Below, piece after piece: positions 1-64,000 of a stretch of 64,000 bases of DNA. Position 1 is the stretch's first letter, and every line of letters starts with the position of its first letter. The DNA lies in assembly GCF_017308015.1 (NCBI RefSeq), contig NZ_JAFKFW010000016.1:1-64000 (forward strand), written 5' to 3'. The notes beneath the pieces are model-generated. The model worked only from the letters and a program-made list of their open reading frames with translations, was not told the DNA's origin and ran no database searches. The translations under genes and the position numbers were made by a program. The stretch is from Allobosea sp. Lineage in GTDB: Bacteria > Pseudomonadota > Alphaproteobacteria > Rhizobiales > Beijerinckiaceae.

Positions 1-956
1 ATCAGCGCGGCCCCGAGCCTGCGCCCGCCGGCCTCGGGCGCGACGGCCACGCTCCAGACGGTGAAATCCTCGGGTTCGATATCGAGCACCAGCGCGGCTT
101 CCAGGTCACCACCCTCGCCTTCCGCGAGCCAGACCTCGTGCTCGGCGACGACCTGCGTGTAATCGGCGATCCGCGGGAGAGACGGCACGCCGATGATGCT
201 CTCGTTCGGCGTATAGGCGGCGTTCTTGAGCGCAAGGATCGCCGGGACATCGGCCAGCCCCGCCCGGCGCAGGGTGACCGCGCCGACATGGCCCCCGGTC
301 TGGTTGAAGGCACCGAGCGAGAGCTTCTGCTGCCCCTGCGCGTCGAAATTGGCCGGCGCCAGCCAGCGGCGGAAAGCCTGGGCCCGCACCGGCCACTCGC
401 CGTCGAGGATCGAGAACCAGGCGGTGTCGCGATTGGCGCCCTTGACCACCATGTGCTGGCGGAAGAGGCCCTCATACTGGAAGCCGAAGCGCAGAGCGGC
501 GCGCTTGGAGGGCTCATTCCGGTTGTTGCACTTCCACTCGTAGCGGCGATAGCCGAGCGAGAAGCCGTAATCGCCGACGAGATAGATCGCCTCGGTCGCC
601 GCCCGTGTCCGCTGCATCGCCGGCGAATAGGTGATCCAGCCGACCTCGAACACGCCGTGCTCGGGCCGGATCTCCATGATCCAGAGATGGCCCTTCGCCT
701 TGCCGTCGGCCTTGTCGATCACGGCGAGCGGCACGATGCCGGCTTTCGCCACCATCGAATCGAGCAGCGCGCGATAGGCTTCCTTGTCCTTCGGCGGCGC
801 GGCCGGCAGCCAGTCCCAGACATCGCCACGCCCGACGTCACAGGCCCAGATGTCGTCGATATGCCTGGCGACATCGAGCGGCTCCAGCCGGCAATACTGG
901 CCTTCCAGGACCTTGGCCGGCGGGAAAGGCGGCGCCTTCCAGTCGAGCGTCGTCAT
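1..956 (-). CDS. Tandem GNAT acetyltransferase (C-terminus beyond window)
   Basis: The reading frame from ATG at 956 stays open to the window edge (about 318 codons). Residues about 15-215 form a RimJ/RimL-type GNAT domain: the segment WKCNNRNEPSKRAALRFGF followed by YEGLFRQH is the classic acetyl-CoA-binding and C-terminal part of that family. From about residue 220 a second GNAT domain begins (TLRRAGLADVPAIL), with a motif-A-like stretch SVAVAPEAGGRRLG just before the edge. Each domain would transfer an acetyl group from acetyl-CoA to an amine; the substrate is unknown. The start overlaps the stop of the upstream small gene by ATGA, so translation is probably coupled. The two-domain layout was read from the sequence; the exact end cannot be seen. 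Confidence 0.85.
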   Translation of the reverse strand, partial: MTTLDWKAPPFPPAKVLEGQYCRLEPLDVARHIDDIWACDVGRGDVWDWLPAAPPKDKEAYRALLDSMVAKAGIVPLAVIDKADGKAKGHLWIMEIRPEHGVFEVGWITYSPAMQRTRAATEAIYLVGDYGFSLGYRRYEWKCNNRNEPSKRAALRFGFQYEGLFRQHMVVKGANRDTAWFSILDGEWPVRAQAFRRWLAPANFDAQGQQKLSLGAFNQTGGHVGAVTLRRAGLADVPAILALKNAAYTPNESIIGVPSLPRIADYTQVVAEHEVWLAEGEGGDLEAALVLDIEPEDFTVWSVAVAPEAGGRRLGAAL

Positions 957-1279
957 GATGCTGCCTTCCCCTTCCAGCCGGTGAGATCGTGCCGGATCTC
1001 CCAGTCCGCACCGAGTTCCCTGGCGATGGCATGGGTCAACGCCGCCCCTTCGGCCTCCCAGGCCAACCGCTCGACGGCATCACCGAAATCGGAAGCCGCC
1101 GGCTCGTCCTCGTCATAGATCGCGTCGAAAGCGTCCATCCAGGCTTCGAGACGGTCCGCGAGCTCTTCGGACAGGCCGACATCCTCGGCATCCACGGCCT
1201 TGCGCTTGCCCTTGGCGTCGATCTGCCAGAGACCGCTGAGGCCGAGCCATTCCGGCGCGAGCAGGAGCGTACCAGTCAT
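953..1279 (-). CDS. Small acidic protein of unknown function (108 aa)
   Basis: A 108-residue acidic protein rich in Trp, Asp and Glu, without a signal peptide or membrane segment. I do not recognise a named domain. The central pattern FDAIYDEDEPAASDF, then AWEAEGAAL and ELGADWEI, resembles small uncharacterised proteins with a D-x-D-x-P turn. It is tied by 4-bp ATGA overlaps to the PEP-mutase-like gene upstream and to the tandem GNAT gene downstream, so the three form one translationally coupled unit. That coupling is the main support that it is real. Confidence 0.7.
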   Translation of the reverse strand: MTGTLLLAPEWLGLSGLWQIDAKGKRKAVDAEDVGLSEELADRLEAWMDAFDAIYDEDEPAASDFGDAVERLAWEAEGAALTHAIARELGADWEIRHDLTGWKGKAAS

Positions 1280-2115
1280 GAGCGCTCCGCCAGATCTTTG
1301 GTGAAGAACGGGTTCAGCGGGGCCGAAGCGCCGTTGCCGGCGAAGCCTCTGAAGCTGCCCTCTTCCGCGATCAGGCGCGTCGCCTCGATGAAAGCGGACC
1401 AGGCTGCCCGCGCCAGCGCTCCGCCGATCGAGATGCGCCGCGTCCCGGTCGCCGCGATGTCCGCAACCGACAAACCGAAATCGCCATAGATCAGCGTGTT
1501 CACCGGCTTGCCGCCAGCCGCCTTGACGACGGCTCCGATATCGGCAGGGGTCTTCGGACCGGGCGCATAGAGCACGTCGGCGCCGGCCGCGGCATAGGCC
1601 TCGATCCGCCGCACCGATTCCTTCAGCGCCTCGGGATGGCCCGTCAGAAAGCACTCGGCCCGCGCCGTCAGCACGACGCCCGAGCCGGTCTCGTCGATCG
1701 CCCTGCGCGCCGCCTTGACCCGCTCGACCGCGAGCTCGAAGGGGTAGAGCGGCTCGTCCTGGCGCCCGGTAGCATCCTCGATCGACAAGCCCGCGACGCC
1801 GGTCGCGACGCAGAGCTTGACGTTGGCGGCGACGCCATCGGGCGTATCGGCATAGCCGTTCTCGAAATCGGCATTGACCGGCAGATCAGGCACTGTCTTC
1901 ACGATCTCGGCGATATGGGCCAGCATCATGTCGCGCGGCACGTCCTGGTCGGCACGCCCCTGCGTGAAGGCATAGCCCGCACTGGTCGTCGCCAGCGCCT
2001 TGAAGCCCTGCCCGCGCAGCCAGCGGGCCGAACCGGAATCCCAGGGGTTGGGCATCACGAAGCAGCCGGCCTCGTGCAGCTTGCGGAAGGCTTCGACCTG
2101 AGGGCTCTGCGCCAT
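1276..2115 (-). CDS. Isocitrate lyase/PEP mutase family protein
   Basis: This 279-aa TIM-barrel enzyme belongs to the isocitrate lyase/phosphoenolpyruvate mutase superfamily, which cleaves or forms C-C or C-P bonds in 2-oxo or 2-hydroxy diacids using Mg2+. Visible family features are MPNPWDSGSAR near residue 21, FKALATTSAG near 38, and the metal-site segment VNADFENGYAD near 80. The lyase-type Cys motif KKCGH is absent, so it is not a true isocitrate lyase; oxaloacetate decarboxylase or 2-methylisocitrate lyase-like roles fit better. It heads an ATGA-linked three-gene unit. No Shine-Dalgarno is obvious. Instead an AT-rich operator-like motif lies directly before the start codon. Confidence 0.85.
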   Translation of the reverse strand: MAQSPQVEAFRKLHEAGCFVMPNPWDSGSARWLRGQGFKALATTSAGYAFTQGRADQDVPRDMMLAHIAEIVKTVPDLPVNADFENGYADTPDGVAANVKLCVATGVAGLSIEDATGRQDEPLYPFELAVERVKAARRAIDETGSGVVLTARAECFLTGHPEALKESVRRIEAYAAAGADVLYAPGPKTPADIGAVVKAAGGKPVNTLIYGDFGLSVADIAATGTRRISIGGALARAAWSAFIEATRLIAEEGSFRGFAGNGASAPLNPFFTKDLAERS

Positions 2116-2116
2116 G

Positions 2117-2132
2117 TTTAAATCGTTTCAAA
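2117..2132. promoter_or_regulatory. Operator-like motif TTTAAATCGTTTCAAA
   Basis: This AT-rich motif sits 2 bp upstream of the ATG of the PEP-mutase-like gene. On the gene's strand it reads TTTGAAACGATTTAAA, an imperfect dyad centred on CG, as LacI-family operators often are. The core AAACGATTT recurs at 4336-4344, between the dehydratase and aminotransferase genes. A regulator bound here would cover the ribosome-binding region. The assignment to the LacI family is inference. Confidence 0.4.
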
Positions 2133-2289
2133 TGGAAGCGGAACGAATGACTGCCATAGTGTCGAGGGCGAGGTCATTTGTCAGCCCCGGAGGCCGCGCG
2201 TCGCGCAGCGAACGCCGATGCGCGGGCGGAATGGCGTAAGGCGCAGCGCGGGCGGGGAGCACGGACGGAAGAGCGCCAATGGACGTGTC

Positions 2290-2334
2290 ATCCCGTACGC
2301 GCCGCGACGCGAAGTGCCGCTGCGCGTACGGGAT
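2290..2334. repeat. Perfect 12-bp inverted repeat
   Basis: ATCCCGTACGCG at 2290-2301 is the exact reverse complement of CGCGTACGGGAT at 2323-2334, with a 21-nt loop. There is no T-run after it on either strand. The flanking GTCATCCCG resembles the GTCATTCCCGGG edge of the palindromic element at 5754, so it may be a divergent member of the same dispersed repeat class. It could also act as a bidirectional RNA hairpin protecting the dehydratase mRNA 3' end. Confidence 0.6.
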
Positions 2335-2447
2335 CGTAAGAAGCAAGGGCACCCTTGCCGGGTGGCGGTCCGTGGTCTGCGCCGCGGCATTCACATGCCG
2401 CAGCGCGCACGCACGGGGCAAAACCCTTCTCAAACGCGGCAACCCGC

Positions 2448-4280
2448 TCAGTGGTTGTCGCGCGGAATGCCGAACTTCTTGTGGATCTTCTGGTACTTGA
2501 CCGCCGGCTTGAGGACCATGCCCTCGGAGAGCTCGTCGACGATCTTGCGCTGGATCTCCTGCCAGGGCGTCTGGCTCTTCGGGTACTTGTAGCCGCCCGC
2601 CGCCTTGAACGCCGCCTTGCGCTCGGCCAGTTCCGCATCCGAGATCAGGATGTTGGCCGTGCGCTTCTTGAGGTCGATGCGGACCTTGTCGCCGGTCTTC
2701 AGCAGCGCAAGCCCGCCGCCCGTCGCCGCTTCCGGCGAGGCGTTGAGGATGGAGGGCGAGCCCGAGGTGCCGGACTGGCGCCCGTCGCCGACGCAGGCGA
2801 GCGCCGTGACGCCCTTCTTGATCAGGTAATCCGGCGGCCGCATGTTCACGACCTCGGCCGCGCCCGGATACCCGATCGGGCCGACGCCGCGGATGAACAG
2901 GATGCAGTGCTCGTCGATGGCGAGCGCGGGATCGTCGATGCGGTGGTGGTAATCCTCCGGACCGTCGAAGACGATGGCGCGGCCTTCGAAGGCCATCGGG
3001 TCCTTGGGGTTCTCCAGATAGCGCTTGCGGAATTCCGGCGTGATCACGCTGGTCTTCATGATCGCGGAATCGAACAGGTTGCCGGAGAGGTTGAGGAAAC
3101 CCGACTGCGCCTTCATCGGCTGATCGTAGCTCTTGATCACCTCGCGGGCGATCGAGAAGGCGCCCTTGCAGTTCTCTTCCAGCGTCCGGCCGTTGGCGGT
3201 GATCGCGGGCTTGAGCTTGCCCTTCTCGATCAGCTCCGCGATCACGGCGGGCAGGCCGCCGGCGCGGTAATAGTCCTCGCCGAGATATTCGCCGGCCGGC
3301 TGCAGGTTCACCAGCAGCGGGATGTCGTAGCCGATCTTGGTCCAGTCCTCGTTGTCGAGCTTGACGCCGATATGCTTGGCGATGGCGTTGACATGGACCG
3401 GTGCATTGGTCGAGCCGCCGATCGCCGAGTTGATGACGATGGTGTTCTCGAACGCCTCGCGCGTCAGGATCTTCGAGGGGATCAGGTTCTCCCAGACCAT
3501 CTCGACGATACGCTTGCCGGTGAGATAGGCCATCTCGTAGCGGTCGCGATAGGGCGCGGGGATCGCGGCCGCGCCGGGCAGCGTCATGCCCATCGCCTCG
3601 GCCAGCGAGTTCATCGTCGAGGCGGTGCCCATCGTGTTGCAATGGCCGGCCGAAGGGGCCGACGAAGCGACGAGATCGACGAAGCCCTTATAATCGATCT
3701 CGCCGGCGGCCATCATCTGGCGGGCCTTCCAGACGATCGTGCCGGAGCCCGTGCGCTCGCCGCGGAAGGAGCCGTTCAGCATCGGCCCGCCCGGCAGCGC
3801 GATTGCCGGAATGTCGACCGTCGCCGCAGCCATGATCTGGGCCGGCGTGGTCTTGTCGCAGCCCGTCGTCAGAACGACGCCGTCCAACGGATAGCCGTAG
3901 AGGATCTCGACCAGCGAGAGATATTGCAGGTTGCGGTCGAGCGCCGCGGTCGGCCGCTTGCAGGTTTCCTGGATCGGATGGATCGGGAACTCGAAGGGCA
4001 CGCCGCCCATCTCGCGGATACCGTCGCGAACGCGCGCGGCCAGCTCGATATGATGGCGGTTGCATGGCGCGATATCGGAGCCCGTCTGGGCGATGCCGAT
4101 GATCGGCCGGCCCGATTGCAGCTCTTCCCGCGACAGGCCGTAATTCATGGTGCGCTCGATATAGAGCGCCGTCATGTCGGCGTTATCGGGATTGTCGAAC
4201 CACGCTTTCGAGCGCAGTTGCTCGGGCTTGATGCGCCGAACCGGCTTCTTGCCGGGGGTCTTGCCGGGTGCCTTGGCCAT
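2448..4280 (-). CDS. IlvD/Edd family sugar-acid dehydratase
   Basis: A 610-aa Fe-S dehydratase of the IlvD/Edd family, which removes water from 2,3-dihydroxy acids to give 2-oxo-3-deoxy acids. The three cluster-binding Cys motifs are present: GSDIAPCN (about residue 78), [10 protein letters not shown] (about 147) and [11 protein letters not shown] (about 217). The C-terminal SQTPWQEI and PRDNH are typical of the arabonate/xylonate dehydratase branch rather than the branched-chain amino acid enzyme. I chose ATG 4280 because GAGAGGAAA lies at the right distance upstream; an extension to 4337 lacks this. It is divergent from the aminotransferase and shares a motif-rich 255-bp region with it. Confidence 0.9.
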
Positions 4281-4333
4281 CCGCGTTTCCTCTCGCTCGG
4301 TACGGCGCTGGCGGCCGCTTGCCGATCTCACAT

Positions 4334-4346
4334 TCAAACGATTTGA
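4334..4346. promoter_or_regulatory. Operator-like dyad TCAAACGATTTGA
   Basis: The half-sites TCAAA and TTTGA are perfect complements around a CGA centre, nested inside a wider TCTCA (4325-4329)/TGAGA pair. The site lies 54 bp upstream of the dehydratase start and shares the core AAACGATTT with the motif at 2117-2132. The likely role is co-regulation of the dehydratase and the PEP-mutase-like unit; the regulator identity is inferred only. Confidence 0.45.
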
Positions 4347-4397
4347 GACTAGCCATCATGCCCATCGCCTACGGCTCGGCAAGGCCCATTCTGACTG

Positions 4398-4410
4398 ATA
4401 GTCATACTAT
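4398..4410. promoter_or_regulatory. FadR/GntR-type operator candidate
   Basis: ATAGTCATACTAT has perfect 5-bp half-sites (ATAGT/ACTAT) around CAT. The GTCATAC core read on the other strand is GTATGAC, the pattern bound by many FadR-subfamily GntR regulators. The related sequence GTCATACGAT occurs at 57508-57517, upstream of the fadR-type gene in this window. The site lies between the dehydratase and aminotransferase promoters. Confidence 0.45.
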
Positions 4411-4535
4411 TTAATCATGCTGTATGCAGCATGCAACAATCCTGCGATGCGCCGCCCGCGCTTGCCAGCCGCGCCGCTTTGACGCCAAGACAGGCGAGCC
4501 GGCCGCCACGCCAACGAAGCCCGAGGAAACGCGCC

Positions 4536-5720
4536 ATGACCCTTCACGTCGTCCCCTCCTTCTCCCGCATCGGCGAGGAGAACGCCTTCGCCGTGCTGGC
4601 GCGCGCCACCGAATTGCAGCGCCAGGGCAAGGACATCATCAATCTCGGCATCGGTCAGCCGGATTTCTCGACGCCCGACCATATCGTCGAGGCGGCGGTG
4701 AAGGCTTTGCGCGATGGCCATCACGGCTACACCCCGGCCAACGGCATCCTGCCCTTGCGCGAGGCGGTCGCCGCCGACCTGCACAAGCGCTTCGCGGTCG
4801 ATGTCTCGCCCGAGAGCGTGATGATCGTGCCCGGCGGCAAGGTCACGATGTTCATGGCGATCCTGATGTTCGGCGAACCCGGCGCCGAGATCCTCTATCC
4901 GGACCCCGGTTTCCCGATCTATCGCTCGATGATCGAGTATACCGGCGCGACGCCGATCCCGGTGCCGATCCGCGAGGAGAACGGCTTCGCCTTCTCGGCC
5001 GAGGAGACGCTGGCGCTGATCACGCCGAAGACCCGGCTCCTCATCATCAACTCGCCGGCGAACCCGACCGGCGGCGTCACGCCCAAGGCCGAGATCGACA
5101 AGCTCGTCGCCGGTCTCGCGAATTTCCCCGATGTCGCGGTGATGTCGGACGAGATCTACGACCAGATGGTCTATGACGGCGAGAAGCATGTCTGCCTTCT
5201 CAGCTACCCCGAGATCCGCGACCGGCTGATCCTGCTCAACGGCTGGTCCAAGACCTATGCGATGACCGGCTGGCGGCTCGGCTACTCGGTCTGGCCGAAG
5301 CCCTTGCTCGACAACGCCCGCAAGCTCGCGGTGAACTCGCATTCCTGCGTCAATGCCCCTGCGCAATGGGCAGGGCTCGCCGCGCTGACCGGCTCGCAGG
5401 ACGCGGTCCATATGATGCTGGCGGAATTCGACCGGCGCCGGAAGGCTGTGGTCAAGGGCCTGAACGGCCTTCCCGGCGTCTCCTGCATCGAGCCCAGGGG
5501 CGCGTTCTACGCTTTCCCGAATGTCTCGCAGACCGGCTGGAAAGCGAAGAAGCTGGCCTCCGCCCTGCTGGAGGAAACCGGCGTCGCCACAATCGGCGGC
5601 CCCGATTTCGGCGTTCATGGCGAGGGCTATATCCGCCTCTCCTATGCCAACTCGCTGGAGAACATCGAGAAGGCGCTGGAGCGGATGAAGACCTTCCTCA
5701 GCACCGCGAAGGCGGCGTGA
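4536..5720 (+). CDS. Class I PLP-dependent aminotransferase
   Basis: A 394-aa fold-type I aminotransferase of the aspartate/aromatic/alanine group, swapping an amino group between an amino acid and a 2-oxo acid through PLP. The motif NGWSKTYAMTGWRLGY places the Schiff-base lysine at K239; INSPANPTGG (171-180) and SDEIYDQ (204-210) contact the cofactor, and an Arg in YIRLSYA near the end binds the substrate carboxylate. The start ATG 4536 follows GAGGAAAC with good spacing; an upstream extension to 4431 is proline/arginine-rich and unlikely. It is divergent from the IlvD-type dehydratase, so it may serve the same pathway. The exact substrate cannot be read. Confidence 0.92.
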   Translation: MTLHVVPSFSRIGEENAFAVLARATELQRQGKDIINLGIGQPDFSTPDHIVEAAVKALRDGHHGYTPANGILPLREAVAADLHKRFAVDVSPESVMIVPGGKVTMFMAILMFGEPGAEILYPDPGFPIYRSMIEYTGATPIPVPIREENGFAFSAEETLALITPKTRLLIINSPANPTGGVTPKAEIDKLVAGLANFPDVAVMSDEIYDQMVYDGEKHVCLLSYPEIRDRLILLNGWSKTYAMTGWRLGYSVWPKPLLDNARKLAVNSHSCVNAPAQWAGLAALTGSQDAVHMMLAEFDRRRKAVVKGLNGLPGVSCIEPRGAFYAFPNVSQTGWKAKKLASALLEETGVATIGGPDFGVHGEGYIRLSYANSLENIEKALERMKTFLSTAKAA

Positions 5721-5753
5721 GCGCGCGCACCACATTCACGGCCCACGCGGGGC

Positions 5754-5797
5754 GTCATTCCCGGGCGAGGCGCGGCTTCGACCCGGGAAGCTTATGA
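5754..5797. repeat. Dispersed palindromic repeat, copy 1
   Basis: TTCCCGGG (5758-5765) pairs perfectly with CCCGGGAA (5782-5789) around a 16-nt loop, within GTCATTCCCGGGCGAGGCG. The arrangement (GTCATTC, C/T-CGGGC-G-A-G, then GACCCGGGAA) matches the palindrome at 7328 with the same loop length. It lies between the convergent aminotransferase and DUF3108 genes, a usual position for such elements, and may also serve as a bidirectional mRNA 3' hairpin. Confidence 0.65.
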
Positions 5798-5871
5798 CCG
5801 AAAAGCAGATGGCAAAGAGACGCCGGCTTCCAGGATGCCGCGGTCAAGCCCGAGCCTGACCGCCTTGAGGC

Positions 5872-6681
5872 TCAGTTCCGCGCGCTGGCGGTCACGCCGG
5901 GATCGACCTTGAAGCTCGCGGCCTCGATGACCGCCGTGCCGATCATCGTCTTCACGGAGATGCGCACCGGCACCATGACATCGGTGCCGGCGATCGGCGC
6001 GAGCCAGGTCGTGATGTCCCGATTCTCCGCCATGAACTTGGTGCTGGGCCGAAGCGCCCGGTGGCCGGCGATCGGCACGAAGCGCGCCTGGCAGATCGAG
6101 ACCGGGCCGCTGTAGCCCTCGAGCTTGACGTTGCGCGTGCCGGCACTCGTGAGCTTGATGTCATAGCGCGCTGCGCCGTCGAAGATCGGCAGCGTGCGGT
6201 TGCAGGCGCTGTCCCTGCCCTTGCCGTTGACCGGCATCAGGAAGGCGCTGAGCGGATCGACGATATTGCGCTTGTGGCTGTCGTTGAGCGGTACGCGATC
6301 GGGCTTCTCGTCGATCGGCGGCTCGATATCGATGCCCGCGACACTGCCCTCGGCCAGCGCCATGCGTACGGTCCGGCTCTCGCTGGAATTGGCGGAGCTG
6401 ACGGCAAAAGTCTTCGGCGCCAGCCTGCCGCCGACGAGCCCCCCCGTCGCCGCGCCCGAGCCGCGCCCGCCGGTAACGCTCCCGGCGATTCCCGTGAGCT
6501 TCGCGGTCATGTCGAGCTTGTAGCCCGAATTGTCGATTCCACCGCTCAGGCTCGCCGTACCCAGGGTGATTCCCAGGAGCGAGACATCGTAGCGCGCGTC
6601 GAGCGAGGCCGCACTGGCCCCCGCGCCCAGACCGGCGGCGAGGACGAAGCCTGCGAGGGACGATGCGACGGCGGATTTCAT
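5872..6681 (-). CDS. DUF3108 domain-containing exported protein
   Basis: A 269-aa protein with an N-terminal signal peptide (hydrophobic core ending in GASA-A near residue 24), then a lipocalin-like beta-rich DUF3108 domain. Recognisable family segments are DARYDVSLLGITLGTASL and the later DPLSAFLMP and PIFDGAARYDI. Family members are periplasmic proteins of unknown function. Two cysteines (in RDSACNR and SICQAR) could form a disulfide. It stands alone, divergent from rpmB. Confidence 0.85.
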   Translation of the reverse strand: MKSAVASSLAGFVLAAGLGAGASAASLDARYDVSLLGITLGTASLSGGIDNSGYKLDMTAKLTGIAGSVTGGRGSGAATGGLVGGRLAPKTFAVSSANSSESRTVRMALAEGSVAGIDIEPPIDEKPDRVPLNDSHKRNIVDPLSAFLMPVNGKGRDSACNRTLPIFDGAARYDIKLTSAGTRNVKLEGYSGPVSICQARFVPIAGHRALRPSTKFMAENRDITTWLAPIAGTDVMVPVRISVKTMIGTAVIEAASFKVDPGVTASARN

Positions 6682-6847
6682 CCATTGCCTCCGGAACGGC
6701 GCGATTCTGCGCTGAATGCACTCTGAATCGGCCCGAATCGTGACCGGCTCCGCCCCACGGCGAAGCGACGGCCGGTTGAAGCATCGGACCCCGATCTTTA
6801 CACCCCGTTAACGCTGAAGGCCATGTGAACGGCGAACCGAGTTTTCC

Positions 6848-6876
6848 TTGACGCAAGCCGCAGCCTTGGCTATGGA
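6848..6876 (+). promoter_or_regulatory. Sigma-70-type promoter of rpmB
   Basis: TTGACG at 6848-6853 and TATGGA at 6871-6876 are separated by exactly 17 bp. Transcription would begin near 6883, giving a leader of about 87 nt before the rpmB start that contains the hairpin at 6907-6934. Confidence 0.6.
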
Positions 6877-6906
6877 ACCGCGACTTCAATTTGACTTCCG
6901 GTGCTC

Positions 6907-6934
6907 GCCGGCACGTCACGTGTCGGTTTTTTTT
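6907..6934 (+). terminator. Intrinsic-terminator-like hairpin in rpmB leader
   Basis: CCGGCACG (6908-6915) pairs with CGTGTCGG (6919-6926) through eight pairs including one G-U, with a TCA loop, followed at once by eight T residues (6927-6934). This has the form of a rho-independent terminator, yet it lies between the rpmB promoter and the rpmB start. It could attenuate rpmB transcription, or end an upstream short transcript. Confidence 0.65.
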
Positions 6935-6969
6935 GTTTGAGCGCCCCCGGGAACGTAAGGAACGATATC

Positions 6970-7257
6970 ATGGCCCGCCGTTGCGAACTGACCGGGAAAG
7001 CCACCCAGACCGGCCACCTCGTCAGCCACTCGAACCGCAAGACGAAGACCGTCTTCCGCCCGAACCTCGTGAACGTCACGCTGCAGTCGGACGCGCTCGG
7101 CCGTTCGGTGCGCCTGCGCGTTTCGGCCAACGCCCTGCGTTCGGTCGAACATCGCGGCGGCCTCGATGCCTTCCTGCTCAAGGCTCCGGCCGGCGACCTC
7201 TCGAGCGGCGCTGCTTCGCTGAAGCGCGACCTCGAGAAGAAGCTCGCCGCCAACTGA
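6970..7257 (+). CDS. rpmB: 50S ribosomal protein L28 (bL28)
   Basis: A 95-aa basic protein beginning [10 protein letters not shown], with [14 protein letters not shown] near residue 21 and [20 protein letters not shown] in the second half; these are diagnostic of alphaproteobacterial bL28, a structural protein of the large ribosomal subunit. The start at 6970 follows TAAGGA. It is a single-gene unit with its own promoter, leader hairpin and strong terminator. Confidence 0.98.
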
Positions 7258-7283
7258 GCGGTTCGCCCTCTCGGGTTTGAAGG

Positions 7284-7307
7284 AAGCGGCCGCAAGGCCG
7301 CTTTTTT
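7284..7307 (+). terminator. Intrinsic terminator after rpmB
   Basis: AAGCGGCC (7284-7291) and GGCCGCTT (7296-7303) form a perfect 8-bp stem with a GCAA tetraloop; the T-run extends to 7307. It starts 27 bp after the rpmB stop codon. Confidence 0.9.
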
Positions 7308-7327
7308 CGTTTGGGGCCATACCAGCC

Positions 7328-7429
7328 GTCATTCTCGGGCGAAGCAAAGCGCAGACCCGAGAATATCCCGACAAGGGAAGGTCCGGCGCCTGCTGGTCGT
7401 GAGATGCTCGGGGCAAGCCCGACCATGAT
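7328..7429. repeat. Dispersed palindromic repeat, copy 2 (composite)
   Basis: ATTCTCGGG (7331-7339) pairs perfectly with CCCGAGAAT (7356-7364) around a 16-nt loop. A second, smaller palindrome follows: TCGGG (7408-7412) with CCCGA (7418-7422). The first half matches the element at 5754 in design and loop length. The whole element fills the space between the rpmB terminator and the end of the convergent phytase-like gene. It looks like a genome-wide intergenic repeat family of Hyphomicrobiales. Confidence 0.65.
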
Positions 7430-7434
7430 GCCGC

Positions 7435-8436
7435 CTATGGAAGCAGCTCGAATTCCAGCAGCAGCGTGCGCTGGAGGAACGAGAAATTGTCGTCGGAGAT
7501 CAGGGTAAGGATCGTCTTGTCCTCCTCCAGATGGACCGACAGCCCCTCCATGTTGTCGATTTCAAAGCCGAGGTCGGCCTCGATCAGGCGCTGGCCGTCC
7601 ACCAGCGCTCCCGGCCGGATGTCGCGCCCGGCGATACGCCTCATCCGCATGCCGACGCCGCGCAGCGGCTGATACCAGCGTTCCAGCACAAGCATGTCGC
7701 CGCCGGGTAGAAAGGCGAGATCGGTGATGTCGTAGCCGTCATGCCGGGCGAGCTTGAACAGGCCGGGCTGCGGGCCACCGAGGATGGCACCGAGCGTCGA
7801 CTCGTCCTCCTTGCCCGAGCGCTCTGCGATCGCGATCAGCGCGCCTTTCAATGGCCCCACTGGCATGACGCCGAGCGCCTCCAGCCCGCGATTGCGCGGC
7901 AGGCGCTTGATCTCCGGCGGCACGGGCACCGGTCGCGCACGCGCCTCGACGCCGTCGCGGGCCCAGTCGAAGCGGACAATCTCGTGCTTACGCTCGATCC
8001 CGATGAAAGCCACCCCCTCATGGATGCAGAGGCTTTCGGTGTCGTAGAGGCCGGAGCGCGCCAGCGGCCGGCCGGAACCGCCGAGAATCGCCGCCATCTC
8101 GCCGTCTTCGAGAGCGGAGAGCTTATCGTCGCGATAAGCGACCTTCGCCGTCAGCCAGTAGCCGCGATCCGTCACCGCGACGAGATCACGTCCGCCATTC
8201 AGGCGCGCCAAGCCGGAGAACCCACCGAATCGGGGATGGCCGGACGAGAGCACGAGCCCGCTGCGGAACTGTAGCGCGCCAAAACGGCGCTGCTCCGGCC
8301 GGCGCGGCTCGAAAGCCGCGATCGGCCGCGCCGAGATCCCGACGGGAAACCGCGTCTGCTCGATCGCCTGCGCGGCGCCCGGCAGCGCGAACGCGCCGAG
8401 CCCTGTCAGGACAGCGCGGCGCGCAAGGCGCATCAA
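7435..8436 (-). CDS. Esterase-like activity of phytase family protein
   Basis: A 333-aa exported protein. The N-terminus ([19 protein letters not shown]) looks like a Tat or Sec signal with a cleavage site after AQA. The body carries the phytase-like beta-propeller pattern: [25 protein letters not shown] near residue 70, GLEALGVMP near 184, [22 protein letters not shown] near 235 and NMEGLSVH near 298. Family members are predicted periplasmic esterases with unknown substrates. The start overlaps the cobT stop by ATGA, so it is translated as the last gene of the cobS-cobT group, although no link to cobalamin is known. Confidence 0.85.
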
Positions 8437-10325
8437 TGCCCCCGGCGCTTGGAGCCGGAGCCGGCGGGCCCGTCCTCTTCGAACAGCTCGGCGAGCTTCT
8501 CTGTCATCACGCCGCCCAGCTCCTCGGCATCGACGATGGTCACGGCGCGGCGGTAGTAGCGCGTCACGTCATGGCCGATACCGATGGCGATGAGCTCGAC
8601 CGGCGAGCGTGTCTCGATCTCGGCGATGACATGGCGCAGGTGCCGCTCGAGATAATTGCCGGCATTGACCGAGAGGGTGGAATCGTCGACCGGCGCGCCG
8701 TCCGAGATCACCATCAGGATCTTGCGCTGCTCCGCCCGGCCGAGCAGGCGCTTATGCGCCCAGTCCAGCGCCTCGCCGTCGATATTCTCCTTGAGCAGCC
8801 CCTCGCGCATCATCAGCCCGAGATTCTTGCGCGCGCGCCGCCAGGGCGCGTCCGCCGCCTTGTAGATGATGTGACGGAGATCGTTGAGGCGGCCGGGATT
8901 GGCCGGCTTGCCCGATTGCAGCCAGGCTTCGCGCGACAGCCCGCCCTTCCAGGCGCGCGTCGTGAAGCCGAGCAGCTCGACCTTGACGCCGCAGCGCTCC
9001 AGCGTCCGGGCCAGGATGTCGGCGCAGGTCGCCGCGACCGTGATCGGCCGGCCGCGCATCGAACCGGAATTGTCGATCAGCAAGGTGACCACCGTGTCAC
9101 GGAAATTCGTGTCCGATTCCTGCCGGAACGAGAGCGGCTGGAACGGATCGAGGATGATGCGCGGCAGGCGGGCGGGATCGAGAGCGCCCTCCTCCAGGTC
9201 GAATTCCCAGGTGCGGTTCTGCTGCGCCATCAGGCGCCGCTGCAGCCGGTTGGCGAGCCGCGCGACCACGCCCTGGAGATGGGCGAGCTGCTTGTCGAGA
9301 TAGGCGCGCAAGCGCGTCAGTTCCTCGGCGTCGCACAGCTCCTCGGCGGTGACGACTTCGTCGAACTTCTGGGTATAGGCCTTGTAGTCGGTCTGCGGCC
9401 GCTCGTTGCCGCGGCTCTCGCGCGGGCGCGGCGCCTCGCCGGCCTCTTCGGATTCGGAACTCTCGTCCTCCTCGTCCCAGTCGCCGGCCGGCGCATCGGT
9501 CGCCTCGGAGGCGCCCTCCTGCAGCTCCTCGGTCGCGTCCTCGCTGACCTCGACCTCGGAGCGGTCGGCACCGCTCTCCTGCTCGGATTCGCCGTCCTGC
9601 TGCTGCTGATCCTCGGAGGACTGGTCCTGATTGTCCTCGTCCTCGTCGGACTCGTCGCCCTGCGCCGTCTGCTCGGCCATGTCGAGTGCGGCCAGCATGT
9701 CGCGCACCGTGCGGGCGAAGCCGCGCTGGTCCTCGATCGTCCTGGTGAGCCGGTCGAGATCGGCGCCGGCCTTGGCCTCGATCTGCTCGCGCCAGAGCTC
9801 GACGACCTTTTCGGCCGCCTTGGGCGGCTTCAGACCGGTCAGGCGCTCGCGTACCATCAATGCCAGCGCATCCTCCAGCGGCGCATCGGCCCGGTCGGTG
9901 ACCTCCTCATAACGCCCGCCGCGGTGGTAGCGGTCCTCCAGCATCGCGGTGATGTTGCCGGCCATGCCGGACATCCGCCGCGAGCCGATCGATTCGACGC
10001 GGGCCTGCTCGACGGCGTCGAACACGGCACGGGCCGCATCGCCCTCGGGCGCGGCGCGGCGGTGGATCGCGGCATCATGGCAGGCAAGCCTGAGCGCCAT
10101 CGAATCGGCATGGCCGCGCAGGATCGCGACATCGCCGGGGCTGAGCTTGCGCGGCGGCTCGGGCAGGCGCGCCCGCTCACCGACGAGCGAGGGCTTGTCG
10201 GCGGCGAAGACGATTTCCATCTCCGGCTTGCGCGCGATCGCCTTCATCGCGCCGGAGATCGCCCGCTTCAGCGGCTCGGCCGGAGCCTCCTTCGGCGTTC
10301 CGGGCTTGCGGTTCGAGATGGACAA
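8433..10325 (-). CDS. cobT: Cobaltochelatase subunit CobT
   Basis: CobT is a subunit of the aerobic ATP-dependent cobaltochelatase CobNST, which inserts cobalt into hydrogenobyrinic acid a,c-diamide. The 630-aa product has an N-terminal alpha-helical part, a highly acidic Glu/Asp/Gln/Ser-rich linker in the middle, and a C-terminal von Willebrand A domain with the MIDAS motif [11 protein letters not shown] favour the TTG start at 10325, just after GAGGAC; an ATG at 10373 would give 16 more residues and overlap the GFA gene but lacks a ribosome-binding site. It is in one unit with cobS, with the GFA gene between them. Confidence 0.92.
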
Positions 10326-10353
10326 GACTGGGCCGTCCTCTGGCTTCGAAGGA

Positions 10354-10704
10354 TTAGCGCGACCGCCCGTCATATTGCGTCGGCGACAATTCGGTTGGCT
10401 CGACACCGGCAAGGCAGCGCACGTTGACCGCGACCATCGGCGTGCCATCGGGTCCATTCGCCCTGGCGAAGGACTCGATGCCGCAGGTCTCGCAGAACAG
10501 ATGCTGGATCTTCTGCGTATGGAAGCGGTACTCGGTCAGCGCGTCTTCACCCTTGGTCAGGGTGAAGGCACTGGCGGGTGAGAACGTGAGGATGGAGCCG
10601 CGGCGCTGGCAGTACGAACAGTTGCAGGCAATCGTCCGTCCAAGATCGGCCTCGACCTCGAAGGCGACCCGCCCGCAGTGACAGCTTCCCTGATACTGCG
10701 CCAT
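10354..10704 (-). CDS. GFA/CENP-V domain zinc protein
   Basis: This 116-aa protein has the zinc-binding pattern of the glutathione-dependent formaldehyde-activating enzyme (GFA/CENP-V) fold: GSCHCGRV at residues 7-14, [11 protein letters not shown] near 26-36 and FCETCG near 70. All ligand cysteines are present. Some members bind glutathione-formaldehyde adducts, but most are uncharacterised. It lies inside the cobS-cobT unit, 16 bp after cobS and before cobT, so it is probably co-transcribed with the chelatase genes. No cobalamin role is established. Confidence 0.85.
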
Positions 10705-10720
10705 AGCTCCTGTCCTCCTG

Positions 10721-11707
10721 TTAGCTGAGCACCACGTTCGCGGCGCTCTCCGGCAGTTCCTTGCCGAAGGAGCGCTGGAAGAACTCGGCCACCAGCGTGC
10801 GCTCCATCTCGTCGCACTTGTTCAGGAAGGTGACGCGGAAGGCGAAGCCGATATCGCCGAAGATCGCCGCGTTCTCGGCCCAGGTGATGACCGTGCGCGG
10901 GCTCATCACGGTCGAGAGATCGCCGTTCATGAAGGCGTTGCGGGTGAGATCGGCGACGCGGACCATCTTGTTGATGACGTCCTTGCCGTCCGGCGTGTTC
11001 TGATAGTGCTTCGACTTGGCCAGAACGATCGCGACTTCGTTGTCGTGCGGCAGATAGTTCAGCGTGGTGACGATCGACCAGCGGTCCATCTGGCCCTGGT
11101 TGATCTGCTGGGTGCCGTGATAAAGGCCGGACGTATCACCGAGGCCGACCGTGTTGGCGGTGGCGAACAGGCGGAAGGCCGCATGCGGGCGGATGACGCG
11201 CTTCTGGTCGAGCAGCGTCAACTTGCCCGACTGCTCCAGCACGCGCTGGATCACGAACATCACGTCCGGGCGACCGGCATCGTATTCGTCGAAGACGAGC
11301 GCGATGTTGTTCTGCAGCGCCCAGGGCAGGATGCCGTCCTGGAACTCGGTGATCTGCTTGCCTTCCTTCAGCACGATCGCGTCCTTGCCGACGAGGTCGA
11401 GGCGCGAGACGTGGCTGTCGAGGTTGACGCGGACGCAGGGCCAGTTGAGGCGGGCGGCGACCTGCTCGATATGGGTCGACTTGCCGGTGCCGTGATAGCC
11501 CGAGATCATGACGCGGGGGTTATGCGCGAAGCCGGCGAGGATCGCGATCGTGGTGTCGCGGTCGAAGCGGTAATCCGGGTCGAGGTCCGGCACATGCGGA
11601 TCGGCTGCGGAGAAGGCCGGCACTTCGAGATCCGAATCGATCCCGAAAGTCTGGCGCACGGACAGCTTCATGTCGGGCAGGCCGGGCGCAGTCGTCGTCG
11701 TCATCAT
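10721..11707 (-). CDS. cobS: Cobaltochelatase subunit CobS
   Basis: CobS is the AAA+ ATPase subunit that forms rings with CobT and drives cobalt insertion by CobN. The 328-aa product has Walker [11 protein letters not shown] at about 69-78, Walker [11 protein letters not shown], and a sensor-type [10 protein letters not shown]. The start at 11707 (Met-Met) was chosen because GGAG lies 5 bp upstream. CobN itself is not in this window, so the third chelatase subunit is encoded elsewhere. Confidence 0.95.
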
Positions 11708-11856
11708 CTTGTCTCCAGGCAAAGGGCCATGACCGGAATTCGCCGGTTAACCCAGAGCCGACCGAGGAGGGAGGCGGATCGTCCCTCATTAGAGCGAAAG
11801 ACCGGAAGCGGCAATTCGCAAAGCTGCACCCCGGCCCTCGCAAAGGGCATGCCGGC

Positions 11857-13017
11857 TCAGAGGCGCGCGCGCCCGGCCGCCTCGGCAAGAAGCTCGGTCA
11901 CGATCGCAGCCGAGCGGGCCGCGCCCTCGCGGTCGAGCGGCAGGACCGGCGGCCGAGAGCCGACGGCTTCCCCGACAGCATCCGCCAGCGCCACGGCATC
12001 CCCCACGAAATCACCCGACAGCCGGAAACAGCGCGCCAGCCCCGCCCGCTCCATCGCCTCGGCCCGGACGGTCTGTTCGGTCTCGTTGCCGGCATCGAAG
12101 GGCACGACGATCGCCGGTCGCCCGGCTGCGACGAGATCGAGCACGGTGTTGTAGCCGGCCTGGCTGATCGAGACCGCGCAGCCGGCGAGCAGCGCCGGAA
12201 AGTCCGGCCGCGCCCGCTCGATCACGACCTTGTCGGGAGCGTCGGCCGCCAGCAGCGCCAGATCGGTATCCGCCATGCCGCGCCCGGCGAGAAGCCGCCA
12301 GCGTCGCCCGGAACGGTCGAGCCGCGCCGCCGCGACCGCGCAGGCGAAAAGCGGCAGGGCCGCGGCCGAGCCGCCACCGGAGACGATGACCTCGCCATTG
12401 TCCTGTGCGGTGCCGACCGGCCGATCATCGGCGAGATAGCCGGTATAGCGCAATTTCGCCGCGAGCCCCTCGCCCACTGGCCATGACCGGTCGAGCGGCA
12501 GGAAACCGGCGTCGCCATGGACCAGGACCGCGTCGAACACCCCGGCGATCCGCTCCTCGGCTTCGGCGATCCGGTCGGGCCGCGGCGTCACCAGAACGTC
12601 GCGCACAGAGGACAGAACCAGCGCCTCGGGCCGCGCCGCCTTCACTGCCGCGATCAGTGCGAGGAACTCCCCGGCGAGTTGCCGTCGCCCGAAGGGGAAG
12701 TGCTCGACGATAACCACATCGGGCCGCAATCGCGTCGCCAGCTCTGCGAGCATGGCGATGCGGGCAGTCTTCCGCTCCGGATCGATCGGCTCGCCGGCCT
12801 CGTCGAGGAGCGTCCGGAAGTCGGTGCCTTCGGTCCTGATCGGCGGCAATTGCACGAAAGCGAAGGGCTCGCCATCCATCACGCGCAACGGCATGCCGCC
12901 GCTGGCCAGCGTCGCGGAGAAACCGCCTTGCACTAGTGCCCGCGCCAGATTCGCCGCACGGACGAGATGGCCGCTGCCGAGCAGATGCGTCACGGCGATC
13001 AGAACGGAAGCGCTCAT
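11857..13017 (-). CDS. MurG-like (GT-B) glycosyltransferase
   Basis: A 386-aa GT-B fold protein. The N-terminal half shows the glycine loop VTHLLGSGHLVRAANLARAL (residues 9-28), typical of MurG/UDP-GlcNAc-type enzymes. The C-terminal half has VIVSGGGSAAAL near 203 and SISQAGYNTVLDLVAAGRPA near 285, matching the nucleotide-sugar-binding region of glycosyltransferase family 28. It should transfer a sugar from a nucleotide donor, on the cytoplasmic side. It overlaps the upstream GT4 gene by ATGA, as the last gene of the minus-strand glycan arm. It is distantly similar in layout to the gene at 28498. Confidence 0.85.
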   Translation of the reverse strand: MSASVLIAVTHLLGSGHLVRAANLARALVQGGFSATLASGGMPLRVMDGEPFAFVQLPPIRTEGTDFRTLLDEAGEPIDPERKTARIAMLAELATRLRPDVVIVEHFPFGRRQLAGEFLALIAAVKAARPEALVLSSVRDVLVTPRPDRIAEAEERIAGVFDAVLVHGDAGFLPLDRSWPVGEGLAAKLRYTGYLADDRPVGTAQDNGEVIVSGGGSAAALPLFACAVAAARLDRSGRRWRLLAGRGMADTDLALLAADAPDKVVIERARPDFPALLAGCAVSISQAGYNTVLDLVAAGRPAIVVPFDAGNETEQTVRAEAMERAGLARCFRLSGDFVGDAVALADAVGEAVGSRPPVLPLDREGAARSAAIVTELLAEAAGRARL

Positions 13018-14264
13018 GCCCCCTCACCCGCCGAGCGCTTCAGCATCCCGGCGATCCGATCGAGACCGGCCTGCGCCGAGAAGGCGTCCGTCAGGCGCGC
13101 ATAAGCCGCCTCGCCCAACGCCGCTCGTTTCCCGGGCGCCCCGGCGAGTTCACCCAGCGCGGCCGCCAGGGCCGGGACATCTCCCGGCGGGACCAGCAGC
13201 CCCTCTGCGCCGTCGCGCACGAATTCCGGAATCCCCGCGAAATCGGTCGCGACGATCGGCAGGCCCTGACTTGCCGCCTCCATCACCACATTGGGCAGGC
13301 CATCGCGGTCGCCGTCGCCCGCCTCTTTCGAGGGAAGCACGAAGACGTCGGCAGTGCGCAAGGCGGCGATGACCTCGTCCTGCGCCTTCGGCCCGGCCCA
13401 GACGATCCGGTCGTCGAGCCCCAGCGTCCGCGCCTGCGCCTGCAGGGCCTTGAGCTTCTCCCCCCCGCCGATATGCGTCAGCCGCCAGTGCAGCGCTGCC
13501 GGCAGCCGGGCCAATGCCTCCAGCAGATCGTCGAAACCCTTCTTCGCCACCGCTCTTCCGATGGTGACGAAGCGCGCGGGGTCGGCCGGATCCGTGCCAT
13601 CGCGCGCCGATCGCGGTCCCGGCGCCGGAAAGCGCGCAAGATCGAGCCCGTGATAGAGCAGCCCGACCTTGTCCGGCCGGTCGGAAAGCCGCTCCAGCTC
13701 GCGATGCCCGTCGCGCGTGCAGGTGACGCCCCAGGCGGCAGAGGCGATCTTCTCGCGCTTTTCCCAGTCTTCGGTTGTCCAGATGTCCTTGGCATGGGCC
13801 GAGAACGACCATGTCAGGCCGCCGAGCAGGGCGGCATAGCGGATCACCGAAGCCGGGGTATGCAGATAGTGCACATGCAGGTGCCCGATATCATCGGGCA
13901 ATTCATGCGCCATCACGCAGGCTTGCCCGAAGCGGCGCCAGCGGTTGCGTGTCCGGTCGCGGGCGAGATCGCGCAGGAAGACTGGCAGCAAGCGCAGCAG
14001 GCCCGGCCGCAGCAGCGCGGCAAGCATCCCGCGCACCACGCGAGCCGGCTCGTCATGCAGATATTCCGGCAGGTAGCGCACCGGCGCCGTGATCTGATGG
14101 TGCATCAGATGCTTCGCCGCATCTGTCGGATGGCGCAGCGACCAGATTTCGAAGGGCAGCCCGCGCTGCTGTAAACCCAGCAATTCCTGCGCGATGAAAG
14201 TCTCCGACAGCCGCGGATACCCTTTCATCGCCACCGCGATGCGCGGCGCCTCCCCCGCCGTCAT
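13014..14264 (-). CDS. Family 4 glycosyltransferase
   Basis: A 416-aa retaining GT-B glycosyltransferase. The N-terminal domain has YPRLSETFIAQELLGLQQRG near residue 16, common in colanic-acid-type WcaL/AmsK enzymes. The C-terminal GT4 domain has FVTIGRAVAKKGFDDLLEAL near 232, then GLPNVVMEAASQGLPIVATD near 326, the EX7E-type donor-binding segment. It probably adds one sugar in synthesis of an envelope glycan. ATGA overlaps join it to the methyltransferase upstream and the MurG-like gene downstream. Confidence 0.9.
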   Translation of the reverse strand: MTAGEAPRIAVAMKGYPRLSETFIAQELLGLQQRGLPFEIWSLRHPTDAAKHLMHHQITAPVRYLPEYLHDEPARVVRGMLAALLRPGLLRLLPVFLRDLARDRTRNRWRRFGQACVMAHELPDDIGHLHVHYLHTPASVIRYAALLGGLTWSFSAHAKDIWTTEDWEKREKIASAAWGVTCTRDGHRELERLSDRPDKVGLLYHGLDLARFPAPGPRSARDGTDPADPARFVTIGRAVAKKGFDDLLEALARLPAALHWRLTHIGGGEKLKALQAQARTLGLDDRIVWAGPKAQDEVIAALRTADVFVLPSKEAGDGDRDGLPNVVMEAASQGLPIVATDFAGIPEFVRDGAEGLLVPPGDVPALAAALGELAGAPGKRAALGEAAYARLTDAFSAQAGLDRIAGMLKRSAGEGA

Positions 14265-14923
14265 CGCCGCCCGATCAGCATGAAGCGCGTATAGTTCTTC
14301 GTCGGCCGCGCGCCTGAGAACCAGATATCCGCCAGTCCCACCTGCTCGCGGAAGGCGTCGAGCGAGGGCACACAGCTCCGGTGGTCCGGCTCGCGGAAAT
14401 AGTCGTTGGACTGCAGCACCAGCGGCAGGCCCTTCGGCAAGGTCGCCAGCCAGCCAGGCACATCGTCGAGATGCTCGCAGCTCGTATTGACGATGAGCCC
14501 CGGCAGGGTCGACTGCGCTGCGAAATCCATCGCCATCATGTCGGCCGTCACCGCCCGGAACCGCCCCGCCGCGACATGGCGATGGTTCAGGATCTCCGCG
14601 ACCGCTGCGCAGGAGGGGTCGATATCGAGGCTGACGATTTCGGAGATCGCGAGCCTTTCATCGTCGAGCAGCAGCGCGCCGAGCACGCCATACCAGGCGC
14701 CCAGCACCCAGACCGGCCCCGCAGGCTTCGGACAGGCCTGCGCCAACGCCTCGACCAGCCATTGCTTCGAGGCGATCTGCTTGTGGTTGCAGGCGATCGA
14801 GAGATCGGCTGGCGCGCCCTTGCCGTAAAGCCGCGCGACATCGGCGACGATGCGGTTGCCCGAGAGCGCCGCCATGCCGCGCAGCAGGTCGTGAAAGGCC
14901 TCTTGGGGCGGTTCGGGCATCAT
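14261..14923 (-). CDS. Class I SAM-dependent methyltransferase-like protein
   Basis: A 220-aa Rossmann-like protein. VWVLGAWYGVLGALLL (about residues 71-86) resembles SAM motif I, and SEIVSLDIDPSC shortly after supplies the acidic ribose-binding residue. The later NTSCEHL and GLPLVLQSNDYF fit motifs IV-V. The substrate is unknown; the coupling to two glycosyltransferases suggests methylation of a sugar or lipid intermediate. The ATG at 14923 is the furthest start in frame and is followed within 4 bp of its end by the GT4 start. Confidence 0.75.
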   Translation of the reverse strand: MMPEPPQEAFHDLLRGMAALSGNRIVADVARLYGKGAPADLSIACNHKQIASKQWLVEALAQACPKPAGPVWVLGAWYGVLGALLLDDERLAISEIVSLDIDPSCAAVAEILNHRHVAAGRFRAVTADMMAMDFAAQSTLPGLIVNTSCEHLDDVPGWLATLPKGLPLVLQSNDYFREPDHRSCVPSLDAFREQVGLADIWFSGARPTKNYTRFMLIGRR

Positions 14924-14999
14924 GGGTTGGTCGTCATCCGGAAAAGCCGGCGGACCATAGACATGCGCGCCCGGAAAAAACCAGCCGCCTGCACAAGGG

Positions 15000-16808
15000 T
15001 CAGCCCTTTTCGTTCGCCTCGCCCTGCTCCTGCACCACCTCTGCCGGCGTGGTCACCTCGCCCCCCGCGACCACGGGCGCGGGCATCGCCACGTCCTCCC
15101 GCTTGCGGCGGGCGATTTCCGGCGCGCTGGCGAAGCCATAGGCCGTCAACGGCTTCTCCCGTCCCTTGATGGCGATCTTCAGCGTCGTCGTGCCGGCATA
15201 GCTGCGTCCGCTCGCCCGGATCGTGTCCTCGGAGACGACGATATCGGCAAGCACGCGCCGCGTCGCCGACTCGAGCTGGCTTGCGACCATCACGGTCTGG
15301 CCGACCGTGATCTCGCGCCGGCCGAGATTGTCGTTCTCGACCGCACCGGTGATCGCATCGCCGGTATGGATGCCGATGCCGATCCGGAGCGGCAGAGGCA
15401 GCGCCGCGCCGTACTCGCGATTGAGCGCATCGACCGCGCGCACGATGTCCCCCGCAGCGGTGATCGCGGCTTGCGCCCCTCGGGCCGGCGGACCCTCGAG
15501 ACCGAATACCGCCATGAAACCGTCGCCATAGAAGGCGTCGATCCGCCCTTCATGCGCGGTGATCGCCTGCCCCATCTCGTCGAAGAAACGATTGAGCAGG
15601 CCGATCAGCTCGCGCGGCAATTGCCGCTCGGAGAGAGCGGAGAACGCCCGGAGATCGGCCACGACGACGGTCAGACCGCGCTTGCCAGCGGCGTCGTTCA
15701 GCTCGAACGCGCGCGTCGCGCCGGCATTCAGCCGCGAGGCCAGCAGAATCTGTACCTGCAGATCCTCGCGCGGCCGGATCTGGCAGGCGAGTCGGACGCC
15801 TTCGGGAGCCGATATCCGCCGCAGCAGCTTGGCCTCGTTCGGGCCCGGCCTCGGCAGCTTGTCGTTGCCGTCCATCACCAGCACGCGGCAGGTCGCGCAG
15901 CGCGCCCGTCCACCGCAGAGCGCGGCATGGGGAATACCGAAGCGCCGGAACATCTCGAGCACCGTCGGCCCCGGCGCCAGCCTGCGCGTGCCGTGGCCGA
16001 CGAAGCGCACCGTGATCTGGCGTGTCGTCCGCACCCGGATCTCGCGAATGCCGATGAACAGCAGGAAGGAGGCGACAAGGCCGTAGAAGGCGCCCTTCCC
16101 CCACATGACATCGCGGACGAACATCGCCGCCTGCGCATCGCTGACCAGTTCGGCCGGCAGCGCCATCTGCTTGGCCTCGCGCGCGCCGACGGAGAAACCG
16201 ATGATGGCGAGAAGCGGGATCAGGATCGCCATCAGCAGGAAGGGATCGCGCCAATGGCGATAGCTGTCGCGGGCGCGCAGCATGAAATGGATGCCGAGGA
16301 TGCCATGCGTCCAGACCAGCAGCAGCAGCAGCGACTGCGTCAGCGCGGCGCCCGGCCAGAGCCGGCGCAGGACCGAACGATAGCCCTCGTCAGCACCGAA
16401 ATAGATGCCCATCACCCGCGTACCGATGATGTGGTCGACCAGCAGCAGCGGGATGGTGAGGCCGAGCGCGATCTGCAGCATCTCGCGCAGCGGCATCTTG
16501 AAGGTGCGGCGTTGCACCACCCGCAGCAGCGCGAAGACCGGATGGACGATCAGCGCACCGTAGAGCACGGCCGTTCCGAGCCGGGAATGCCAGAAGCCGT
16601 AGCGCCAGTCCTGGACCTTCTCCATGGCCTCGAGACCGAAGATGCCGACGGCGTGATTCAGGAAATGGGTCGTCGCGAAGGTAAGCAGGATCAGCCCGGA
16701 AACGAAGCGGATATCCCGGTTCCAGGACGAGACCTGGTCCATGCTCGCCCCCATGCCGCCGCGCGACATTCCGGTGCGGCTCGTGCCTGCAGCTTGCGGC
16801 CGGTTCAT
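15000..16808 (-). CDS. Membrane ferredoxin-cyclase fusion (CyaC-like, degenerate)
   Basis: A 602-aa fusion. Residues about 33-255 are a multi-helix membrane domain with many helix histidines (H48, H52, H74, H89, H126, H168, H174), like the haem-binding anchor of succinate dehydrogenase or rhizobial CyaC. Residues about 264-355 form a [2Fe-2S] ferredoxin domain with C298, C304, C307 and C342. Residues about 378-560 are a class III cyclase domain: the metal aspartates D385 and D429 remain, but the purine-specifying Lys is A425, and the transition-state Asn and Arg are M507 and Q511. It may be a redox sensor that no longer makes cAMP. It is 16 bp downstream of the CNB gene. Confidence 0.85.
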   Translation of the reverse strand: MNRPQAAGTSRTGMSRGGMGASMDQVSSWNRDIRFVSGLILLTFATTHFLNHAVGIFGLEAMEKVQDWRYGFWHSRLGTAVLYGALIVHPVFALLRVVQRRTFKMPLREMLQIALGLTIPLLLVDHIIGTRVMGIYFGADEGYRSVLRRLWPGAALTQSLLLLLVWTHGILGIHFMLRARDSYRHWRDPFLLMAILIPLLAIIGFSVGAREAKQMALPAELVSDAQAAMFVRDVMWGKGAFYGLVASFLLFIGIREIRVRTTRQITVRFVGHGTRRLAPGPTVLEMFRRFGIPHAALCGGRARCATCRVLVMDGNDKLPRPGPNEAKLLRRISAPEGVRLACQIRPREDLQVQILLASRLNAGATRAFELNDAAGKRGLTVVVADLRAFSALSERQLPRELIGLLNRFFDEMGQAITAHEGRIDAFYGDGFMAVFGLEGPPARGAQAAITAAGDIVRAVDALNREYGAALPLPLRIGIGIHTGDAITGAVENDNLGRREITVGQTVMVASQLESATRRVLADIVVSEDTIRASGRSYAGTTTLKIAIKGREKPLTAYGFASAPEIARRKREDVAMPAPVVAGGEVTTPAEVVQEQGEANEKG

Positions 16809-16824
16809 GCGCTGATCGACCTCG

Positions 16825-17274
16825 TCAAACGGTTTCGTGCTCGCGCAGCAGGACGGAGGCGAGCCGGTGAACGCGGGCCGCCAGATCGCGGCAGACCGCC
16901 AGGCTGAACTCTGGAACGGTCTGGAGCAGTTCGAAGAACAGATCCTTGGGAATCCGCAGTGCCAGAACCCGCGACTTGGCGCTGATGGTGGCGATGAAGG
17001 GCTGGCCGCTCAGCAGGGCCACATCACCGGTGATGGTCCCGGTGTCCTTGAGGAAGCGCCGCTCCTCGCCGTTCTCGCGCGGCTGCAGGATCTCGACCTC
17101 GCCCTCCATGATGACGTAGACGCCCGAGAGCTTCTCCTGGGGGCTGATCAGGACGGCACCCGGCTCGAACTGCAGCCGCTCGCCCATCAGGGCGACGAGC
17201 TTGAGCCGCGATGCCGGCATGTCCTGAAACAGCGGGATGCAACGCAGACAGCCGATATCGGTTTCCAGACTCAT
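16825..17274 (-). CDS. Stand-alone cyclic nucleotide-binding domain protein
   Basis: A 149-aa protein consisting of one CNB (Crp-type) beta-roll, residues about 13-135, without a DNA-binding helix-turn-helix. The jelly-roll core is clear (FEPGAVLISPQEKLSGVYVI, then EGEVEIL). The phosphate-binding cassette reads TGDVALLSGQPFIATISA: the Glu is Asp and the cyclic-phosphate-binding Arg is F93, so ordinary cAMP/cGMP binding is doubtful. C9 and C12 form a CxxC near the N-terminus. It overlaps the ABC gene by ATGA and precedes the cyclase-like gene, so the three products are probably partners. Confidence 0.85.
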   Translation of the reverse strand: MSLETDIGCLRCIPLFQDMPASRLKLVALMGERLQFEPGAVLISPQEKLSGVYVIMEGEVEILQPRENGEERRFLKDTGTITGDVALLSGQPFIATISAKSRVLALRIPKDLFFELLQTVPEFSLAVCRDLAARVHRLASVLLREHETV

Positions 17275-19997
17275 GATCGCGCCTCCATTCGCCCGGGGTT
17301 CTCGAAGCGCGGCGCCCGCCTGTTCACCGCATCGGGCGCGCCCTGCGCTTCGACCGTCCCCGTCGCTCCGTGGAACACCACCCGTTGCGGGGCCTCTCCT
17401 GCAAGTTTAGCATCTCCGACCAGAAGAAACAGCGTCATGTCCGCGCAATAGCCCTCCAGCCGGGCGACGATCTCCTCGGAATCGTCCGAAATCGCGAGCA
17501 GGGCGGAAATGTCGAGCACCGCGATCTGCGGCGCCTTGACCAGCGCCTGCACGAGCGGGATCGCCTGGCGCAGCCGGGCCGGCAGGTAGCGCCCGCGAAT
17601 ACCACTCTCGGTATCGAGGCCTAGCCGGTACAGCGCCTCGCCCAGCCCCGAGCGGGCCAGCGCCTGCAGCACGATCTCCCCGACCTTGCGCGCGGCATCG
17701 GGCACGCCGTAGCCGATGCGCCCGAACATCAGGTTGTCGCGCACGCTGGCACCGACCATCACCTTGTCGGGATCGTAGAAGTCGACATCGTCGGCCGCAT
17801 CCGCCGGCAGATGCTTGCGGAAGCTCTCCCGCGCCCGCAGGACGCGCCGCTCCAGGCGGGCATCGATGAGGTTCAGCCTGTGCTTGGGCTCGATATAGCC
17901 CAGTGCTAGCGCCACGAGATCGCGCTCCGTCTCCTGGTCGAGCGGATTGCGCATGTCGTGCTTGGCCAGCAGGTCCGCCAGCTCGTTCAGGCGCTCGAAC
18001 TCGAAATTCGCGCCGAAGGAATAGCGCTCGAACAGCGCATGGCCCTGCGGCAGGCCGGCAAAGATTTCGACGACGGTCGCGACGATGCGCGCGCCCATCT
18101 CGGCCAAAGGCTCGACCAGTGCCTCGGCTTTCAGGATCGACTGGGCGTAGGGTTCGAACAGCAGGGTCGCGCTGTCGAAGCGCATCGTGGTTCGCGTCCC
18201 GAAGATCAGGTTCTCGACGATCGGCGCATTGCGATTGTAGCGGTCGAGCACGAAGGGTTCGATCAGATCGCTCTGCTTGATCCGCACGAGCTCGGCCGCG
18301 ACCACCCGGCGCGCCGTGATGAGGCGCTCGATCGCCTGTTCGCTGACGGGGCGCATCACCTTGCCGCCGAGCCCGAGCTCGTAGACCTCCTGCGTGCAGC
18401 CGAAGAGGTCGAGCAGTTCATGGACCCGGGCTCCGAGCTCGGCCGCGTCCGCCACGCCGACCCCGGCATAATCCGTCCAGTCGGCTTCGAACGGGAAAGG
18501 CGAGTTGCCGGAGCGGATCGCCTCGACGAAACGGCGGTGCTCGGGCGCGGATATCCCGCCTTCAGCCTTCAGGTCGGGGCGCCGGCGCCGGAGCGGCAGG
18601 AGGATGTTGTCGCGCATCGAGCCCGCGATGATCTCGGGCTCGTCGCCGGAATAGCCGATGATATGGCTCGCCCGCTCGACCGACATGCCCGCGAGCGGCT
18701 CGCCGTCGATCAGCACGCGGCCCGTATAGCTCGTCGCCTGCCTGCCGAGAATCCGGCCGAGCACGTCCTTGCCACCCCCCTGCGGGCCGATCACCGCGGC
18801 GACGCCCGGCCGCGTCAGGGTGAACGAGAGCGGCGTCAGCAGCGGCTGGCCGCGGTTATCCAGCATCTGCACGGATTCGAGCCGGATCTCGCCCTTCTCC
18901 GGCAGGGTCGCGACGCCGTTCTCCTCTTCGAGGACGAGGGTCTCGTCGCTGTTGAACTGGGAGATGACCTGATCGTATTTGATCGTCACGTCGTTGCGCT
19001 GCTGGTCCCAGTCGATCAGCTCCTTGATCGGCGGCGGCAGGTCGCGATAGGCGGCGATCACCGCAACGAGCTGACCGATATCGAGCCGCCCCTGCAATGC
19101 GAAGAAGCCGCCGATGGAGTAGAAGAAGAACGGCGTGATCTGCGCGAGCAGGTTGTTCAGGAACTTGACTGCGAATTTCCGTTTGTAGAGCGCGTAGCGG
19201 ATATCGAAGAGTCGCCCGAGACGCCCTGCGATGTCGGACTGGACATAGGCCGTGGCGCCGTGGCCCTGGATCATCGGGCCGGCATCGACGATCTCGCCGA
19301 TTCGGCCCGCGAGCTGGCGCGAGGCGATCTGGCGCTCGCGGCCGAGCCGGAGTTGCTCGCGCCGCAGGATCGGGATGATGATTGCCTGCGCCAGCACGAT
19401 CAGAAGCGCGATCGAGCCCAGCCAGAAGCTCTGCGCCATGATGAAGACGAGTGCCGTCAGCGCCTGGCTGAGCAGGAAGACCGGCTGGATGAAGGCATCG
19501 CCGACGAAGCCGCCGATCGGCTCGACCTCGTCCTTGATCATGCTGGCGATCTCGGCCGGCTTGACCGAGCGGATCTCCTCGGGCCGGAACCGCATGAGCT
19601 GGCTGAACAGGTCGTAGCGCATGCGCCTCAGCATCCGCTCGCCCAGAATGCCCTTGCGTACGTTGATGACATATTTGAAGGCGCCGTTGATCAGCACCAG
19701 CAGCAGGAAATAGCCGCTCAGGCCGATCAGCAGGCCGTACTGGCCGACCTCCACGCCCTCCGACAGCCTGTAGCTCGCCCCACCGAGCCATGACGGCAGA
19801 TGCAGGGTGAAATCCATCAATGTCGCGGTAGTCCGGCCGTCCTTGAAGGCACCGCCCTGAATCGCGTCGTTGACGATGCGCTTGGGCACGTCGAACGAGG
19901 CCCAGTTGAACGGGATCGAGACCAGAATGATCAGCAGGACGACGACCTGCTCGGCCCGGCTCTTCTGCCAGATGTAACGGAAGAGATTGGTCTCCAA
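17271..19997 (-). CDS. ABC exporter-like protein with degenerate, split ATPase domain
   Basis: A 908-aa membrane protein from TTG 19997 (no ATG nearby in frame). Residues about 15-320 are an ABC exporter transmembrane domain. The ATPase domain starts near 368, but its Walker A is GPQGGGKD (404-411; D replaces Ser/Thr). About 330 extra residues follow before a signature-region remnant, LPARLRQ (805-811), and Walker B is IAVLDIS (I replaces the catalytic Glu). The H-loop His is missing. The motif [VM]-x-[DE]-N-[LI] occurs three times (about 461, 595 and 752). The protein may scaffold or sense rather than pump. It leads the trio with the CNB and cyclase-like genes. Confidence 0.85.
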   Translation of the reverse strand: METNLFRYIWQKSRAEQVVVLLIILVSIPFNWASFDVPKRIVNDAIQGGAFKDGRTTATLMDFTLHLPSWLGGASYRLSEGVEVGQYGLLIGLSGYFLLLVLINGAFKYVINVRKGILGERMLRRMRYDLFSQLMRFRPEEIRSVKPAEIASMIKDEVEPIGGFVGDAFIQPVFLLSQALTALVFIMAQSFWLGSIALLIVLAQAIIIPILRREQLRLGRERQIASRQLAGRIGEIVDAGPMIQGHGATAYVQSDIAGRLGRLFDIRYALYKRKFAVKFLNNLLAQITPFFFYSIGGFFALQGRLDIGQLVAVIAAYRDLPPPIKELIDWDQQRNDVTIKYDQVISQFNSDETLVLEEENGVATLPEKGEIRLESVQMLDNRGQPLLTPLSFTLTRPGVAAVIGPQGGGKDVLGRILGRQATSYTGRVLIDGEPLAGMSVERASHIIGYSGDEPEIIAGSMRDNILLPLRRRRPDLKAEGGISAPEHRRFVEAIRSGNSPFPFEADWTDYAGVGVADAAELGARVHELLDLFGCTQEVYELGLGGKVMRPVSEQAIERLITARRVVAAELVRIKQSDLIEPFVLDRYNRNAPIVENLIFGTRTTMRFDSATLLFEPYAQSILKAEALVEPLAEMGARIVATVVEIFAGLPQGHALFERYSFGANFEFERLNELADLLAKHDMRNPLDQETERDLVALALGYIEPKHRLNLIDARLERRVLRARESFRKHLPADAADDVDFYDPDKVMVGASVRDNLMFGRIGYGVPDAARKVGEIVLQALARSGLGEALYRLGLDTESGIRGRYLPARLRQAIPLVQALVKAPQIAVLDISALLAISDDSEEIVARLEGYCADMTLFLLVGDAKLAGEAPQRVVFHGATGTVEAQGAPDAVNRRAPRFENPGRMEARS

Positions 19998-20154
19998 AGG
20001 GCAACCCTGTACCGAAGCGCTCGCGGCGCGACCTCGACCGGGTCCGGCGGGCCCGAAGCGACCATATGTGGTGAGGTTGCGGCCGAGTGCAATGCGCGCC
20101 GCGACGGGCCCGTCCAGCTCCGCGTCGCGCCGTGCCGCCCCCATGCGATAATCG

Positions 20155-20164
20155 CACATATGTG
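20155..20164. promoter_or_regulatory. Perfect palindrome CACATATGTG
   Basis: A 10-bp perfect palindrome, flanked by a wider, slightly offset GCGAT (20146-20150)/ATCGC (20165-20169) pair. It sits 158 bp upstream of the TTG start of the ABC-like gene and 194 bp upstream of the divergent operon. It could be an operator; no regulator is assigned. Confidence 0.4.
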
Positions 20165-20259
20165 ATCGCCGCCGTGGCCCTGCCGGAAGCGTCGCGGCGA
20201 CCGGCTGCGGCACGGCCCTGCGTCGCAGGAGTGTCACCCGCACCGGGCGATAATGCCGC

Positions 20260-20300
20260 AGACGTCGAAAGCGATTGGCAAGCCGTTGCTTTCGACGTCT
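20260..20300. repeat. Perfect 13-bp inverted repeat
   Basis: AGACGTCGAAAGC (20260-20272) is the exact reverse complement of GCTTTCGACGTCT (20288-20300), with a 15-nt loop. No T-run follows, so it is not a standard terminator. It ends 57 bp before the start of the peptide-type ABC operon and would form a strong hairpin in the 5' leader or a dyad for a dimeric regulator. Confidence 0.75.
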
Positions 20301-20357
20301 AGTGACGTGAGGACAGCTGTGGAGGCGATGAGGCTTCCGGGACTTATCGACGAGAGC

Positions 20358-22231
<1,874 letters not shown>

Positions 22232-22235
<4 letters not shown>

Positions 22236-24199
22236 CGCAGCGCCGCCCCCCGACCCGCCGGACCACGCTGCTGCTAGGCTCCGCCGCGCTCGCAGGCCTG
22301 AGCCTGCCACGCCGTGCGCGCGCAGCGCCTTATGCCGGCCCGGCGATCGACAGCCCGTTCTTCGCCGACAGGATCGCGGCAGGGTCCATGCCCCCGGTCG
22401 CCGCGCGCCTGCCGGCCAATCCGCGCATCATCGATCTGGCGGCGCTCGGCCGCGAGCCCGGCCGCCATGGCGGCAATATCCGCATGCTGATGGGCGACCA
22501 GCGCGATATCCGCATGATGACGCTCTACGGCTACACCCGCCTGATGGTCTATGACGACAATCTGGAGCTGGTTCCGGACATCCTCGAGAGCTGCGACATC
22601 GAGGACGGCCGCATCTTCACGCTCAAGCTGCGCCAGGGCCATCGCTGGTCTGACGGATCGCCCTTCACCACCGAGGATTTCCGCTACTGGTGGGAGGATA
22701 TCGCCAACAACAAGCGGCTTTCGCCGGGCGGGCCGCCCCAGGCGCTGTTCTCGGCCGGCGAACCGCCCCGCTTCGAAATCCTGAGCGAAACCGAAGTCCG
22801 CTATAGCTGGAGGACGCCGAACCCGATCTTCCTGCCGGCTCTGGCCGGTGCGCAGCCGACCTATATCTTCATGCCCTCCGGGTATCTCAAGCAGTTCCAC
22901 GAGCGCCACGCGCCCAAACATGAACTCGCCCAGCGCGTGAAGGAACACCGCGTGCGCGACTGGGGAGCGTTGCATGAACGCCTGTCCCGCATGTACCGGC
23001 CGGAGAATCCGAAGCTGCCGACGCTGGAACCCTGGCGCAACACCACAGCCCTGCCGGCCGAGCAGTTCGTCTTCGAGCGCAATCCCTATTTCCACCGCAT
23101 CGACAGGAACGGCCGTCAGCTTCCCTATGCGGACCAGGTGACGCTGACGATCGGCACAAGCGCTCTCGTTCCCGCCAAGACCGCGGCCGGCGAGGCCGAT
23201 CTCCAGGCCCGCTATCTCCGCTTCGACAACTACACGTTCCTGAAGGAAGCCTCGAAACGGATGAATTTCGACGTCCGGCTCTGGAAGCGGGCGGAAGGCG
23301 CCTATTTCGCCCTGCTCCCCAACCTGAATGCCATCGACCCGGTCTGGCGCGACCTCAACCGCGACGTTCGCTACCGCCAGGCGATCTCGGTCGCGATCAA
23401 TCGCAAGGACGTCAACAAGGTCATCTTCTTCGGACTGGCGCGCGAGAGCGGCAACACCGCCCTGCCCGAAAGCCCGCTCTACGACGCGAAGCTCGCCGAA
23501 CTCTGGACCCAGCACGACCCGGCGCTGGCAAACCGCCTGCTCGACGAGATTGGCCTGACGAAGCGGGACGACGATGGCATCCGCCTGCTCCCGGACGGAC
23601 GCCGGCTGGAATTCACCATCGAGACCGCCGGCGAGAATACCGAGGAGACCGACATCCTCGACCTGTTGAAGCAGGATTTCTTCGATGTCGGCATGAAGAT
23701 CTATCCGCGCTCGACCCAGCGCGATGTCTTCCGCCGCCGCATCCTTGCCGGCCAGACCGTGATGTCGGCCTGGGCCGGCATGGACAACGCGCTCGTCACC
23801 TCCGACATGGAGCCGGACGCGCTGGCGCCGACCTCTTCGGCCCAGTTCCAGTGGCCGCGCTGGGGCCAGTTCATCGAGAGCAGCGGCCGCGAGGGCGAAC
23901 GGCCGGCTCTGGCGGAGGTCAACGAACTCGTGCGGCTCTACGAGCAATGGCGCGTCAGCTCGACCCGGGACCAGCGCCGCGCGGTCTGGCACAAGATGCT
24001 GGCGATCAATGCCGAGCAGCTCTTCACCATCGGCGTGATCAATAGCACCCTGCAGCCGATCGTCGTCTCCAACGACCTGCGCAACCTGCCCGAGAAGGGC
24101 CTCTACAGCTTCGAGCCCGGCGCCTTCATCGGCCGCTACATGCCCGACACCTTCTGGTTCGACCGGCAAAAGACCGATCAGCAAGAGACGAAAGCCTGA
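22232..24199 (+). CDS. Peptide-type ABC transporter substrate-binding protein
   Basis: A 655-aa periplasmic solute-binding protein of the SBP_bac_5 (DppA/OppA) family. The N-terminus [23 protein letters not shown] is a Tat/Sec-like signal. Family features are [26 protein letters not shown]-type sequence near residue 125-150, and [15 protein letters not shown] near 385. It is longer than usual (about 530 aa). The ligand could be a peptide, sugar-peptide or glycan fragment; the surrounding glycosyltransferases favour an envelope-linked ligand. It is in an operon with the fused ATPase and two permeases. Confidence 0.9.
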
Positions 24200-24202
24200 C
24201 GC

Positions 24203-25204
24203 GTGCTGATCCGCTACATCCTCAAGCGCATCCTGATCATGATCCCGACGCTGATCGTCACCAGCGCGCTGATCTTCACCGTGATCAACCTGCCCGAAGG
24301 CGATTATTTCGAGACGCTCGCCGCCGAAATGCAGGCTCAGGGTGAGAAGGCGGACATGAGCCGCATCGAGTTCCTCAAGAAGGAATACGGCTTCGACAAG
24401 CCGCCGGTCGAGCGCTACGTCTACTGGGTCGCGGGCCTGCTTCAGGGCGACATGGGCTATTCCTTCGAGTATCAGCGCCCGGTCCGGGAGATCGTCGGCG
24501 ATCGCTTGCTGCTGACCATGATGGTCTCCTTCGCCACCATCATCTTCACCTGGGTCGTCGCCTTTCCGATCGGCATCTATTCGGCCACGCATCAATACAG
24601 TTGGGGCGATTACGGCCTGACCTTCCTCGGCCTCGTCGGGCTTGCCGTGCCGCATTTCCTGCTGGCGCTGGTCTTCATGTATTTCGCCAATATCTGGTTC
24701 GGCACCTCGATCGGCGGCCTCGTCGACCCCGCCTATCTCAACCAACCGATGAGCTGGGCCAAGCTCAAATCGGTGCTCGAACACCTCTGGATTCCCGTCA
24801 TCATCATCGGCGCCGGCGGCACCGCGGGCATGATCCGGGCGCTGCGCGCCAACCTCCTCGACGAATTGCAGAAGCAGTACTACGTCACCGCTCGCGCCAA
24901 GGGCCTGCCGCCCGGCAAGGCCCTGCGCAAATACCCGCTGCGCATGTCTCTCAACTTCTTCATCTCGGATATCGGCGATATCCTGCCCTCGATCGTCTCG
25001 GGCGCCGAGGTCGTCGCCATCGTGCTCTCGCTGCAGACCACCGGCCCGCTCCTGATCCGTGCCCTGCAGAGCCAGGACATGTATCTCGCCGGCTCCTTCC
25101 TGATGTTCCTCTCCTTCCTGACCGTGATCGGCGTGCTGATCTCGGACATTGCGCTCGCCATCCTGGATCCGCGCATCCGCCTTCAGGGAGCCGCGACCAA
25201 GTGA
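24203..25204 (+). CDS. Peptide-type ABC permease (DppB-like)
   Basis: A 333-aa inner-membrane permease. MLIRYILKRILIMIPTLIV and the following YGFDKPPVERYVYW, LLQGDMGYSFEYQRPV are hallmarks of DppB/OppB. The ATPase-contact EAA-like loop is in RALRANLLDELQKQYYVTAR and AKGLPPGKALRKYPLR. The start is GTG 24203, 3 bp after the binding-protein stop. The stop overlaps the next GTG start. Confidence 0.92.
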   Translation: MLIRYILKRILIMIPTLIVTSALIFTVINLPEGDYFETLAAEMQAQGEKADMSRIEFLKKEYGFDKPPVERYVYWVAGLLQGDMGYSFEYQRPVREIVGDRLLLTMMVSFATIIFTWVVAFPIGIYSATHQYSWGDYGLTFLGLVGLAVPHFLLALVFMYFANIWFGTSIGGLVDPAYLNQPMSWAKLKSVLEHLWIPVIIIGAGGTAGMIRALRANLLDELQKQYYVTARAKGLPPGKALRKYPLRMSLNFFISDIGDILPSIVSGAEVVAIVLSLQTTGPLLIRALQSQDMYLAGSFLMFLSFLTVIGVLISDIALAILDPRIRLQGAATK

Positions 25205-26388
25205 AGGCGACGACGCTCAACCATCTGCCGCCGGACGGTGCGCCCCTGCCCCACGAGGTCTCGACGGCTCCTTTCGAGCCCTATGCCACCGAGACGATGA
25301 CTCCGGAGCAGGAGCGGGTCTATCTCGCCTCGCAATGGCAGTTGATGTGGTGGAAGTTCCGCAAGCACAGGCTCGCGGTCATTTCCGCCTTCGTGATCGT
25401 CGCGATCTACGCGATGGCGGCCTTCGCCGAATTTCTCGCGCCCTATCATTACACGACGCGCAATACCGATTTCATCCGGGCGCCCAGCCAGAGCATCCAT
25501 CTCTTTCACGAAGGCAGCCTCATCGGCCCCTTCGTCTACCCGTATACGATGCGTCTCAACATGGAGAACCTGAAGCGCGAATACGAGGTGGATGCGACCC
25601 GCCCGGAGAAGCTGCGCTTCTTCTGCAAGGGCGACGATTATACGTTCTGGGGCCTGATCTCCGGTAATACGCATCTCGTCTGCCCGCCCGAGGGAGGTAC
25701 CTTCTTCCTGCTCGGCTCGGACCGGCTCGGCCGCGACATGCTCTCGCGCATCCTCTATGGCGGGCGCATCTCGCTCTCCATCGGCCTGCTCGGCGTCTCC
25801 GTGTCCTTCGTGCTCGGCGTCATCATCGGCGGCATCGCCGGCTACTATGGTGGCCGCGTCGACCTCTTCGTGCAGCGCATCATCGAGATCGTGCAGTCGC
25901 TGCCGCATATTCCGCTCTGGCTGGCACTGGCCTCGATCCTGCCGCCGACCTGGAGCCCGCTCCTGGTCTATTTCGGCATCACCGTGATCCTCGGCCTGAT
26001 GGACTGGACCGGGCTCGCCCGCTCGGTGCGCTCGAAACTGCTCTCGCTGCGCGAGGAGGATTATGTCGTCGCCGCCCAGCTCATGGGCGCTAAACCGCGC
26101 CGCATCATCGCGCTGCATCTCGTGCCCGGCTTCATGAGCCATCTCATCGCGTCGGCCACGATCACCATCCCCAAGACCATCCTCGGCGAGACCGCGCTTT
26201 CCTTCCTCGGCCTCGGCCTGAGACCGCCGATCACGAGCTGGGGCGTGATGCTCAACGAGGCCCAGAACATCAATGTGGTGGCGCTCTATCCCTGGCTGCT
26301 CTATCCGGTCGTGCCCGTGATCATGATCATCCTGGCCTTCAACTTCCTCGGCGACGGTCTGCGCGACGCGGCCGACCCCTATCGCTGA
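25201..26388 (+). CDS. Peptide-type ABC permease (DppC-like)
   Basis: A 395-aa inner-membrane permease of the DppC/OppC type. After an N-terminal tail and first helix (near residue 60) comes a periplasmic insertion of about 90 residues, larger than usual, then GSDRLGRDMLSRILYGGRIS and the EAA loop EEDYVVAAQLMGAKPRRII. GTG 25201 overlaps the previous stop by GTGA, so the two permeases are translationally coupled. It pairs with the 24203 product to form the pore. Confidence 0.92.
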   Translation: MKATTLNHLPPDGAPLPHEVSTAPFEPYATETMTPEQERVYLASQWQLMWWKFRKHRLAVISAFVIVAIYAMAAFAEFLAPYHYTTRNTDFIRAPSQSIHLFHEGSLIGPFVYPYTMRLNMENLKREYEVDATRPEKLRFFCKGDDYTFWGLISGNTHLVCPPEGGTFFLLGSDRLGRDMLSRILYGGRISLSIGLLGVSVSFVLGVIIGGIAGYYGGRVDLFVQRIIEIVQSLPHIPLWLALASILPPTWSPLLVYFGITVILGLMDWTGLARSVRSKLLSLREEDYVVAAQLMGAKPRRIIALHLVPGFMSHLIASATITIPKTILGETALSFLGLGLRPPITSWGVMLNEAQNINVVALYPWLLYPVVPVIMIILAFNFLGDGLRDAADPYR

Positions 26389-26414
26389 CAGCGTCACCGA
26401 CACCGAAGATCGTC

Positions 26415-27554
26415 TTGCATATCGCTTTCCACACCCCGCTCAATCCGGTTGGTGACCGCGGCGTCTCCGGCGACCGCCTCATGGCCCGCCAGATCGTCGC
26501 CGCGCTCGAAAACCTCGGCCATGCCGTGCAGCCCGTCGCGGCGCCCAAGACCTATTTTCGCGCGGCCGATCCCGCCCGTTTCGCTAGCGTCGCGGCCGAT
26601 GCCGCCCGGCTGCGGGACGCCCTGCTCGCGGGCTACAGGGAAGGTAGGCCGCAGCCAGATCTGTGGTTCACTTATCACAACTATTACCGCTCGCCGGATT
26701 TCCTTGGCCCGGAGATGGCGGCAGAACTCGGCATTCCCTATGTCACCGCCGAATCGAGCGATTCGGCCCGGCGCGCCGTCGGAGAATGGGCCGCGCAGAC
26801 GGCGACCGTACGGCAGGGCCTTGCTGCAGGCGACGTCCATTTCTACTTCACCGATCGCGACCGGCAGGGTCTCGTGCCCTGGGAGAACACCGGCACGGCC
26901 CTGCTGGCCCTGCCCCCCTTCGTCGCCCCCGGCCCCGGTCCTTCTCGCAAGACCGGCAGGACCGGCCCGCCACGCCTCGTCACCGTCGCGATGATGCGCA
27001 AGGGCGTCAAGCTGGAGAGCTATCTCACGCTCGCTCATGTCCTCGAGCGCTGCCGGGACGAGGACTGGACGCTGAGCATCGTCGGCGATGGCCCTTGCCG
27101 GACCGAGATCGGCGCCGCCTTCGCCAGCCTGCCCGAAAGCCGTATCACCTGGCGCGGCCAGCTCGATCGCGAGGCCACCCAGGCCGAGCTAGCCCGGCAC
27201 GACATCTTCCTCTGGCCGGGCATCGGCGAGGCCTATGGGCTGGTCTATCTGGAAGCCCAGGCGGCGGGCCTGCCGGTCGTGGCCTGTGACAGTGGCGGCG
27301 TCGCCGAGACGGTCCGGGCAGGCGAAACCGCCCTGCTGGTGCCGGAGCGGAACGAGGAAGCGCTGGCCGCAGCTCTCACTCGCCTGCTGCGCGACACAGC
27401 ACTGCGCGAAAGCATGGGCGCAGCCGCGCGCCGCTTCATTCTTGCCGAGCGTACGCCCGCACGTGCCGCCGAAAGACTGGCGGAAGGCCTCGCGCTGGCC
27501 CTGCGAAACCGGAGCGCCAAGCTGAAATCATCCTCCGGGAAAGCCAGGCCATGA
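26415..27554 (+). CDS. Family 4-type glycosyltransferase
   Basis: A 379-aa GT-B glycosyltransferase. HTPLNPVGDRGVSGDRLMARQI near the start forms the N-terminal loop, and the C-terminal donor site reads GIGEAYGLVYLEAQAAGLPVV (near residue 273) followed by DSGGVAETVRAGETALLV. The best start is TTG 26415; no ATG fits. It is 26 bp after the ABC permease and overlaps the deacetylase gene by ATGA, linking glycan synthesis to the importer genes in one plus-strand unit. Confidence 0.88.
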   Translation: MHIAFHTPLNPVGDRGVSGDRLMARQIVAALENLGHAVQPVAAPKTYFRAADPARFASVAADAARLRDALLAGYREGRPQPDLWFTYHNYYRSPDFLGPEMAAELGIPYVTAESSDSARRAVGEWAAQTATVRQGLAAGDVHFYFTDRDRQGLVPWENTGTALLALPPFVAPGPGPSRKTGRTGPPRLVTVAMMRKGVKLESYLTLAHVLERCRDEDWTLSIVGDGPCRTEIGAAFASLPESRITWRGQLDREATQAELARHDIFLWPGIGEAYGLVYLEAQAAGLPVVACDSGGVAETVRAGETALLVPERNEEALAAALTRLLRDTALRESMGAAARRFILAERTPARAAERLAEGLALALRNRSAKLKSSSGKARP

Positions 27555-28348
27555 AGACCTCGTGCTGGCAGGCGCTCGACATCGAACTCGATCATTGGAA
27601 TGCGTCCGGCCGCAAGATCGGCCTCTGGCTGCGCGACGATGATGCCATAGCGCCAAGCCCGGCGCTCAACCGCCTTTCGAATCTGGCCGACCGCTTCGCG
27701 GCGCCGATCCTGCTTGCGGTCATTCCGTTGCTGGCCGAACCCGCGCTTGCGGGGGAGCTGCGCGGCATGCCCCTGCTGCGGCCCTGCCAGCATGGTGCTT
27801 CGCACCGGAACCACGCGCCTGCCGGCAGCAAGAAGTCGGAATTCGGCGCCGAGCGTACAGCGGCCGATGTCGGCACCGATATCGCGCAGGGCCGGCAGCG
27901 CCTGCACGATCTTCTCGGCGACGAGGTCCTGCCGATCTTCGTGCCGCCCTGGAACCGCATCGCCCAGAGGCATGCCGCGCGCCTGGAAGCGCTCGGCTTC
28001 GCAGGCCTGTCCTGCTTTCGCGGCTATCGCCACGGACCGGGCGGAGGTCCACGCCTGCTGAACACCGATGTCGACATCATGGACTGGCATGGCGGTCGCA
28101 TCGGCCGTTCGGCCACCGAGGTCCTCGGCGATCTCGTCGCCTTGCTGGCGCAAGGACGGCAGGGCGCAGCCGGCGATATCGAACTGGGTCTTCTCCTGCA
28201 CCATCGCGACCATGACGAAACCGCCTGGTCCTTCCTCGCCGGCATTCTGGCCGCGACCTCCGCTCACCCCGCGATCCGCCTGATCGATCCGGCCGGCTTG
28301 GTCCGGCCGCCGGGCCGCGACAGGCAGGGCATTTCCGACCCACGATGA
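27551..28348 (+). CDS. Polysaccharide deacetylase-like protein
   Basis: A 265-aa protein of the NodB-like carbohydrate esterase 4 fold, which removes acetyl groups from N-acetylated glycans using a metal. The Asp motif appears as WLRDDDA near residue 28, the two metal His as QHGASHRNHAP near 80, and the substrate-groove motif as FVPPWNR near 135. A late LLLHHRDHDE matches motif 5. No signal peptide is seen, so it may act in the cytoplasm, as some sugar-nucleotide or glycolipid deacetylases do. It is coupled to the upstream GT4 gene. Confidence 0.82.
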   Translation: MKTSCWQALDIELDHWNASGRKIGLWLRDDDAIAPSPALNRLSNLADRFAAPILLAVIPLLAEPALAGELRGMPLLRPCQHGASHRNHAPAGSKKSEFGAERTAADVGTDIAQGRQRLHDLLGDEVLPIFVPPWNRIAQRHAARLEALGFAGLSCFRGYRHGPGGGPRLLNTDVDIMDWHGGRIGRSATEVLGDLVALLAQGRQGAAGDIELGLLLHHRDHDETAWSFLAGILAATSAHPAIRLIDPAGLVRPPGRDRQGISDPR

Positions 28349-28396
28349 CCGCCACGATCCACACCGTTTTTATCGGCGGGCGATAAGTCGATGGGC

Positions 28397-28425
28397 TTGG
28401 ATCGTGCCCGGCGAACAGTTATATT
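28397..28425 (+). promoter_or_regulatory. Strong sigma-70-type promoter
   Basis: TTGGAT (28397-28402) and TATATT (28420-28425) are spaced by 17 bp, about 73 bp upstream of the glycosyltransferase start at 28498. Just upstream is a TTATCG (28370-28375)/CGATAA (28381-28386) dyad that could be an operator. It suggests that this gene has its own promoter rather than relying only on the ABC-operon transcript. Confidence 0.6.
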
Positions 28426-28497
28426 CGCCTCAGAGTTCCAACTGCGTTCGTCCTCGCCAAGAGGTCGTCTGGCCTTTCCCGGGGGGGCGACGAGCCG

Positions 28498-29778
28498 ATG
28501 CCTTCAAACGTCGTTGATCTCGCCGGCGCCGAACGTGCGCCGCGCAGCCCCCATGCCCCGCGCGTCCTGATTTACAGCCACGACACCTTCGGGCTGGGCC
28601 ATATCCGCCGCTGCCGCGCCATCGCCAATGCGCTGATCGCGAGCTTCCCGCATATCTCGGTGATCATCGTCTCCGGCTCGTCCGTTATCTCGAGCTTCCA
28701 GTTCGGCGACGGCGTCGACTATGTCCGCATTCCCGGTGTCGAGAAACAGAGCGACGGCGGATACGAGCCGCATCATCTCAATCTCGACCTGACCGACACC
28801 ATCCGCCTGCGTGCCGACCTGATCAAGCAGACCGTCCTGTCCTTCGACCCCGACGTCGTCATCGTCGACAAGGAGCCTGTCGGCCTGCGCGGTGAATTGA
28901 AGCCCTCGCTCGACATTCTGCGCCGGCGCGGCGCCCGCATCGTGCTCGGCCTGCGCGACGTGCTCGACGAACCCGCCGCCGTGCTGGAGGAATGGAGCCG
29001 CAACGGCGCGCTGGAAGCGCTCGATACGATCTATGACGACATCTTCGTCTACGGTCTGGAAAACGTCTATGAGCCCCTGACCGGCCTGCCGGGCCAGCAG
29101 CGCTTCGCCGACAAGCTCCAGTACATGGGCTATCTCAAACGCGCCGTACCAAACCCGATGCCGCCGAACCGCTATCCGCGCATCACCAAGCAGCCATTCA
29201 TCCTGGTGACGCCCGGCGGCGGCGGCGATGGCGCCGGCGTCATCGACTGGGTGATCTCAGCCTACGAGACCGACCCGACGATCGCACTGCCCGCGCTTAT
29301 CGTCTTCGGCCCCTTCATGTCGCGCGAGAAGCGCAAGGGATTCGCAGAGCGCATCGCCCGCAACCCGAAGCTCGAAGGTCTCGGCTTCGACCCGCGCCTC
29401 GAACTGCTGATGAACCGCGCCCACTGCGTCGTCGCCATGGGCGGCTACAACACCTTCTGCGAGATTCTCTCCTTCGACAAACCGGCGCTGATCGTGCCGC
29501 GCGTGCGGCCGCGCCTCGAACAGGCGATCCGCGCCGGCCGCGCCGACGAGCTCAAGCTGGTCGATGTCCTCTACGATCCCTCGCAGGCAGGCGAGGGCGA
29601 GCGCGATCCGCGCGTGATGGCCGCCGCACTCCACGCCCTGCCGCGTCGTCCGCCCCCGTCACAGGCCTTCGTGCCGGACCTGCTCGACGGCCTGCCCGCG
29701 ATCAGCCGTGCGCTCGCCGGCGATCTTTCCCTGCCCGTCCGCGGCCGTGCCCTGGCGCAGACGGCTGCGACGAGCTGA
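28498..29778 (+). CDS. MurG-like glycosyltransferase family protein
   Basis: A 426-aa GT-B protein. RVLIYSHDTFGLGHIRRCRAIANAL-type sequence (about residues 22-45) carries the GxGH loop of glycosyltransferase family 28-like enzymes, and FILVTPGGGGDGAGV near 238 and VVAMGGYNTFCEILSF near 312 form the nucleotide-sugar site. The protein is cytosolic, with no membrane segment or signal. The donor and acceptor are unknown. It follows the GT4/deacetylase pair and is the counterpart, on the opposite arm, of the gene at 11857. Confidence 0.85.
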   Translation: MPSNVVDLAGAERAPRSPHAPRVLIYSHDTFGLGHIRRCRAIANALIASFPHISVIIVSGSSVISSFQFGDGVDYVRIPGVEKQSDGGYEPHHLNLDLTDTIRLRADLIKQTVLSFDPDVVIVDKEPVGLRGELKPSLDILRRRGARIVLGLRDVLDEPAAVLEEWSRNGALEALDTIYDDIFVYGLENVYEPLTGLPGQQRFADKLQYMGYLKRAVPNPMPPNRYPRITKQPFILVTPGGGGDGAGVIDWVISAYETDPTIALPALIVFGPFMSREKRKGFAERIARNPKLEGLGFDPRLELLMNRAHCVVAMGGYNTFCEILSFDKPALIVPRVRPRLEQAIRAGRADELKLVDVLYDPSQAGEGERDPRVMAAALHALPRRPPPSQAFVPDLLDGLPAISRALAGDLSLPVRGRALAQTAATS

Positions 29779-29850
29779 CCCACGGTTCAACCGGCGCCAG
29801 CCCCATCAGGGCGCTGGCCAAGCCCCTCGCACCAGCATAAGCCTGTCGCC

Positions 29851-30039
29851 ATGACGTTTTCGAACACCCTCGTGTCCGTCGCGGTCGGCGCCGTCGCCGT
29901 CGTCCTGCTGCTCGGGCTGATCAACATGTTGCGCGGCGGCAGCGCCAACACCTCGCAAAGGCTGATGCGGTTGCGGGTCATCCTGCAGTTCACCGCCATC
30001 GTCCTGATCGTCATCGTCCTGTGGTGGCGCAACGGCTGA
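29851..30039 (+). CDS. Twin-transmembrane HIG1-domain protein
   Basis: A 62-aa protein with two hydrophobic helices (about residues 6-26 and 41-58) separated by RGGSANTSQRLMRLRVILQ, the HIG1/Rcf1 signature (basic Q-R-x-M-R-x-R-V pattern). Mitochondrial relatives assist cytochrome c oxidase and respiratory supercomplexes; bacterial copies are often annotated as twin-transmembrane proteins. It precedes the cob(I)alamin adenosyltransferase gene by two genes. Confidence 0.8.
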   Translation: MTFSNTLVSVAVGAVAVVLLLGLINMLRGGSANTSQRLMRLRVILQFTAIVLIVIVLWWRNG

Positions 30040-30194
30040 ACGCCTGCGACACTGGACGCAAGTCATTGGAATAACTGAGTCCGATACCTTGTCCGGCTGT
30101 GGATGAGAGCCTGGATGTCCGGGCTTCGCCACATTCCGAACACGAGTATGTGTGCTTCACTAACGCCTGCTCACACGTTCATTGTCGAAGGCCC

Positions 30195-30791
30195 ATGGTC
30201 CGCGTCGCGTTGCTGCCTCTTGCCGTTTGCCTGGCTATCCCTGCCGCTTCCGCGCAGACCCGCTCCCTCTCCGGCAGTGTCTCCAGCTACGCCCCCGCCA
30301 CTGAAGCGCCCGCCCCCGCCTGGGAAGCCCGGATCGGCGCCGGCCTCGCCAATCCCGGCGGCCGCGAGAGCGGCCTGCCCAACCTGAGCGCGGATCTCCT
30401 GTCTCCGCGCATCGTTCCGCTGAGCGACCGCATCGCCGCGGCCTTCATCCCACGCTTCAACCTGGGCGCGAGCGTCAACCTCAACGGCACGCGCTATGCC
30501 TATGCGGGGGCGACCTGGTCCTTCGACGTAACCCGCGACATCTTCGTCGAGGCTAGCCTCGCTGCCGCCTTGAACGACGGCAAGACCGGCCCCATCGTGC
30601 CGGAGAATCGTCTCGCGCTTGGCTGCAACACCGGTACGCGCGAGGCCGCCGCCCTCGGCTTCCGGCTCTCGGACCGCTGGAGCCTTGTCACCACGCTCGA
30701 GCATTTCAGCACGGTCGGTTGTTCCGACAAGACCGGCTCGACCGGCCGGGGGCCCGCCAATATCGGTGCAAGGCTGGGCTACACTTTCTGA
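30195..30791 (+). CDS. PagL-like lipid A 3-O-deacylase family protein
   Basis: A 198-aa outer-membrane-type protein with a signal peptide ending AASAQ near residue 21. The C-terminal LEHFSTVGC with a terminal NIGARLGYTF resembles the acyloxyacyl hydrolase PagL family: the His and Ser of the HxS motif are present and the protein ends in an aromatic residue, as outer-membrane beta barrels do. PagL removes the 3-O acyl chain of lipid A. The start 30195 was chosen because it places the signal peptide directly at the N-terminus. The acidic third residue of the triad is not evident, so function is tentative. Confidence 0.75.
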   Translation: MVRVALLPLAVCLAIPAASAQTRSLSGSVSSYAPATEAPAPAWEARIGAGLANPGGRESGLPNLSADLLSPRIVPLSDRIAAAFIPRFNLGASVNLNGTRYAYAGATWSFDVTRDIFVEASLAAALNDGKTGPIVPENRLALGCNTGTREAAALGFRLSDRWSLVTTLEHFSTVGCSDKTGSTGRGPANIGARLGYTF

Positions 30792-30849
30792 AGTCCAGCC
30801 ACTCTCCAAATGCGCTTCCACCCGGCCAAAGCCGCGCTATAAGCATGGC

Positions 30850-31431
30850 ATGGTCAAGCTCAACCGCATTTACACGCGCACCGGCGACAACGGGACGACC
30901 GGGCTGACGAGCGGCCCGCGCCGGCCCAAATTCGACCTGCGCGTCGCCGCCTACGGCACCGTCGACGAGACCAATGCCTGCGTCGGCCTCGCCCGTCTCC
31001 ATGCCGCGGCGGAGGATGCCCTGGTCGCCACGATGCTCGGCCGCATCAGCAACGATCTCTTCGATCTCGGCGCCGATCTCTCGACACCCGAGACCGGCAA
31101 GCCCCTCGCTTTCGAGCCCTTGCGCATCGTGCAGGCCCAGGTCGACCGGATCGAGGCCGAGATCGACGAACTGAACGCGAATCTCGCTCCCCTGCGCTCC
31201 TTCGTTCTGCCCGGCGGCACGCAGGCCGCCACGCACCTGCACCTCGCCCGCACCGTCAGCCGCCGGGCCGAGCGCCTGATGACCGAGCTCGCCGCGACCG
31301 AGGGAGAGACGGTGGCCGCTCCGGCGCTGAAATACATCAACCGCCTCTCGGACTTCCTGTTCGTCGCCTCCCGCTACCTCAATGCCAAGGCTGCCGGCGA
31401 CGTGCTCTGGGTGCCCGGACAGAATCGCTGA
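30850..31431 (+). CDS. Cob(I)yrinic acid a,c-diamide adenosyltransferase (PduO type)
   Basis: A 193-aa PduO-family ATR that attaches the adenosyl group of ATP to cob(I)alamin. The N-terminal KLNRIYTRTGDNGTTGL is the ATP-binding motif; DETNACVGLAR and the C-terminal RRAERLMTELA and INRLSDFLFVASRYLN complete the family pattern. The start 30850 follows the short gap after the PagL-like gene. It shares cobalamin metabolism with cobS/cobT, but at a distance of 20 kb. Confidence 0.95.
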   Translation: MVKLNRIYTRTGDNGTTGLTSGPRRPKFDLRVAAYGTVDETNACVGLARLHAAAEDALVATMLGRISNDLFDLGADLSTPETGKPLAFEPLRIVQAQVDRIEAEIDELNANLAPLRSFVLPGGTQAATHLHLARTVSRRAERLMTELAATEGETVAAPALKYINRLSDFLFVASRYLNAKAAGDVLWVPGQNR

Positions 31432-31439
31432 GATCAGCC

Positions 31440-32138
31440 ATGTTCGTCCCCCTGCATGACGGCGTGCCGCTGCGCTTCATGCGAACGCCCTACATCACCT
31501 ATGGGCTGATCGGCACCATCCTGGCCCTTCAGATCGTGTTGCAGCTCTGGCCCGGAGAAGAAGCGGAGCTGGCGATCATGGCCGGCTTCGGCATGATTCC
31601 CTCGGTCCTGTTCGGCACGGCGCAACTGCCGGAAGGGCTTGCCCATGTCCCGGCCTGGGCGACCCTGTTCAGCAACATCCTCCTCCACGCCAATGTCGCG
31701 CATCTCGTCGGCAACATGCTGTTCCTCTGGGTCTTCGGCGATAATGTCGAGGATGCGATGGGCCATGCCCGTTTCCTCGCCTTCTTCTTCCTTTGCGGCC
31801 TCGGCGGCTCGCTCTTCCATGCCGGCATCTATCCGGATTCGCAGCAACCGCTGATCGGAGCGTCAGGTGCCATCTCCGGTGTCATCGCCTCCTATCTGAT
31901 GATCTACCCACAGGTCCGGATCTGGGGTCTCGCCTTCAACTGGATTCCGATTCACATCCCGGCGCTCTATGCGCTCGGAGGCTGGATCCTGCTTCAGGCG
32001 GCTTCAGCCCTGCTCGGCGCCGACGGCAATGTCGGCTGGTGGGCGCATCTCGGCGGGCTGGCGACGGGCGCAGCGCTGACCCCGCTCTTCGTGCACCGCA
32101 GCATCGCCCTGTTCGGACGCAAGGCCGCCCGTGGCTGA
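31440..32138 (+). CDS. Rhomboid family intramembrane serine protease
   Basis: A 232-aa membrane protease with about six helices. The catalytic serine lies in LIGASGAISGVIASYL near residue 141, the catalytic His in WWAHLGGLATG near 200, and the HANVAHLVGNMLFLWVFG segment near 78 supplies the conserved loop. It cleaves membrane-anchored substrates within the bilayer. It starts 8 bp after the adenosyltransferase stop and is probably co-transcribed. Confidence 0.93.
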   Translation: MFVPLHDGVPLRFMRTPYITYGLIGTILALQIVLQLWPGEEAELAIMAGFGMIPSVLFGTAQLPEGLAHVPAWATLFSNILLHANVAHLVGNMLFLWVFGDNVEDAMGHARFLAFFFLCGLGGSLFHAGIYPDSQQPLIGASGAISGVIASYLMIYPQVRIWGLAFNWIPIHIPALYALGGWILLQAASALLGADGNVGWWAHLGGLATGAALTPLFVHRSIALFGRKAARG

Positions 32139-32177
32139 GCCGCGCTGTTTTGCCTTCGAGCCGTGTCTGGACGGGCG

Positions 32178-32207
32178 TTGACAAGCGCAAACGGGCGTCG
32201 TTACGGT
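32178..32207 (+). promoter_or_regulatory. Probable etfBA promoter
   Basis: TTGACA (32178-32183), an exact -35 consensus, and TACGGT (32202-32207) are separated by 18 bp, about 95 bp before the etfB start. This is the only good promoter match in the 163-bp gap after the rhomboid gene. Confidence 0.5.
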
Positions 32208-32301
32208 CCCAGCGCATTCCAGCCGAGGGCCGCGATGCCGCTGTCCTGCCGTCAGGTACGCTGCGGTGCAAGGCTCATCTCTTCTGAACGGTGATCTGGC
32301 G

Positions 32302-33048
32302 ATGAAGATCTTGGTGCCCGTCAAGCGGGTTGTCGACTACAACGTGAAGATCCGTGTGAAGGCGGACGGTTCCGGCGTCGAGCTCGCCAACGTCAAGATG
32401 TCGATGAACCCGTTCGACGAGATCGCGGTGGAAGAGGCGCTGCGGCTGAAGGAAGCCGGCAAGGCGACCGAGGTGGTCGTGGTCTCGATCGGCCCGGCGC
32501 AGGCCGCGGAGACGATCCGCACCGGCCTCGCCATGGGCGCCGATCGCGGCATTCTCGTCAAGGTCGACGGCATCGTCGAACCGCTCGCGGTCGCCAAGTT
32601 GCTGAAGAAGGTGGTCGAGCAGGAAAACCCGGGCCTCGTCATCCTCGGCAAGCAGGCGATCGACGACGACTGCAACCAGACCGGCCAGATGCTCGCCGCC
32701 CTCCTCGGCTGGGGCCAGGGCACATTTGCATCCAAGGTCGAGCTGGCGGCGGATTCGGTCGACGTCACCCGCGAGGTCGATGGCGGCCTGCAGACGGTGT
32801 CGCTCAAGCTGCCGGCCATCGTGACCACCGATCTGCGCCTCAACGAGCCGCGCTATGCCTCGCTGCCCAACATCATGAAGGCGAAGAAGAAGCCGCTCGA
32901 CGAGACCACGGCCGAAGCGCTCGGCGTCGATGTCGCGCCCCGCCTCAAGGTGCTGAAGACGACCGAACCCGCCGGCCGCTCCGCCGGCGTCAAGGTCGCC
33001 TCCGCCGCCGAACTCGTCTCCAAGCTCAAGACCGCCGGGGTGATCTGA
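32302..33048 (+). CDS. etfB: Electron transfer flavoprotein subunit beta
   Basis: The 248-aa beta subunit of ETF, which collects electrons from acyl-CoA and other flavin dehydrogenases and passes them to ETF-quinone oxidoreductase. It begins [19 protein letters not shown] and has the AMP-binding segment [15 protein letters not shown] near residue 121 and the recognition loop [18 protein letters not shown] near 190. The stop and the etfA start overlap as TGATG, so subunits are made in equal amounts. Confidence 0.97.
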
Positions 33049-33992
33049 TGACCACGCTGCTGATCGCCGAACACGACAACGCCTCGATCAAGGACGCCAC
33101 CGCCAAGGCGCTGACCGCAGCCGGCCAGCTCGGCGGCCCCGTCCACATCCTCGTCGCGGGCCAGGGCGCCCAGAGCGCGGCCGATGCGGCTGCGAAGCTT
33201 GCCGGCGTCGAGAAGGTCCTGCTGGCCGATGACGCCGCTTACGGCCACGCGTTGGCCGAACCGCTCGCCGCGCTGGTCGTCAAGCTCGCCGATGGCTATG
33301 ACGCCATCGTCGCGCCCTCGACCACGACGGGCAAGAACGTGCTGCCGCGCGTCGCCGCCCTGCTCGACGTGATGCAGGTCTCGGATGTGAGCGGCATCGT
33401 CTCGCCCGACACCTTCGAGCGCCCGGTCTATGCCGGCAACGCCATCCAGACCGTGCAGTCGACCGACGCGAAGAAGCTGCTGACCATCCGCACCGCCTCC
33501 TTCGCGGCGGCGGGCGAAGGCGGCTCGGCTGCGGTCGAGGCCGTCGCGGCCGCCGGGAACCCCGGCAACTCGTCCTTCAAGGGCGAGGAGGTCGCCAAGT
33601 CCGACCGTCCGGAACTGGCCTCGGCCAAGATCATCATCTCGGGCGGCCGTGCGCTCGCCTCGGCCGAGAATTTCAGCAAGGTGATCGAGCCCGTCGCCGA
33701 CAAGCTCGGTGCCGCCATGGGCGCCTCGCGCGCTGCGGTCGATGCGGGCTACGCTCCGAACGACTGGCAGGTCGGCCAGACCGGCAAGGTCGTCGCCCCC
33801 GAGCTCTACATCGCGGTCGGCATCTCCGGCGCGATCCAGCATCTCGCCGGCATGAAGGATTCCAAGGTCATCGTCGCCATCAACAAGGACGAGGAAGCCC
33901 CGATCTTCCAGATCGCGGATTACGGCCTCGTCGGCGATCTCTTCACCATCCTGCCCGAGCTCGACGCCGAGCTCGCCAAAGCCGGCAAGTAA
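33048..33992 (+). CDS. etfA: Electron transfer flavoprotein subunit alpha
   Basis: The 314-aa alpha subunit, which holds the FAD. The C-terminal FAD-binding domain shows SGGRAL near residue 200, [23 protein letters not shown] near 222-245, [28 protein letters not shown] near 264, and a final DLFTILPEL. It forms a heterodimer with EtfB and sits just before a 3-hydroxyacyl-CoA dehydrogenase gene. Confidence 0.97.
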
Positions 33993-34009
33993 AGCCGGCA
34001 CCACCCTTC

Positions 34010-34031
34010 CGGGCCGCCCCAGGGCGGCCCG
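34010..34031 (+). terminator. GC-rich hairpin after etfA
   Basis: CGGGCCGCC and GGCGGCCCG form a 9-bp perfect stem with a CCAG loop, 18 bp after the etfA stop. There is no T-run, so it may stabilise the mRNA end or act with Rho rather than terminate alone. Confidence 0.5.
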
Positions 34032-34073
34032 CTCCGCTCCCGCGGGAGCTGAACGTTTATCCGGGATAGAACC

Positions 34074-34958
34074 ATGTCGGACCACGCGATCAAGACGATC
34101 GGCATCATCGGGGCAGGCCAGATGGGCAACGGCATCGCCCATGTCGCGGCTGCCGCAGGCTTCGACATCCGGCTGCACGATATTGCCGAAGAGCGCATCA
34201 AGGCCGCGCTCGCCACGATCGACGGCAACATGGCTCGTCAGGTCTCGAAGGGCGCCCTCGCGGAGGAGGAGCGCCGCGCGGCGATCGCCCGCATCCAGCC
34301 AGCGGTCGCTCTCGCCGATCTCGGCGATTGCGACCTCGTCATCGAAGCCGCGACCGAGAACGAGGAGGTCAAGCGCAAGATCTTCACGGCAGTCTGCCCG
34401 CATCTGCGCCCGGACGCGATCCTCGCCTCCAACACCTCCTCGATCTCGATCACGCGGCTCGCCGCCGCGACCGATCGCCCCGAGCATTTCATCGGCATCC
34501 ATTTCATGAATCCGGTGCCGCTGATGCAGCTCGTCGAGCTGATCCGCGGCATCGCCACCGATGACGGCACCTTCGAGCGCGCCAAGAGCCTCGTCGGCAA
34601 GCTGCACAAGACCGTCTCGGTCTCCGAGGATTTCCCGGCCTTCATCGTCAACCGCATCCTGCTGCCGATGATCAACGAGGCCGTCTATACGCTCTACGAG
34701 GGCGTCGGCTCGGTCGAGGCGATCGACACGGCGATGCGGCTCGGCGCCAACCACCCGATGGGCCCGCTCCAGCTCGCCGACTTCATCGGCCTCGATACCT
34801 GCCTTTCGGTGATGCAGGTGCTCCATGACGGGCTGGCCGATTCGAAGTATCGCCCCTGCCCGCTGCTGGTGAAATATGTCGAGGCCGGGTGGCTCGGCCG
34901 TAAGACCAAGCGTGGCTTCTACGACTATCGCGGCGAGAAGCCGGTCCCGACTCGCTGA
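34074..34958 (+). CDS. 3-hydroxybutyryl-CoA dehydrogenase
   Basis: A 294-aa NAD(P)-dependent 3-hydroxyacyl-CoA dehydrogenase acting on acetoacetyl-CoA/3-hydroxybutyryl-CoA. The Rossmann motif is GIIGAGQMGNGIAHV (residues 10-24). EAATENEEVKRKIF (about 92-105), FIGIHFMNPVPLM with the catalytic His (about 139-151) and DFPAFIVNRILLPMINEA (about 187-204) complete the pattern, with the NHPMGPL segment near 228. Its place after etfBA suggests linkage of beta-oxidation or PHB metabolism to the electron transfer flavoprotein. Confidence 0.95.
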   Translation: MSDHAIKTIGIIGAGQMGNGIAHVAAAAGFDIRLHDIAEERIKAALATIDGNMARQVSKGALAEEERRAAIARIQPAVALADLGDCDLVIEAATENEEVKRKIFTAVCPHLRPDAILASNTSSISITRLAAATDRPEHFIGIHFMNPVPLMQLVELIRGIATDDGTFERAKSLVGKLHKTVSVSEDFPAFIVNRILLPMINEAVYTLYEGVGSVEAIDTAMRLGANHPMGPLQLADFIGLDTCLSVMQVLHDGLADSKYRPCPLLVKYVEAGWLGRKTKRGFYDYRGEKPVPTR

Positions 34959-34988
34959 ACCGGCCGGCTCTGCACCGCAGCCGCCGCC

Positions 34989-35495
34989 TCAGCGGCGGCT
35001 GATCCGGTTCTCGATGCCCGTGGCCGAGACCGACGGCGCCTTGACCCCGGCCTCGGCGCGCCACTCGACAGCGTTCTTCGCGCCCTGAATTTCGATCTGC
35101 GCGGGCCCGGCAAGCGTCAGCTCGAGCCTTTGTTCCGCGCCGGAAACATCGATCTTCGCCGTCTCGACTGCCTTCACCGTGACCTGCACCTGGTTCTTGG
35201 CCGTTTCGACAACGAGCCCCTCGGCCACGCCGCCCTCGACCCTGTTCGCGATCCCGCTGACCACGAGTTCCCCGGCCGCCTCGAAGGACAGCTGGTGATC
35301 TGCGCCATGCACGCTCACTGCACCGCAGCGACCGGTGAGCACGATCTTGTGTCCAGCACCGGAGATCATGACATCCTGCCCGCCCTCGCAGGCGAAATCC
35401 CGCGACATCCGTGCGCCCTCGACCCGGATCTCCGCCGCGAAAGCCGGCAAGATCCCGACCATCGGGGCAAGGAACATGGCAATCCGAGGCTTCAC
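34989..35495 (-). CDS. DUF3060 domain-containing exported protein
   Basis: A 168-aa secreted protein with a signal peptide (to about AFAA, residue 20) and a repetitive parallel-beta pattern (ISGAGHKIVL, VHGADHQLSF, VSGIANRVEG, VSGAEQRLEL) typical of DUF3060. Two Cys (in FACEGG and GRCGAV) may pair. Function unknown. It is convergent with the dehydrogenase gene. Confidence 0.82.
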   Translation of the reverse strand: MKPRIAMFLAPMVGILPAFAAEIRVEGARMSRDFACEGGQDVMISGAGHKIVLTGRCGAVSVHGADHQLSFEAAGELVVSGIANRVEGGVAEGLVVETAKNQVQVTVKAVETAKIDVSGAEQRLELTLAGPAQIEIQGAKNAVEWRAEAGVKAPSVSATGIENRISRR

Positions 35496-35700
35496 GGGCA
35501 GATACTCCGGTGTTTCGGCGACGAATCGACGGCGCGCGGCCTCACCGCACTAACCGCAAAGTCGGGCCGTTATGTGCCCGCAGCGCACCCGATTGCTTCA
35601 ACGCACCTGCAACAAGTTTCTTCACATTCCTGTCGTCTCGCGCTTACATTGATCCTTGGGCGGGATTCGTCCCGCTTGACGAAGCGGAGGTGCGACGAGT

Positions 35701-36273
35701 TTGACGGCGCATGTGATGCATCCGATGGCATCGCCGGACGGTTGTCCGGCCTTGGTGCTGAACGCCGATTTCCGGCCGCTCAGCTACTACCCCCTGTCGC
35801 TCTGGAGCTGGCAGGATGCGATCAAGGCGGTCTTCATGGACCGCGTCAACATCGTCTCGGAATACGACACCGTTGTCCGCAGCCCGAGCTTCGATATGCG
35901 ACTGCCCTCGGTTGTTTCGCTCAAGAGCTATATCAAGCCCTCGCGCACCCCGGCCTTCACACGCTTCAACGTCTTCCTGCGCGACCGCTTCGCCTGCCAG
36001 TATTGCCACGCGCGCGAGGAGCTGACCTTCGATCACGTCATTCCCCGTTCGAAGGGCGGCCTGACCACTTGGGAGAACGTCGTCGCCGCGTGCTCGCCCT
36101 GCAACCTGCGCAAGGGCGACAAGATGCCAGCCACCGTCGAGATGTTTCCGGCCCAGAAGCCTTATGCGCCCTCGGTCAACGACCTTCACCGCAACGGAAA
36201 GCTCTTTCCGCCGAACTACCTGCACGAGAGCTGGCTGGACTATCTCTACTGGGATTCGGAACTGGAGCCGTAA
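35701..36273 (+). CDS. HNH endonuclease family protein
   Basis: A 190-aa protein. After LVLNADFRPLSYYPLSLWSW (near residue 19) comes an HNH domain: RDRFACQYCHAR, LTFDHVIPRSKGG and ENVVAACSPCNLRKGD, with both zinc CxxC pairs and the catalytic His. This compact family is very common in alphaproteobacteria and its cellular role is unknown; it is not next to any restriction or phage gene. The TTG start at 35701 is supported by GGAGG 10 bp upstream; ATG at 35716 is an alternative. Confidence 0.88.
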   Translation: MTAHVMHPMASPDGCPALVLNADFRPLSYYPLSLWSWQDAIKAVFMDRVNIVSEYDTVVRSPSFDMRLPSVVSLKSYIKPSRTPAFTRFNVFLRDRFACQYCHAREELTFDHVIPRSKGGLTTWENVVAACSPCNLRKGDKMPATVEMFPAQKPYAPSVNDLHRNGKLFPPNYLHESWLDYLYWDSELEP

Positions 36274-36276
36274 AGC

Positions 36277-36804
36277 TTACGCTGGCGCCTTCCCGCGCAG
36301 CAGCCCGAACACGGCGAGCAGGAAGAGCCCGGCCGAGGCCAGCGCATTCCAGCCTGCGAGCGACAGGCCGAGGAAGCGCCATGCGGCTTCGGAGCAGGCG
36401 ACGATCCGTGCGGCCTGCAACTGCTTCATGAAATCCTGCATGCCCGCCACTGCCGGAGCCGCGCCGCCGCAATCGTTCGGCCCCAGGAACCAGCCCCATT
36501 CGACGCCGGCATGATAGACGCCGAGTCCGGTGCTCCAGGCCATCAGCCCGGCCAGGCCGAGCAGGACGAGCCATTGCAAGCGCGGGGAGTGCGCCAGCGC
36601 CAGCCCGGCCAAAGCCAATCCGATCGCCGTATAATGCGGCAGGCGCTGCTCGAGGCAGAGCTTGCAGGGAAGCAGATGCACGACGAGCTCGAAGAACCAG
36701 GCTCCGGCGATCAGTGCCAGGCTCGCTACGCCGATGAGAGCGATCAGTTGCCGCGCGCTGGGGAGATGGCGCGAAGCGGAGGCTACGGGAAGGGAGGTGG
36801 TCAT
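36277..36804 (-). CDS. dsbB: Disulfide bond formation protein DsbB
   Basis: A 175-aa inner-membrane protein with four helices. The first periplasmic pair is in LPCKLCLEQR near residue 46, the quinone-reactive CxxC; the second pair is NDCGG and RIVACSEAAW. DsbB passes electrons from DsbA to quinones. It ends 4 bp from the convergent HNH gene and begins 8 bp after the YqaA-like gene. Confidence 0.92.
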   Translation of the reverse strand: MTTSLPVASASRHLPSARQLIALIGVASLALIAGAWFFELVVHLLPCKLCLEQRLPHYTAIGLALAGLALAHSPRLQWLVLLGLAGLMAWSTGLGVYHAGVEWGWFLGPNDCGGAAPAVAGMQDFMKQLQAARIVACSEAAWRFLGLSLAGWNALASAGLFLLAVFGLLRGKAPA

Positions 36805-36811
36805 GGCGAGC

Positions 36812-37423
36812 TCAGCAGGAGAGAAGCTGGCCGGACCCTGCGACGAGCTTGAGGCCGAAATAAAGCAGGATCAGCAATGCCGCGCCCACCACCGCGATCA
36901 CTTTCAGCCGACGCTCGATGAAATGGCGAATGGTGACGCCATAGCGCCTGAGCAGGAAGGCGAGCGCGAAGAAGCGCGCCCCGCGCGCCAGCACGCAGGA
37001 GATAACGAAGAAGGTCAGGCCGATATGAACGGCGCCGGCCAGGATCGTCACCACCTTGATCGGCGGCAGATGGGCAAGGCCGGAGGTCGTCAGCAGGATC
37101 AGCGTCGTATCCGGCCCGGCGCAGGCCTTGAGCGTCTCGAAGGCGCCGAGCTTGCCGTAGAAGGCGAGGACCGGCTTCGCCAATGCCTCGAAGGCATAAT
37201 AGCCGAGCGCGTAGCCGGCGATGCCGCCGAGCACCGAGAACAGCGTCGCCACGAAAGCCAGCCGATAGGCCCGCTGCGGCCGCGCCAGCGCCATCGGCAC
37301 GAACAGCACGTCGGCCGGGATCAGGAAGAAGGAACTTTCGACGAAGGCGACCACCGCCAGCCAGAGCTCCGCCCGCGGCCGGGCGGCGAGCGACATCGTC
37401 CATTCATAGAGGCGCTTGAGCAT
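36812..37423 (-). CDS. YqaA-type DedA/SNARE-associated membrane protein
   Basis: A 203-aa membrane protein of the VTT/DedA superfamily, YqaA branch. FVESSFFLIPADVLFVPMALARP near residue 27 is the diagnostic motif, followed by LGGIAGYALGYYAFE near 67 and a late KVVTILAGAVHIGLT. Members are implicated in lipid scrambling and membrane homeostasis. The ATG at 37423 is the start; longer readings run through the tRNA gene on the opposite strand and are artefacts. Confidence 0.9.
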   Translation of the reverse strand: MLKRLYEWTMSLAARPRAELWLAVVAFVESSFFLIPADVLFVPMALARPQRAYRLAFVATLFSVLGGIAGYALGYYAFEALAKPVLAFYGKLGAFETLKACAGPDTTLILLTTSGLAHLPPIKVVTILAGAVHIGLTFFVISCVLARGARFFALAFLLRRYGVTIRHFIERRLKVIAVVGAALLILLYFGLKLVAGSGQLLSC

Positions 37424-37575
37424 GGCGCGCTCTAGAGCATGGGCGGGATGGTGACGCAACGGCTTGCGTGCCGTGGATCGGCGCGTTTTCGAGCGGTCTC
37501 GTCCGTATTTCTCTTCTTGCAGCGAAACACCTGCGAACCATGCGCTGAAACCTGCGGGAATGACGCCTCCGCCGA

Positions 37576-37603
37576 TTGACCGGCATCGGTCGATCGTTAT
37601 AGT
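37576..37603 (+). promoter_or_regulatory. Promoter of tRNA-Leu
   Basis: TTGACC (37576-37581) and TATAGT (37598-37603) with a 16-bp spacer lie 16 bp before the mature 5' end of tRNA-Leu. Confidence 0.7.
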
Positions 37604-37619
37604 CCGCCCGCCTGCAAGG

Positions 37620-37704
37620 GCCCCTGTGGCGGAATTGGTAGACGCGCTCGACTCAAAATCGAGTTCCGCAAGGAGTGCTGGTTCGATCCCGGCCAGGGGC
37701 ACCA
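37620..37704 (+). tRNA. tRNA-Leu (anticodon CAA)
   Basis: An 85-nt tRNA with the 7-bp acceptor stem GCCCCTG/CAGGGGC (37620-37626 with 37694-37700), A as discriminator and an encoded CCA (37702-37704). The D arm has GGAATTGGTAGACGC. The anticodon stem CTCGA/TCGAG encloses the loop CTCAAAA, giving anticodon CAA. A short variable arm fits a leucine (class II) tRNA, and the T arm has GGTTCGATCCC. Confidence 0.97.
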
Positions 37705-37977
37705 TTCGCCGCTCTCAACGATGCTTTCGCGGTCTGGGACCGTCTCGATCGGATCGTTACGCATCACGTCGTCGATGGAAGCCGGGACGACGTCCCGCCA
37801 GGCGGCCTCTCGGATGCCGCACCGGCGGCGCAACGGGCAATCTTGCCCCAGGCGGACCGCTCGTCTCTCTGCAAGCCTCCCATGCCGTAAAGTGACGCCC
37901 CCCGAACAGGAAACGTGACATAAGATTCAGAATCACGCTCGGAACCAAAGCCGGCGGTCCAGGAGCAGACGTCGGAA

Positions 37978-39633
37978 ATGAGCCGAGTCATGGATGTGGG
38001 GATGCGTGCGGCGAACGCTGGACCGTTTGCGCCTCTCAGGAACGTCACGTTTCGCGCGATCTGGCTCGCCGGGCTGATCTCCGCGCTCGGGTGGCTGATC
38101 CAGACCATCGCCATGAGCTGGCTCATGGCCACCATCACCCCGTCCAGCGTCATGGTCGCGCTGGTTCAGGCCGCGACGAACCTGCCGGCCTTCATCCTGT
38201 CGATCTTCGCAGGCGCCATCGTCGACAATTTCAATCGCCGCAAGGTGATGCTGGCAGCCCGGTCTCTGATGACCGTGACCGCCGCGGCACTGACGATCCT
38301 CGTCGCGCTCGGCATGATCAATCCCTGGGTCATCCTGTTCTTCAGCTTTCTCGCCGGGTGCGGCATCGCCTTCAATGATCCGGCCTGGCAGGCCTCGGTC
38401 GGTGATATCGTCGACCGCAAGGATCTCGCGGCGGCCGTGACGCTGACATCCGTCGGGTTCAACACGGTGCGCAGCATCGGGCCGGCGCTCGGCGGCATCA
38501 TCCTCGCGGCCTTCGGCCCCTTGACGGCGTTCTGCCTGTATACCCTCGGCCATCTCGCGCCGCTGGCCGTGGTCTGGCGCTCCCGATGGAAAGTGCCGGT
38601 GTCGAGACTGCCGCCCGAAGCGATGCTGACGGCGATCTCCGACGGCATCCGCTTCACCTCCCTGTCCTCGGAGATCAAGACGGCGATCGGGCGCGGCTTC
38701 CTGTTCGGTCTCTCGGGCATCGCGATCCTCGCCCTGCTTCCGCTGGTGGTTCGCGATCAGTTGAAACAGGGAGCAATCGCCTACGGCACGCTGATGACGG
38801 GCTTTGGCGCAGGAGCGCTCCTGGCCGGCCTCGCCTCGACGACGCTCCGGCGAAAGCTGTCGGACGAACAGTTGCTGAAGCTGGCTTGCCTCGCTTGCGC
38901 GACATGCACGCTCGGTCTTTCGCTGACGCAGACCACGGCTGTCGCGACCGTCGTGCTGATGTTGGGCGGTGCCGGATGGGTTCTGGGATGGTCGGGCCTG
39001 AGCATCAGCGTGCAATGGGCGAGTCCCCGTTGGGTCGTCGGCCGAACGATCTCGCTCTACTACGCCCTCACCTCGTTCGGGCTCGCTGCCGGGAGCTGGC
39101 TCTGGGGCATGGTCACGGAGAGCTATTCGCTGGCTTTCGCCCTCCAGGCATCGACGGCTGCCTCTCTCGGCGTCGCCCTTCTCGGTTTTCTTCTGCCCAT
39201 CCATCAGCGCAAGGATTCCGATGTCTCGACGCCGGAGAGCTTCGAAGCGCCGGCGCTCGGCCTGAATCTGAAGCCGCGAAGCGGGCCGATCGCCGTCAAG
39301 ATCGAGTATCGGATCGCCCCGGATCAGGTTGAAACCTTCCTCGCCCTGATGCTGCAGCGCCGGCGCGCGCAGGGGCGCAACGGTGCACGACGCTGGATCC
39401 TGACGCGCAACCTGCACGACATCACGGTCTGGACCGAGACTTTCCGCACGCCGACCTGGAACGACTATCTGCGCTTCAACTACCGCCGGACTGCAGCCGA
39501 CAGCGCACTGAACGACAGCCTCGCCGATCTGCACATCGGAGACGACGCTCCGCCGGTGACCCTTTCGATCGAACGGCCGACAGCCTCGCCGCGAAAGGCC
39601 GACATCATCCGGTCTGACACGCCTCATACCTGA
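37978..39633 (+). CDS. MFS transporter with C-terminal monooxygenase-like domain
   Basis: A 551-aa MFS_3-type transporter (enterobactin-exporter-like), about 12 helices in residues 25-415. The first segment is RAIWLAGLISALGWLIQTIA, and the loop motif DNFNRRKVM (about 83-91) is typical of the family. Residues about 440-525 form a small ferredoxin-like domain similar to antibiotic biosynthesis monooxygenase (ABM) fusions, with RRWILTRNLHDITVWTE. It sits about 270 bp downstream of tRNA-Leu. The substrate is unknown. Confidence 0.85.
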   Translation: MSRVMDVGMRAANAGPFAPLRNVTFRAIWLAGLISALGWLIQTIAMSWLMATITPSSVMVALVQAATNLPAFILSIFAGAIVDNFNRRKVMLAARSLMTVTAAALTILVALGMINPWVILFFSFLAGCGIAFNDPAWQASVGDIVDRKDLAAAVTLTSVGFNTVRSIGPALGGIILAAFGPLTAFCLYTLGHLAPLAVVWRSRWKVPVSRLPPEAMLTAISDGIRFTSLSSEIKTAIGRGFLFGLSGIAILALLPLVVRDQLKQGAIAYGTLMTGFGAGALLAGLASTTLRRKLSDEQLLKLACLACATCTLGLSLTQTTAVATVVLMLGGAGWVLGWSGLSISVQWASPRWVVGRTISLYYALTSFGLAAGSWLWGMVTESYSLAFALQASTAASLGVALLGFLLPIHQRKDSDVSTPESFEAPALGLNLKPRSGPIAVKIEYRIAPDQVETFLALMLQRRRAQGRNGARRWILTRNLHDITVWTETFRTPTWNDYLRFNYRRTAADSALNDSLADLHIGDDAPPVTLSIERPTASPRKADIIRSDTPHT

Positions 39634-39659
39634 AAACCGCGCCGGCCTGTCGCTCCCGA

Positions 39660-39678
39660 ATTCCTATAAAATTCCTAT
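39660..39678 (+). promoter_or_regulatory. Candidate KdpE box: tandem ATTCCTAT repeats
   Basis: ATTCCTAT occurs at 39660-39667 and again at 39671-39678, 11 bp apart, one helical turn. OmpR-type regulators such as KdpE bind tandem half-sites of this kind on one face of DNA. The AT-rich pair includes TATAAA and stands out from the GC-rich surroundings. It lies about 150 bp upstream of the first small gene of the kdp unit. Confidence 0.5.
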
Positions 39679-39827
39679 TCCGCGACGCCGCTCGCCGTCT
39701 CGAACGGCTATGCCGCCGGCACGATAATCCCCGTCATGGCCGATCCGCTCGCGTCCTCGCCTTCCGCGAGAACCTGTACCCGCGCGCCTCGGCCCATCGG
39801 CAACGCCCGGTCGAAAGGACCACGGCA

Positions 39828-39908
39828 ATGGATTTCGCCATGCTCGCGCTCGCGCTCGGCTTCTTCGCGGCAGCCCTCGCCTATGTCTCGGCCTGCGGCG
39901 CGCTCTGA
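39828..39908 (+). CDS. Small membrane protein upstream of kdpF (26 aa)
   Basis: A 26-codon frame, MDFAMLALALGFFAAALAYV then SACGAL, with AAGGAC at a proper distance from ATG 39828. It is one hydrophobic helix, similar in style to KdpF but a separate gene. The stop lies 12 bp before the kdpF start, and the AAGGAG of kdpF begins right after it. Small membrane ORFs are often missed by gene callers; here the context and ribosome site support it. Confidence 0.65.
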   Translation: MDFAMLALALGFFAAALAYVSACGAL

Positions 39909-39920
39909 AGGAGCCCTCTC

Positions 39921-40010
39921 ATGATCGTCGACTATCTCCTCGGCAGCGCGGTGACCGCAGCCCTACTCGTCTACCTCACCTATGCGCTGCTGCGCCCCGA
40001 GCGCTTCTGA
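39921..40010 (+). CDS. kdpF: Potassium-transporting ATPase subunit KdpF
   Basis: A 29-aa single-helix protein beginning MIVDYLLGSAVTAALLVY and ending LRPERF, the conserved C-terminal P-E-R/K-F pattern of KdpF. KdpF stabilises the KdpABC complex. AAGGAG precedes ATG 39921, and kdpA follows after 29 bp. Confidence 0.92.
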   Translation: MIVDYLLGSAVTAALLVYLTYALLRPERF

Positions 40011-40039
40011 GCGCCGGCGCGAGCTGAGAAAGCCTCCCC

Positions 40040-41743
40040 ATGACACTCTATGGCTGGATCCAGATCCTCGTTTTCTGCGCGATCGTGCTCGCCCTGGTGA
40101 AGCCGCTCGGCGGTTACATGACGCGCGTGTTCAACGGCGAGCGCACATTCCTCTCCCCAGTGCTCGCACCGGTCGAGCGCGGGCTCTATGCCCTCGCCGG
40201 CACGCATGAGCGCGAGGAACAGCATTGGAGCGCCTATGCGATCGCCCTGCTGCTGTTCAACCTCTCCGGCCTGCTGCTGCTCTACGGGCTGCAGCGCTTC
40301 CAGGGACTGCTGCCGCTGAACCCGGACGGCATGAGCGCCGTTGCCCCCGACCTCGCCTTCAACACAGCGGTCAGCTTCGTCACCAACACGAACTGGCAAG
40401 GCTATGGCGGCGAGAGCACCATGTCATACCTGACGCAGATGCTCGGCCTGACCGTGCAGAACTTCGTTTCGGGCGCGACCGGCATCGCCGTCGCGGTCGC
40501 GCTGATCCGGGGTTTCGCCCGGGCCTCCGCCAAATCGGTCGGCAGCTTCTGGGTCGACCTGACCCGCGCGACGCTCTACCTCCTGCTGCCGCTCTGCATC
40601 CTGCTGACGCTCGCCTATGTCGCTTCGGGCGTTCCGCAGACGCTCGACGCGTCGGTAACGGCAACCGCCCTCGAGGGTACCCAGCAGACCATCGCACGCG
40701 GCCCCGTCGCCTCCCAGCTCGCGATCAAGATGCTCGGCACCAATGGCGGCGGCTTCTTCAATGCCAACTCGGCCCATCCCTTCGAGAACCCGGACGCGGT
40801 CACCAATCTCCTCCAGATGGTCTCGATCTTCGCGATCGGTGCCGCGTTGACCAATGTCTTCGGCCGGATGGTCGGCAACGAGCGCCAGGGCTGGGCGATC
40901 CTCTCCGCCATGGGCACCCTGTTCATCGCTGCGATCGCCGTCTGCTACTGGGCGGAAGCCGCAGGCAATCCGCTTGTTCAGGCGCTCGGTCTCCAGGGCG
41001 GCAATCTGGAGGGCAAGGAGATGCGTTTCGGCATTCCGCTCTCGGCCCTCTTCGCCGTCGTCACCACGGCGGCCTCCTGCGGCGCCGTCAATGCCATGCA
41101 TGGCAGCTTCACCGCGCTCGGCGGCATGATCCCGCTCATCAACATGGAACTCGGCGAGGTCATCATCGGCGGCGTCGGCGCCGGCTTCTACGGTATCATC
41201 CTCTTCGTCGTGCTGGCGATCTTCGTCGCCGGCCTGATGGTCGGCCGCACGCCGGAATATCTCGGCAAAAAGGTCGAGGCCCGCGAGGTCAAGATGGCGA
41301 TGCTCGCCATCCTCTGCCTGCCCGCCGGCATACTGGGTTTCACCGCGGTCTCCGTAGTGCTTCCCGATGCAGTGGCCTCCGTCGGGAATGGCGGCCCGCA
41401 CGGCTTCTCGGAGGTCCTCTACGCCTATACCTCCGCGGCGGCGAACAATGGCTCTGCCTTCGCCAGCCTCTCGGCCAATACGCTCTGGTACAACACGACG
41501 CTCGGCATCACGATGCTCATCGGCCGCTTCCTGGTCATCATCCCGGCGCTCGCCATCGCCGGTTCGCTCGCCGCGAAGAAATCCATACCCTCCTCGGCCG
41601 GCACCTTCCCGACCGACGGCCCGCTCTTCGTCGGCCTGCTCGTCGGTGTCATCCTGATCGTCGGCGGCCTGACCTTCTTTCCTGCGCTGGCCGTCGGCCC
41701 GATCGTCGAGCATCTCGCGATGCTCGCGGGCCAGAGCTTCTGA
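40040..41743 (+). CDS. kdpA: Potassium-transporting ATPase subunit KdpA
   Basis: The 567-aa channel-like subunit that binds and conducts K+ in the KdpFABC pump. Selectivity-filter-like segments are visible: [14 protein letters not shown] near 116-129, [20 protein letters not shown] near 233-252, [12 protein letters not shown] near 345 and [17 protein letters not shown] near 470. It is in frame with the kdp operon, ending 10 bp before a further small gene. Confidence 0.97.
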
Positions 41744-41753
41744 GGAGGCCATC

Positions 41754-41924
41754 ATGACAAGCTGCCTGCGCCAAATGCGCCGCGACGCCGTCCATCGGGA
41801 CGCCGCCTCGCGGGAAACGGACAGGGCGCCCCCGCGTCCTGCCACCCTCATCCTCGGCCTGACCGTCGCTTTGTTCCTCGTCCTGCTGCTCGTCCGCGCG
41901 CTCGCCGGCCTCGTTGCCGCCTGA
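41754..41924 (+). CDS. Small single-helix protein between kdpA and kdpB (56 aa)
   Basis: A 56-aa product. It starts [18 protein letters not shown], a basic N-terminus, and ends with a hydrophobic helix (about residues 32-55: [19 protein letters not shown]). GAGGAGG sits 5 bp upstream of ATG 41754, an excellent ribosome site. It is 10 bp after kdpA and 32 bp before kdpB. I recognise no family. The topology (basic tail in the cytoplasm, one helix) resembles a small regulator or stabiliser of a membrane complex. Confidence 0.7.
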
Positions 41925-41956
41925 ACCGGACTTACACCCCTTCGCCGGAGCTTCTC

Positions 41957-44002
41957 ATGAGCCCATCCAAATCCGCGAGCCTGATCGACGCCCGGATCCT
42001 GCTGCCGGCCTTCGCCGACGCCTTCCGCAAACTCGACCCGCGCAGCCTCGCCCGCAACCCGGTGATGTTCGTCGTCGCCGTGGTCTCGGCGCTGACCACC
42101 ATCCTCTTCGTCAAGGACCTCGCCACGGGAGGCGCCAATCTCGGCTTCTCCTTCCAGATCGTGCTCTGGCTCTGGTTCACCGTGCTCTTCGCCAATTTCG
42201 CGGAAGCGGTGGCGGAGGGGCGCGGCAAGGCCCAGGCCGACTCGCTGCGCAAGACCCGCTCCGAGACGGAAGCCAAGCTGCTCTCGGGCGATGATCCCGG
42301 CCAGTTCCGGCTCGTGCCCGGCACCTCGCTCAAGGTCGGCGATATCGTGCTGGTCGAAGCCGGCGACATCATCCCGTCCGACGGCGAGGCCATCGAAGGC
42401 GTCGCCTCGGTCAACGAGGCCGCGATCACTGGCGAATCCGCTCCCGTCATCCGTGAATCCGGCGGCGACCGCTCAGCCGTGACCGGCGGCACGCAGGTGC
42501 TGTCCGACTGGATCCGCGTGCGCATCACCGCGGCGGCGGGCTCGACCTTCATCGACCGCATGATCGCGCTGGTCGAGGGCGCAGAACGCCAGAAGACCCC
42601 GAACGAGATCGCGCTCAACATCCTGCTCGCCGGCATGACGCTGATCTTCGTGCTCGCGACCGTGACGATCCCGAGCTTCGCCACCTATGCCGGCGGCTAT
42701 ATCCCGGTCGTGGTGCTGGTCGCGCTGTTTGTCACGCTGATCCCGACCACGATCGGCGCCCTGCTCTCCGCCATCGGCATCGCCGGCATGGACCGCCTCG
42801 TGCGCTTCAACGTGCTCGCCATGTCCGGCCGTGCCGTAGAGGCCGCCGGCGACGTCGATACGCTGCTGCTCGACAAGACCGGCACGATCACGCTCGGCAA
42901 CCGCCAGGCGACCGAGTTCCGTCCGGTGCGTGGCGTCAGCGAGCAGGAGCTGGCCGATGCCGCCCAGATCGCCTCGCTCGCCGACGAGACGCCGGAAGGT
43001 CGCTCGATCGTCGTGCTCGCCAAGGAGAAATACGCCATCCGTGCCCGCGACATGGGCGCGCTGCACGCCACTTTCGTGCCCTTCACCGCGCAGAGCCGGA
43101 TGAGCGGCGTCGATCTCGAAGGCTCGCAGATCCGGAAGGGCGCGGTCGATGCCGTCCTGAAATATGTCGAAGGTGCCGGCACCGAGGCCGTGCGTGAAAT
43201 CCAGGCCATCGCCGCCGAGATCGCCAAGGCCGGTGGCACGCCGCTCGCGGTCGTCCGCGACGGGCGTCTGCTCGGCGTCATCCACCTCAAGGACATCGTC
43301 AAGGGCGGCATCCGCGAGCGCTTCACGGAACTGCGCCGCATGGGCATCCGCACAGTGATGATCACCGGCGACAACCCGATGACCGCCGCCGCCATCGCGG
43401 CCGAGGCCGGCGTCGACGATTTCCTCGCCCAGGCGACCCCTGAGAACAAGCTCGCGCTGATCCGCGAGGAACAGGCCAAGGGCAAGCTCGTCGCCATGTG
43501 CGGCGACGGCACCAACGACGCTCCCGCACTGGCCCAGGCCGATGTCGGCGTCGCCATGAACACCGGCACGGTCGCCGCCCGCGAGGCCGGCAACATGGTC
43601 GATCTCGACAGCGACCCGACCAAGCTCATCGAGATCGTCGAGATCGGCAAGCAGCTCCTGATGACCCGCGGCGCGCTGACCACCTTCTCGATCGCCAACG
43701 ACGTCGCCAAGTATTTCGCCATCATCCCGGCGATGTTCCTCGCCTTCTACCCACAGCTCGGCGCGCTCAACGTCATGGGGCTGGCGACGCCGCAAAGCGC
43801 CATCCTCTCCGCGATCATCTTCAACGCGCTGATCATCGTCGCGCTGATCCCGCTCGCGCTGAAGGGCGTGAAATACCGCGCCGTTGGCGCCGGCGCCCTG
43901 CTCAGCCGCAACCTCACCGTCTATGGGCTCGGCGGCCTCGTCGTTCCCTTCATCGGCATCAAGGCCATCGACATGGCCATCACCGCCATCGGCCTCGTCT
44001 GA
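41957..44002 (+). CDS. kdpB: Potassium-transporting ATPase subunit KdpB
   Basis: The 681-aa P-type ATPase subunit that powers K+ uptake. The phosphorylated Asp is D306 in [10 protein letters not shown]. Other P-type motifs are TGESAPVI (158-165; S161 matches the site of inhibitory phosphorylation in E. coli KdpB), [13 protein letters not shown] and [21 protein letters not shown]. All catalytic residues seen are intact. Confidence 0.98.
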
Positions 44003-44013
44003 GGAACACGACC

Positions 44014-44619
44014 ATGCTCAAGCAGATCCGCCCCGCGCTGGTGATGATCGTCGCACTCGCTGCCATCACCGGCCTCGCCTACCCGCTCGCCATGACCGGC
44101 ATCGCCCAGGCCATCTTCCCGCACCAGGCCAATGGCAGCCTGATCGAGAAGGACGGCAGGATCATCGGCTCCAGCCTGATCGGTCAGAACTTCACCGACG
44201 AGCGCTATTTCCATGGCCGGCCCTCGGCGACGGCCGGCACCGACCCCAACGACAGCTCGAAGACGGTCGACGCGCCCTACAACGCCGCCAATTCCGGCGG
44301 CTCCAATCTCGGCCCGACCAGTCAGAAGCTGGTCGAGCGCATCAAGGCCGAGACCGAGAAGCTCAAGGCCGAGAACCCCGACGCGCCGGTGCCGATGGAG
44401 CTGGTGACTGCCTCGGGCAGCGGGCTCGACCCGCATATCTCGCCCGAGGCCGCCTATTTCCAGATCGTGCGCGTCGCCAGGGCCCGTAATGCCGACCCGG
44501 CAACGCTGAAAGCGCTCGTCGACACCCATGTCGAGCGGCGCAAGCTCGGCTTTCTCGGCGAGCCCGTCGTCAACGTGCTCGCGCTGAATCTCGCTCTCGA
44601 CGGCGCCGGCCAACGCTGA
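44014..44619 (+). CDS. kdpC: Potassium-transporting ATPase subunit KdpC
   Basis: A 201-aa subunit with one N-terminal helix and a periplasmic domain. The conserved YFHGRPSA near 67, [14 protein letters not shown] near 91, and [14 protein letters not shown] near 134 identify it. It is thought to assist K+ occlusion by the KdpA/KdpB complex. It begins 11 bp after kdpB. Confidence 0.97.
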
Positions 44620-44671
44620 CACAAAGACCCCGGCGGTGCACCACGCGCCGCCACATTCCCGTGCGGACCGC

Positions 44672-47380
44672 ATGACCATCGCCGACAGCCATCGCGAGAC
44701 GAGAGGCCGGCCCTCACCCGAAGCGCTGCTGGCGAGCGCCCAGCGCGAGGGGCGCGGGCGCCTGAAGATCTTCCTCGGCGCGGCGCCCGGTGTCGGCAAG
44801 ACGTATGAGATGCTGAGTTCCGGACGCGCGCGCCGGGCGGAAGGGATCGATGTCGTGATCGGCGTCGTCGAGACCCATGGCCGCAGCGAGACGCAAGCGC
44901 TGGTCGACGGCTTCGAGATCGTCCCGCGCCGGCTCGTCGACTACAAGGGCCGCGCGATCGACGAGATGGACCTCGACGCGGTCCTGGCGCGCCGTCCCGC
45001 GCTCGTCCTCGTCGACGAGCTCGCCCATACCAACGCGCCTGGCAGCCGCCATCCCAAGCGCTATCTCGATGTCGAGGAGCTGCTCGCGCGCGGCATCGAC
45101 GTCTATACCACGCTCAACATCCAGCATGTCGAGAGCCTGAACGACGTCGTCGCGCAGGTTACCCGCATCCGCGTGCGCGAGACCGTGCCGGATTCGATCG
45201 TCGACCGCGCCGACGACATCGAGATCATCGATCTGACCCCGGCCGACCTGATCAAGCGCCTCGAGGAAGGCAAGGTCTATCTCGGCAAGACGGCCAAGCG
45301 CGCCGTCGCCAACTATTTCTCGCCCGGCAACCTGACGGCGCTGCGCGAACTCGCATTGCGCCGCACCGCGCAACGGGTCGACGACCAGCTCCTCAGCCAT
45401 ATGCAGGAACACGCGATCTCCGGTCCATGGGCCGCGGGGGAGCGCATCCTGGTCTGCATCGACGACAGCCCCGGCGCCCCCGCCCTGATCCGCCATGCCA
45501 AGCGGCAGGCCGATCGCCTGCGCGCGCCCTGGAACGCGCTCCATGTCGAGACGCCGCAGGCTGCGGCCCTGACGGAAGCGGCGAAAACACGGATCGCCAA
45601 TGCGCTGAGACTCGCGGCACAGCTCGGCGCCGAAGCGATCACCTTGCCAGGACAGGACGTGGCCGGCGAAATCCTCCGCCATGCCGCCGCGGGCAACGTC
45701 ACCCAGATCATCGTCGGCAAGCCGGCCAAGCCCCGCTGGCGCGAATGGCTGCGCCCCTCCGTCTCGCATGAGTTGATCAGCCGCGCCGGCGATATCGGCA
45801 TCCATGTCGTGGCGTTGCGGGAACAGGCACCCGAGACGGGCGGTGGCATCTCGGCCGTCGGCGAGCCAGGCTTCTCGGCCAAACCCTATCTTGCGGCACT
45901 GGCCTATGTCGCGATCGCGCTGGGCGCTGCGGAACTGCTCAGCCAGATCATGGACCTGCGCAATATCGCGCTGGTCTTTCTCACCGCCGTCCTCGCCTCT
46001 GCCGTGACGGCGGGCCTGTGGCCGGCCCTCTTCGCCTCGATCCTCAGCGCGCTCGCGCTGAATTTCTTCTTCATCGCACCGCTCTATGCGCTCACGATCA
46101 GCGATCCCGAGAACGTCGTCGCACTCGGCTTCTTCCTGCTCGTCGCGCTCATCGCCTCGAACCTGACCGCCCGTGTCCAGCGCCAGGCCAATGCCGCCCG
46201 CCAGCGCGCCCGCACCACCGAGGATCTCTATCTTTTCTCGAAGAAGCTCGCCGGTACCGGCACGCTCGACGACGTGCTCTGGGCCAGCGCCTTCCAGATC
46301 GCCTCGATGTTGCGCCTGCGTGTCGTCATCCTGATGCCGGACGAGGGCACGCTTTCGGTCCGCGCCGGCTATCCGCCCGACGACACGCTGGTCGATGCCG
46401 ATATCGCCGCCGCGCGCTGGGCCTGGGAGCATGACCGCCCCGCCGGGCGCGGCGCCGACACCTTGCCCGGCGCGAAAAGGCTCTATCTGCCTCTGCGGAC
46501 GGGCCGCACCGCGATCGGTGTCATCGGCCTCGACGACGACAAGGAAGGTCCGCTGCTGACGCCGGAGCAGCAACGCCTGCTCGATGCCCTGGCCGATCAG
46601 GCTGCCGTCGCCATCGAGCGCATCCAGCTCGTCGCCGATGTCGACAGGGCCAGGCTCGCGGCCGAGGCCGACCGTCTGCGCTCGGCGCTCCTGACCTCGA
46701 TCTCGCATGACCTCAAGACACCGCTGGCCTCGATCCTGGGCGCCGCCGGCACCCTGCGCGATTATCGCCAGGCCCTGCCGGAAGAGGATCGCACCGCCCT
46801 GCTCGCGACCGTGATCGACGAATCCGAGCGCCTCAACCGCTTCATCGCCAATCTGCTCGACATGACTCGGATCGAATCCGGAGCGATGGAGCCGAACGCG
46901 GCCCTGGTCGATGTCGCCGACGTGGTCGGAAGCGCACTGCGCCGCGCCAGCAAGATTACCGCCGGCCACAACGTCGAGACCGCCCTGCCCCGCGACCTGC
47001 CGATGCTCCGGCTCGATCCCGTCCTGTTCGAGCAGGTGCTGTTCAACCTGCTCGACAACGCCGCGAAATACGCGCCCGCCGGCAGCGCCATCGCCATCCG
47101 CGCCCGGCAGGATGGCGGCGAGGTGCTGGTAACGGTGACCGACGAGGGGCCGGGCCTGCCGCCTTCAGATCTCGAACGCGTCTTCGACAGCTTCTACCGC
47201 GTCCGCAAGGGCGACCAGGTCCGCGCCGGAACCGGGCTCGGCCTCGCCATCTGCCGCGGCTTCGTCGAGGCGATGGGGGGCACGATCGCGGCGGCCAACC
47301 GGACGGATCGCAGCGGCGCGGTCTTCACCATCAGCCTGCCGGCGGACGCCCAGCCCAAACCATTGGAACCGCAGACATGA
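44672..47380 (+). CDS. kdpD: Sensor histidine kinase KdpD
   Basis: A 902-aa sensor. The N-terminal KdpD domain has Walker [16 protein letters not shown] near residue 35 and [18 protein letters not shown] universal-stress-like region follows, then four helices near 400-495, a GAF-type region, the phosphoacceptor His in [14 protein letters not shown] near 676 and the HATPase with [11 protein letters not shown] and [13 protein letters not shown]. It controls kdpFABC through KdpE in response to K+ limitation. ATG 44672 was chosen over GTG 44636. The stop overlaps kdpE by ATGA. Confidence 0.95.
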
Positions 47381-48069
47381 CGGCAACGGACATCAAGGTG
47401 CTGGTCGTGGACGACGAGCCGGCGATCCGCCGGCTGCTGCGCGTCGGGCTTTCGACCGAAGGCTATGCCATCCGCGAGGCCGCGACAGCGCGCGAGGCGA
47501 CCGAACGTATTGCCGAGGACTTGCCCGATCTCGTCATCCTCGATCTTGGCCTGCCCGATCTCTCGGGACAGGAGCTGCTGCGGAAATGGCGCGCGGAGGC
47601 GCTCACGCTGCCGATCGTCATCCTGTCGAGCCGCACCGACGAGGCCGGCATCGTCGAGGCGCTGGAAAATGGCGCCGACGACTATGTCACCAAGCCCTTC
47701 GGCATGAAGGAACTGGCGGCGCGGCTGCGTGTGGCACTGCGCCACAAGCTCCAGCAGCAGGGGGAGAAGCCGATCTTCCAGACCGGCGAACTCTCGGTCG
47801 ATCTCGTCAAGCGCATCGTCAGGCTTGGCGAGCAGGAGGTGAAGCTCTCACCCAAGGAATACGATATCCTGCGCATCCTCGTGCAGCATGCCGGCAAGGT
47901 GCTGACCCATCAGTTCCTGATGAAGCAGGTCTGGGGCGCCTCGGCCGATGTGCAGTATCTGCGCGTCTATGTCCGGCAATTGCGCCAGAAGATCGAGCGC
48001 GTTCCCGACCAGCCGCAATACATCACCACGGAGACCGGCGTCGGCTACCGCCTGCGCGAAGCCGAATGA
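47377..48069 (+). CDS. kdpE: Response regulator KdpE
   Basis: A 230-aa OmpR-type regulator. The receiver domain has acidic DDE at 12-14, phosphoacceptor D56 in [12 protein letters not shown], and K in DDYVTKPFG. The C-terminal winged helix has [21 protein letters not shown]. It should bind the kdp promoter, for which the tandem repeats at 39660 are candidates. Confidence 0.96.
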
Positions 48070-48120
48070 GCCCTGTCGCCCGGCCTTCCCGGCCGATGGC
48101 ATCCCACGAAAACCAGAGTC

Positions 48121-48567
48121 ATGATTCCATCCGACATCATCCGCCCGCGCTCGATCATCAGGCTCTCTGCCGCGAGCAAGCCCGCCCTGTTCCGCGCCCT
48201 CGCGACGAAGGCGGCCGAGCAGATCGCCTTGCCCGAGCCCGTGATCCTCGATGCGCTGAACCGGCGCGAGACACTCGGCTCCACCGGCGTCGGCGATGGA
48301 TTGGCGATGCCGCATGCGCCGGTCGAAGGCCTCGCCGAACCCTTCGGCCTGCTGGCGCGACTGGAGCGGCCGGTCGCATATGAGGCGATCGACGGCGCGC
48401 CGGTCGATCTCGTCTGCCTGGTGCTGACGCCGGTGAATGGCGGCAAGGGCCGGATCGACGCGCTGGCCTGCATCGCAAAGCGCCTGCGTTCTCCCGAGCT
48501 CCGCGACCGTATCCGCAACGCCGCCGGCAGCGAGGATATCTACGCGCTGCTGCTGGAAGAGAGCTGA
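48121..48567 (+). CDS. PTS IIA-like nitrogen regulatory protein
   Basis: A 148-aa EIIA-Ntr (PtsN)-type domain. The phosphorylatable His is H65 in GLAMPHAPVEGL, in the conserved GVGDGLAMPH context. It lies 51 bp downstream of kdpE on the same strand. In E. coli, dephosphorylated EIIA-Ntr binds KdpD and stimulates kdp expression, so this copy may link the nitrogen phosphotransferase state to potassium control. It may be an extra copy rather than the main ptsN, which usually lies beside rpoN. Confidence 0.85.
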   Translation: MIPSDIIRPRSIIRLSAASKPALFRALATKAAEQIALPEPVILDALNRRETLGSTGVGDGLAMPHAPVEGLAEPFGLLARLERPVAYEAIDGAPVDLVCLVLTPVNGGKGRIDALACIAKRLRSPELRDRIRNAAGSEDIYALLLEES

Positions 48568-48944
48568 CCGGCCTTCACGGCTATCGGCGCCGACATGATC
48601 GACGGCTTGCGGCGCGCGCCGCCGGTGACGAGGACGCATTCGTCGCGGATGATAAGCTCGGCCAGTCAGCCGAGCAGGAGCGCATCTTGCAACCGAGAGG
48701 CCGACGATCGGCTCCAGAGCCGACTCTTGCCGCAAGCCCGGCGGAATGCGAGAACGCGCGACAGTGCGATGCTAACCGGTCTTGCCGGAATGGAAGCACT
48801 GTTTCTCCCTTCAGCCGCTTGCGGGCCGGGCGGCACATCTGCTGTTGATCTCAAACCGATGAGACATCGTTCGCTCCTGATGGCTATTGCACGCCCGTTG
48901 CCCGCTCGGGCGGCCGGAGGCGGCGCGCGGCGGGATCCAGGATT
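48568..48944. other. Intergenic stretch, no gene seen
   Basis: These 377 bases between the ptsN-like gene and the racemase gene show no reading frame with plausible composition on either strand. Frames on the minus strand are interrupted or arginine/serine-rich. I saw no tRNA fold or strong terminator with a T-run. The end of the region, TTGATCTCAAACCGATGAGAC near 48845, has a loose TCTCA/TGAGA dyad similar to that at 4325. Confidence 0.5.
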
Positions 48945-49700
48945 GTGAGGCCTCGCTTGCGCATTCTCCTGCTGAATCCGAACACCATGCCGGAGATGAC
49001 GGCGCTGGTCGCGCGCGTAGTCCAGCCTTATCTGCCGGAACAGGCAGAGTTCGTGCCGGTCACTGGCCGTTTCGGGGCGCATTACATCGCCAGCCGCAGC
49101 GCGGGGGTCATTGCCGCCCATGCCGCGCTCGAAGCCTTCGCAGAGCATGGCCGAGATTGCGACGGCGTCTATCTCGCCTGTTTCGGCGACCCCGGCCTGC
49201 TCGCACTCAAGGAGATGGCCCGGATTCCCGTGATCGGCATGGCCGAGGCCAGCAGCCGCTACGCCGCGGAGAAAGCCGAGCGCTTCGCCATCGTCACCGG
49301 CGGCGAGCGCTGGGGACCGATCCTGCACGAATTCGTCGGCTCCATCGGGCTGGGCAGCCGCCTCGCCGCCGTCGAGACGGTGGCGCCCACCGGCGCCGAC
49401 ATCGCCCGCGATCCCGACGGCTCGATCGCGATGCTCGCGGAAGCCTGCGGCCGGGTCGCCAAGCGCAACGGCGCCGGCGCCGTCATTCTCGGCGGCGCCG
49501 GACTGGCGGGCCTTGCCTCCCGCGTTCAGCCGTATGTCGACGTGCCCGTGATCTGCTCGGCGGAGGCCGGCATCCGGATGCTGCTGTCCGAACTCGACCA
49601 CCCGCAGCCGAAGCCGCGCGAAGGCGACCTCGCCCTGCCGGCACCGGTCGCGAGTACCGGGCTCTCGGACGGCCTGTCGCGGCTGCTTGCAGCGCCCTGA
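48945..49700 (+). CDS. Aspartate/hydantoin racemase family protein
   Basis: A 251-aa protein of the Asp/Glu/hydantoin racemase superfamily. The start is GTG 48945. The early NPNTMPEMTALVARV and catalytic C79 in LACFGDPGLLAL are typical of hydantoin racemases, which invert alpha carbons through two cysteines. The second site reads VILGGAGLAGLA where Cys-containing G-C-A-G is usual, so the second Cys is absent. Racemase activity as known is therefore doubtful, and a one-Cys decarboxylase/isomerase-type role is possible. The product may supply the sugar-acid/hydroxy-acid genes downstream. Confidence 0.8.
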   Translation: MRPRLRILLLNPNTMPEMTALVARVVQPYLPEQAEFVPVTGRFGAHYIASRSAGVIAAHAALEAFAEHGRDCDGVYLACFGDPGLLALKEMARIPVIGMAEASSRYAAEKAERFAIVTGGERWGPILHEFVGSIGLGSRLAAVETVAPTGADIARDPDGSIAMLAEACGRVAKRNGAGAVILGGAGLAGLASRVQPYVDVPVICSAEAGIRMLLSELDHPQPKPREGDLALPAPVASTGLSDGLSRLLAAP

Positions 49701-49714
49701 CAGCCAGCGCCGCT

Positions 49715-50626
49715 TCAGCCCTTGCTAGCGAGCGACGTACCGTTCAGCCCGGCGATCCAGTCCGAGAGCATCGGCACGTAATCCTCGCCATGCCCGCTCG
49801 CGACCGCGGTCGCGTAGCTGTTCTTCACGGCATTGCCGACCGGATTGGCGACGCCGGCCTCGTTGGCGACGCTCTCCAGATAGCGCACGTCTTTCAGCGC
49901 GTTGCGCAGCGTGAACTTGTGGGCGTCGCGGTCGCGCTCCAGCACGTATTGCATGAAGGTCTGGTAGAAGCCGCAATCCATGCGGCTCCCACGCAGCACG
50001 CTGTCGAAGACCTGCGGGGTGATGCCGATCTTCTGGCCTAGCGTCAGCGCCTCAGCATAGATCGCGGCATAGCCGAGCGACAGGAAATTGTTGATCAGCT
50101 TCATCTTGTGACCGTCCCCGACCGGCCCGAGATGCACGATCTTCTGTGCCCAGGCTTCGCAGGCCGGCTTGATCCGGGCGAAGACCTCCGGCGCGGCCCC
50201 GACCATCGCCGAAAGTTGGCCGAGCGCGGCCTGAGCCGGCGTGCCGCCGAGTGGCGCATCCGCCAGATACAGTCCCTTCGCCTCCAGTTCCGCCGCGAGC
50301 TTCACGGTCACCGTGGGGTCGGAAGTCGAGCAATCGACGATTACGGTGCCCGGCTTCGCGCCGGCGATGATGCCGCCATCGCCCCTCATCACGGCCTCGA
50401 CCTGAGGAGAACCGGTGACGCACAGGAAGATGATCCCGGAGCGCGCCGCGAGCTCCTTAGCCGTTTTCGCCTCGACCGCACCGGCCGCGACCAGTGCCTC
50501 GACCGGCTTGCGGTTGCGGTGTCCCATCACGGTGAGCGGAAAACCCTTGTCCACAAGATTCCGGGCCATACCCTGCCCCATCAGGCCGACGCCGATGAAG
50601 CCGATGGACTCTTTGCGTGCGCTCAT
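49715..50626 (-). CDS. NAD(P)-dependent beta-hydroxyacid dehydrogenase
   Basis: A 303-aa member of the 3-hydroxyisobutyrate/tartronate semialdehyde dehydrogenase family, oxidising or reducing beta-hydroxyacids. The Rossmann motif is GFIGVGLMGQGMARNL near residue 8, the substrate loop is DAPLGGTPAQA near 123, and catalytic K is in GDGHKMKLINNFLSLG near 171. ATG 50626 has GGGAG 9 bp upstream; a TTG at 50632 is less likely. It is divergent from the lacI-type gene, a standard arrangement for regulator and target. Confidence 0.9.
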   Translation of the reverse strand: MSARKESIGFIGVGLMGQGMARNLVDKGFPLTVMGHRNRKPVEALVAAGAVEAKTAKELAARSGIIFLCVTGSPQVEAVMRGDGGIIAGAKPGTVIVDCSTSDPTVTVKLAAELEAKGLYLADAPLGGTPAQAALGQLSAMVGAAPEVFARIKPACEAWAQKIVHLGPVGDGHKMKLINNFLSLGYAAIYAEALTLGQKIGITPQVFDSVLRGSRMDCGFYQTFMQYVLERDRDAHKFTLRNALKDVRYLESVANEAGVANPVGNAVKNSYATAVASGHGEDYVPMLSDWIAGLNGTSLASKG

Positions 50627-50727
50627 CTTCAAATTCTCCCACTGATATGGTTGAGATGGAGCCGGAATTCGGCGAAATGGCCCGACCGGCAGCCGGCCGC
50701 GAGGCCCGCGCCCAGTGTGGACGAGTC

Positions 50728-51798
50728 ATGATTGCCAGCGACCCCCCCGGGGCCCGCCAGCCCAGGAACCCGACGCCCGCAGGCCGCAGCCGCGTCACCT
50801 TGCAGGTCATCGCCGAGCGCCTTTCGGTTTCGACCGCGACGGTGTCGCTGGCGCTGCGCGGCTCGCTGCTCGTTGCGGAAGCGACGCGCAGCCGTGTGCG
50901 CGAGATCGCCCGCGAGATGGGCTACAGCTACAACCGCAGCGCCGCTTCGCTGCGCACCGACCGCACCAACATCATCGGCGTCGGCTTCCACGACATCACC
51001 AACCCCTATTTCGCCGAATTGCTGGCGGCGATCGAGGAGACCACAGCCCGCCACGATCGCTCGATCCTGCTCGGCACCTATTCCGAGAATCTGGACCGGC
51101 AGCAGCGCGTGCTGAGCACGCTCGCCGAATACCGGCCGGACGGCATGGTGCTCTGCCCCGCGGGTGCCAGCACCGCCGAGAATCTGCTGCCGCTTGTCGA
51201 TGCCGGTATCCCGATCGTCCAGCTTTCCCGCGAAATTCCCGAGCTCGATCTCGATTTCGTCGGATCCGACGACCGCCACGGCACCAATCTGGCGATGGAG
51301 CACCTGATCGGGATCGGCCATCGCCGCATCGCCTTCCTGTGCGCCAACGAGAGCATCTCGACCGGGCGCAACCGCTATGCCGGCTATCGCGATGCGCTGG
51401 CCCGCCACGGCCTGCCCTTCGACCCGCAACTGGTGCATTTCGACTACGGCACCCGCGAAAACGGGCTCAAGGGCATACAGCAGGTCCTCGACGCCCATGA
51501 CCCGCCGACAGCCGCCGCCTGCATGAACGACCTCGCCGCCTTCGGCGCAATGCTCGGCCTGCGCCATCGCGGGCTGGAAGCCGGCAGCGATTTCTCGATC
51601 GTCGGCTGCGACGACGTGAAGGAGGCGGCGCAATGGTTCCCGGCACTGACCACCGTGTACAATTTCCAGAACGAGATGGGCGCCAAATCGGCCGAGTTCC
51701 TGCTGAACCGCATCGCCGATCCCGCCGCCCCGACGCAGCGCCTGCTGCTGACGCCCGCCCTCCACATCCGCGGAACGACCTGCCCGCCGCGGCGCTGA
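50728..51798 (+). CDS. LacI family transcriptional regulator
   Basis: A 356-aa LacI/GalR regulator. The HTH at about residues 18-40 reads VTLQVIAERLSVSTATVSLAL, and the effector domain follows (NIIGVGFHDITNPYFAELLA near 75; DFSIVGCDDVKEA near 290). ATG 50728 follows GGACGAG; earlier Met codons lack a ribosome site. The effector is probably a sugar or sugar acid. The operators could be the AAACGATTT-type motifs near 2120 and 4336 or a site in the 101-bp gap to the dehydrogenase; I found no clear dyad there. Confidence 0.92.
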   Translation: MIASDPPGARQPRNPTPAGRSRVTLQVIAERLSVSTATVSLALRGSLLVAEATRSRVREIAREMGYSYNRSAASLRTDRTNIIGVGFHDITNPYFAELLAAIEETTARHDRSILLGTYSENLDRQQRVLSTLAEYRPDGMVLCPAGASTAENLLPLVDAGIPIVQLSREIPELDLDFVGSDDRHGTNLAMEHLIGIGHRRIAFLCANESISTGRNRYAGYRDALARHGLPFDPQLVHFDYGTRENGLKGIQQVLDAHDPPTAAACMNDLAAFGAMLGLRHRGLEAGSDFSIVGCDDVKEAAQWFPALTTVYNFQNEMGAKSAEFLLNRIADPAAPTQRLLLTPALHIRGTTCPPRR

Positions 51799-51805
51799 GC
51801 CAGCC

Positions 51806-52711
51806 TCAGGCATCGTTGGCGGGCTTGGCGTTGAGCGCGCGATAGGCCCGGACCACCTGCGAATCGTCGCGCCCGCCATGGCCGAGACCGGAGGCTGACA
51901 GGAACATCTGATGTGCCGCCGCGGCCAGCGGCAGGGCCGTCCTCGCAGCGCGCCCGGCATCGAGCACGATACCGAGATCCTTGACGAAAATGTCGACCGC
52001 GCTCGCCACCACCGGGTCGGGCTCGTGCATGCGCGGCCCGCGATCCCGGAGCATCCAGGAGGAAGCGGCCGAGCCGCCCATGATCTCGAAGAGCAGGCGC
52101 CCGTCGATGCCGGCCTTCTCGGCGAGCGACAACGCTTCGGCCGCGACCGCGATATGCACGCCGCAGAGCAACTGATTGACGGTCTTCACCGTCGCGCCCT
52201 GCCCGGCCCTCTCGCCGACATGGAAGACCTTGTCGCCGAGCGCGTCGAGCACCGGCTTCGCCCGAGCGAAGCTGTCGCCGGGCGCCCCGACCATGATCGT
52301 CAGTGTCGCATTACGCGCGCCGTTCACGCCGCCCGAGACCGGAGCGTCGATGAAATGCCGCCCGGTCTTCGTCACCTCCGCCGCGATCGCCTCCGCCTCG
52401 CCCGGCGGGCAGGTCACCATCAGGATGACGGTCGCACCCGGCGCCAGAACACCCAGCGCTCCGGCTTCGAACAGCACCGACCGGGCCTGCGCCGCATTGA
52501 CGACCATCAGCACCAGCGCTTCGGCGCCCTCGGCCGCATCCTTCGCGCTTGCTCCCGCATGCCCGCCGGCCGCGACGAGCGCCTCGCGCGCCGCTTCACG
52601 CATGTCGAAGCCGGTGACGCGGAACTGCTTCCTGACGAGGTTCTCGGCCATCGGCGCGCCCATGGCGCCGAGCCCGACAAAGGCGATGCTGGAGATCGGT
52701 TGAGCGGACAT
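51806..52711 (-). CDS. L-threonate dehydrogenase-like (LtnD-type) enzyme
   Basis: A 301-aa beta-hydroxyacid dehydrogenase family enzyme with the Rossmann motif FVGLGAMGAPMAENL near residue 10, the substrate loop DAPVSGGVNGARNATLTIMVG near 119, and catalytic K in GQGATVKTVNQLL near 165. The sequence pattern is closest to L-threonate dehydrogenase (LtnD) among the enzymes I know, which oxidises L-threonate to 2-oxotetronate. It is the last gene after the sugar ABC transporter. Kinase and decarboxylase genes of the threonate pathway are not in the window, so the substrate is inferred. Confidence 0.8.
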   Translation of the reverse strand: MSAQPISSIAFVGLGAMGAPMAENLVRKQFRVTGFDMREAAREALVAAGGHAGASAKDAAEGAEALVLMVVNAAQARSVLFEAGALGVLAPGATVILMVTCPPGEAEAIAAEVTKTGRHFIDAPVSGGVNGARNATLTIMVGAPGDSFARAKPVLDALGDKVFHVGERAGQGATVKTVNQLLCGVHIAVAAEALSLAEKAGIDGRLLFEIMGGSAASSWMLRDRGPRMHEPDPVVASAVDIFVKDLGIVLDAGRAARTALPLAAAAHQMFLSASGLGHGGRDDSQVVRAYRALNAKPANDA

Positions 52712-52784
52712 GAGGCAAATACTCTCGGAACGAAAGCGGGCACAGCTCACGCCATGCCCGTGGGATAGTCGGCACTGCAGCCTG

Positions 52785-53687
52785 TTACTCCTTCACCGCA
52801 CCCGTCATGGACGCGACGTAGTAGTCGACGAAGAAGGAATAGAGGATTGCGACGGGGATCGAGCCGAGCAGCGCCCCGGCCATCAGCGAGCCCCAGTGAT
52901 AGACGTCGCCCTCGACGAGCTGGGTCAGCACCGCCACGGGCACCGTCTTCTTCTCCGCCGACTGGATGAAGGCGAGCGCATAGATGAACTCGTTCCAGGA
53001 CAGGGTGAAGGCGAAGATGCCGGCCGAAATCAGGCCGGGCATGGCCAGCGGCAAGGTGATCCGCCACAGCGTCTGCAGCCGCGTCGCCCCGTCGATCATC
53101 GCGCATTCTTCCAGCTCGTAGGGGATCGACTTGAAATAGCCGATCAGGAGCCAGGTGCAGAACGGGATCAAAAAGGTCGGGTAGGTCAGGATCAGCGCCA
53201 AGGGCGAGTCGAACAGGCCGAACTGGAAGATCAGGGTCGCCAGCGGGATGAACAGGATCGAGGGCGGAACGAGATAGGCGAGATAGATCGCCAGGCCCAC
53301 ATATTGCGAGCCCTTGAACCGCAGGCGCTGGATCGCATAGGCGGCAAGCACGCTGGAGAACAGCGACAGCGCCGTCGCCACGGCCGCGACCATCATCGTG
53401 GTCCACAGCCATTGCGGATAGTCGGTCTGGAAGAGCAGCTTGTTGATGTTCTCCAGCGTCGGCGACTTCACCCAGAACGGGTTATTGTTCTTGTAGTCGA
53501 GCAACTCGCCGTTCGGTTTGATCGCCGTGATCGCCATCCAGTAGAACGGGAACAGCAGCACGAGCACGAAAACCGAAAGCGGCAGATAGAGCGTGATGAA
53601 GCGCCGCGGGCCCGACGACCAGTCGATGACGCCTTCACGCTCCTTGTCGGTCAGATGCGGGCGCGCTTCCAGGGTCTGATCAGTCAT
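52785..53687 (-). CDS. Carbohydrate ABC permease (MalG-like)
   Basis: A 300-aa permease with six helices. The EAA loop is EECAMIDGATRLQTLWRITL near residue 188, with PLAMPGLISAGIFAFTLSWNEF after it. It pairs with the upstream permease, whose stop overlaps the start by 8 bp. It imports sugar-type solutes captured by the binding protein at 54774. Confidence 0.93.
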   Translation of the reverse strand: MTDQTLEARPHLTDKEREGVIDWSSGPRRFITLYLPLSVFVLVLLFPFYWMAITAIKPNGELLDYKNNNPFWVKSPTLENINKLLFQTDYPQWLWTTMMVAAVATALSLFSSVLAAYAIQRLRFKGSQYVGLAIYLAYLVPPSILFIPLATLIFQFGLFDSPLALILTYPTFLIPFCTWLLIGYFKSIPYELEECAMIDGATRLQTLWRITLPLAMPGLISAGIFAFTLSWNEFIYALAFIQSAEKKTVPVAVLTQLVEGDVYHWGSLMAGALLGSIPVAILYSFFVDYYVASMTGAVKE

Positions 53688-54636
53688 TGTCTTCCCCCTG
53701 CTGCCACTTGCGCCGGGCCAGGCCGTAATAGCTGAACAGCGTTGCCATCACGAGGAACGGGATCATCGCGACCGCGATCGCCGCGCCCTCGCCGAGCTGG
53801 CCGCCGGGAATGCCGCGCTGGAAGGCCAGCGTCGCCATCAGATGCGTGGCGTTCACCGGCCCGCCACGGGTGATCGCGTAGACGAGCTGGAAATCGGTGA
53901 AGGTGAACAGCACCGAGAAGGTCAGCACCACCGCCAGGATCGGCATCAACATCGGCAGCGTGACATGCCGGAAGCGCTGCCAGGAATTGGCGCCGTCGAG
54001 CATCGCCGCCTCGTAGAGCGAAGGCGAGATGGTCTGCAGGCCGGCGAGCAGACTGATTGCGACGAAGGGGATGCCGCGCCAGATATTGGCGGCGATCAGC
54101 GAGAACCGCGCCGGCCAGGGCTGGCCGAGGAAGTCGATATAGGTGTCGCGCCAGCCGAGCACATCGACGAGCACGTAGGAAATGATGGAAAATTGCGGGT
54201 CGTAGATCCACCAGAAGGCGATGGCCGAGAGCACGGTCGGCACGATCCAGGGGATGAGGATGATCGCCCTGAGCAGCGACTTGAACGGCAGGTGGTTGTT
54301 GAGCAGCAGCGCCAGCCAAAGTCCCAGCGCGAATTTCCCGAATGTAGCGACGCCCGTATAGAGCAGCGTGTTCCAGACCGAGGTGATGAAGACGCGGTCG
54401 TGCCAGAGCGACTCGAAATTCTCGAAACCGATGAAGTAGCCGACGCGGCCGATGCGGGTATCGGTGAAGGCGAGCCAGATGCCCAGCCCCAGCGGGTAGC
54501 TGAGGAAGACAAGCAGGAAGCCCGCCGCAGGCAGCAGACAAAGAAAGATCAGGAATGGCTTGTTGTCGAACAGACGCACAAGCCAGCTCTGCTGCAGGCT
54601 GTGGACGGTTCGCGATTCGGCGGCAGCTACGGCCAT
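53680..54636 (-). CDS. Carbohydrate ABC permease (MalF-like)
   Basis: A 318-aa permease. It has an N-terminal tail and six helices; the EAA loop is YEAAMLDGANSWQRFRHVTL near residue 212. ATG 54636 is followed by MAVAAAESRTVHSLQQ, a normal cytoplasmic lead-in, whereas longer frames are arginine/proline-rich. It is in the same unit as the MalG-like permease. Confidence 0.92.
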   Translation of the reverse strand: MAVAAAESRTVHSLQQSWLVRLFDNKPFLIFLCLLPAAGFLLVFLSYPLGLGIWLAFTDTRIGRVGYFIGFENFESLWHDRVFITSVWNTLLYTGVATFGKFALGLWLALLLNNHLPFKSLLRAIILIPWIVPTVLSAIAFWWIYDPQFSIISYVLVDVLGWRDTYIDFLGQPWPARFSLIAANIWRGIPFVAISLLAGLQTISPSLYEAAMLDGANSWQRFRHVTLPMLMPILAVVLTFSVLFTFTDFQLVYAITRGGPVNATHLMATLAFQRGIPGGQLGEGAAIAVAMIPFLVMATLFSYYGLARRKWQQGEDND

Positions 54637-54773
54637 GGCGCCCTCGCGTTCGGGTCGGCTGTGACATCGGGGCGAAAAGCGGCTGCCGCTTTTCTGGCAA
54701 ATCCGATGCGATATTTCAGCGGCCGCCGGACGGACCGGCGGCCGCATATGGTCAGATCAGCACGGCGCGCGCA

Positions 54774-56078
54774 TCACGTCCGGTAGTAGCGCTTGGCGCG
54801 GCGCTCGGCCTCCTTGGCCGCCTCTTCCGGCGTTGCCTGGCCGGCGCAGACCGAAGCGACCATCTGGACGACGACATACTCGGCATTGACGGTGCCGGCC
54901 GCCTCGTTGATCGAGCCCTTGTAGCCGCTCCACAGCGCGCGCTCCCAGGTGTCGCGATAGACCACGATCTTGGGGTCGCTCGACCAGACCTTGCTCTCGG
55001 CATAGCCTTTCAGCGGCTGCGTCCAGTAACCGTAGCAGCCGGTCAGCCACTTGTCGTAATTCTCCTTCTCCATCATGAAGCGGAGATATTCCTTCGCGGC
55101 GTTCGGGAACTTGGTGTGCTTGAACGCCATGGCGTTGATGATCAGCGCCGGCTCCGACGGGCGCCCGAGCGGGCCGACCGGCATGGTGGCGTGGTTCAGG
55201 TCCTTGCCGATCGCGGCGGTCTTCTCGTCCTTCGAGTTCTTGATCGAGAAATAGAGCGAGACGCCGTTCTGGGTCAGGCCGATTTCGCCGGCGGACAACG
55301 CCTTGTTGTTGCTGATGTCGAGCCAGGAGAGCGTGCCCGGAATGAAGGTCTCGTAGAGTGCCTTGGCGTATTTCAGCGCCTCGACCGTCTCCTTCGAATT
55401 GATCGCGACCTTGTTGTTCTCGTCGACCATGTAACCGCCATGAGTCCAGACGAGCCAGTTGCAGAAGGCGTTGCCGTCGCCGACCGCGTTGCCAAGCGCG
55501 AAGCCGGCCGGGTGTCCCTGCTCCTTGAGCTTGCGGCAGAGCTTGAGGAAGCCGTCGAGGTCCTTCGGGAAGGTGTCGAAGCCCGCTTCCTTAACCCAGG
55601 ATTCGCGATAGACCGCCGGCGCGCCGGAAGCTCCCATCGGAATCGAGATCCACTGATTGGTCTTGTCCTTCTTGCCGTATTTCTCGGCGATCGGGTACCA
55701 GCCGCCATACTTCTTGCCGAGCTCCTCGGCGATATCGGTGAGATCGATCAGCTTGTCCGAGAAGATGTGCGGATCATCGGCCCAGCCGACGACGATATCC
55801 GGCCCCGCGCCGGTATTGGCGGTCACCGCCGTCTGGGGACGCAGATCCTCCCAGCCGGCATAGTCGACCTTGACCTGCACGCCGGTCGCCTTGGTGAAGG
55901 CCTCGGTGTTCTCGTTGAAGATGGCCTGGTCGGGATCGACGAACTTGGTCGGGCGCAGCACGCGCAGCGTCGCGCCGGGCTCGATCTTGGCCTGTGCGAT
56001 TGAGGGGGCAAAGGGCAGGGTTGCGCCCGCCGCGAGCCCCGCGCCGCCGATCAGAACGTCTCTTCTGGAAATGCTCAT
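54774..56078 (-). CDS. Carbohydrate ABC substrate-binding protein
   Basis: A 434-aa extracellular solute-binding protein family 1. The Tat signal is SISRRDVLIGGAGLAAGATL with cleavage after AQA near residue 30. The domain has PDIVVGWADDPHIFSDKLIDL near 91-111 and LSAGEIGLTQNGVSLYFSI near 245. It delivers a sugar or polyol to the permeases encoded downstream. The gene is 230 bp after the ATPase gene on the minus strand, with a hairpin between. Confidence 0.92.
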   Translation of the reverse strand: MSISRRDVLIGGAGLAAGATLPFAPSIAQAKIEPGATLRVLRPTKFVDPDQAIFNENTEAFTKATGVQVKVDYAGWEDLRPQTAVTANTGAGPDIVVGWADDPHIFSDKLIDLTDIAEELGKKYGGWYPIAEKYGKKDKTNQWISIPMGASGAPAVYRESWVKEAGFDTFPKDLDGFLKLCRKLKEQGHPAGFALGNAVGDGNAFCNWLVWTHGGYMVDENNKVAINSKETVEALKYAKALYETFIPGTLSWLDISNNKALSAGEIGLTQNGVSLYFSIKNSKDEKTAAIGKDLNHATMPVGPLGRPSEPALIINAMAFKHTKFPNAAKEYLRFMMEKENYDKWLTGCYGYWTQPLKGYAESKVWSSDPKIVVYRDTWERALWSGYKGSINEAAGTVNAEYVVVQMVASVCAGQATPEEAAKEAERRAKRYYRT

Positions 56079-56276
56079 GGAAACCGTCTCCTCCGTTGGC
56101 GCGGCGGCGGCCTGCATGGGACCACCGTCCTGCATGATTTATGGGCATTGACAGCGATCATCCGCCGCCCGGTCTGCGGGGCGGCGAATTCCTTGGCACC
56201 CGGCCCGATCAGGCGCGAGGAAGGCCGATCGGAAAGGCCGGTTCTGAACTTTGCATCGAGAACACGTGCAGTTCGA

Positions 56277-56297
56277 CCGGATCGCAGCGCAATCCGG
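56277..56297. repeat. Small hairpin between ATPase and binding-protein genes
   Basis: CCGGAT (56277-56282) and ATCCGG (56292-56297) form a 6-bp stem with a 9-nt loop, 12 bp beyond the stop of the ATPase gene. No T-run follows on the minus strand. It may stabilise the upstream RNA segment, so that the binding protein is expressed more than the ATPase. Confidence 0.4.
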
Positions 56298-56308
56298 CCT
56301 CACCTGCT

Positions 56309-57361
<1,053 letters not shown>

Positions 57362-57506
57362 GCCGTCCTTCCCTGCTTTCCCGTTCCCTGGTCGCTCCGC
57401 CTGTCCATGCAGGCGGCTCACGACCACAATCGGCTTCTTGTGACCGAATGATGAAAGCGGATATCGCCTGTTCCCGGCAGATTGTCTCCGTTTCAATCTG
57501 CGATAA

Positions 57507-57518
57507 AGTCATACGATA
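57507..57518. promoter_or_regulatory. FadR/GntR operator candidate GTCATACGAT
   Basis: AGTCATACGATA lies in the divergent region, 146 bp upstream of the ATPase gene start and 87 bp before the fadR-type start. It is close to the palindrome at 4398-4410 (GTCATACTAT). Autoregulation plus control of the ABC unit is the simplest reading. Confidence 0.45.
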
Positions 57519-57604
57519 GAAGCGGCCCTGTCAAGCGCCGCCACGGCCGTCGGCGCGCCACGGATTCAGGCTGGCCGGAGGCGCCCGAGGGAGGGGCACC
57601 AACG

Positions 57605-58381
57605 ATGCGGGTACGCGACTTCTCGCGACCGACCACGCTCAATCCGGACCGGCTTTTCGGGCAGGTGGCCCAGAAGCTCGCCGTCGCGATCATCACCGGT
57701 CGCGTCAGAGCGGGCGAAGTCCTGCCGAACGAAGACGACCTGCGCTCCGAGATATCGGTCTCGCGCACGGCCTATCGCGAGGCCGTCAAGATCCTCACCG
57801 CCAAGGGGCTGGTCGAGGCGCGTCCCAAGAGCGGCACCCGTGCCGCGCCACGCGAGCGCTGGAACCTGCTCGATCCCGACGTCCTGTCCTGGCATTTCGA
57901 GGCCGACCCCAACGAGAAATTCATCCGCGATCTCTTTGAGTTACGTCGCTTCGTCGAGCCCAGCGCCGCCCGCCTCGCCGCGCAGCGCCGTACCTCGGCC
58001 GATATCGCCCGCATCGAGGCGGCCTATCGCGGCATGACCGAGGGAGCCCCCTATGCCGAGGCCACGATCCGCGCCGACATGGCCTTCCACGAAGCGATCT
58101 TTGCCGCCGCCCAGAACGCCGCCCTGCAATGCCTCGCCAGCGCGGTCATCGCCACGCTGCAATGGTCCCTGCTGCTGAAGACCGGAGACGAGGTCGCCTA
58201 TGTCGAATCCCTCCCCGATCACGAGCATGTTCTGCTCGCCATCATCGATCGCGACGGCGATCTCGCCTCGGCGCGCATGGCTGGCCTCGTCATCGACAGC
58301 CTGAACACCACGCTCGCCTCGCTTGGCACGCATGTCGCCACGGAAGCCGGGAAAATCGCCAAAATAAAGCATACTAAATGA
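57605..58381 (+). CDS. FadR/GntR family transcriptional regulator
   Basis: A 258-aa regulator. The N-terminal winged helix has PNEDDLRSEISVSRTAYREAVKILTAKGLVE-type sequence (about residues 40-70), and the all-alpha FadR C-terminal domain has metal-type ligands in LFELRRFVEPSAARLA near 112, RADMAFHEAIFAAAQN near 154 and DHEHVLLAI near 203. Such proteins sense sugar acids or other organic acids. GAGGGAGGGG precedes ATG 57605. It is divergent from the sugar ABC unit and next to a hydroxyacid dehydrogenase. Confidence 0.9.
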   Translation: MRVRDFSRPTTLNPDRLFGQVAQKLAVAIITGRVRAGEVLPNEDDLRSEISVSRTAYREAVKILTAKGLVEARPKSGTRAAPRERWNLLDPDVLSWHFEADPNEKFIRDLFELRRFVEPSAARLAAQRRTSADIARIEAAYRGMTEGAPYAEATIRADMAFHEAIFAAAQNAALQCLASAVIATLQWSLLLKTGDEVAYVESLPDHEHVLLAIIDRDGDLASARMAGLVIDSLNTTLASLGTHVATEAGKIAKIKHTK

Positions 58382-58514
58382 TCGCCCCATTCCACTGCGG
58401 GGCGTCATCGGATAGCGCTCATGCAGCGGCGGGGCTATGCCGTTCCGGCAAGCCGCGTCATTTCATTTTAATCGATTCAGACGAGCCGAATCAACGACCC
58501 TCGCCACCGCACTC

Positions 58515-59504
58515 ATGGACAGCCCGACAATGACAGCTTCCACCAAGCCCGAAATCGTCATGACCGGCCCGCTGATGGCCTATGCGGCCGACCAGCTCAA
58601 GGCGCGCTTCACCGTCCACGAACTCTGGAAGGCAACCGATCGCGCCGCCCTCCTGCGCGAAGTGGCGGCCCGTGTGCGCGGCGTCGCCGCCGGCGGCGGC
58701 CACAACCGGGTCGACGGCGCGCTGTTCGACGCGCTGCCCAACCTCCAGGTCATCTCCAGCTTCGGCGTCGGCTACGACCATGTCGACGCGGCCGAGGCCG
58801 GCAAGCGCGGCCTCGTCGTCACCAACACGCCCGACGTCCTGACCGACGAGGTCGCCGACCTCGCGCTCGGCCTGCTGATCGCCACGGTCCGCCAGCTGCC
58901 GCAGGTCGACCGCTACCTGCGCGAAGGCAAGTGGCTGCAGGGCAATTACCCGCTCACCACTTCGTTGCGCGGCCGCAAGGTCGGCATCGTCGGCCTCGGC
59001 CGCATCGGCAAGGCGGTGGCGCAGCGCGTCGAGGCCTTCGGCCTGCCGGTCGTCTATCACGGCCGCTCGCGCCAGCCGGACGTGACCTATCGCTACTACC
59101 CCTCGCTGGTCGACATGGCCGCCGATGTCGACACCCTGATCTCGGTCGCGCCGGGCGGCGCCTCGACCCATCACATCATCAACGCCGAGGTGTTGAAGGC
59201 ACTCGGCCCCAACGGCATCCTGGTCAATGTCGGCCGCGGCACGGTCGTTGACGAACAGGCGCTGATCAAGGCACTCGAGGACAAGACCATCCTCTCCGCC
59301 GGCCTCGACGTGTTCGAGGACGAGCCGCGCGTGCCCGCGGAGCTGATCGCGATCGAGCATGCCGTGCTGCTGCCCCATGTCGGCTCGGCCTCGGTCCATA
59401 CTCGCGAGGCGATGGGCCAGCTTCTGGTCGACAATCTGGTTTCATGGTTCGATGGCAAGGGTCCGCTGACGCCCGTGTCGGAGACACCATGGAAAAAGGC
59501 CTGA
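58515..59504 (+). CDS. D-2-hydroxyacid dehydrogenase (glyoxylate/hydroxypyruvate reductase-like)
   Basis: A 329-aa NAD(P)-dependent D-isomer-specific 2-hydroxyacid dehydrogenase, likely reducing glyoxylate or hydroxypyruvate. VGIVGLGRIGKAVAQR near residue 157 binds the nucleotide, and the catalytic Arg, Glu and His are in NVGRGTVVDE, DVFEDEP and LLPHVGSAS. ATG 58515 was chosen; MTASTKP at 58530 is possible. Its 3' end overlaps the protease-inhibitor gene by 16 bp. Confidence 0.92.
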   Translation: MDSPTMTASTKPEIVMTGPLMAYAADQLKARFTVHELWKATDRAALLREVAARVRGVAAGGGHNRVDGALFDALPNLQVISSFGVGYDHVDAAEAGKRGLVVTNTPDVLTDEVADLALGLLIATVRQLPQVDRYLREGKWLQGNYPLTTSLRGRKVGIVGLGRIGKAVAQRVEAFGLPVVYHGRSRQPDVTYRYYPSLVDMAADVDTLISVAPGGASTHHIINAEVLKALGPNGILVNVGRGTVVDEQALIKALEDKTILSAGLDVFEDEPRVPAELIAIEHAVLLPHVGSASVHTREAMGQLLVDNLVSWFDGKGPLTPVSETPWKKA

Positions 59505-60283
59505 TCCGTCGGCTGCTGCCGCTCCTGATCCTCGGCGCCGGCTCACTACCGGCCGTCGCCCAGACGGCGCCGCTTCCGCGCGGTGCCGACAAGGCGCCAG
59601 AGGCGATCCGCCCCTGGCTCGGCGCCTGGGAGCTTGAACTCGCCGGCGCATCGCGAAGCTGCACCGTTACCCTCGGCGCGGAAGCGGCCGGCAGCATGCA
59701 CCGCTTGCGCTTCCCGGCAACCTGCCGGCGCGCTCTGCCGGTTCTCGATACCGCCACCGCCTGGGCCTTGACGGTGGACGGGCGGCCTCGCATCACGGAT
59801 GACACCGGCAAGGAGCTCGTGAGCTTTCAGAGCGGCACGGCCGAGACCGGCCTCGACGGCAAAGGCAGCGACGGCAAGACTTATCGGCTGGCATCGCGCA
59901 ACCATTCCCGCATCGCCCCGCAGACTGCGCAGGACCGGGCTGGGACAGCCGCCCGGCGCATCACCGTCGTCGACCCCGCGACCGCTCCCGCCCCCGAGAC
60001 CCTGCCGGGACGCTATGTTCTGATGCGACAGCAGAATCGCGAGGCCTGTCGCCTCGTGCTCTCCGCCCCATCGACCGACGGCCACCGGCCCGCCGCCTTC
60101 GAGGGCCTCTGTCCGGATACCGGGCTGACGATCTTCGATCCGGTCGGCTGGCGCTATACAGGCGGCCGGTTGACCCTCGTTGCGCGCCGCGGCCATGGCA
60201 CCGACCTCGTCTTCGAGAACGGCCAGTGGCGCAAGGATCCTGCTGTCGGCGCCCCGCTCCTGATGCGCAAGCTCGCGCCGTAG
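59489..60283 (+). CDS. AprI/Inh family protease inhibitor, two domains
   Basis: A 264-aa exported protein: signal peptide to about AVAQ (residue 25), then two copies of the AprI/Inh-type beta-barrel fold. Copy 1 begins RPWLGAWELELAGASRSC near 41, and copy 2 GRYVLMRQQNREACRLVL near 173. Each copy has a pair of cysteines in the expected positions. Single-domain members block serralysin-type metalloproteases in the periplasm, their N-terminus reaching the active-site zinc. No protease gene is in the window. Two domains in one chain is unusual. Confidence 0.82.
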   Translation: MEKGLIRRLLPLLILGAGSLPAVAQTAPLPRGADKAPEAIRPWLGAWELELAGASRSCTVTLGAEAAGSMHRLRFPATCRRALPVLDTATAWALTVDGRPRITDDTGKELVSFQSGTAETGLDGKGSDGKTYRLASRNHSRIAPQTAQDRAGTAARRITVVDPATAPAPETLPGRYVLMRQQNREACRLVLSAPSTDGHRPAAFEGLCPDTGLTIFDPVGWRYTGGRLTLVARRGHGTDLVFENGQWRKDPAVGAPLLMRKLAP

Positions 60284-60322
60284 AGCGCATGGCCGTCCGA
60301 GCCGGCCATGCGAATCAGAACG

Positions 60323-61456
60323 CTACTCGGCAGCGGCGGGGCTCAGCACACCCCGGCGAATCTGATCTTCCTCGATCGATTCGAACAGGGCGCGGAAATT
60401 GCCCTCGCCAAACCCGTCATCGCCCTTGCGCTGGATGAACTCGAAGAAGATCGGTCCGACCACCGTGGCCGAGAATATCTGCAGCAGCACCTTGCTCATC
60501 CGGCCCTGCTTCTCGCCGAGTGCGACCGCGCCCTCGCCATCGATCAGGATGCCGTTGGCCTTCAGTCGCTCGACCGGCTCGCCATGGTTCGGCACGCGGG
60601 CATCGACCTTCTCGTAATAGGTCGCGGGCGGCGATGGCATGAAGGGCAGGCCGTTGCCGCGCAAGGCCTCGACGCTGGCATAGATGTCGCGCGAGCCCAT
60701 CGCGACGTGCTGGATGCCCTCGCCCTTGTACTGGCGCAGGTATTCCTCGATCTGGCTCCTGTCGTCGAGCGACTCGTTGATCGGGATGCGGATCTTGCCG
60801 CAGGGCGAGGTCAGCGCCCGCGAGATCAACCCGGTCAGCTTGCCCTCGATATTGAAGAAGCGGATCTCGCGGAAATTGAACAGGTTGCCGTACCAGTCGG
60901 CCCAATGGTCCATGCGTCCGCGCATGACGTTATGGGTAAGGTGATCGAGATAGTACAGGCCGGCCTGCTCGGGATGGGGATCGCGCTCGCCGGCCCACTC
61001 GAAATCGACGTCCCAGATCGAGCCCTTCTCGCCATAGCGGTCGACGAAATAGAGCAGCGAACCGCCGATACCGCGCACGGCAGGGATCGCAAGCTCGCCC
61101 GGCCCGATCGCGCTCTCGTAGGGCTCGGCGCCGAGCGACACCGCCCGGTCGAAAGCGTGCTTCGCATCGACGACGCGGAAGGCCATGGCGCAGGCGCAAG
61201 GGCCGTGCTCGGCCGCGAAGGCCTGGGCGAAGGAACCGGGCTCGGCATTCACCACGAAATTGACGTCGCCCTGGCGGTAGAGCGTCACCTGCTTCGAGCG
61301 ATGGCGGGCGACCTTGGTGAAGCCCATCGTCTCGAACAGGGAACCGAGCTTTTCCGGTTCAGGATGAGCGAACTCGACGAACTCGAAACCGTCGGTTCCC
61401 ATCGGGTTGGCGGCCGAGATCGCGGGCGGGGCTGCATCATGCGGAAACGGACCCAT
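60323..61456 (-). CDS. hppD: 4-hydroxyphenylpyruvate dioxygenase
   Basis: A 377-aa Fe(II) dioxygenase that converts 4-hydroxyphenylpyruvate to homogentisate in tyrosine catabolism. The iron ligands are H in LTHNVMRG, H in GIQHVAMGS and E in FFEFIQRKG. The start at 61456 gives AGGAGG at 7 bp; ATG 61462 would be too close to it. It is divergent from an Lrp-type regulator. Confidence 0.96.
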
Positions 61457-61548
61457 GGGCATTCCTCCTGTCTGGTTCTGTCGAGGCGCTCAATCATCGC
61501 GCGATCGACAGACGAATTCCGTGCAAACTTGCTCCCTATTGAAATTTC

Positions 61549-61567
61549 GATGCATGATCCGTGCATC
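61549..61567. promoter_or_regulatory. Dyad GATGCA-N7-TGCATC
   Basis: A perfect 6-bp inverted repeat with a 7-bp centre lies in the hppD-lrp divergent region, 22 bp before the regulator start. Lrp/AsnC proteins usually bind such dyads, so it is a candidate site for autoregulation and hppD control. Confidence 0.45.
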
Positions 61568-61589
61568 ACGGACCCATCGGATGCGTTAT

Positions 61590-62060
61590 ATGACCACTCT
61601 TGACGCGCTCGACTGGCGCCTGCTCGACGCCCTCCAGAACGATGCCTCCCTGACCAACGCAGCTCTGGCGGAGGCAGTGGGGCTGTCTGCGAGCCAGGTC
61701 TCGCGCCGGCGGCAGAGGCTGGAGCAGGAGGGCGTGATCCGCGGCTACCGGGCCGCGCTGGAGCCCTCCGCCGTCGGCCTCGGCGTCATCGTCTTCATTC
61801 ATGTGGCGCTCGATACGCATACGCGCGACAATGCCCGCCGCTTCCGCGACCTCGTGCGATTGACACCCGCGATCCTCGAGGCCCATGCCCTGACGGGCGA
61901 GGCGGACTACCTGCTGAAGGTCGCCGTCGGCGACCTCAAGGCGCTCGCCCGGCTGGTCAACGAAATCCTGATGCCGCATGAGAGCGTGGCCCGCGTCCGT
62001 TCCGAGATCGCGCTGGAAACGCTCAAGGAGCCGGGGCTGCTGCCGCTGCCGATGACTTGA
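61590..62060 (+). CDS. Lrp/AsnC family transcriptional regulator
   Basis: A 156-aa regulator. The N-terminal HTH is DWRLLDALQNDASLTNAAL with VGLSASQVSRRRQRLEQEGVI, and the C-terminal RAM domain ends in a typical AHALTGEADYLLKVAVGDL stretch near residue 100. Lrp-type genes beside hppD often respond to tyrosine or phenylalanine. ATG 61590 fits the fold best; ATG 61581 would add three residues. Confidence 0.92.
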   Translation: MTTLDALDWRLLDALQNDASLTNAALAEAVGLSASQVSRRRQRLEQEGVIRGYRAALEPSAVGLGVIVFIHVALDTHTRDNARRFRDLVRLTPAILEAHALTGEADYLLKVAVGDLKALARLVNEILMPHESVARVRSEIALETLKEPGLLPLPMT

Positions 62061-62159
62061 GCGCCAAGCTGTGCAAACTGGGGCCTTGGTCACGCCGCTT
62101 TCATGCGGCTGATCGATCCCGACTGCGCGGCATCGCGGCCGCCAACAGGAGAAGCCTAG

Positions 62160-63044
62160 ATGTTCAATGCCAAATCCCTGCTCGACGCCCTGATCAATGC
62201 CGGCAGCCAGGCAGGCGCGCAGGCAGGGCAGCAGGGCGGCCTGGGCGGCCTGCTCGGCGGGCTCGCCGATCAGGTCCAGCGCTCGGGTGGGCTCGGCGGA
62301 CTGGCCGGACAGATCCTGACCCAGGCCACGCAAGGGCTCGGGGACGCGGCACGACAGGCCGGCGTGCAGCAGGGCGCCGGCGATGCGCTCGGCCGGGTCA
62401 CCGGCGGCCGGACACCCGACCAGCTCATCGAGCAGGCCAAGGGCGTGTTCAGCAGCAACCCGGCCCTGGCGACGGCTGTGCTCGGCGGCCTCGGCGCGCT
62501 CGTCTTCGGAACCAGCACGGGCCGCTCGGTCGCGGGCTCGGCGGCCAAGCTCGGCGGCCTCGCCCTGATCGGCGGCCTCGCCTACAAGGCCTATCAGAAC
62601 TACCAGGCCGGCAAACCGCTGCTCAACGCCGGCCAGCAGGAGCTGCTGCCGGCACCGGCCGGCACCGGCTTCGAGCCACAGGCCGCGACCGAGGCAACCG
62701 CCCTCGTCTTCATCCGCGCCATGATCGCGGCGGCGGCGGCCGACGGCCATATCGATGCCGACGAGCGCAGCACCATCCTGGGCGGCCTGAAGGAGGCGGG
62801 ATTGGAGCAGGAAGCTCATGACTGGCTGGCCAAGGAAATGGCCAAGCCGGCCTCGATCGACACGCTGGTCGAGGCGGCCGAGAGCCCGGAACTCGCCGCC
62901 CAGATCTACACGGCGGCGCGCATCGCCATCAATCCGGATAATGCTGCCGAAAAGGACTTCCTGGCGGGGCTTGCCGGCTCGCTCGGGCTAGATGCCGAGC
63001 TGGTCGCCAATATCGACGCCGCCGCCAGCGCCGCCAAGGTCTGA
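62160..63044 (+). CDS. DUF533 (YebE-like) protein with TerB-type domain
   Basis: A 294-aa protein. Residues 1-95 are glycine/glutamine-rich and disordered (QAGQQGGLGGLLGGLADQ). A hydrophobic segment follows (about 105-140). The C-terminal domain is all-helical and resembles TerB/DUF533, with VFIRAMIAAAAADGHIDADE near 183, the acidic loop typical of the family. Family members are inner-membrane-associated; function unknown. AGGAGA lies 8 bp upstream of ATG 62160. Confidence 0.85.
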   Translation: MFNAKSLLDALINAGSQAGAQAGQQGGLGGLLGGLADQVQRSGGLGGLAGQILTQATQGLGDAARQAGVQQGAGDALGRVTGGRTPDQLIEQAKGVFSSNPALATAVLGGLGALVFGTSTGRSVAGSAAKLGGLALIGGLAYKAYQNYQAGKPLLNAGQQELLPAPAGTGFEPQAATEATALVFIRAMIAAAAADGHIDADERSTILGGLKEAGLEQEAHDWLAKEMAKPASIDTLVEAAESPELAAQIYTAARIAINPDNAAEKDFLAGLAGSLGLDAELVANIDAAASAAKV

Positions 63045-63064
63045 CGCGCGCCAGCCATCGCCAT

Positions 63065-63089
63065 GACGGTGCCCGGCACGGGCACCGTC
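63065..63089 (+). terminator. Strong hairpin after the DUF533 gene
   Basis: GACGGTGCCC (63065-63074) and GGGCACCGTC (63080-63089) form a perfect 10-bp stem with a 5-nt loop, 21 bp beyond the stop codon. No T-run follows, so it is more a Rho-assisted or stabilising hairpin. Confidence 0.55.
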
Positions 63090-63275
63090 TGCCCGTGCTT
63101 TCGCTCAATGCGGAAGCGCGATGTTAAGCATGGCGTTGAAATCACTGCCCGTTTCGACGCTACATGCACCCCCATTTAGGATTTCCCCGCCGATAACACC
63201 CGCGCCGGTCGAGCCGGCGGCCGGGTTCCGCATCGCGGAGGCCGGCCCGTGTCTGCGGGGGAGACGGGTCGATCC

Positions 63276-64000
63276 ATGTCCGTGACGGCGATGATAAGGG
63301 CGATGCGGCCGCATCACTGGCTCAAGAACGGCCTTGTCTTCATCCCGATCCTGCTCAACCACGACGCCTTCGATCCACACGCGCTCTGGCTCGGGCTGAT
63401 CGCCTTCGTCGCCTTCAGCTTGATCGCCTCGGCAATCTATCTCCTCAACGACATCAAGGATGTCGAAGCGGACCGGCGCCATCCGACCAAGTGCAAGCGC
63501 CCGCTCGCGGCCGGCGAGATCACCCCGACGCAGGCCTATGCGGCCGTGCCGGTGCTCCTCATCGCAGCCTTTTCGACAGCCGCGCTGGTGCCGCAGCCGA
63601 AGAACTTCATCCTCGCGCTGCTGGCCTATCTCTTCCTGGCGCTCGCCTATCTCCTCTTCCTCAAGCGCAAGCTTCTGGTCGACGTGCTCGGCCTCGCGGC
63701 CATGCACACGCTGCGCATCCTTGCCGGAAACGCAGCGGCCGCGGTTCCCGTCTCCTCCTGGCTGCTCGCCTTCGCGATGTTCCTGTTCCTCAGCCTTGCG
63801 CTGGTGAAGCGCTATGCCGAATTGCGCCTGACCCAGGATCAGTCCGGCCTGAAGAAGGCCGGGCGCGGCTACCATGCCGAGGATATCGAGGCCCTGTCCC
63901 AGCTCGGGATGGCCTCGGGCTGCACCTGCGCGCTCATCATGGCGCTCTATGTCGACAGCGCCAATGTGAAGCAGCTCTATAGTCAGCCGAAGCTGATCTG
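63276..64000 (+). CDS. UbiA family prenyltransferase (C-terminus beyond window)
   Basis: At least 241 residues, open to the window edge. The NDIKDVEADRRHPTKCKRP segment near residue 56 is the N-D-x-x-D-x-x-x-D prenyl-diphosphate/Mg site of UbiA-type enzymes, and KRYAELRL near 175 matches the decaprenyl-phosphate phosphoribosyltransferase branch. These transfer a polyprenyl or phosphoribosyl group at the membrane. About seven helices are visible. ATG 63276 follows GGGGAG. The likely family role is synthesis of a lipid-linked sugar, which would fit the glycan genes elsewhere. Confidence 0.88.
   Translation, partial: MSVTAMIRAMRPHHWLKNGLVFIPILLNHDAFDPHALWLGLIAFVAFSLIASAIYLLNDIKDVEADRRHPTKCKRPLAAGEITPTQAYAAVPVLLIAAFSTAALVPQPKNFILALLAYLFLALAYLLFLKRKLLVDVLGLAAMHTLRILAGNAAAAVPVSSWLLAFAMFLFLSLALVKRYAELRLTQDQSGLKKAGRGYHAEDIEALSQLGMASGCTCALIMALYVDSANVKQLYSQPKLI

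Follow-up and report, generated by a model that had tools for sequence, protein, structure and literature searches.

What might an ABC-exporter-fold protein, a CNB protein and a class III cyclase do together when all three carry substitutions at the residues of their ATP, phosphate-binding and catalytic sites? Three such genes lie side by side in the stretch of DNA analysed here (the window), which comprises 64,000 nt of Allobosea sp. (NZ_JAFKFW010000016.1 of assembly GCF_017308015.1, positions 1 to 64,000, forward strand). A first-pass annotation described the tight coupling of the three minus-strand genes and quoted residues from each product. The coordinates, once re-read, agree: the ABC stop and the CNB start share a 4-base ATGA overlap, and a 16-base gap separates the CNB and cyclase genes. 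All the quoted cyclase, CNB and ABC residues are present in the window sequence (Table 1).

Table 1. The three genes, their subdivisions and the genes that come next on the same strand.
Feature	Position	Strand	Description
ABC-exporter-fold protein	17271..19997	-	908 aa; TTG start at 19997
ABC protein, transmembrane part	residues ~1-350		degenerate NBD from ~357
ABC protein, three-fold repeat of the NBD	residues 440-577, 575-737, 735-880		
CNB protein	16825..17274	-	149 aa; no DNA-binding domain found; F93 for phosphate-binding Arg, D84 for Glu
Putative pseudo-cyclase (by sequence)	15000..16808	-	602 aa; N-terminal membrane anchor, 2Fe-2S ferredoxin, class III cyclase domain (~375-560)
220-aa protein	14261..14923	-	follows the cyclase in the probable operon; no Pfam hit at a threshold of 0.01
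GT4-type glycosyltransferase	13014..14264	-	PF13692, PF00534
GT28-type glycosyltransferase	11857..13017	-	PF04101

Conservation of the three genes

We analysed 147 loci, i.e. 47 loci of named genomes and 100 further regions picked by score and spread rather than at random. The 35 loci with at least 67% identity to the ABC protein of the window are called the Bosea group, and 12 of them were placed on the ABC tree. As the CNB of a locus, we counted the closest hit on the same strand up to 700 bases away, or a hit in the same frame. In DNA this rich in GC, gene calls by longest ORF are unreliable, and they were taken as leads only. Two loci are unscorable for the cyclase (L023 reaches the end of its contig, L025 has a broken frame), the ABC frame of L047 is broken, and L215, whose ABC gene is on another contig, was excluded from the count of linked cyclases.

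All 47 loci of named genomes encode an ABC relative followed by a CNB homologue. A cyclase follows in 37 of them, namely the 35 Bosea-group loci, L044 and L048. All 35 Bosea-group loci have the ABC, CNB and cyclase genes in this order and on one strand (the L023 cyclase is cut by the contig end and that of L025 lies in two frames). Hence, the arrangement is not chance. The earlier suggestion that the trio is conserved as a unit in the same order is borne out in this group, and also by gene content: among 61 congeneric genomes, 54 have the ABC gene, the same 54 have the cyclase, and the identical 7 lack both (ABC and cyclase being the genes searched).

The ABC family extends well beyond this group. 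Among the genomes sampled, it was found in 132 of 385 from the class (E 1e-60), in 99 of 297 from the order and in 26 of 299 from the phylum, 25 of which belong to the class; the one match outside is partial. Of the 147 loci, 142 have a CNB domain, either in an adjacent same-strand gene or, at 16 loci, fused to the ABC protein. In a predicted model of a fused chain, the linker at residues 858-881 falls below pLDDT 50 and is presumably disordered. The CNB-less loci (L173-L177) hold divergent ABC relatives from five genomes, all belonging to a single other genus in the same family as the window. These match the ABC family mainly over the repeat and the C-terminal part, and weak CNB-like hits lie past the 700-base limit in L176 (884 bases off) and L175 (~4 kb).

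The genes could in principle be mere neighbours in a glycan operon, functionally uncoupled. They share their probable operon with three more window genes, and most ferredoxin cyclases of the order lie elsewhere: among the 85 order genomes that have one, it adjoins ABC-CNB genes, by coordinates, in 19. That ferredoxin cyclases often occur apart from the unit also counts against tight coupling in general. Yet the CNB-ABC fusions and the joint presence or absence of ABC and cyclase across the 61 genomes make this absence of coupling very unlikely. So does the presence of a cyclase behind the CNB gene in loci where no glycosyltransferases were found within the fetched stretch (L044, L088, L091, L101 and L108). 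From gene order, fusion and co-occurrence, we infer that the three proteins probably act as one complex and not through the usual messenger.

Some loci depart from this layout. Other genomes of the window's genus (L167-L172) carry a second ABC copy with a C-terminally fused CNB domain and an intact CNB cassette, and the same stretches hold other cyclases in which Asn and Arg are retained. Only one ABC copy is present in the window's genome. In two loci (L043:8428-9339 and L045:11291-12202), the cyclase behind the CNB gene is replaced by a metallo-beta-lactamase-fold protein (PF12706 in L045), a possible nucleotide phosphodiesterase.

The ABC protein and its glycosyltransferase neighbours

The ABC protein of the window has the transmembrane domain and the overall fold of an exporter, and the ATP-site motifs of an ATP-driven exporter are degenerate. 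It matches PF00664 (48.4 bits) and PF00005 (25.5 bits, cut-off 25), and no peptidase or CNB domain was found within its 908 aa (Pfam, E 0.1). Its predicted structure has a mean pLDDT of 82.9 and would form a full exporter fold. A re-comparison of Foldseek's own matches also points to the exporter fold, with ordinary exporters scoring the same as SUR, and speaks to that fold, not to function. Walker A reads GPQGGGKD (residues 404-411, with K410-D411), Walker B has D829 followed by I830 where the catalytic Glu is expected, the signature LSGGQ is degraded to LPARL and the Q-loop has D452 where Gln is expected. Within the NBD, an insert of ~300 residues forms a three-fold internal repeat. This insert (residues 440-880) repeats the NBD's own helical part, an unusual route to a larger ATPase domain.

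Across the homologues, the Lys-Ser/Thr of Walker A is kept in 1/148, and the Asp-Glu of Walker B in 1/147 scorable proteins, which is the same one. As judged from these motifs, the degenerate ATP site is a family-wide trait. The Lys of Walker A alone is retained in 39/148 homologues, the window's included, and the signature is partly retained in some others, such as L110, which reads L-T-G-G-Q. Because of these remnants, members of the family may bind ATP without turning it over.

Two glycosyltransferases are encoded close to the unit in much of the class. In the Bosea group, 33/35 loci have a homologue of the 220-aa protein, which we take to resemble a methyltransferase, and 32/35 have the GT4 homologue near the unit, as many as have the GT28 homologue. 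In the 91 other loci whose CNB gene is separate, 71 have the GT4 and 57 the GT28 homologue near the unit; among the 16 fused loci, each enzyme occurs in one. In loci other than those of the Bosea group, transcription of these genes mostly points away from the ABC gene. The separate-CNB form thus seems tied to glycan synthesis by location, and the fused form appears to lack that link. The annotation had proposed redox sensing linked to envelope glycan export. The redox half of the proposal agrees with the intact sensor residues described below (51/51) and the link to glycans with the two neighbouring genes; for export, the evidence is this neighbourhood, and an ordinary glycan pump is disfavoured because the ATP site is degenerate.

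The ABC protein might nevertheless still be an ATP-driven exporter of glycolipids, tuned by the CNB protein and the cyclase, if it relied on residual nucleotide binding or on an intact half-transporter encoded elsewhere. The predicted full exporter fold, the strongly conserved transmembrane part, the glycosyltransferase neighbours, the retention of the Walker A Lys by the window protein and other homologues, and the partly kept signatures such as that of L110 would all fit. We consider this quite unlikely. Both halves of the composite ATP site, Walker A and signature, are damaged in the window, so a heterodimer would still have no intact site. The near-complete loss of the Lys-Ser/Thr pair among the homologues also argues against it, and no second half-transporter was found in the run of minus-strand genes at 11857-19997.

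The cyclase, the CNB protein and the order of the losses

By its architecture, the window protein is a ferredoxin class IIIb cyclase, a type whose anchor spans the membrane six times and has four intramembrane His. It matches PF00211 (51.9 bits) and Fer2 PF00111 (26.8 bits, cut-off 21), and its N-terminal half contains His 48, 89, 126 and 168 and Cys 298, 304, 307 and 342. All eight positions are invariant across 51/51 linked cyclases, the window's included. The catalytic domain keeps both metal-binding Asp (D385 and D429; present in 51/51 and 50/51 linked cyclases), and has A425, M507 and Q511 in place of the substrate Lys, the transition-state Asn and the Arg. The complete D-K-D-N-R set is found in 8/50 linked cyclases, plus 4/4 further linked copies. 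The full set is present in 12 of the 20 linked cyclases that lie outside the Bosea group. Within the group, 0/33 scorable loci have it, and Lys, Asn and Arg are all lost in 33/33. For comparison, we took 20 ferredoxin cyclases that are not encoded next to the ABC gene, likewise picked by score and spread from the order-level hits; these controls keep all His and Cys and have D-K-D-N-R in 19 cases and D-Q-D-N-R in one. A point against the pseudo-cyclase reading is that activity is known for some class III cyclases whose active-site residues are unusual, mycobacterial examples among them.

The CNB protein shows a parallel change. The window copy has a CNB fold by sequence (PF00027, 56.9 bits, cut-off 27.5), and both the Glu and the Arg of the phosphate cassette are absent from it. 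The Arg is present in 104/107 CNBs outside the Bosea group and in 0/35 inside, where position 93 is F or Y in 32/35 (T in 2, N in 1) and position 84 is Asp in 35/35. The sole Arg-less CNBs outside the group are those of L121, L122 and L178 (His, His and Ala), for which no linked ferredoxin cyclase was found. We used the motif R[ST]A as our own criterion for a canonical CNB cassette; PKA-type cassettes do not require its Ser/Thr. Among the 91 loci without a linked ferredoxin cyclase, the motif is present in 82 and absent in 9.

The losses can be ordered on the trees. Loci with degenerate cyclases form one clade on the tree of the ABC transmembrane part (98/89), and degenerate copies form one clade on the tree of the cyclase anchor and ferredoxin (100/93). 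L048, with its intact cyclase, sits beside the degenerate clade on both. L054 falls inside that clade on the ABC tree, and its contig ends before any cyclase could follow. In these phylogenies, the Lys, Asn and Arg of the cyclase are lost once, in one supported clade, and the loss of the CNB Arg is nested inside it, in the Bosea group. Outside the Bosea group, an R[ST]A CNB lies beside 12/12 intact linked cyclases and 0/8 degenerate ones, the latter including near-copies (L089, L090 and L186) and one of the same genus (L087), and the CNBs of these 8 loci still carry the Arg. As the degenerate cyclases are one clade, this correlation is essentially a single evolutionary event and not a statistical association.

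Read from this nesting, the order of events is a degenerate ATP site, then loss in the cyclase, then loss of the CNB arginine, since the ABC loss is family-wide, the cyclase loss is confined to one sub-clade and the CNB loss lies within that. The first-pass annotation had instead proposed a loss in all three partners at once, which these different depths contradict, and we rejected simultaneous loss. It had also taken intact residues in homologues as a sign against its idea. Such residues are found for the cyclase and the CNB protein, in the numbers given above, so that the idea fails for these two and stands in this respect for the ABC protein. The alignment that it had called for, of the cyclase and CNB sites over all copies, gives degenerate sites in all scorable Bosea-group loci and intact ones in many other loci.

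We then compared the window with seven Bosea-group loci by the Nei-Gojobori method, and found dN/dS values of 0.02-0.13 for the degenerate cyclase domain in 7/7 comparisons. The ferredoxin and the ABC transmembrane part share a range of 0.05-0.15, and the anchor has 0.13-0.36 and the NBD 0.16-0.26. The CNB protein spans 0.10-0.49, with the highest value of the six parts in 3/7 comparisons and a tie in a fourth. A cyclase domain without its chemistry thus ranks among the most constrained parts of the unit. One could suppose that the cyclase and the CNB protein are remnants carried along by the operon after cAMP signalling was lost. The earlier loss in the cyclase and the high CNB values would suit such decay. 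The constraint on the degenerate domain, the eight invariant His and Cys positions and the strict co-occurrence of ABC and cyclase all speak against it and make it highly improbable; in its neutral form, we rejected it on the dN/dS of the cyclase domain.

A different account, and the main rival to signalling by contact, is that the messenger has changed. The cyclase domain would make or bind another nucleotide, and the CNB protein, with an aromatic residue at the Arg site, would bind another small ligand, as in HetC. The aromatic residue at position 93 and the uniform Asp at 84 look like redesign rather than decay. The two metal-binding Asp are kept and the cyclase domain is strongly conserved. 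The CNB domain of HetC binds ppGpp, according to PMC10986499. These observations are opposed by the uniform loss of Lys, Asn and Arg in the scorable Bosea-group cyclases and by the CNB dN/dS, highest or tied in four of the comparisons. We regard a changed messenger as rather doubtful, and contact as the simplest reading of the sequences.

The supply of cNMP by another class III or class I cyclase of the window's genome was considered and rejected: neither a second class III cyclase (PF00211, E 0.001) nor a class I cyclase was found there. The linked cyclase is the only PF00211 place in 19/54 trio genomes, as judged by coordinates and not by residues. Of the 11 other CNB hits in the window's genome, 8 were read; one has GE..PR and none has R[ST]A. 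The former is a 155-aa CNB protein (G000:C2, L003:1396-1860) that adjoins a response-regulator-like gene. It keeps GE..PR although the sole class III cyclase place of that genome is the degenerate one.

Candidate mechanism and comparison with known systems

Our preferred reading, which we hold tentatively, is that the window unit may well be a once cAMP-gated, non-hydrolytic ABC complex that is now driven by contact with a redox-responsive pseudo-cyclase. The ancestral unit would have been a cAMP-gated membrane protein of the ABC kind acting as a gate, receptor or regulator and not as a pump. Gating by cAMP is likely the ancestral mode, because the CNB cassette is intact in most sampled lineages and intact cyclases lie beside the CNB gene in some. 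In some lineages, a redox-controlled cyclase, encoded behind the CNB gene directly or within 3 kb, would feed cAMP to the ABC-CNB pair. In the window's lineage, the messenger would have been dropped. The anchor and ferredoxin would sense quinone, oxygen or redox state, the pseudo-cyclase would relay the signal to the CNB protein through direct contact, and the CNB protein would set the state of the ABC dimer. The weakest step concerns the client process, which would likely be the envelope glycan made by the adjacent glycosyltransferases.

In this contact-driven complex, direct contact would have taken over from a second-messenger pathway, and intermediates would still be alive (loci in which the cyclase is degenerate and the CNB Arg is kept); a signalling enzyme would have turned scaffold with its sensor kept. 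It would add a widespread bacterial ABC family with an inactive motor, given its presence in about a third of the class genomes sampled. It would also become possible to test what ferredoxin cyclases are for, because the sensor half stays conserved in proteins whose enzyme half does not. A broader view, doubtful but conceivable, is that Alphaproteobacteria hold a class of proteins with the ABC-exporter fold that work without ATP hydrolysis, as ligand-gated gates or receptors switched by CNB domains, and that contact with the redox-sensing pseudo-cyclase has taken the place of the cAMP step in the Bosea group. As regards their logic, such gates would be the bacterial equivalent of SUR or CFTR.

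Known ABC proteins with a regulatory role or a degenerate site include SUR, CFTR and the degenerate halves of heterodimeric exporters. The present family differs from these in that both site halves are degenerate, across a bacterial class, and in that the NBD is repeat-expanded and has a CNB partner. The MsbA model matches the window ABC protein weakly (82 bits, cut-off 602), and compared with MsbA-type exporters this protein has a degenerate ATP site, the three-fold NBD repeat and the CNB partner.

The closest relatives of the cyclase are of a described kind. Cluster 1 of Beltz et al. 2016 comprises ferredoxin-type class IIIb adenylate cyclases (PMC4821796), with which the window protein shares an anchor with four intramembrane His, followed by a ferredoxin and a class III domain. 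The same paper likens these anchors to the cytochrome b subunits of fumarate reductase and succinate dehydrogenase (PMC4821796); for the window anchor, this likeness is weak (TIGR02046, 18 bits, cut-off 96). Unlike the cyclases described there, the window protein has lost three catalytic residues (Lys, Asn and Arg) and is encoded in an operon with ABC and CNB genes, and the portion of PMC4821796 consulted mentions neither ABC or CNB partners nor catalytically dead members.

The pairing of a CNB domain with an ABC exporter fold also has a precedent in HetC of Nostoc, a CNB-bearing peptidase ABC exporter (PMC10986499). There, the CNB domain is needed for function, its binding of ppGpp was seen in vitro, and the ATPase Glu is required. 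HetC has N-terminal CNB and peptidase domains, whereas here the CNB domain is separate or, at other loci, fused C-terminally; HetC has a working ATPase, whereas the ATP site of the window protein is degenerate and the Pfam search gave no peptidase domain for it (HetC as described in PMC10986499). The parts of the unit are thus of known kinds (ferredoxin cyclases, CNB-bearing exporters and degenerate ABC sites). In the portions of the open-access literature covered, we found no description of the alphaproteobacterial ABC-CNB pair or of a ferredoxin pseudo-cyclase, nor of their combination and stepwise history.

Sinorhizobium pSymB encodes an ABC homologue with an adjoining CNB gene, which from its position is probably SMb20813. 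The msbA homologue of S. meliloti is named as SMb20813 in PMC10945364. The Sinorhizobium copies open the ABC-CNB part of the unit to experiment in laboratory strains. In the S. meliloti 1021 record used (L187, on pSymB), the ABC homologue lies in two overlapping frames, and an intact CNB comes after it; the S. americanum homologue (L189) reads as one frame.
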